From: a virus
Virus record (IMG/VR): IMGVR_UViG_3300035670_001322
Location: 1 to 22,555 of that record
DNA: 22,555 nucleotides
Reading direction: 5' to 3' (one strand)
Part shown: one piece after another, positions 1 to 22,555 of the stretch
Layout of the letters: every line of letters starts with the position of its first letter
Position numbering within the stretch: position 1 is the stretch's first letter
Translations under genes and position numbers: made by a program
Notes under the pieces: model-generated
What the model was told of the DNA's origin: nothing
The model's input: only the letters and a program-made list of their open reading frames with translations
Databases searched by the model: none

Positions 1-1894
1 GAGGAACACCTGTAGCTCCACCAGCAGCTAACTGCTCTCTGGCTTTAATGTGCTGTTCTATGAGTAACTGTTTATCTTCTTCTAAGTTCTTAAATTCAGC
101 AGTCATAACATAACGATATGCATAGGCTAACATGCCTTTGTGTTCTTCCAGTTCTTTAGGAGGAATGTACTTATTGCTTTCGATCATCTCTTCAAACAAC
201 TCTCGTTGTCTTTGCTCTGATAACTGCATGATATCATACATACTTTCAAGTTCATTAAGCTTTAACATAGATAGAAGTGTTTTGCTATCTACGCCTGCTT
301 TTTCGAACAGAGGCATAAGCTGAAGTATTTCTTCTCGCCTAGTAGTCGGATCTAAAGATAGGCTAGCTCCATACTCAGTGATAATATCAAATCCACCATT
401 AATATCAGCACCTTTGATATCTTTAGCTTCAAATGCTTTTTCAGCTCCAAGTACTAAGATTATATGAGGCTCGTCCCAATGTTTGCGAATAAGGTTAAGA
501 TATCCTTTGTATATACTTTCTACAAACAGTGTATATTTATTGAACAATCTGCGACGAATCATATTTCCTTGGTTAGTGGCATACTGCAAAGAGAATCCAG
601 AAGTCTCTCTTCCCATCTGGCCAAACATAGATTCGTTGACTCCGGCAGAATCATCCCCGCCAGCTTTGAGTCTATCTCGTAACTTATCAACTTCAGGCAT
701 TAATGTTGGGGCGTTCATAAAATAAGGAGGCTGTACACCTTCGATCTTCACTATATCCCAAGGAGTATTTGTAATAGAATCTTCAGCAATCTTAGCAGAC
801 TCTGGAAGAACCATTCTACATACCCCATGAGCCTGTATATTGTCTAAAGTCACGTTATCTAGTCTATTTATAAGCTCTTGAATAGGCGAAGCATAGGCTA
901 AAAATGACTTACCGTAGACTTCATCTGGAATATCTATGTCTGTAAAAATGTGATATGGAAGATATGCTGTAGGAGGCATCAATTTTTCTTGACCCGTCCT
1001 GACATCTAGATCTTCTTTGTCGGCAGGAGGACTAAAACTGAAAGGATTAGGTCCAATACTTCCGAGAATCTGACCATCTCGCAAACAATAAGCAAATCTT
1101 CCTAACATTCCGTTAATAGGTAGCCCTTTTTCCCAATATTCGTAGATTTCTACCAATTCTTCGTCCAGATCAGCTTTATCTGCGGCATGATCTATGCCCA
1201 TTTCAGACTTAGCTTTGACTACTGCTCCACGAAGTTCTTCTTCATGCTCAGGAAACAGAAATAAAGCTTCCTCTAGTGGGATAACCTTACGTTCAAACAC
1301 GAATCTTACCTGATCATACGTATTTGCATCAGGATCTATCCACACATCCCAGGTAGAAGGTGAGTAAATATCGATTTTTCCTTCTAATTCGAACTCTCCA
1401 GTAGACTGATCCATACCAGATATGTCTCCCTGGTGAGGATCAAACGTAGTTTTCATCCAACCTGTGCCTGTCATGAGGGTCTTCAAAGATGCTTGGTCTA
1501 CTTTTTCTTGCATTTTTTCGGTACGTATGGCATGGCGAATAAGTCTATCAGCAGCATCAGCTTTAGTTCTATCTGATGGGTCGGAACTTGTAGGTCTAGC
1601 TAGTACTGTAGGAGGGTTAGCTGACAATTGAGCATGGATAAACCTAAAGTTTTTGAACATATAGTTAACGCCGACTTCTTGGTTGCTTCCATCAATGTCG
1701 CCAAAGTCTAAATCTGCATCAGACTCAAAGCTATATTTAGCGTTAGGAAGATCTATTCTGCCTGTTGTGTTGAAAAGCATTCGCTCACTGGCTTCCCATT
1801 CAGGCTCATAGCGTTTCCTAAATGTCTTAGCATTCTTAAGTCTTCGTTTTAATTCTTTAGTTGCTTGATCTCTGCTCCAGATTCTCATCTTCAT
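1..1894 (-). CDS. Portal protein, P22-like (partial, C-terminus beyond left edge)
   Basis: An open frame of 631 complete codons runs from an ATG at 1894 off the left edge with no stop. The portal forms the dodecameric ring at the capsid vertex through which the terminase pumps DNA and to which the tail attaches. My translation begins MKMRIWSRDQATKEL and reads like P22-type portals: an N-terminal helix with YEPEWEASERM, then NYMFKNFRFIHAQLSANPP (about residues 66-84), a segment on storing metal/DNA-binding-neutral text such as STWDVWIDPDA, and a helical late part rich in Glu and Lys. Its ATG overlaps the TGA of the upstream 98-aa gene (ATGA), implying translational coupling. The large terminase lies just upstream in the same unit, the classic packaging neighbourhood. 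The assignment rests on recognised overall pattern and context, not on a search. Portals of this type are about 650-750 aa, so most of the gene is present. Confidence 0.85.
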   Translation of the reverse strand, partial: MKMRIWSRDQATKELKRRLKNAKTFRKRYEPEWEASERMLFNTTGRIDLPNAKYSFESDADLDFGDIDGSNQEVGVNYMFKNFRFIHAQLSANPPTVLARPTSSDPSDRTKADAADRLIRHAIRTEKMQEKVDQASLKTLMTGTGWMKTTFDPHQGDISGMDQSTGEFELEGKIDIYSPSTWDVWIDPDANTYDQVRFVFERKVIPLEEALFLFPEHEEELRGAVVKAKSEMGIDHAADKADLDEELVEIYEYWEKGLPINGMLGRFAYCLRDGQILGSIGPNPFSFSPPADKEDLDVRTGQEKLMPPTAYLPYHIFTDIDIPDEVYGKSFLAYASPIQELINRLDNVTLDNIQAHGVCRMVLPESAKIAEDSITNTPWDIVKIEGVQPPYFMNAPTLMPEVDKLRDRLKAGGDDSAGVNESMFGQMGRETSGFSLQYATNQGNMIRRRLFNKYTLFVESIYKGYLNLIRKHWDEPHIILVLGAEKAFEAKDIKGADINGGFDIITEYGASLSLDPTTRREEILQLMPLFEKAGVDSKTLLSMLKLNELESMYDIMQLSEQRQRELFEEMIESNKYIPPKELEEHKGMLAYAYRYVMTAEFKNLEEDKQLLIEQHIKAREQLAAGGATGVP

Positions 1895-2187
1895 GGGATT
1901 AATCCTTTGTCTTCTGCCATATAATCTGTGATTAGGTCTACTCCATTGTTATCATATTGGGCATATTTTCGTATGGCAGGAGTAATAAGTTTCAAGATCT
2001 TGTCTTTATCGGGTTTTTTATAATCATCGCTTGATACAGTTTCATAGATCTTTTTGAGTTTTTCCCAAGCTTTGGGGTCAGTAGGAATAGCATCAATAAG
2101 TTTTCTAAGATTACATTTTTTTGGCTTACTTTCTTCTTCTACTTTTGGCATCGTTAGTTTGTTTAGGATAATCTTGATGTTAATCAA
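1891..2187 (-). CDS. Hypothetical 98-aa protein between terminase and portal
   Basis: A 98-aa basic, helical, cytosolic-looking protein that I do not recognise. The start is TTG at 2187, preceded by AAGGAG six bases upstream. The first in-frame ATG (residue 13, MPKVEEESKPKK) has no Shine-Dalgarno, so TTG is preferred. The N-terminal third is Lys/Glu-rich and probably disordered; the rest (DPKAWEKLKKIYETV, then KDKILKLITPAIRKYAQYD) is predicted helical by eye. The TTG overlaps the stop of the 51-aa membrane gene upstream (CGTTGA), and its own TGA overlaps the portal ATG, so all three should be translated as a chain. Its position suggests a packaging or portal-assembly accessory, but that is only inference from context. 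Confidence 0.75.
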   Translation of the reverse strand: MINIKIILNKLTMPKVEEESKPKKCNLRKLIDAIPTDPKAWEKLKKIYETVSSDDYKKPDKDKILKLITPAIRKYAQYDNNGVDLITDYMAEDKGLIP

Positions 2188-2339
2188 CGTGATCTCCTTT
2201 TAGACATAGAGGTTAGTATTAACATTTTAGCAGCTTTTCTGTACAATCTTTCGGTTTCTCTGCGTTCTCGAACCATGCCTAACCACACCAATCCATAGAT
2301 AGGTAAAAACATGAATAATATTGCTACGATCGCTTCCAT
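2184..2339 (-). CDS. Small single-TM membrane protein (51 aa)
   Basis: A short frame starting at ATG 2339 encodes 51 residues. Residues 1-23 ([20 protein letters not shown]...) form one hydrophobic segment, followed by a strongly basic tail (RERRETERLYRKAAK and a terminal SKRRSR). This is the layout of an N-out/C-in small membrane protein. It overlaps the end of the large terminase by 16 bases in another frame, and its TGA overlaps the TTG start of the 98-aa gene. It fills what would otherwise be a gap in a fully packed operon. The ribosome site is modest: AAGGA ends about 11 bases ahead of the ATG, inside the terminase. It could be a holin/pinholin-like or virion membrane protein; the sequence does not decide. 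Confidence 0.6.
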   Translation of the reverse strand: MEAIVAILFMFLPIYGLVWLGMVRERRETERLYRKAAKMLILTSMSKRRSR

Positions 2340-3790
2340 CTACTACGTTTTCCTTGTAAGATTTTTTGTATCTTTTTTCTTTCAGCTTTTTTGCGCTCTT
2401 GGTTCTTTGCTCTTATCTCTATATCATTTTGCACTACTGGATCTGGATGTATTGCTACGACAGGAGTACTATCTTTTGGCAGATTATCTAGCGCATATTG
2501 TAGTGCATCTAGCAAATGATACTTAGATGCTCCTACTATCTTATCTTCTGATGTTTCACTCCATTGACATCCTACTAGTTCTTGGATAAGTTCTGCGTTA
2601 TCAGAACCGATCTTTAGTTTACCACTAGTTAGAGCTTCTTGCAAGCCTTTTATTAGCTCGTGTTTTCGCTGTGTTTTATTGTAAACGCCTGAATAAATAC
2701 GTCCTCGTTTGGACGCTTCCTTAATAAACCATACTTCGTGAGGATCTGATACTTTGCGAATTGTGTTATATCCGGCTGATAAGATCTCAATTCTATCAAG
2801 TAGATCTGTTGCTGCTGCTCCGTCCACATACTTAGAATTAACAACATACCATGTTCTCTGTACAGGAGACTGAGCCAGTAAAATATAGCCAGTTTTGCCG
2901 CTAGCTGCCGGATCTACAGCCTCTACATGATTCCAAGAAGCCCTGTATTCTTGTGGAATAGGAGCCACATGCATGTCTGGATTAAAGTCATATACAGATA
3001 ATGCACCTGAAAACCACTCACCAAACAATCTAGCATTACGCTCTGCTTCTGGAAGTGTAGCATATTGCTGAATAATTTGATCTTCTCTACCTTTATAGAT
3101 AGGATTATCCAACATATTAAATCTATACTTCTTGCCTATCGGGTCTTTAAGTCCTTCAATAAAGTTCTTGATATCTACGTTCTGAAGTAAAGGAGTAAAA
3201 GTAATAAGAAGTCTAGCATTTTTGGCAATGATACGAGTCTGAAGCTCAGCTACCAGCGATAAAGAATTAGGCATTTCATCTAGCCACACATAATGAGCAA
3301 CGTAGCCTTGAGCGGTTTTACGAGCTGCGTTGGCGTCGTGGTGAGATATGAAGATGATTGTGTTGCCATTTTTAGTATTAATTACACGCTGTAGTGAATT
3401 TCCTATCCTGACTTCTTTATAGCAGCCTGGATCTAGAAATGGTTTTATCTTTCTATTCCATAAGTTAGATTCAAGTTGTTCACCTACCTGACCTATTACC
3501 AGTATCATGAGAGGCTCTTGTTGCCATTCTGCTGGGCGAGTAAAGAACGGATGATTCTCTTGGAACAGCCAAGCAGTTTCTCTTCCTCCTAACAGCGATT
3601 TTCCTGTCTGATTGCCTGCAATTACAGCTCTTATAGGATAGTGATTTATACCTCTTAGTACTTCGAACTGCTTCTTGGTCGGTCTAGACTCCAGAACAAA
3701 CGGGTCCATACACTCGTCACGCTGCAAAGCTTGGTATCTACGCAGAGCGGCGGTTATGACTTGCTGTTGTTGTTCTTGAGCTTGGTTCAT
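2324..3790 (-). CDS. terL: Terminase large subunit
   Basis: A 488-aa packaging ATPase-nuclease. It binds the procapsid portal, translocates DNA using ATP and cuts the concatemer. The ATPase domain has a Walker A at residues 58-65 (AGNQTGKS), a Walker B at 168-172 (VWLDE) and a coupling motif at 194-200 (LLITFTP). The C-terminal RNase H-like nuclease shows acidic residues in the expected order: D293 ([10 protein letters not shown]), D349 (SDPHEVWF) and D428 ([11 protein letters not shown]). The length is normal for the family. The tail after residue 455 is very basic ([11 protein letters not shown] and a final RSRWKRS). The ATG overlaps the TGA of the 46-aa gene upstream. The putative small terminase lies about 5.6 kb away at the head of the same unit rather than adjacent. 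Confidence 0.95.
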
Positions 3791-3927
3791 TTTTTCTTTT
3801 TAGGTTTACTTTTTCCAGCTTCACTGTAAGAAATAGCAACCGCTTGCTTCTGAGGATACCCCTCTTCAATAAGCTTTTTGATATTCTTACTCATTGTTTC
3901 TTTACTGCTGCCCTTTTTAAGTGGCAT
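3787..3927 (-). CDS. Small basic phage protein (46 aa), [12 protein letters not shown] type
   Basis: A 46-aa, lysine-rich protein starting at ATG 3927 with AAGGA eight bases upstream. Its pattern ([19 protein letters not shown], then [15 protein letters not shown] and a KPKKKK tail) matches a small protein I have seen recurrently in phage genomes near packaging and virion genes, usually annotated hypothetical. Ser/Lys-rich ends flank a short helix with the characteristic G-x-P-Q-K-Q-A-x-A-I/V run. Its TGA overlaps the terminase ATG, so it is probably translated with the terminase. The function is unknown; the charge would suit nucleic-acid or capsid contact, but that is inference. Confidence 0.75.
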
Positions 3928-3952
3928 ATTAGTTTTCCTTATTGCTGCTGAA

Positions 3953-4345
3953 TTAATCTTCCATTGTAACTAATACAGAATCAATAGTTACCGTGTCACC
4001 TACTCCGCTTGATATAACTACTCGTCCCTTATTTCCCAAAGGTAATTGAGAAAAATAACCCGAAGCAGTGTCTCTGCCATTAATTAGGATTGATGCAAAT
4101 CCATTGACAGTAATAGCTACACTAGCTACATCTGTCCAAGCATTATTTACAAAGTGCTGCAACTTAGCTGTAATACCAGTAGTAGATGTAACTAAAGAAG
4201 CTCCGACTTCAATCCTCATTGCATCTTTAGCACCTTCAGGAGTAATCCTAAATACTTGAGATACTTCTTGATTAGTGGCACTGGCGCCGACCAACTGACT
4301 CTGTCCGTTTAGAATTCTTTCATCTTTTCTCCAAAGACCGCTCAT
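3953..4345 (-). CDS. Virion-associated beta-rich protein (130 aa), paralogue of the 137-aa gene
   Basis: A 130-aa beta-strand-rich protein with no membrane segment and low Cys content. The ATG overlaps the TGA of the 50-aa gene upstream and has AGGA eight bases ahead. Residues ~58-130 align by eye with the C-terminal half of the 137-aa protein at 4496-4909: [14 protein letters not shown] against LQKLINEQWIDVGD, and [19 protein letters not shown] against VAIDTGVSSSLKIVRVTVY. The two are therefore likely paralogues. The pattern (polarised strands ending in V-T/I-D) is typical of small capsid-decoration or fibre domains in tailed phages. The exact place in the particle cannot be told from sequence. 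Confidence 0.75.
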
Positions 4346-4494
4346 TCTTTGTTTCCTTTCTCGCTTTCGTTTGCACGAAGTTTATCTTCTATCTTTTTAA
4401 TTAAAGAAGCTACTTGTTTATAAGGCTTCTCAGCTAAACTAGCTAAGATTCTCTTTAGCTCATCGACTGTAAATTCTATAATAATTTTACCCAT
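4342..4494 (-). CDS. Hypothetical 50-aa helical protein
   Basis: A 50-aa frame from ATG 4494 (MGKIIIEFTVDELKRIL...) to a TGA that overlaps the ATG of the 130-aa gene. A TAGGG-like ribosome site lies about six bases upstream. The first strand (KIIIEFT) is followed by amphipathic helices (DELKRILASLAEKPYK, then ASLIKKIEDKLRA). It occupies exactly the space between the two paralogous virion genes, one base after the stop of the 137-aa gene, which supports it being real. It has no recognised domain; it could be a small assembly factor. Confidence 0.65.
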   Translation of the reverse strand: MGKIIIEFTVDELKRILASLAEKPYKQVASLIKKIEDKLRANESEKGNKE

Positions 4495-4495
4495 A

Positions 4496-4909
4496 TCAAA
4501 CCCTATCGTATACAGTAACACGTACTATTTTCAATGAGCTAGATACTCCAGTATCAATAGCTACTCTCACCAAGGAAGGAAGAGGGAGTACCATAGCTTC
4601 TATTTCTAGATCTGTATTGAGCATAATGCAGTATGTGCCGTCTCCCATGTCTACAGGCACAGTGGCTTGAGGATCACCTACATCTATCCACTGCTCATTA
4701 ATAAGCTTTTGCAGCCATATCTTTATCTCTTCTCCAGCTCCAAGTACTACATTCTCGACATCTATATGAGTTGTGAAATACAGCGAACTCTCGTCAGAAA
4801 TAGATACTTCTCTTGATATAGGAAGTCTAGATTCTCCAGAACCTACTGTCATCCCTTGCTGATACAGGATGTGATTAGTTCCTACAAATCCATGTTGTGC
4901 TGATGCCAT
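4496..4909 (-). CDS. Virion-associated beta-rich protein (137 aa), paralogue of the 130-aa gene
   Basis: A 137-aa beta-rich protein, no membrane segment. It begins MASAQHGFVGTNHILYQQG, a Gly/Gln N-terminus typical of particle proteins. Its C-terminal ~75 residues parallel the 130-aa protein at 3953-4345 (Leu-Gln then W-x-D-V, followed by an I-x-L-N strand and a closing V-x-V-T strand). Its ATG abuts or overlaps the stop of the papain-like enzyme gene upstream. Probable decoration or fibre component by context; the precise role is unknown. Confidence 0.75.
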   Translation of the reverse strand: MASAQHGFVGTNHILYQQGMTVGSGESRLPISREVSISDESSLYFTTHIDVENVVLGAGEEIKIWLQKLINEQWIDVGDPQATVPVDMGDGTYCIMLNTDLEIEAMVLPLPSLVRVAIDTGVSSSLKIVRVTVYDRV

Positions 4910-5343
4910 TATAGCTCGCCTTTATAAAGCTTATTATATAGTTCCATTGGAGTAAGCATCTTGTTGCTTTTTTTGCATATCAGTTTAATTAGAAACTCAG
5001 TACATAGATACGCATTAGTAGCATTATACACTAACTTATCGGGAAATTTCAAGCCAAAAAACTTACGTAGCAATGCTCTATACCCAAAATAACATAGAGC
5101 TAAGTAATCATAGAATACCATTTTTTTGTCGGCTATTGAAAGATCAACAGGACCATAGTGGTCAAGCCTGAGTACTACCCGTCTCTTTTTTAAAAAGGAT
5201 ACTAGGCTCTCGTACTTTACTCCTGTCATCGTAATGTGGAGTACATTATCATCATCTACCAGTAAAGCTACGTGACTTACAGGCTCTTCTAATGCCCAAC
5301 AAATTATGTCGCTATCTTTTCTGGTAAACAGAATCTTCATCAT
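4909..5343 (-). CDS. Permuted papain-fold enzyme, YiiX/NlpC-P60-like
   Basis: A 144-aa protein with the hallmarks of the circularly permuted NlpC/P60 (YiiX/LRAT-like) hydrolases. A catalytic His comes first, at H24 in VSHVALLVDDD, preceded by the FTRKDSDI strand. The nucleophile Cys comes later, at C114 in YLCTEFLIKL, followed by the family-like closing motif LTPMELYNKL (129-139). Enzymes of this fold cleave or exchange amide/thioester/ester bonds, some on peptidoglycan peptides or lipids. There is no signal peptide. It sits inside the virion gene block, overlapping the 258-aa gene by four bases (ATGA), so it may be carried in the particle and act on the cell wall at entry. The substrate is unproven. 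Confidence 0.65.
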   Translation of the reverse strand: MMKILFTRKDSDIICWALEEPVSHVALLVDDDNVLHITMTGVKYESLVSFLKKRRVVLRLDHYGPVDLSIADKKMVFYDYLALCYFGYRALLRKFFGLKFPDKLVYNATNAYLCTEFLIKLICKKSNKMLTPMELYNKLYKGEL

Positions 5344-6116
5344 TTGTATAGTCCTAAGTTTAGCTGAAACTCAGTTTGTGCTCCAACTGGATGTTTAACA
5401 ACAAACCTAATCTTATTGGTATGGTAAGTCGCATCATATAATAGTTCTGCTGGATTATTGGCTGAACACACAGTAAGCCAAGTTCCTTTAACCCATTTAA
5501 TTCTGGGATTAGCTATAAAATCAATACTTCCGCCATAAGCTGTTGGTATGTCAGGAACGGCTACTACGTGAACTTCCCAAGCATCATCATTAGATCCATC
5601 AAGTTCTGCTGGTACAAAAATACCGCCACCAAAAATTTCATAATCAAAACTAGGCTCCCAGTCTAGCCATGTTTCTTTGCAATCTGCTTCTACTGTTGTG
5701 GTGTCTCCATTTACATCTTTCATGATATATGTAAGATCGCCAAAGTCTTCATCTTTCCAATTAGTATTATCGTAGTTGTCTTGGTCGGAAGTAGTGAAGG
5801 TTATATATCTATTATGTAATTTTCTTCCTAACTTGCAATTGACTGTTCTGGCTTCGACTCTATCAGTTACTTCTACGTCTACTGGAATACTGTTTTGTAA
5901 CCAACGTAATTGTTCTGCTAGTCCTGAAATTGCTTCAATTGAATTATGGATCTCAAAGTATTCATCCGATAGAGCTTTTATTACATCATCATTATATGCC
6001 CAACTGTGTCTCTTATCATCTGTTATGGTAAAAATCTCGTCTATATCAAATTCTTTTTCATGAAGCTGTTTGACTTCGCCGCTTATATTTTTAATTTTAC
6101 ATATAGAGTAAGCCAT
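5340..6116 (-). CDS. Virion-associated protein (258 aa) with shared N-terminal module
   Basis: A 258-aa protein lacking membrane segments. Residues 1-75 match the N-terminus of the next gene (247 aa): IKNISGE here against IKNKSGE there, a middle acidic stretch, and a closing helix AISGLAEQLRWLQ against DLSAALGLKLLAQ. The remaining ~180 residues are Trp/Asp-rich beta structure (NWKDEDFGDLTYI, WLDWEPSFDYEIFGGG) unlike the partner. This is the arrangement of phage fibres or spikes in which a conserved anchor carries different heads. Its ATG overlaps the stop of the upstream gene. Role in host contact or capsid decoration is inference. Confidence 0.75.
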   Translation of the reverse strand: MAYSICKIKNISGEVKQLHEKEFDIDEIFTITDDKRHSWAYNDDVIKALSDEYFEIHNSIEAISGLAEQLRWLQNSIPVDVEVTDRVEARTVNCKLGRKLHNRYITFTTSDQDNYDNTNWKDEDFGDLTYIMKDVNGDTTTVEADCKETWLDWEPSFDYEIFGGGIFVPAELDGSNDDAWEVHVVAVPDIPTAYGGSIDFIANPRIKWVKGTWLTVCSANNPAELLYDATYHTNKIRFVVKHPVGAQTEFQLNLGLYK

Positions 6117-6859
6117 TATACTTCCTCAAATTCAAGTAATAAGATTGGATCTGATAAAGATTGAATTTGTCCAGCCTGAGATATATCTTTTCTAAGTTGA
6201 ACACCTAGAATACTTAGTGCAGAAAAATAATTGGTGCCTTCTGCTTCATCAAAGTCTGTTATTTCAAACTTAAAAGTATCATATCCAGTATTGTTTCCAA
6301 AAAAAGATCCAACAAGTTCCATATTTAACTTACATATTAGGTCTGTTCCGTTATATAAATGATCATAAAAACCTATACAACAAAAAATATTACCGGAAGT
6401 AGATATCCAATCAAAATTAGCTTTTCTAAAAACCACTACAGCTTTAGTTAACTTACTATTACATGGCATGATAAATGGTTGTGTAGAGCTTCCAAATCCA
6501 GAATAAGAACCTGAAGATGTACTTCCTGACCACATATCGAACCACTGAGCATTAGACATTAAATTATTACCATTTTTGGTTTTATGGACCTGGAAAAGAA
6601 GTCGTCTTTTTTCCCAACCAACTCCTTCATACGGTTGAAACTGGGCCAATAGCTTTAGACCTAAAGCAGCCGATAAATCCGAAGTGCCATTATTTACTAC
6701 ATAATTCCCATTTTCAACTTCAGATTTTATAAACTCATCTTCATACAGTTTTAACCATAAGTTTGAGGAGACTTCATACTCGTCATTATGAGCAACTTGA
6801 CAATTCAGTATATTGCGAGTTTCTCCACTTTTATTTTTTATGATTTTAGTAATAGCCAT
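6116..6859 (-). CDS. Virion-associated protein (247 aa) with shared N-terminal module
   Basis: A 247-aa protein starting MAITKIIKNKSGETRNI. The first ~75 residues are the same type of module as in the 258-aa gene downstream, ending in VVNNGTSDLSAALGLKLL. This 'NDGTSDLS' pattern is common in phage virion accessory proteins. Residues ~80-247 form a separate beta-rich domain with a Ser/Gly-rich loop (SGSTSSGSYSGFGSS, about 111-125) and a late FKFEITDFDEAEGTNYFS segment, reminiscent of a jelly-roll head. Gene ends overlap with neighbours on both sides. It is probably a fibre or decoration protein; the partner is unknown. Confidence 0.75.
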   Translation of the reverse strand: MAITKIIKNKSGETRNILNCQVAHNDEYEVSSNLWLKLYEDEFIKSEVENGNYVVNNGTSDLSAALGLKLLAQFQPYEGVGWEKRRLLFQVHKTKNGNNLMSNAQWFDMWSGSTSSGSYSGFGSSTQPFIMPCNSKLTKAVVVFRKANFDWISTSGNIFCCIGFYDHLYNGTDLICKLNMELVGSFFGNNTGYDTFKFEITDFDEAEGTNYFSALSILGVQLRKDISQAGQIQSLSDPILLLEFEEV

Positions 6860-7347
6860 TATACTGCTATCCTAGATATCCAAAGTATTAAATCCATATC
6901 CGAACAATTGGTCCCGTCATCTAGATACTGAGCATATATTACATCACCAGGACTGAATGTGAAATTTAGGCCGCTTATATATCCATATCCTGGATTTGGG
7001 CTTGTTACTTGCATAGTATAAAAAATAGTACCTGTTTTAGAGACAGTTCTAAATTCAATTCTAAAAGCAACATTAGAAGTTTGATTGCTCCAAGTTATTT
7101 CATTTAGTTTAGTATTAACTGGAAATACCACGAATGGGGTATTTGGTAAAAGCTCACTTGGGCCTAACCAGTTATTATTTCCTACTGTTCCATTATATAC
7201 ACCACGAATTCCTGCTCTTGGAAATCCTTCGGCATTTTGTTTTGCTTCTTCAATAGCATCTTGTACATTATCAGACACAAAATCATTACCCGTATTATCA
7301 AACGGAGTTGACTCAGCTACTGATGTGTGCTCGTCACGTCTAGGCAT
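6859..7347 (-). CDS. Fibre-like virion protein (162 aa) with NVQDAIEEA motif
   Basis: A 162-aa protein. Residues 15-36 contain PFDNTGNDFVSDNVQDAIE, the F-x-S/T-x-NVQ-x-AIEEA motif repeatedly found near the base of phage tail- or head-fibre domains and thought to precede a trimeric head. The rest is beta-rich and aromatic (NNNWLGPSELLPN, ITWSNQTSNVAFRIEF, GYGYISGLNFTFSPGD), ending LILWISRIAV, consistent with a compact beta-sandwich. Start ATG overlaps the stop of the 95-aa gene upstream. Host-surface binding is a reasonable guess, not shown. Confidence 0.75.
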   Translation of the reverse strand: MPRRDEHTSVAESTPFDNTGNDFVSDNVQDAIEEAKQNAEGFPRAGIRGVYNGTVGNNNWLGPSELLPNTPFVVFPVNTKLNEITWSNQTSNVAFRIEFRTVSKTGTIFYTMQVTSPNPGYGYISGLNFTFSPGDVIYAQYLDDGTNCSDMDLILWISRIAV

Positions 7348-7634
7348 TACGACCTTTCTGAAACTATTACTGTTGTACTTCCTGATTCGGTACGTAAATA
7401 AACTGGTTGTGTGTCCGATGCTTCAAAACTTGCAATCTGATTTTTAAACACCAAAAATCCACTAGTGGCCGCTAGTCCAGTCTTGAATAGTACTCTTACT
7501 CTTCCGTCTAAAGGCTGAATAGTTACTATTTTACGCTCTGGAAAAGCACTGGCTCCTACCTTAGCTTCGACTTCAGAGGTAGTAACCACGATACTAGTTT
7601 GGTCAGAAGGACCATCTAACGGCAACAATGCCAT
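7347..7634 (-). CDS. Small virion protein (95 aa), single beta-sandwich domain
   Basis: A 95-aa protein. Residues ~27-95 (SAFPERKIVTIQPLDGRV, then ATSGFLVFKNQIASFEA, ending TTVIVSERS) parallel the C-terminal ~68 residues of the 351-aa protein at 7904-8959 (LSNRKFMLVQNLGNRAVYV, TGLRLSPGAVAEF, DVRVFEAS). The shared order is R-K, a hydrophobic strand, G-R, a Gly-Leu/Phe strand, and a final V-x-V-x-E-x-S. Here the domain stands alone. It likely belongs to the same particle structure as the 351-aa protein. The ATG lies within TAAATAATG next to the previous stop. Confidence 0.72.
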   Translation of the reverse strand: MALLPLDGPSDQTSIVVTTSEVEAKVGASAFPERKIVTIQPLDGRVRVLFKTGLAATSGFLVFKNQIASFEASDTQPVYLRTESGSTTVIVSERS

Positions 7635-7861
7635 TATTTATTCTCCACTGGTTTAGCTTTGCGTTTAGGTTTAGGAGCTTCAATAATATTCTTAAGTTCT
7701 AAAACATGATCATTAATCTTTTTAAGGAGTTCAGCACCGAAAACTCTATACTTAGCCAATTGTACAGCATCAGACATGTCGAGTGTAAATGTGGCTTTGT
7801 CGGCTACAAACTGCAAAAATCCCTGGAGGTTTTTTACGTCTTCTTCTAAAAATTTTCCCAT
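7634..7861 (-). CDS. Hypothetical 75-aa helical protein
   Basis: A 75-aa protein that I do not recognise. It is largely helical (FLEEDVKNLQGFLQFV, then AELLKKINDHVLELKNII) and ends in a Pro/Lys-rich basic tail (EAPKPKRKAKPVENK). AGGGAG sits six bases ahead of the ATG, immediately after the terminator hairpin at 7874-7897. It is therefore the first gene read by polymerases that pass that terminator. No membrane segment. A chaperone or scaffolding-like role is possible but unsupported. Confidence 0.7.
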   Translation of the reverse strand: MGKFLEEDVKNLQGFLQFVADKATFTLDMSDAVQLAKYRVFGAELLKKINDHVLELKNIIEAPKPKRKAKPVENK

Positions 7862-7873
7862 GCTAGACTCCCT

Positions 7874-7897
7874 AAAAAGGAGGCTCCGAAGAGCCTC
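7874..7897 (-). terminator. Rho-independent terminator after the 351-aa virion gene
   Basis: Read on the minus strand, a perfect 7-bp stem GAGGCTC/GAGCCTC closed by a TTCG tetraloop is followed by CTTTTT. It lies just after the stop of the 351-aa gene and before the 75-aa gene. It should lower expression of genes further down the unit relative to the small terminase, 119-aa and 351-aa genes. Confidence 0.85.
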
Positions 7898-7903
7898 GAT
7901 TTA

Positions 7904-8959
7904 TTAACTTGCTTCAAAAACGCGAACGTCTTGAGTTCCATCAGATGCTTCTACATCAAGAGCTACAGAAGCACCGAGTCTAAATTCTGCAACTGCTCCA
8001 GGGCTTAATCTAAGACCTGTTGTCGCTGCATCAGTTGCACCAGCTTCTGCTACATATACAGCTCTATTACCAAGATTCTGAACTAACATAAACTTTCTGT
8101 TCGAAAGCTGCGAAGCCAACAAAGCAGATTGAGTTGACGTAGCTGATTTAGCAGTTGTAAGAGCAGCTACATTAGCTACTGTTGGATCATTCAACTGGTA
8201 AACATCTAAGCCGTAATCAGAACCAACATTAGTAGATGTCAGTAAATTGGTTCCATCACCTAATTTAACAGAATCGCTTACATGTGTCAAGTCACGAATG
8301 TCTAAATCTGTAGCAGAAACTACCCAAGGGCTTGTTCCTTGCGTTACAGAAAGAGACGCATTCGTAATATTAACATTGATATCAGCATCTTGACTTGCAA
8401 GATTGACATCCAAAGCACCTCCGCTAGAAGTAATGGCATTGCCTGATCCATCACTGAGCCATGCAGCAACGCTGTCGCTGGCTGCTGTAAGGTCGCGAAT
8501 GTCAAGATCAGTTGCGCTGACTACCCATGGGGAGGTTCCCTGGTATGCAGTAACACTATCGCTGGTATAAACTAAGTCACGAATATCAAAATCCGTAGCA
8601 GATACAACGATAGATGCATTGATGATATTAACATCCAAACCGATATCAGCACCAACCGTAGTCGATGTCAAAAGGTTCGTGCCATCACCAAGAGCAACGC
8701 TGTCATCAACGTGGCTAAGGTCAACTTCTACGTTAACACCGGAAGTTATCGAGACAGGAAGGGGATTGCTGCCATTAATAACGGCACCGGAATCATCGTG
8801 AAGTACAGAAGCAACGTTTAACCATTCTTCTGCATTAATTGTCTGCGAAGCGATTAGATCGCCGTCGCTACCTGCTCTAACAAAAGCTCCAATAGAATCA
8901 CTATCGGCAACTGTATTAGCATCGGTAGGATCAAAAAAGATTTTTTCCTTTGATATCAT
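7904..8959 (-). CDS. Repeat-containing virion protein (351 aa), head-fibre-like
   Basis: A 351-aa, Ser/Thr/Ala/Asp-rich protein with almost no Cys or Trp outside the repeats. It has internal repeats: repeat A (V-V-S-A-T-D-x-D-I-R-D-L) at residues 118-136, 140-164 and 207-231, the last two preceded by QGTSPW; and repeat B (LGDGTNLLTST.VG.D.GLDV) at 90-110 and 233-253. The 'QGTSPWVV' type of repeat is familiar from phage head-fibre or decoration proteins, where it builds an elongated beta-rich stalk. A C-terminal domain (about 284-351) matches the 95-aa protein. AGGAG precedes the ATG. It is followed by a strong terminator, which fits abundant expression. Placement on the capsid or tail is inferred. 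Confidence 0.8.
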   Translation of the reverse strand: MISKEKIFFDPTDANTVADSDSIGAFVRAGSDGDLIASQTINAEEWLNVASVLHDDSGAVINGSNPLPVSITSGVNVEVDLSHVDDSVALGDGTNLLTSTTVGADIGLDVNIINASIVVSATDFDIRDLVYTSDSVTAYQGTSPWVVSATDLDIRDLTAASDSVAAWLSDGSGNAITSSGGALDVNLASQDADINVNITNASLSVTQGTSPWVVSATDLDIRDLTHVSDSVKLGDGTNLLTSTNVGSDYGLDVYQLNDPTVANVAALTTAKSATSTQSALLASQLSNRKFMLVQNLGNRAVYVAEAGATDAATTGLRLSPGAVAEFRLGASVALDVEASDGTQDVRVFEAS

Positions 8960-8971
8960 AATGTTCTCCTA

Positions 8972-9331
8972 TTAGGCCCAACTAATTATCTCGACAATGG
9001 TTCCAGCAGCAGGTGTTTGGAAATAAAGAGTAAATGCTATAGTAGAGTCTAAGCCCTGTTCTTCTAGCACTACCCCTGGCCTTATTGTCTCAAACTGCGT
9101 ACCACTATCTCCACTGACATAAGCTAATTGTAGTTTGGCACTGTTTCTTGTTCTTATCCTAAATCTAGTGCTACCTGTTGGTAGCGCATAGCTAACTTCC
9201 GTACTGGCCAATGGTACAGTTATATTAGCTATTGTTGGAGAACCTACTGTCTGTGAATCTACCTGAACCCTGCGTATTCCAGGCAGGACTACGCTTGTGG
9301 TCGGGTATTGATTTCTGTTACAGTTATTCAT
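8972..9331 (-). CDS. Virion-associated beta-rich protein (119 aa)
   Basis: A 119-aa protein with alternating hydrophobic strands (RVQVDSQTVGSPTIANITV, STRFRIRTRNSAKLQLAYV, AAGTIVEIISWA), a short Asn/Arg-rich start and no membrane segment. AGGA lies six bases ahead of the ATG. It sits immediately before the 351-aa head-fibre-like gene and ahead of the terminator, so both are probably made at similar levels. The strand pattern suggests a small beta-sandwich decoration protein; no family recognised with certainty. Confidence 0.7.
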   Translation of the reverse strand: MNNCNRNQYPTTSVVLPGIRRVQVDSQTVGSPTIANITVPLASTEVSYALPTGSTRFRIRTRNSAKLQLAYVSGDSGTQFETIRPGVVLEEQGLDSTIAFTLYFQTPAAGTIVEIISWA

Positions 9332-9379
9332 TCAGCTTCCTGTTGGTCCTGTCAGATAGCGAATCCGATCTTGCCAATC

Positions 9380-9949
9380 TTATGCCAAATCAGTATCGGG
9401 ACTTAACTCAGTCTCGATATTCCAATTATTGATTTCCTTTTTAGTTTCACTACTTGCAGCTAACATTCCGTGCTTTTTGATGTAAGCTTCAAGCTGTGCT
9501 TTATTCATCTTCTGGACAGCTTCGTCCAAAATCTTAACTTCTTTTGTTTTAGATATCTTTCCACCAGCTTCCATAAGTACTTTTATCAATGATACCTTAG
9601 CGTTAACAGCTTTAGGATCGTCACTGAGGAGTATCTCTTCTGCTGTATCTAGTCCAATTTGGCAAAGATACTCGACTCTTTCGCGAAACTCTTCCTTGCC
9701 TTTGAACCAATCTTCAAATCCTGGCTGCTTCCACCAATGTTCTAACTGTCTGTTTCCTGTGAGGTTTACAGCCATTGTAACGTTAATGTTATTGGGATCA
9801 GCTTGGGGGTCTTCATGCATTGTAATCCAAAATTTACTTTTACATTTTCGCTGAGGGGGCGATGGTATAAATACGAGGTCGGAGGAAACCTCAAAGATAG
9901 ACGAGAACGCCGTATCTAGCTTTTTGGATTTTGGTGGGTTTGTTGACAT
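9380..9949 (-). CDS. terS: Putative terminase small subunit
   Basis: A 189-aa protein from ATG 9949. An upstream in-frame GTG at 9964 exists, but AGGGGG is placed six bases before the ATG, so the ATG is preferred. After a disordered start, residues ~60-90 (QLEHWWKQPGFEDWFKGK) are followed by helices (EEFRERVEYLCQIGLDTAEEIL, broken here for length) and a late KMNKAQLEAYIKKHG segment. The WW/WF pair and helical middle resemble small terminases that bind the packaging site and regulate the large subunit. It is the first gene after the promoter at 9979-10008 in the unit that holds the large terminase. The call rests on pattern and position; a generic DNA-binding role is the alternative. Confidence 0.55.
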   Translation of the reverse strand: MSTNPPKSKKLDTAFSSIFEVSSDLVFIPSPPQRKCKSKFWITMHEDPQADPNNINVTMAVNLTGNRQLEHWWKQPGFEDWFKGKEEFRERVEYLCQIGLDTAEEILLSDDPKAVNAKVSLIKVLMEAGGKISKTKEVKILDEAVQKMNKAQLEAYIKKHGMLAASSETKKEINNWNIETELSPDTDLA

Positions 9950-9978
9950 GTAGATCCCCCTCACTGATCATAACCACA

Positions 9979-10008
9979 ATTATACCATATACATCTTTAA
10001 AAAGTCAA
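9979..10008 (-). promoter_or_regulatory. Sigma-70 promoter for the virion/packaging unit
   Basis: On the minus strand TTGACT (10008-10003), an 18-bp spacer ending in TGG, then TATAAT (9984-9979). The TG one base before the -10 makes it an extended -10 promoter. It lies 30 bp ahead of the small-terminase ATG and points into the virion genes. Confidence 0.8.
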
Positions 10009-10061
10009 GTAAAAAGCAATGTCACGTTTAAGGCCCCAAATCTCAACGTAGAGCGATTTTA

Positions 10062-10472
10062 TTATTGAAGAGTGGTGAACCATGGGTCAGATGGTTTCTC
10101 GTCCTCAGCTTCTTGATTTTCGCCCTCTAGTGTGAATTCTACTCTCTGGGTATGGTCACAGGTACACGAGGGTCGAAATTCTTCTAGGTACATTAAGTTC
10201 TTTGGGGTCGGTTGTTTGAACTTGAACTTACCCCAGTCTAGTTGTAGATCCTGTATGTAGCCACGGTCAGCTAGCCAACGCAAATAGTCTCTGACCCGAT
10301 GGGTGGGCTTACGGATTAACCTGGCTAGTTGGTTGGTACGACCAGTACAAAGGTCACAGTCCCACTTAACGAAGTCATAAGTTCCGTAAAGAAGGAGAAC
10401 TAGGATCTTGTAGGGGTTAATTTTGTTGGCTGGGTTAAGCTTACGTTTTGGTAGCTCGTAGTTGTCTGTCAT
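10062..10472 (-). CDS. Winged-helix-like DNA-binding protein (136 aa)
   Basis: A 136-aa protein with an ATG at 10472 preceded by GGAGGGAG. Residues ~20-86 read as a winged helix: a helix YKILVLLLYGTYDF, a helix RTNQLARLIRK, a recognition-like helix HRVRDYLRWLADRGYI, then a wing QDLQLDWGKFKF. Two CxC/CxxC pairs (CDLC at 39-42, CTC at 103-105) could bind metal. The C-terminus is acidic. It is the first gene after a perfect consensus promoter, separated from it by the AGCT-rich leader, which makes it a candidate for the regulator that acts on this intergenic region. Its target is not known. Confidence 0.7.
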   Translation of the reverse strand: MTDNYELPKRKLNPANKINPYKILVLLLYGTYDFVKWDCDLCTGRTNQLARLIRKPTHRVRDYLRWLADRGYIQDLQLDWGKFKFKQPTPKNLMYLEEFRPSCTCDHTQRVEFTLEGENQEAEDEKPSDPWFTTLQ

Positions 10473-10490
10473 TTACTCCCTCCGTATATT

Positions 10491-10699
10491 AGCTAGTCTA
10501 GCTAATATAGCTAATATGTTTAAGCTATAATACTGTATAGCTATATTTTAGCTATATACGGTATATATACTCCTTCGTATAACAGCTAAAATTAAGCTAG
10601 AAGGATATAAGCTTAATTATATAAGCTTATATATAGCTGTATAGCTTATATAGTATATAGCTATAATTAAGCTATAGCTTATATAAGCTACATATAGCT
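10491..10699. repeat. AGCT-rich palindromic array (17 copies)
   Basis: Seventeen AGCT tetramers in 209 bp, starting at 10491, 10500, 10509, 10523, 10539, 10550, 10584, 10595, 10610, 10624, 10635, 10643, 10659, 10670, 10676, 10686 and 10696. They are embedded in TATA-like DNA giving units such as ATATAGCTATA and TATAAGCTTATA. Fewer than one copy is expected by chance at this composition. Spacings cluster near 9-11 and 14-16 bp. Confidence 0.85.
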
Positions 10700-10701
10700 A
10701 T

Positions 10702-10730
10702 ATTATATATACATATAGGGTACGTGTCAA
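10702..10730 (-). promoter_or_regulatory. Perfect consensus sigma-70 promoter
   Basis: On the minus strand TTGACA (10730-10725), exactly 17 bp, TATAAT (10707-10702). The expected start of transcription is near 10695, inside the AGCT array, so the array would form a ~220-nt 5' leader of the winged-helix gene. Confidence 0.85.
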
Positions 10731-10828
10731 GCATAAAATACTTGGCGATAAACCTTTTTGGGCAAAGTCAATGATGTCACACAGTTACATGTTTGCAAAA
10801 TTATCAGTGTTTTCGGCTAAAAGACCCA

Positions 10829-10880
10829 AAGTGTGGTGAGGATAATCTCTCCTCTGCCGGGTAGGGGGTTCGCCCCACTT
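10829..10880. other. Foldable GC-rich segment with TTCG hairpin
   Basis: AAGTGTGG (10829-10836) is complementary, with one mismatch, to CCCCACTT (10873-10880). Inside lie GAGG/CCTC (10838-10841 with 10851-10854) and GGGG-TTCG-CCCC (10865-10876), which compete with the outer pairing. No T-run follows on either strand, so it is not a standard terminator. It could be a structured RNA or part of an origin. Confidence 0.4.
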
Positions 10881-10897
10881 CCCTCCAAGCCTATTAA

Positions 10898-10937
10898 TGA
10901 GACACATGAGACACTAAGCTGAGACACTGTGAGACAT
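10898..10937. repeat. Four TGAGACA direct repeats (iteron-like)
   Basis: TGAGACA begins at 10898, 10907, 10920 and 10930; the first three continue with C and the fourth with T. Spacings are 9, 13 and 10 bp. Same-orientation copies close to one helical turn apart are typical of initiator- or regulator-binding iterons. Confidence 0.65.
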
Positions 10938-11315
10938 GGCAGAGCTTTCTGGATTTCACCGGAGTATATACACAGGTTCCTCATGCAGGTAGGCTGAGTT
11001 GGTGGGGGTGGGATGATATTTACGTCCCTCTCGACTATAAAGCCTATCGCTCTGACTAGCTGGAATGATTCTTGCAAGCCTATGTTTACAGCTTTTACAT
11101 ACTCAATTTTTTGACACTTAATTATTACAACTAGTTATCTGTTTTTGTGGCAGCTTTTTGTACACCTCAACGACTTGTTTTGACCTAATCTATTGATTTT
11201 GTTAGGGCTGATTTTCTGGCATGGTGTGTGCAATAGATAAGGTGTGATTAGATACTGGCCGCATACTGTATCAACTTGATATCTTCCTACGATCTCCTAA
11301 GCGGCCTACCACATT

Positions 11316-11341
11316 GGACACTGCGGTGTCCGGCCAGTGTC
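11316..11341. promoter_or_regulatory. Nested inverted repeats upstream of first plus-strand gene
   Basis: GGACAC-TGCG-GTGTCC (11316-11331) is a perfect 6-bp inverted repeat. GACACTG (11317-11323) also pairs with CAGTGTC (11335-11341) as a 7-bp inverted repeat, so two mutually exclusive hairpins are possible about 35-60 bp before the first ATG. An operator or leader RNA switch is plausible. Confidence 0.45.
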
Positions 11342-11375
11342 TAGTAACTATAACACTAACGATGAGGGAATAACG

Positions 11376-11600
11376 ATGAGACTACAAGACCAGATAAGAG
11401 ATATCATGATCAGACGTATCGAAGACTATCTTGAAAACGAGTGTCATTTCAGAGATTACGAGTTTTATTCGGTGGCGGATTTTGGTTTAGTTGGTAAACC
11501 ATCGTCTATCAATATCAAATACCCAACTAAGAAATGCCTTGATGACGCATTGGATGTATTTTGCAGAGATGGCTACAATACAATAAACCTTTATTTATAA
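11376..11600 (+). CDS. Hypothetical 74-aa protein, first gene of right unit
   Basis: A 74-aa protein. A GTG at 11337 is in frame, but GAGGGA eight bases before the ATG at 11376 supports MRLQDQIRDIMIRRIEDYL as the start. A charged N-terminal helix (to about residue 22) is followed by strand/helix segments (YEFYSVADFGLVGK, SSINIKYPTKKCLDDALDVF). No membrane segment and no recognised domain. As the first gene of the early-type unit it may be among the earliest made. Confidence 0.65.
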   Translation: MRLQDQIRDIMIRRIEDYLENECHFRDYEFYSVADFGLVGKPSSINIKYPTKKCLDDALDVFCRDGYNTINLYL

Positions 11601-11612
11601 AAGGAATAGATT

Positions 11613-11678
11613 ATGCTTTTAATATCAATAGTTATGATCACGGTAGGTTTTGCGATTGTTTACATCAACTCACTTTAA
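11613..11678 (+). CDS. Tiny membrane peptide (21 aa)
   Basis: A 21-codon frame from ATG 11613, with AAGGA seven bases upstream, to TAA at 11676. The product MLLISIVMITVGFAIVYINS plus a final Leu is almost wholly one transmembrane segment. It fits neatly between the 74-aa gene and the 127-aa gene, whose own AGGAG follows directly after its stop. Such peptides are easily missed, but spurious short frames are common; the good ribosome site and fit are the main support. Confidence 0.45.
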   Translation: MLLISIVMITVGFAIVYINSL

Positions 11679-11692
11679 TAGGAGATACAACT

Positions 11693-12076
11693 ATGAATCA
11701 TCTAAATCCAAAAATCATTATTTTCAGTGTGTCCCATCCAACTAACTCGGCCAAAACGAATGAATACAATACAAGGAACACATGGACACTACTGGCCGAA
11801 CGTGGCATTGAATACAAGAGATTGTGGGGACGGTTTGCAGGTATTGTAGAAGAGTCTATTCTAGTATCGGCGGAACATGAGCGACTGGTTTGCGACTTGT
11901 GCACTAACTACAATCAAGAGTGTTATCTTGTATCAGAATCAGACAGATACAGTTATCTTAGATACCCTAGTGAAGACAATAACTTAGGATACCTGAGAGC
12001 ACAAAAGACAGCACCAAACGGCGATTATACATACGACCCAAGCACCAAACTATATTGGGTTATCAGTGACAAATAA
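11693..12076 (+). CDS. Hypothetical 127-aa protein
   Basis: A 127-aa protein starting at ATG 11693 (MNHLNPKIIIFSVSHPTNS); AGGAGATA is placed just upstream, whereas the longer frame from 11561 has no ribosome site and overlaps two genes. The middle (LLAERGIEYKRLWGRFAGI, then EESILVSAEHERLVCDLC) resembles a pattern I have seen in phage proteins with a G-x-F/Y-x-G-x-x-E-x-S/I core followed by a helix and QE-C/S-x-L-V, but I cannot name the family. No membrane segment. The C-terminus is Tyr/Asp-rich (YTYDPSTKLYWVISDK). Confidence 0.7.
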   Translation: MNHLNPKIIIFSVSHPTNSAKTNEYNTRNTWTLLAERGIEYKRLWGRFAGIVEESILVSAEHERLVCDLCTNYNQECYLVSESDRYSYLRYPSEDNNLGYLRAQKTAPNGDYTYDPSTKLYWVISDK

Positions 12077-12100
12077 ACAACTAATTTAGGAGATACTATC

Positions 12101-12652
12101 ATGGGATACAACAAAGACACCGATAACGTTGACACAAAAGAACTGCAACCAATATTAAGAGAGTTCCTTGAAAACTTAAGTGGTCCATTTGAGGCAGACT
12201 ACGATTCAATAAACGAGCTAGAGTACCAAAGCAGGGATGGATTCATTGCAAGCTCAAGCAATCATGGCGGACTAGACTTACTTAAGATGGCTTCTGTACC
12301 TCTCCTAATAGGAAGAGGTGAGCATTTTGGGCTTGCTATTGAAGATAAAGTGAATGAGTTCTTTGAGTATTTACTGAAGTGTATCAAGGAAGACAATCCA
12401 GAGTTATCAGACGATGAGGTACATGAAAAGGCATATGAGGAAGCTAATGAGTATGATGATATCGCTTGGCGTGTCAGACTACTGTACCGAGGGGATAATA
12501 CATTAGATATTTTCGTTGGTTACGACTTTGACGCGCCGTATTTTCGCTGGTATGGTCCAGATATTTTGGAGACTACTATTATGTTTAATGATAATGAAGA
12601 CTTGCGCAAACAACTAGAAGACATCACGGACAAGATAAACAATGCAATTTAA
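12101..12652 (+). CDS. Acidic hypothetical protein (183 aa)
   Basis: A 183-aa, clearly acidic, soluble protein with AGGAGATA ahead of the ATG. Segments include KELQPILREFLENLSGPFEA at the start, a helical middle (DKVNEFFEYLLKCIKEDNPE, DEVHEKAYEEANEYDDI) and a beta part (WRVRLLYRGDNTLDIFVGYD, APYFRWYG). It looks like a conserved phage early protein type of unknown function. It neighbours other acidic small proteins. A DNA-mimic or anti-defence role is possible, but nothing in the sequence proves it. Confidence 0.7.
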   Translation: MGYNKDTDNVDTKELQPILREFLENLSGPFEADYDSINELEYQSRDGFIASSSNHGGLDLLKMASVPLLIGRGEHFGLAIEDKVNEFFEYLLKCIKEDNPELSDDEVHEKAYEEANEYDDIAWRVRLLYRGDNTLDIFVGYDFDAPYFRWYGPDILETTIMFNDNEDLRKQLEDITDKINNAI

Positions 12653-12663
12653 AGGAACTAACG

Positions 12664-12882
12664 ATGATAAGTATAGAGCAATTCTTAATAGACAGAATAC
12701 CAGACAGGGATTGTTTGCATGCAAGTGAACTTGATACTGCTATAGATGTCTACATTGACCCGGCTTTCGAAGAGGCTGAAACATTGTTTGACAAGAGCGA
12801 AGATTGGTCCGAACTTAGTAAGGAACTTGATAAGTTGTATGAAGAGTATTGTTTAGAATACAAACCTTATTTTAGGAGATAA
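12664..12882 (+). CDS. Acidic hypothetical protein (72 aa)
   Basis: A 72-aa protein, about 20 Asp/Glu against about 8 Lys/Arg by my count. AAGGA lies eight bases ahead of the ATG. It is mainly helical (SIEQFLIDRIPDRDCLHASE, EEAETLFDKSEDWSELSKEL) and ends YKPYFRR. Spacing to neighbours is 11 and 4 bases. No family recognised. Confidence 0.65.
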   Translation: MISIEQFLIDRIPDRDCLHASELDTAIDVYIDPAFEEAETLFDKSEDWSELSKELDKLYEEYCLEYKPYFRR

Positions 12883-12886
12883 TACT

Positions 12887-13192
12887 ATGAGTTATAATGC
12901 AAAGCAACTAGACTTAATTGTACAGGAACTAAGGCCAGAGTTTTCAGAGAGGGACTTAAAAGAGCGATATGATGATATGTTAGATGAGTGTTACGGCGAT
13001 ATTAAGATTTGTGGCTATGAATATTATGCATCGAACGCATTTAAGTGCGTCGATCCGATTGCTTATGCTTGTGGGTTTTCAGACTATGAAAGCAGTATCT
13101 TGGATGACTATCTAGAAATTGACGGTGATTATTATCGGCGAGATGACATTGACAAACTAATGGAGGATGATGACAATGACGTACAGGACTAA
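12887..13192 (+). CDS. Acidic hypothetical phage protein (101 aa)
   Basis: A 101-aa acidic protein with AGGAGATA before the ATG. The core GYEYYASNAFKCVDPIAYA (about residues 43-61), followed by CGFSDYESSILDDYLEI, matches a pattern I associate with a small phage protein family of unknown function (I-x-G-x-x-Y-x-A-S ... D-P-x-A-Y). A flanking helix EFSERDLKERYDDMLDE precedes it. The C-terminus is a run of Asp/Glu. It overlaps the next gene by 17 bases. Confidence 0.7.
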   Translation: MSYNAKQLDLIVQELRPEFSERDLKERYDDMLDECYGDIKICGYEYYASNAFKCVDPIAYACGFSDYESSILDDYLEIDGDYYRRDDIDKLMEDDDNDVQD

Positions 13193-13466
13193 ACTAATCG
13201 AAAGCAAACAGAATTTAATAGTACATTTGGGTAACGATATCACAGCGTTAGAAAGTTATCTAAAGAATTGTACAGTTGTTACCGATGATATTATAGCGAA
13301 CTGCGATGAGGGTATAAGACGAGCGAACGGTGTTGTAACAGAAACAGAATATGACATGCTGAGCTTAGAACTTTGTGAACTTAAGAGCGATCTAAGACTG
13401 CTGGATAAGGAACTAGAAGACTTAGAACAAGCAACCGACCAAGAGCTTAGGGTAGATCTAACTTAA
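13176..13466 (+). CDS. Helical coiled-coil-like protein (96 aa)
   Basis: A 96-aa protein. ATGs at 13167, 13170 and 13176 share the frame; TGGAGG ends at 13166, so the ATG at 13176 has the best spacing (9). The protein is helical with heptad-like runs (KLIESKQNLIVHLGNDITAL, LSLELCELKSDLRLLDKEL) and an acidic end. This suggests a coiled coil or small helical bundle. No recognised family. It overlaps the previous gene's last codons. Confidence 0.65.
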   Translation: MTYRTKLIESKQNLIVHLGNDITALESYLKNCTVVTDDIIANCDEGIRRANGVVTETEYDMLSLELCELKSDLRLLDKELEDLEQATDQELRVDLT

Positions 13467-13478
13467 CTAGGAGGGCAC

Positions 13479-13682
13479 ATGAAAGTATTAACATTCGACC
13501 AAGCAAAGCGCAAAGCAAAGCAAGAGCCAGACAAATCAAAGCAACTCCTGTTTGATATTAGACCAGTGATCGAAGCAGCTATTGTTCACGAGCTTGAGAC
13601 AAGTAAAGATGCAAGGATTAGGCGAGAGCATAATAAGAAAGTGATCCATAAGTTAAACTTATCAAACAAGAAACATGCATGA
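13479..13682 (+). CDS. Basic hypothetical protein (67 aa)
   Basis: A 67-aa Lys/Arg-rich protein with AGGAGG placed ahead of the ATG. The N-terminus MKVLTFDQAKRKAKQEPDKS is followed by a helix IRPVIEAAIVHELETSKDA and a basic tail RIRREHNKKVIHKLNL. It could bind nucleic acid. No family recognised. Confidence 0.65.
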   Translation: MKVLTFDQAKRKAKQEPDKSKQLLFDIRPVIEAAIVHELETSKDARIRREHNKKVIHKLNLSNKKHA

Positions 13683-13702
13683 CACACCATATATGGGGTG
13701 TG
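13683..13702. promoter_or_regulatory. Short inverted repeat between small genes
   Basis: CACACC (13683-13688) pairs with GGTGTG (13697-13702) around ATATATGG. It directly follows the 67-aa stop codon and precedes the AAGGA of the 58-aa gene. There is no T-run, so a processing site, operator or translational control hairpin is more likely than a terminator. Confidence 0.3.
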
Positions 13703-13719
13703 CACAAAAGGACACAGTT

Positions 13720-13896
13720 ATGATATACATTTTTTACTCAAACAACAGGCAGCTCACACGAACAGAAAGGAGTACCTATACACATGTTGCGAGAGCAACA
13801 CTACTAGCTAATGACTTTGTGCCTATTGACGATACAAAGCTAACGTTTAGACATATGTTTACGGGCGAAATAGCAGAAATTTATAAACCAGATTAA
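13720..13896 (+). CDS. Hypothetical 58-aa protein
   Basis: A 58-aa protein from ATG 13720 (MIYIFYSNNRQLTRTERST); AAGGA lies seven bases upstream. A longer in-frame start at 13675 would overlap the 67-aa gene and the inverted repeat and has no ribosome site. A short strand, a helix (STYTHVARATLLAND) and a final strand are visible. No family recognised. Confidence 0.6.
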   Translation: MIYIFYSNNRQLTRTERSTYTHVARATLLANDFVPIDDTKLTFRHMFTGEIAEIYKPD

Positions 13897-13920
13897 TTAA
13901 CTATATAGGAGGAGAAGACT

Positions 13921-14142
13921 GTGATATCTAAAATGTGGGACAAGCTGTTAGGTGTAGCCGAACATAAATCCAACAGGCGAATTAAGATCTATTATCCTGA
14001 TGGTAGAACTGAGGTGATAAGGCATGGCGAGTACCAACAAACTATTGCGTCAATGTCTTATAACGACAAGTGGCTACACGAAGCGAAAGAAATAGATGGC
14101 AACGGCGAAACAATTAAACTAATAAGGAGACCACTCAAGTGA
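13921..14142 (+). CDS. Hypothetical 73-aa protein
   Basis: A 73-aa protein starting with GTG; AGGAGG is eight bases upstream and no alternative ATG fits better. It contains RRIKIYYPDGRTEVIRHGEY, a beta-hairpin-like motif, and a basic C-terminus KLIRRPLK. Its TGA overlaps the GTG of the next gene. Function unknown. Confidence 0.65.
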   Translation: MISKMWDKLLGVAEHKSNRRIKIYYPDGRTEVIRHGEYQQTIASMSYNDKWLHEAKEIDGNGETIKLIRRPLK

Positions 14143-14324
14143 CACTAGATAAATTGTTTTACAGTTACATTGATTTAGGTATGCATCCTTATGATGCTTA
14201 TATAGAGATCACCAAACGAGCAAACCATGACTGGGAACTGCTTGAAAAGTTTGCCAAAATAGCAGCAAGATTAGCAGAAGATACAGTGAACTACCCACCC
14301 ACCAATAACCGGGAGGTAAACTAA
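14139..14324 (+). CDS. Hypothetical 61-aa protein
   Basis: A 61-aa helical protein with a GTG start overlapping the previous TGA (GTGA) and AAGGAG upstream. MTLDKLFYSYIDLGMHPYDA is followed by a helix (WELLEKFAKIAARLAEDTV) and a Pro/Asn-rich tail. The stop overlaps the next ATG (TAATG). Function unknown. Confidence 0.6.
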   Translation: MTLDKLFYSYIDLGMHPYDAYIEITKRANHDWELLEKFAKIAARLAEDTVNYPPTNNREVN

Positions 14325-14548
14325 TGACACTTAAAGACACTAGACATAAGCTAGTTAACTTGATTGCAAGACGTGCTGAACTGTGGTCTGACCAAGATAA
14401 GAACAACTACATTTATTGTAGGTATTATGATGAGTTAAACAGATTATCTTATGAAACACTGGTTGACATAGCTCTTAGTGAGCTTGACAAACAGACAAAC
14501 AAAAGTTTATCTTCAGACATAGAGGAGGTATTCTGTGACTGTGATTAA
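14324..14548 (+). CDS. Hypothetical 74-aa protein
   Basis: A 74-aa helical, mildly acidic protein; GGGAGG precedes the ATG. MTLKDTRHKLVNLIARRAEL, then NNYIYCRYYDELNRLSYE and a C-terminal EEVFCDCD. It overlaps the following GTG-started gene by 14 bases. Function unknown. Confidence 0.6.
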   Translation: MTLKDTRHKLVNLIARRAELWSDQDKNNYIYCRYYDELNRLSYETLVDIALSELDKQTNKSLSSDIEEVFCDCD

Positions 14549-14789
14549 AGTAGACTTTCACAAAAGACAGGTTGAGCCAGAGCCACGCAAGAGCTTATGG
14601 GTTAGCCATGGGACAAGGCACATAACATCCGGGGAGGATTATGATGGCAAGATGGATCGCATACGCACTAGCATCAATCGTATTAATGTACTCATGCAAG
14701 AGTTACGCCGACTTGATTCAACTGGAGGAAACAACAGACAAGACACTGGCATGTGTGACAGCGGTGATGGAGAGAGCCAAAAAGACTAG
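14535..14789 (+). CDS. Hypothetical 84-aa protein overlapping the transglycosylase gene
   Basis: An 84-aa frame with a GTG start and GAGGAGG six bases upstream. It starts MTVIKVDFHKRQVEPEPRKS and has a helix KMDRIRTSINRINVLMQELR (about residues 39-58), which reads like a real phage coiled segment. Its last ~49 codons overlap the start of the transglycosylase gene in another frame, so the overlap also encodes that protein's signal peptide. The tail (DSTGGNNRQDTGMCDSGDGE) is low-quality sequence and may be tolerated only because of the overlap. Confidence 0.55.
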   Translation: MTVIKVDFHKRQVEPEPRKSLWVSHGTRHITSGEDYDGKMDRIRTSINRINVLMQELRRLDSTGGNNRQDTGMCDSGDGESQKD

Positions 14790-15234
14790 TGGTTTTCAAG
14801 AGATGTATGATGACTTGATGGCTGCTTCGGCCAAGATTGATCACAACTTTCTGACATACATTATCGGTATAATGTACATAGAGTCTAAGTTTAACCCAAC
14901 TATAGGAGGACCGAAAGGAGAGAACTCAGTAGGACTTATGCAGCTAACTCCAATTGCCGTTGCAGAACTTAACAGATCACGAAAGGAACTTCCAGAAGAA
15001 TGTCAAGAGAACTTTGTTGTAGACAAACTAACTGATCCCAGATACAATATCAAAGCTGGTAGTTGTTTCTTCTTGCTTGGCTATCAACGAACAGGAACTT
15101 ATACAGAAGCAATAATACTTTATAATGGAGGGCAAGCACAGTTAAAACTTTTGGAACGCGACAGACGTATCACTAGTATCACAGCTAACTATGTAACATT
15201 CATTAACTATTTAAAGGAGACTTATTGTGAGTAA
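14644..15234 (+). CDS. Lytic transglycosylase (SLT, GH23-like) with signal peptide
   Basis: A 196-aa secreted peptidoglycan lyase that cuts between MurNAc and GlcNAc. The first ~23 residues (MARWIAYALASIVLMYSCKS) form a signal peptide, probably cleaved near SYA-D. The SLT domain shows catalytic Glu in MYIESKFNP (about residue 80), GENSVGLMQLTP (about 92-103) and YNGGQ (about 160-164), the three usual motifs. ATGs at 14641 and 14644 are tandem; GGGAGG gives better spacing to 14644. It may act in lysis or in crossing the wall. Four Cys in the mature part (CVT, ECQE, SCFF, YCE) could form disulphides in the periplasm. It overlaps the preceding gene by ~146 bases and the next by 8. Confidence 0.88.
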   Translation: MARWIAYALASIVLMYSCKSYADLIQLEETTDKTLACVTAVMERAKKTSGFQEMYDDLMAASAKIDHNFLTYIIGIMYIESKFNPTIGGPKGENSVGLMQLTPIAVAELNRSRKELPEECQENFVVDKLTDPRYNIKAGSCFFLLGYQRTGTYTEAIILYNGGQAQLKLLERDRRITSITANYVTFINYLKETYCE

Positions 15235-15871
15235 CAAAATTAAGATCATCGTGATTGCACTTTCTGTACTGCTTCTTAGCTATGCGGTATATGCTGCGAC
15301 CCACGTCAAGATTAAACTAGATCCACGCAGAACTGTATCTATTGTTGGTGTAGTAGATGGCAAGATATTAGATCAAGCAAACAAGCTAACAAACTTAGTT
15401 AATGCAAACCCAAAAGGAACTGTGTACATTGCAATAAATTCACCGGGAGGTATGGTAGTTCCAGGTTTTCAGTTCTTAACTGCAATGAAGATGGCCAAGC
15501 TTAGAGGAACTAAACTAGTGTGTGTTGTTCCTGTACTTGCAGCAAGCATGGCTTTCCATTTCTTAGCTGAGTGTTCGGAAGTATATACCACTGAGTTTGC
15601 TCTGCTACTGTGGCATCCAATGAAAGCTTCGTTTATGTTTCAATCACTCACACCAGAAGAGATGGAGTATGAAGCAGCAATGATTAGAATGTACGAAGCT
15701 CCTCTCAATGCACGATTAATAGAAGCAATGAAAGTAGAAGAAGACTTCTTTTATTATCACTATGCACACGAAACATTGTGGATTGCAAGAGCATTAAAAG
15801 AAGAAGCTCCAGAGTTTATCAAGATTGTAGATGTTATCGAAGGACTACCTAACCTTTTTTCAGTGGAGTAA
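15227..15871 (+). CDS. ClpP-fold serine protease with N-terminal signal/anchor
   Basis: A 214-aa protein starting at GTG 15227 with AAGGAG upstream. Residues ~5-24 (KIKIIVIALSVLLLSYAVYA) are a signal or membrane anchor. The rest matches the ClpP/SppA crotonase-like fold: INSPGGMVVPGF (70-81), the nucleophile Ser107 in VLAASMAFHF, and His130 in ALLLWHPMKA. A late IKIVDVIEG resembles the closing strand of the family. Cytoplasmic ClpP lacks such an anchor, so this one likely acts at the membrane or in the periplasm, in the manner of SppA-type peptidases. It is flanked by the transglycosylase and an RHH-like gene. The substrate is unknown. Confidence 0.8.
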   Translation: MSNKIKIIVIALSVLLLSYAVYAATHVKIKLDPRRTVSIVGVVDGKILDQANKLTNLVNANPKGTVYIAINSPGGMVVPGFQFLTAMKMAKLRGTKLVCVVPVLAASMAFHFLAECSEVYTTEFALLLWHPMKASFMFQSLTPEEMEYEAAMIRMYEAPLNARLIEAMKVEEDFFYYHYAHETLWIARALKEEAPEFIKIVDVIEGLPNLFSVE

Positions 15872-15874
15872 CAA

Positions 15875-16171
15875 ATGAGTAACAGAAAAGCTTTGACGAT
15901 TAGACTTAATGTACAGGAACAGAAAGCAGTTCAACTTGCAGCAATGTTACTTGGGACAAGAGATGAAAAGAAAGCAGCTAAGTTTCTTATTCTTAAATCT
16001 GCTAGTGCTGTGATTGAAAACGAAAAGAAACGCAGGATGGACGAACACAACAAAACCCAGGAGAGCACCAATGAAGTTTCAGAAACAGTACAAGTACACA
16101 GCGAGGGAGTGTCTTCGGATATCGAGTCACCGACCATTGATAGTGGAGAACAAGAACCACAAGAGGTATAA
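15875..16171 (+). CDS. Ribbon-helix-helix-like protein with acidic tail (98 aa)
   Basis: A 98-aa protein. The first ~45 residues (KALTIRLNVQEQKAVQLAAM, then TRDEKKAAKFLILKSAS) have the strand-helix-helix layout of small DNA-binding RHH or Arc-type repressors. The rest (TNEVSETVQVHSEGVSSDIE...) is acidic and disordered. That tail overlaps the N-terminus of the next gene in another frame over ~100 bases. It may be an autoregulator. The RHH call is from pattern only. Confidence 0.6.
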   Translation: MSNRKALTIRLNVQEQKAVQLAAMLLGTRDEKKAAKFLILKSASAVIENEKKRRMDEHNKTQESTNEVSETVQVHSEGVSSDIESPTIDSGEQEPQEV

Positions 16172-16289
16172 GCTGCTTGGTGTTGGCTGGTTCGATGACG
16201 CTTTTGCTTTACAGGAAGGCACTGCTATTATAGATGTATTCGATGCAGATAGCCACGAGTTTGTACCACTTGCAACGTATAAGGATTAG
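16071..16289 (+). CDS. Hypothetical 72-aa protein overlapping the RHH-like gene
   Basis: A 72-aa basic/beta protein from ATG 16071 (MKFQKQYKYTARECLRISS); AGGAG lies eight bases upstream, inside the preceding gene. A longer frame from 16014 has no ribosome site. Later residues KLLGVGWFDDAFALQEGTA and AIIDVFDADSHEFVPL form plausible strands. It overlaps the preceding gene by 101 bases out of frame. Function unknown. Confidence 0.55.
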   Translation: MKFQKQYKYTARECLRISSHRPLIVENKNHKRYKLLGVGWFDDAFALQEGTAIIDVFDADSHEFVPLATYKD

Positions 16290-16299
16290 GAGAACAACG

Positions 16300-16560
16300 A
16301 TGAACACACTGACAAAGTTTAAATCAGCAGTAGATAAGATAGTGAAACTTAAGCCTTTCCCACTTGTGATTGATACAGATTCTAAGCAGACTTTCATTGC
16401 TGAGCTAAGACCTGATGGGCTACTTATTTGCGAGACTCTTCCTGATCCTGAAGTAGAAGCAGAACAACGTACACAGTTTGAAGCAACTAACGGAGTAGTC
16501 ATTCCTTTTGAGCATATACAAGAATTAATTAACTGGCTCACTGCATTGACAAAGGAGTAA
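16300..16560 (+). CDS. Hypothetical 86-aa protein
   Basis: An 86-aa protein from ATG 16300 with AGGAG eight bases upstream; an upstream in-frame ATG at 16234 lies inside the previous gene and has no ribosome site. It reads MNTLTKFKSAVDKIVKLKPF, then strands (PLVIDTDSKQTFIAELRPDG, LLICETLPDPEVEAE) and a final helix HIQELINWLTALTKE. No recognised family. Confidence 0.65.
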   Translation: MNTLTKFKSAVDKIVKLKPFPLVIDTDSKQTFIAELRPDGLLICETLPDPEVEAEQRTQFEATNGVVIPFEHIQELINWLTALTKE

Positions 16561-16563
16561 TCA

Positions 16564-16761
16564 ATGGGACTTTACGTTTGGAAGTGCTCACACTGTCTTA
16601 AAGAAGTTCAGGTCATTAGACCAGTAGCAGAGATTGATATTGAACCTACTGATGAGGAGCGTGAATGTACATGTGCGTCTCCACAAGTTCGCATCATTTG
16701 TGCTCCACAAAAGTTTGTCAGAGGAGCAAATTGGAACTACCAAAAGGGAGGACATAATTAA
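16564..16761 (+). CDS. Small zinc-ribbon-like protein (65 aa)
   Basis: A 65-aa protein with AAGGAG before the ATG. It begins MGLYVWKCSHCLKEVQVI: a CxxC knuckle after an aromatic strand, followed by a second CxC in ECTCASPQVRIICAPQKF. This resembles FmdB-type short zinc ribbons, with the C-terminal VRGANWNYQKGGHN typical of their tails. Metal-binding and nucleic-acid contact are likely. It overlaps the next gene by one base. Confidence 0.6.
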   Translation: MGLYVWKCSHCLKEVQVIRPVAEIDIEPTDEERECTCASPQVRIICAPQKFVRGANWNYQKGGHN

Positions 16762-17171
16762 TGAAAGACTTAGAGAAATTAAAACTACAGTATGAAAAGC
16801 TCGGACAAGAAATTAAAAAGCTAGAAGAAGAGCAGCCTATAGCTGTCTTCCTTCATAGACTACCGCCAAGACTTGATATTGTTTTTTCAAAGCAGGATTT
16901 AACTTTTGAGGAAGCAAACGAGTGGTGCAGAAGTATGAACGGAAGACTTCCTACTTTGCTTGAGATGCAAGCCATAGTTGATTCTTATAAACAAACCATA
17001 GAGTTGCCTGATTCTTTATCTGTAGAAGCTCCTTTTTCTTTACAACTAACTAACTATTATTGGACAAGTGAAAAATACCCAGGCTATACACTTGTTTATC
17101 TTAAGACTGGGTATGTTATGTACATAGATTCCTTTTATAAATATCCAGCAATCTGTATTGTGGGAGAATAA
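16761..17171 (+). CDS. Coiled-coil plus C-type-lectin-like (DUF1566-type) protein (136 aa)
   Basis: A 136-aa protein. Residues 1-25 (MKDLEKLKLQYEKLGQEIKK) form a coiled coil. Residues ~45-136 follow the DUF1566/C-type-lectin pattern: LTFEEANEWCRSMNGRLPTL (48-66), YYWTSEKYPGYTLVYL (99-113) and a closing ICIVGE. This fold usually serves as a ligand-binding platform, often displayed on phage fibres. Here it sits in the early unit, away from the virion genes and without signal peptide. No reverse transcriptase is nearby to suggest a diversity-generating system in this window. Role unknown. Confidence 0.65.
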   Translation: MKDLEKLKLQYEKLGQEIKKLEEEQPIAVFLHRLPPRLDIVFSKQDLTFEEANEWCRSMNGRLPTLLEMQAIVDSYKQTIELPDSLSVEAPFSLQLTNYYWTSEKYPGYTLVYLKTGYVMYIDSFYKYPAICIVGE

Positions 17172-17173
17172 TA

Positions 17174-17338
17174 ATGTTAGACTTTATACTGTCTACTTTA
17201 CTTGGCTTACTGATTATTTTGTTCTGGTGTGTAGTAGCAGCAACAATGGTGTTTTTGCTGAAGAATTACCCACTCATGGGATTTGCTATTGGGCTAATAT
17301 GGCTCTCTGCATTAATTGGATATGTGATAAGGAGTTAG
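17174..17338 (+). CDS. Two-TM small membrane protein, holin-like (54 aa)
   Basis: A 54-aa frame from ATG 17174 with GGGAG seven bases upstream. Two hydrophobic segments (FILSTLLGLLIILFWCVVAA and about residues 35-52, MGFAIGLIWLSALIGYVI) flank a short loop KNYP. The frame runs in a different phase from the neighbouring longer frame at 17158-17394 and fits exactly between the lectin-like gene and the glycosylase gene (3 bases apart). Size and topology resemble a class II holin or related phage membrane peptide. The lytic transglycosylase upstream makes a lysis role possible, but it is not proven. Confidence 0.6.
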   Translation: MLDFILSTLLGLLIILFWCVVAATMVFLLKNYPLMGFAIGLIWLSALIGYVIRS

Positions 17339-17341
17339 ATA

Positions 17342-17992
17342 ATGTTAGAAGATCTTGCGCTACAAATTGTACTAGACTCTTATCCTTCTATTAAGGAAGC
17401 AATCACTAGAGACTTGGATGTGCTTTGTCCTAAGAAGCCAGACATTCTAAAAGCTTTTAACTATGCAGGAGCAGACAATACAAAGGTAGTTGTTCTAGGA
17501 CAAGACCCATATCATACTCCTGGCAAAGCAAATGGTTTGGCTTTTGGCTACCATGAAGACTACACTGGACCACTTGATAGTTCGCTTAAGAGCATAGTAG
17601 AAGAGATCTATAGAGACACCGGACAAACTGTTAAAGATCTAACACTTAAGACCGTTGCAAGACAAGGAGTACTACTGCTTAATACAGTACTCACTACAGT
17701 TGAAGGCAAAGCAGGAGCGCATAAGAACGTGGGCTGGGAAGAGTTTACCACTGAGACTTTGGAAAAGCTAAGTAATGTTAATCATCCAATAGTGTTTATG
17801 TTGTGGGGAAACGATGCTCGAAGCTACAAGAAGTACATAGACAATCCCATGCATCTTGTGTTAGAATCAAGTCATCCTTGTGGGTTGTCAGCACATAAAG
17901 GATTTGTAGGATGTGGACATTTTAGTGATGCTAATAAGTTTTTAGTAGAACGTAACATAGACCCAGTACAATGGGGAGAACTATTACATTAG
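17342..17992 (+). CDS. ung: Uracil-DNA glycosylase, family 1
   Basis: A 216-aa family-1 UNG, which removes uracil from DNA. Motifs in order: GQDPYH at 53-58 (catalytic Asp and Tyr), GLAFGY at 65-70 (stacking Phe), LLLNTVLT at 111-118 (uracil-contacting Asn) and the His loop at 178-183. That loop reads HPCGLS in place of the usual HPSPLS, keeping the key His but replacing Ser and Pro. Length is normal. AAGGAG precedes the ATG. It is flanked by small membrane-protein genes, without a dUTPase in this window. Its presence implies this phage carries thymine rather than uracil DNA. Confidence 0.93.
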   Translation: MLEDLALQIVLDSYPSIKEAITRDLDVLCPKKPDILKAFNYAGADNTKVVVLGQDPYHTPGKANGLAFGYHEDYTGPLDSSLKSIVEEIYRDTGQTVKDLTLKTVARQGVLLLNTVLTTVEGKAGAHKNVGWEEFTTETLEKLSNVNHPIVFMLWGNDARSYKKYIDNPMHLVLESSHPCGLSAHKGFVGCGHFSDANKFLVERNIDPVQWGELLH

Positions 17993-18001
17993 GAGATAAT
18001 A

Positions 18002-18655
18002 ATGAAACTAATAACAGATGACGATGTGAAGTTCTTAGAAGAGTACAAACAAGATGACAGAGACGCTAAAGTAGATAACTTTATTTATGGGCTAATACTT
18101 GGAGCAGCTTTGTATATCGGACTAGGTACACTTCTACTTGCATTCTTAGGATGTGGAACAGAAGAGGACAACACACGTACAAGAGTAGTAGCAAGTGATC
18201 CTGTAACAATCGACCACACAGAGATACAATACGAAACAGAAACAGTCTATGTTGAAAAGCCAGAAGTTCCGGCAGTCAGTTTTCAAGGATACTACGAGCT
18301 AACAAATGGAGGCTACATTGAACTAGTAGAACTGTCAGATAAAAGAGTGATCATCTATGGCGCAGCTAAACTATACTCTAAGAACTTTGATGGTCTTCTA
18401 GCACTACATCCAGCGATACCGTCCGGTCCTCATTACATAAGAAACAATAAGTTTATTATAGGTGAGTACTCTGTGAACTATGACAAGACTGTAAACGATG
18501 TAGAAAAAGATGGCACAGTTGGAGATATAACAGGAGTACGTAAGACATTATATAGTATACAGTTCATTGACGATGTGCTCACAATTAAGTTAACTATTTT
18601 TTCTACTACAGGGTTAACCATAGAAGCAGAACGTGTAATTAAGGAGATCAAGTGA
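18002..18655 (+). CDS. Membrane-anchored or lipoprotein-like protein (217 aa)
   Basis: A 217-aa protein with AGGAG ahead of the ATG. After a charged 25-residue start, residues ~27-50 (FIYGLILGAALYIGLGTLLL) form one membrane segment that ends ...AFLGC at Cys51, loosely like a lipobox but with Phe at -3. The C-terminal ~165 residues are beta-rich (SFQGYYELTNGGYIELVELS, KRVIIYGAAKLY, VLTIKLTIFSTTGLTIEAER). The long charged n-region argues for a plain anchor; the GC favours a lipoprotein. Periplasmic exposure is likely. A superinfection-exclusion role is one option, unproven. Confidence 0.65.
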   Translation: MKLITDDDVKFLEEYKQDDRDAKVDNFIYGLILGAALYIGLGTLLLAFLGCGTEEDNTRTRVVASDPVTIDHTEIQYETETVYVEKPEVPAVSFQGYYELTNGGYIELVELSDKRVIIYGAAKLYSKNFDGLLALHPAIPSGPHYIRNNKFIIGEYSVNYDKTVNDVEKDGTVGDITGVRKTLYSIQFIDDVLTIKLTIFSTTGLTIEAERVIKEIK

Positions 18656-19035
18656 TGCTTACATACCATGTTGGCAAATCATACGAAGTAAAAGATCCTG
18701 CTATCAAGAAAGTAATGTTAGTATCTTTTAACTTATGGTCACAGACATTTAAAGCAGATGTATGTTTTAATGATGGGACAGTGATATGGGACGTAGAGTA
18801 TGCATCCAACGGTATATACATGGGAGGACTTGGTCCTTATAAGGTTGACCTCAATCTACTTGGGGAGTTCACAGGAGCACCTATTTCTGTCGAGAGTTCG
18901 TCATGTAAACACTGTTTTGTTAACATAGGATTTTATACAGTGAAGATGGCATGTAAGTATTGTGGACTAGATCAGAACGTAGCAGAGACAAACGACTGGC
19001 TTAGTTTAGTAAACCTAGAAGAGGAGATCATCTGA
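18655..19035 (+). CDS. Hypothetical 126-aa protein with C4 zinc-like motif
   Basis: A 126-aa protein; ATG 18655 overlaps the previous TGA, with AAGGAG upstream. Beta-rich N-terminal part (VMLVSFNLWSQTFKADVCFN, GTVIWDVEYASNG) and a CxxC pair (SSCKHCF, about 83-87) followed by ACKYCGLDQ (about 99-107), together a likely zinc-binding site. Its stop overlaps the next ATG (TGATG). No named family recognised. Confidence 0.65.
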   Translation: MLTYHVGKSYEVKDPAIKKVMLVSFNLWSQTFKADVCFNDGTVIWDVEYASNGIYMGGLGPYKVDLNLLGEFTGAPISVESSSCKHCFVNIGFYTVKMACKYCGLDQNVAETNDWLSLVNLEEEII

Positions 19036-19619
19036 TGGCTAGATTAAACCGAGACATCATTGATAAGTTTTATGAGCAAGACATCGATGTGTCATCTAAG
19101 ACTTTGTACTTAGGTGGAGGCTCCGATGATAACGAAACTATTGATGCTGTTACTGCTGCTAAGATCATTAAAGGATTACATCTTCTAGATAAGATTAAGC
19201 CAGATGAACCTCTAACTATTATAATGAACTGTCACGGCGGAGATACACAACATGGTATGGCTATCTATGATGCAATTAAAAACTGTACATCAGAAATTCA
19301 TATCAAAGTATTTGGCAGTTGTATGTCCATGGCTGTGTGGATACTCCAGGCTGCTGATAGAAGATTCATGTCTAAGCATAGTAAACTTATGATTCATGTT
19401 GGAACAGTTGAGTATGGAACTAATCATCCACGTAGTACAAAAGCATGGATTAAAGATTCAGAGAGAGATGAGATTTTGTTTGAGGACATTCTCCTAGAGA
19501 ACATCCGCGAAAAACATCCAGACTACACTAGACAAAAGATCAGAAATGATTTAGTATTTGATAAGATCTTCAATGCCCAAGAAGCAGTAGACCTTGGACT
19601 GGCTGATTATATAATTTAA
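19035..19619 (+). CDS. ClpP-like serine protease (cytoplasmic)
   Basis: A 194-aa ClpP-fold protein without signal peptide. IIMNCHGGDTQHGMAIYDAI (62-81) covers the substrate-strand region, the nucleophile is Ser98 in GSCMSMAVWI and His121 lies in KLMIHVGTVEYG. Near the end, NDLVFDKIFNAQEAVDLGLA (171-190) matches the family's Asp region and the EA-x-x-x-G-L-x-D closing motif. All three catalytic positions appear present. No ATPase partner is visible; phage ClpP-like proteases often act in capsid maturation, but this copy lies in the early-type unit, downstream of ung. It is the second ClpP-fold gene in the window. Confidence 0.85.
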   Translation: MARLNRDIIDKFYEQDIDVSSKTLYLGGGSDDNETIDAVTAAKIIKGLHLLDKIKPDEPLTIIMNCHGGDTQHGMAIYDAIKNCTSEIHIKVFGSCMSMAVWILQAADRRFMSKHSKLMIHVGTVEYGTNHPRSTKAWIKDSERDEILFEDILLENIREKHPDYTRQKIRNDLVFDKIFNAQEAVDLGLADYII

Positions 19620-19633
19620 CAGGAGGATATATC

Positions 19634-20161
19634 ATGAGTGGTGGAACAAAACACGATGCAGGAAAGGTAAGGATGGAACTGCTTCGAAGATCTGCTCTAG
19701 AAGGGACAGCTAGAGTGCTTGGATTTGGAGCAGAAAAATATGGTGATTACAATTGGTTACAAGGATTCAAATGGTCTAGACTTTATGGTGCTGCTCTTAG
19801 ACATTTATTTGCTCATATGGATGGAGAGAACACTGATCCAGAATCAGGACTGTCTCATTTAGACCACGCTGCTTGTTGCCTAATGTTTTTGCAAGCTTCA
19901 GAAAAAGAAGGATTAGGCACAGATGATAGATATATTGCAGACGAGGACAGCATAGGAGTAGGATTCGATACAATATATCGTAAACAAGATGGTACTTATT
20001 GTGACAGAACAGAAGAAGTTCCAATGTGTCGATGTAATGGTGGAGAACTACAGCCTAATTATCGCTACGTGCTAGATGGAGTGCTTTATGCAGATGACAC
20101 ACTAACATCTTCCAGTTATGTATGTCAAGACTGTGGATGTGTAGAATGTATCTGTGGATGA
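19634..20161 (+). CDS. MazG-like dATP/dGTP diphosphohydrolase-family protein (DUF5664-type) with Cys-rich tail
   Basis: A 175-aa protein with AGGAGG ahead of the ATG. The N-terminal ~85 residues show the all-alpha MazG-like pattern GGTKHDAGKVRMELLRRSAL, then FGAEKYGDYNWLQGFKW, RLYGAALRHLFAHMDGE and ESGLSHLDHAACCLMF. This is the dATP/dGTP diphosphohydrolase N-terminal (MazZ/DUF5664) type. Proteins of this family hydrolyse purine deoxynucleoside triphosphates; one member supplies dGMP for diaminopurine synthesis in some phages. The C-terminus carries CRCNGG and CQDCGCVECICG, probably a zinc-binding tail. No PurZ is in the window. Exact substrate unknown. Confidence 0.75.
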   Translation: MSGGTKHDAGKVRMELLRRSALEGTARVLGFGAEKYGDYNWLQGFKWSRLYGAALRHLFAHMDGENTDPESGLSHLDHAACCLMFLQASEKEGLGTDDRYIADEDSIGVGFDTIYRKQDGTYCDRTEEVPMCRCNGGELQPNYRYVLDGVLYADDTLTSSSYVCQDCGCVECICG

Positions 20162-20162
20162 C

Positions 20163-20182
20163 AGTTGTAATTAATTACAACT
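20163..20182. promoter_or_regulatory. 20-bp perfect palindrome between operon genes
   Basis: AGTTGTAATTAATTACAACT, a perfect palindrome, lies in the only sizeable gap (56 bp) in this part of the unit, right after the preceding stop. TTGTAA-N16-TATACA (20166-20193) could be a weak promoter overlapping it. No T-run follows. The 10-mer ATTACAACTA recurs at 11124-11133 in the control region. Confidence 0.5.
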
Positions 20183-20217
20183 ACTTCTATACAAAGTACA
20201 ACTAAGGAGAGCAATAC

Positions 20218-20658
20218 ATGAATAACAGAGATTTAGACAGACTAATAGCAATGCATATTATGGATTGGTATAGGTTGGACAAATCTACAGTTGTGAAACT
20301 ATTAAATGTACATCCTGAATTTGAGCTATTATCTTATTCTACGACACACACTTTATGTAGGGTATCTCTTGAAGAACTAGAACAAAGAAGATACTACCAT
20401 AGCAGTAGAGATACTTTTAATTGGTATCTTAATTTCCCAAATTATTCTACAGACATTCAGGATGCTTGGAAAGCAGTCAACCGGATAACTGGCAGTACAC
20501 AGGCAGTTAATTTTATACTTAAGCAGGCGTATGATGGTATTTGGTTTTGCGAGTTTGAGGGTTTTGGTGACTTAACTTTTAAAGGAAGTTCGACAGCAGA
20601 CACTGCTGAAACAGCCATATGTTGGGCTGCTTTAAAAACGAAAGGAATTAAAGTATGA
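20218..20658 (+). CDS. Phage ABA sandwich domain protein (146 aa)
   Basis: A 146-aa protein with AAGGAG ahead of the ATG. The pattern matches the phage ABA-sandwich family: NRDLDRLIAMHIMDWYRLDK at the start, NYSTDIQDAWKAVNRI in the middle (about 75-90), and the closing TAETAICWAALKTKGIKV (about 129-146). These short domains are widespread in tailed phages with no established biochemical function. Its stop overlaps the ATG of the nuclease gene. Confidence 0.75.
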   Translation: MNNRDLDRLIAMHIMDWYRLDKSTVVKLLNVHPEFELLSYSTTHTLCRVSLEELEQRRYYHSSRDTFNWYLNFPNYSTDIQDAWKAVNRITGSTQAVNFILKQAYDGIWFCEFEGFGDLTFKGSSTADTAETAICWAALKTKGIKV

Positions 20659-21611
20659 ACATAACTAAACTATTTTTAGATGGATGTAAAGTAGCACAAC
20701 AAGAACGTAAAGCAGAAGAAGCCAAACGTCCAGATTCATTGCGGGGAGGTAACACGGGATATACAGTTAACGGAGAAATTCATGGCAAGTGTGCAAGAGA
20801 AGCAGTAATGAGATACTACGGTGTAGATAAAGCTGTGTCTACTTCTAGACAGATAATGTTTGGAGCAGGGGAGTTAATGGAAACACTTCTGATTAATAAA
20901 ATAGGCAAAGCTTTTAAAGGTAAGATACTAACACAGAAGGAAGCAGCTACTTCATGGGTAACAGACGAAGGCATACCAGTTACAGGATCTCCTGATATTG
21001 TGTTAGCTAATGAAGCAGGCATACCTCAGCATGGCATAGAATGCAAAATGGTTAGCTCCCTGTGGACACTGCGTGATGTTACTCCGTGGGGAATGTTTCC
21101 GGGCAAACCTAAAGCTGATCACTTGGCACAAGCTGCTCACTATATGGCCAAGCTCGGCGAACAGTTCAATCAAGATTTTATAGACTGGTCTGTTGTTTAT
21201 ATATGTCCAGTTGATTATCATATGCATACAAAAGACATGAGAACAGTAAAGGTAGACTCAGAGTTCTTGATTAAGAACGATAAGGGAGATGTATTTAAAA
21301 CTGAAGCATTCATTCTTGTGTACAATTTATTCCTTGACGAACACAGAAGATTGTATTATGCTTTAGATGGTGATGATCCGTCACCAACTGAAATAACAAT
21401 TCAAGGGATTGAATCTTATTTTAATTTAGTAGCTGGATGTGTGAAGAGAAAAGAACTTCCTCCACGCATGGTTAACACAGACTGCTTAGGTGAGAAATTA
21501 AAATGGGATCGTTATGATAAACAGTACAATGATTACCATGACTTACATGATATGTATGACAGGGGTGACATTACTTTTGAACAATTTATTGACATTGCAT
21601 TACAACGTTAG
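20655..21611 (+). CDS. PD-(D/E)XK nuclease, RecB/Cas4-like
   Basis: A 318-aa exonuclease-like protein. Motifs: GAGELMETLL (70-79, first Glu), TGSPDIVL (110-117, Asp114), GIECKMVSS (127-135, E-x-K) and the Q-x-x-x-Y helix HLAQAAHYMA (156-165). These are the PD-(D/E)XK active-site elements with the RecB-type Q motif. An N-terminal GKCAREAVMRYYG resembles the start of Cas4-like domains, but the full set of Fe-S cysteines was not found. It may act in recombination or replication, together with the genes after it. The ATG overlaps the previous TGA. Confidence 0.85.
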   Translation: MNITKLFLDGCKVAQQERKAEEAKRPDSLRGGNTGYTVNGEIHGKCAREAVMRYYGVDKAVSTSRQIMFGAGELMETLLINKIGKAFKGKILTQKEAATSWVTDEGIPVTGSPDIVLANEAGIPQHGIECKMVSSLWTLRDVTPWGMFPGKPKADHLAQAAHYMAKLGEQFNQDFIDWSVVYICPVDYHMHTKDMRTVKVDSEFLIKNDKGDVFKTEAFILVYNLFLDEHRRLYYALDGDDPSPTEITIQGIESYFNLVAGCVKRKELPPRMVNTDCLGEKLKWDRYDKQYNDYHDLHDMYDRGDITFEQFIDIALQR

Positions 21612-21620
21612 GAGGCTTTA

Positions 21621-21833
21621 ATGGGAAGTTTTATTAAGAACGTACAAAAAGAAACAACACAGAACAACAACGGTTATCAGAGAGCAGGAGCAGCTTACGC
21701 AGCTAAGTCTAAAAAAGGAACAGACTATGTAAAGATTATGCTTGACAACGGAGAAAGATTTTTTATGTTTCCAAATGAAAAGAAACAGAAAGAAACTGAT
21801 CCAGATTTTTTCCTGACCAAAGGTACTAACTAG
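21621..21833 (+). CDS. Hypothetical 70-aa protein
   Basis: A 70-aa protein with AGGAGG before the ATG. An Asn/Gln-rich, basic first half (MGSFIKNVQKETTQNNNGYQ, AGAAYAAKSKKG) is followed by strands (TDYVKIMLDNGERFFMFPNE) and an acidic/aromatic end. It sits between the nuclease and the last gene, so a part in DNA metabolism is possible. Not recognised. Confidence 0.65.
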   Translation: MGSFIKNVQKETTQNNNGYQRAGAAYAAKSKKGTDYVKIMLDNGERFFMFPNEKKQKETDPDFFLTKGTN

Positions 21834-21883
21834 CAGCTTGACCTGGGTAAGTCGTTAAACTGCCTACACTTAAGAGGTTAGTT

Positions 21884-22555
21884 ATGAACGGAAGAGAACT
21901 CATTGCTACTGTTGCCAAGTCTCGTATGGCTCATCGCTCTATGGATACGCCAATAGGTGGAAATGGAGGTTATATTGGATGTGGAGAACATGATGTAACT
22001 ATAATAGATATTGATACCAATAAGTTCGATCAAGACTACAGTATTACTTTAACCTTCGAAGATGCCTGCGGAAGTAAACATGTGCAAAGGATATGGGTAC
22101 TTAATCGATGGCGAACTGACTACAGTGATGTAATGATTAGTTTAATCAATGCAGTGTTTGAAGACCCAAGTGTAATTGAAACGTTCGATACATTGATGGC
22201 CGACCAAGTAATCAACAAGGCTGCCTTTGCTTTATTCAAAGGACTGTCTGTTAAAATAAAACTAGAGATGACTGAAGGATATACTGTAGCTAAGACACCG
22301 AAAGGATTTGTTATTCGAGAATCTAAAACAGATGACTTGCTTGATCCAAGAGAATTTGCTACAATAAGAGAGGCTAAAGTGGTAGCCGAATCCAAACAGT
22401 ACAAAAGAGCTTGGAGACAAGTTAAACACTATAAGGCGCAAAGTGATGAACAGCTTGACAAAAACAGAAAAAAGTTTAACTTTGCTCTCGAAGGATTGCA
22501 TCAAGCAGCGAGAACCGTTGGCCGTCCTAGACAAGTTTTCGATATCACAAGTTTT
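21884..22555 (+). CDS. Hypothetical protein, partial at right edge (224 codons)
   Basis: An open frame from ATG 21884 (AGAGG upstream) to the window end with no stop. It begins MNGRELIATVAKSRMAHRSM and includes a beta part (VTIIDIDTNKFDQDYSITLT, VQRIWVLNRWRTD), an intermediate helical part, and a basic region (YKRAWRQVKHYKAQSDEQLD, NRKKFNFALEGLHQA). The early strand pattern is weakly reminiscent of an OB or beta-barrel domain; following a PD-(D/E)XK nuclease it could be a ssDNA-binding or recombination partner. That is speculation. Confidence 0.7.
   Translation, partial: MNGRELIATVAKSRMAHRSMDTPIGGNGGYIGCGEHDVTIIDIDTNKFDQDYSITLTFEDACGSKHVQRIWVLNRWRTDYSDVMISLINAVFEDPSVIETFDTLMADQVINKAAFALFKGLSVKIKLEMTEGYTVAKTPKGFVIRESKTDDLLDPREFATIREAKVVAESKQYKRAWRQVKHYKAQSDEQLDKNRKKFNFALEGLHQAARTVGRPRQVFDITSF

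Follow-up and report, generated by a model that had tools for sequence, protein, structure and literature searches.

The window analyzed here is the whole 22,555-bp virus record IMGVR_UViG_3300035670_001322, which represents an incomplete genome. Late genes, including those encoding the portal, TerL, and structural proteins, run leftward from position 10,472 and are headed by a gene for a 136-aa predicted winged-helix protein, followed by a TerS-like gene. Early genes run rightward from ~11,376; among them are many small ORFs and a gene of the S-adenosylmethionine-lyase family. The divergent intergenic region between the two blocks contains a dense array of the tetranucleotide AGCT, which begins at the -10 box of a leftward sigma70-type promoter and ends at the ribosome-binding site of the winged-helix gene (Table 1). 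Promoters here denote consensus matches only, and the array would be transcribed by virtue of a 12/12 promoter reading through it. The weaker rightward site at the left edge of the array is at chance level but is placed where relatives have rightward promoters. Two of 22 family members matched a terminase small subunit PHROG, weakly supporting that assignment. No tRNA was detected in the search.

Table 1. Features of the early/late junction and related loci (window coordinates unless a relative is named)
Feature	Position	Strand	Remarks
TerS-like gene	9380..9964	-	Homologs come after the winged-helix gene in relatives
Winged-helix protein gene (136 aa)	10062..10472	-	Opens the late block; ribosome-binding site at ~10477-10484
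Weak promoter-like site	10462..10490	+	TTGTCT-N17-TATATT; 9/12 match; left edge of array; reads rightward
AGCT array	10491..10699	.	17 AGCT; noncoding; 75% A+T
Sigma70-type promoter	10702..10730	-	TTGACA (10730-10725)-N17-TATAAT (10707-10702); 12/12 match; reads leftward through array
Conserved element	10825..10890	-	AAGTGGG (10880-10874) ... CCACACTTTGGG (~10836-10825); common to relatives
GACAC repeats	10898..10940	+	Second repeated word of the control region
ClpP/head-maturation-protease-like genes	15227-15871; 19035-19619		Early block
HNH-like gene in winged-helix slot	L159 3881-4531; L197 3042-3698; L258 3722-4348; L262 1003-1632; L184 284-892		Relatives

All 17 copies of AGCT reported in the original prediction were present within the 209 bp, compared with 147 in the remaining 22,346 bp of the window (1.37 per 209 bp). 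Density elsewhere was not comparable: once the 800 bp before the winged-helix gene are set aside, the next densest 210-bp stretch has seven. The expectation of less than one copy held for local base composition alone (~0.5 per array length) but not for dinucleotide shuffles of the array, which averaged 8.4. As the maximum of 1000 such shuffles was 14, against 17 observed, local composition explains a share of the AGCT excess, not the whole. One word repeated 17 times is most simply read as a protein-binding-site cluster. GACAC was likewise overrepresented in the control region (eight copies versus 0.7 expected in 10473-11375), and its copies at 10898-10940 and 11318-11343 partly form inverted repeats.

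The flanks of the AGCT sites are mostly A/T, the array DNA having an A+T content of 75% versus 61%. Successive spacings were 9, 9, 14, 16, 11, 34, 11, 15, 14, 11, 8, 16, 11, 6, 10, and 10 bp; hence, the 9 to 11 bp described previously applies to 8 of 16 intervals, but sharp helical phasing was absent (resultant length 0.57 at 8.5 bp and 0.42 at 10.3 to 10.4 bp). The longer self-complementary units described at the outset were overstated, since palindromes of more than 6 bp occurred at only five sites (16, 12, 10, 10, and 8 bp) and symmetry outside AGCT itself barely exceeded chance. In agreement with the original prediction, the array is neither coding (no ORF of at least 50 aa overlaps it) nor a simple tandem repeat (Tandem Repeats Finder returned only weak, overlapping rows). 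A terminator could also be dropped, as no GC stem with a T-run was found in the array, and an Rfam search yielded no known RNA family. The array contains a 34-nt internal duplication, the copies lying 120 bp apart, which differ at seven positions, none of them among the 12 AGCT bases (hypergeometric ~0.03 by hand count, a value biased by the seeding of repeats on shared words).

The phage belongs to an uncultured family whose near-complete contigs are ~57 to 61 kb. TerL and TerS searches recovered ~100 family loci; scans that used a single winged-helix, TerS-like, or uracil-DNA-glycosylase sequence as query recovered none. No nucleotide relatives were detected among GenBank phages, and a TerL protein search of these returned only Microbacterium phage Shocker, at 22% identity. 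The contigs of the window's nearest relatives (TerL ~60% identical) stop short of the control region, making close comparison impossible. Of the first 94 loci, 29 have a winged-helix homolog immediately ahead of the TerS-like gene, and in part of the family this slot is occupied by an HNH-nuclease-like gene with Cys pairs. A TTGACA promoter usually lies 36 to 70 bp before the winged-helix start in relatives; that of the window is at -258, with the array between. A homolog of the second ClpP-like gene was located near terS instead in L012, L016, and L024. T7-like RNA polymerase was not matched, but control genomes also gave no match, so this search does not establish its absence. Many family contigs (L024, L182, L199, L152, L214, L188, L196, and L016 among others) stop 0.4 to 1.4 kb upstream of the winged-helix gene, that of L199 just 4 bp before the conserved AAGTGGG element, and these stops are either genome termini or points where repeats broke the assembly. 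In L175 (record G010), 17-bp tandem repeats (AGCTACCGCGACGGGTC) occur at 59546-59668, near the extreme end of the 59.7-kb contig. Three loci (L215, L216, and L217) were found inside bacterial or archaeal MAGs (Oligoflexales, Saprospiraceae, and Nanoarchaeia), possibly as binning artefacts and hence without indicating a reliable host.

Conservation of the array in position but not in sequence was borne out for part of the family. IMG/VR was scanned blindly for three spaced AGCTATA. Among the at least 119 stretches obtained was one in L030, a distant relative (TerL 36%, portal 47% identity) that has its own AGCT array in the corresponding position before the winged-helix gene (14 AGCT per 210 bp). 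L030 thus came from a selection for AGCT arrays; most of the remaining matches fell in unrelated contigs, where the repeats were in many cases tandem or coding. Moderate AGCT clusters (6 to 7 per 210 bp) were found in L025, L196, L167, and L212. About ten other relatives had different, phage-specific repeated words in the control region, often just past a strong promoter; examples are L188 (GCATTAC), L024 (CATAG), L010 (GTAACT), L166 (CTAGTA), and L211 (ACAGAGC). Others had none, including L153, L214, L191, and L208, despite encoding the winged-helix protein. Where a strong promoter points away from the late genes, the sequence past it was enriched for repeated 6-mers (z ~3 to 7) in L188, L166, L262, L024, L167, L196, L202, L022, L010, and L217 but not in L170, L182, L191, L016, L208, or L215. 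With the window and L030 left out, the 500 bp before the winged-helix gene were repeat-rich relative to same-locus windows (Fisher p = 0.003), a modest statistic, and the median relative was unremarkable in the same-locus ranking. Repeats were stronger with the winged-helix gene than with the HNH-like gene in its slot (p = 0.03). Given that distant relatives keep the gene layout, often with their own repeated words, the array is probably a protein-binding-site cluster that controls the early/late junction or starts replication there.

Neutral accumulation, in which short palindromes were multiplied by local duplication in an unconstrained AT-rich spacer, would accommodate the 34-nt duplication, the array of L030, which is mostly a 12 to 13 bp imperfect tandem repeat, and the fast turnover of words among relatives. 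It is improbable, however, in view of the recurrence of arrays at the same locus in distant relatives, beside strong promoters, and of the retention of AGCT although spacing varies. A structured RNA leader was suggested in the original prediction. On this reading, which we extend here, the array transcript would affect antitermination, RNA stability, or translation of the gene that follows it. The array does fold better than shuffled sequence (z about -4 to -4.7), and the 200 nt past the promoters of relatives fold better on average than controls (~-1.7 versus 0.0). Both strands fold about equally well, however, as expected of DNA-level inverted repeats, while L030 (z 0.1), L182, and L022 fold no better than shuffled sequence, and the winged-helix promoters of most relatives would give a leader of only a few tens of nucleotides. 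The missing Rfam match also speaks against such a leader. As several arrays fold similarly on both strands, a role as RNA is not favored, and its likelihood is small.

We then considered which protein might bind the array. The 136-aa product has no family match, but its AlphaFold model is a confident winged helix (residues 18 to 90 mostly at pLDDT >90), making it a candidate DNA-binding-type protein. Fold matches were weak and generic (AspA, CRP, and ArsR types in the PDB, and also MarR folds). As the AspA match is of this kind and no partition gene was identified nearby, the suggestion of a partition-like site was unsupported. Among relatives, similarity of the recognition helix was not clearly linked to that of the array words (Mantel r = 0.106, p = 0.06). 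The recognition helices of L188 and L170 are nearly the same although their words differ, a plain counterexample to coevolution of protein and array; conversely, the helices of the window and L030 are dissimilar although both arrays consist of AGCT. Hence, coevolution was unsupported, and the winged-helix protein is a candidate array binder by position only.

We tentatively favor a multisite autoregulatory operator, in which the array would be a homotypic cluster of sites bound by a DNA-binding protein of the phage, most likely the winged-helix protein. One sequence-specific phage protein would bind the AGCT sites, the likeliest being that whose leader holds the array. Cooperative binding would then cover the 209 bp that separate the strong promoter's -10 box from the ribosome-binding site, so that transcription entering the winged-helix/terS/late operon would be repressed or metered. 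That a protein binds, which protein this is, and that it represses are inferences. Consistent with an operator, the repeated sites adjoin a promoter of the putative regulator's own gene, this gene encodes a domain predicted with high confidence to be of DNA-binding type, and a single 4-bp word recurs 17 times in diverged, nontandem surroundings. Arguing against it, repeats in most relatives lie past a promoter facing the opposite way, several relatives with the winged-helix gene have no array, and helix similarity did not predict the array words. A comparable arrangement is the KfrA operator of plasmid RA3, where an autoregulated HTH gene has several 9-bp repeats across its promoter and is repressed according to their number (PMC7783346). 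Both systems place repeated short sites at the promoter of a gene for a DNA-binding-type protein. RA3 has five 9-bp repeats, however, compared with 17 AGCT in 209 bp, and KfrA is a long alpha-helical protein with demonstrated binding, unlike the small predicted winged helix that is the candidate here.

A replication origin is a possible but less likely reading, in which the array would be an initiator-binding segment, an easily melted segment fed by the strong promoter, or both, resembling Ceduovirus (c2) or iteron-like lambda O-type origins. The operator was preferred because the array occupies the promoter and leader region of a gene whose predicted product is of DNA-binding type. In Ceduovirus (lactococcal phage c2), the origin is noncoding, lies between divergent early and late blocks, and has a strong promoter reading into an untranslated segment; unrelated origin sequence types occur in otherwise alike genomes (PMC7150918). 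The window matches this in having an intergenic, noncoding site between divergent blocks, a strong promoter reading into AT-rich DNA, and sequence types that vary across the family. Further in favor of an origin, near-complete relatives encode a family-A DNA polymerase, with a DnaB-type helicase not found in 11 of them, and BFVD look-alikes of the winged helix include replisome organizers and a lambda O N-terminal protein; one family member matched an O-like initiator PHROG. Cumulative GC skew also turns at the control region in the window and in most near-complete relatives. However, it turns where the gene strand switches, for which transcription alone suffices, so that this check, proposed in the original prediction, cannot decide on an origin. 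Past EP1, the c2 origin itself repeats short words only a little (z 2.0) and so failed as a positive control for repeats. Moreover, the c2 promoter gives a noncoding early-side transcript, whereas the strong promoter of the window is directed at a coding late-side gene, that for the winged-helix protein, and only the 9/12 candidate reads rightward. The sequence conserved across the family is, in addition, the AAGTGGG element and not the array.

This ~60-bp noncoding element (AAGTGGG-N~20-AATTT-N~9-CCACA) is common to ~23 members, including L211, L201, L152, L153, L182, L022, and L016, and lies upstream of terS, nearly always on the same strand and in most members 230 to 880 bp before the winged-helix gene. 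A variant, AAGTGCC, was found in members without the winged-helix gene. The element is a candidate cos/pac packaging site or origin core. In lambda, repeated sites read by a winged-helix phage protein lie beside packaging (cosN-cosB-nu1) or replication (ori-O) genes, although they are longer, fewer, and more regular than the AGCT of the window. By analogy with cosB, the array might consist of sites read by a terminase recognition subunit and placed between terS and a cos-like element, and the order of conserved element, array, winged-helix gene, and TerS-like gene recalls cosN-cosB-nu1. We consider such packaging recognition highly doubtful, as cutting of the element is not in evidence and relatives without an array still have the element.

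Immunity of the temperate-phage type was rejected, whether based on stoperators or lambda-like. Neither an integrase (PF00589) nor a CI-type gene above cut-off (PF01381) was found in the 11 near-complete relatives (0/11 each), and the family is apparently lytic. Mycobacteriophage L5-type stoperators are asymmetric 13-bp sites scattered genome-wide in temperate phages (PMC9283540). As with stoperators, one short site recurs many times in a single phage genome, both at promoters and in spacers, but the sites of the array are clustered, and those genes were not found in the relatives searched.

A broader reading, which we consider unlikely, combines several of these functions. The early/late junction of the family would be one nucleoprotein hub in which fast-evolving, homotypic, phage-specific word arrays serve both promoter control and the start of replication (or packaging recognition), with the words turning over faster than the winged-helix protein. 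If the array is indeed a protein-binding-site cluster, it would offer a compact, testable case of phage control regions that keep their layout while recognition words turn over. It would also locate the control region, and the conserved element adjoining it, of a phage family without a close cultured member among the GenBank phages searched.
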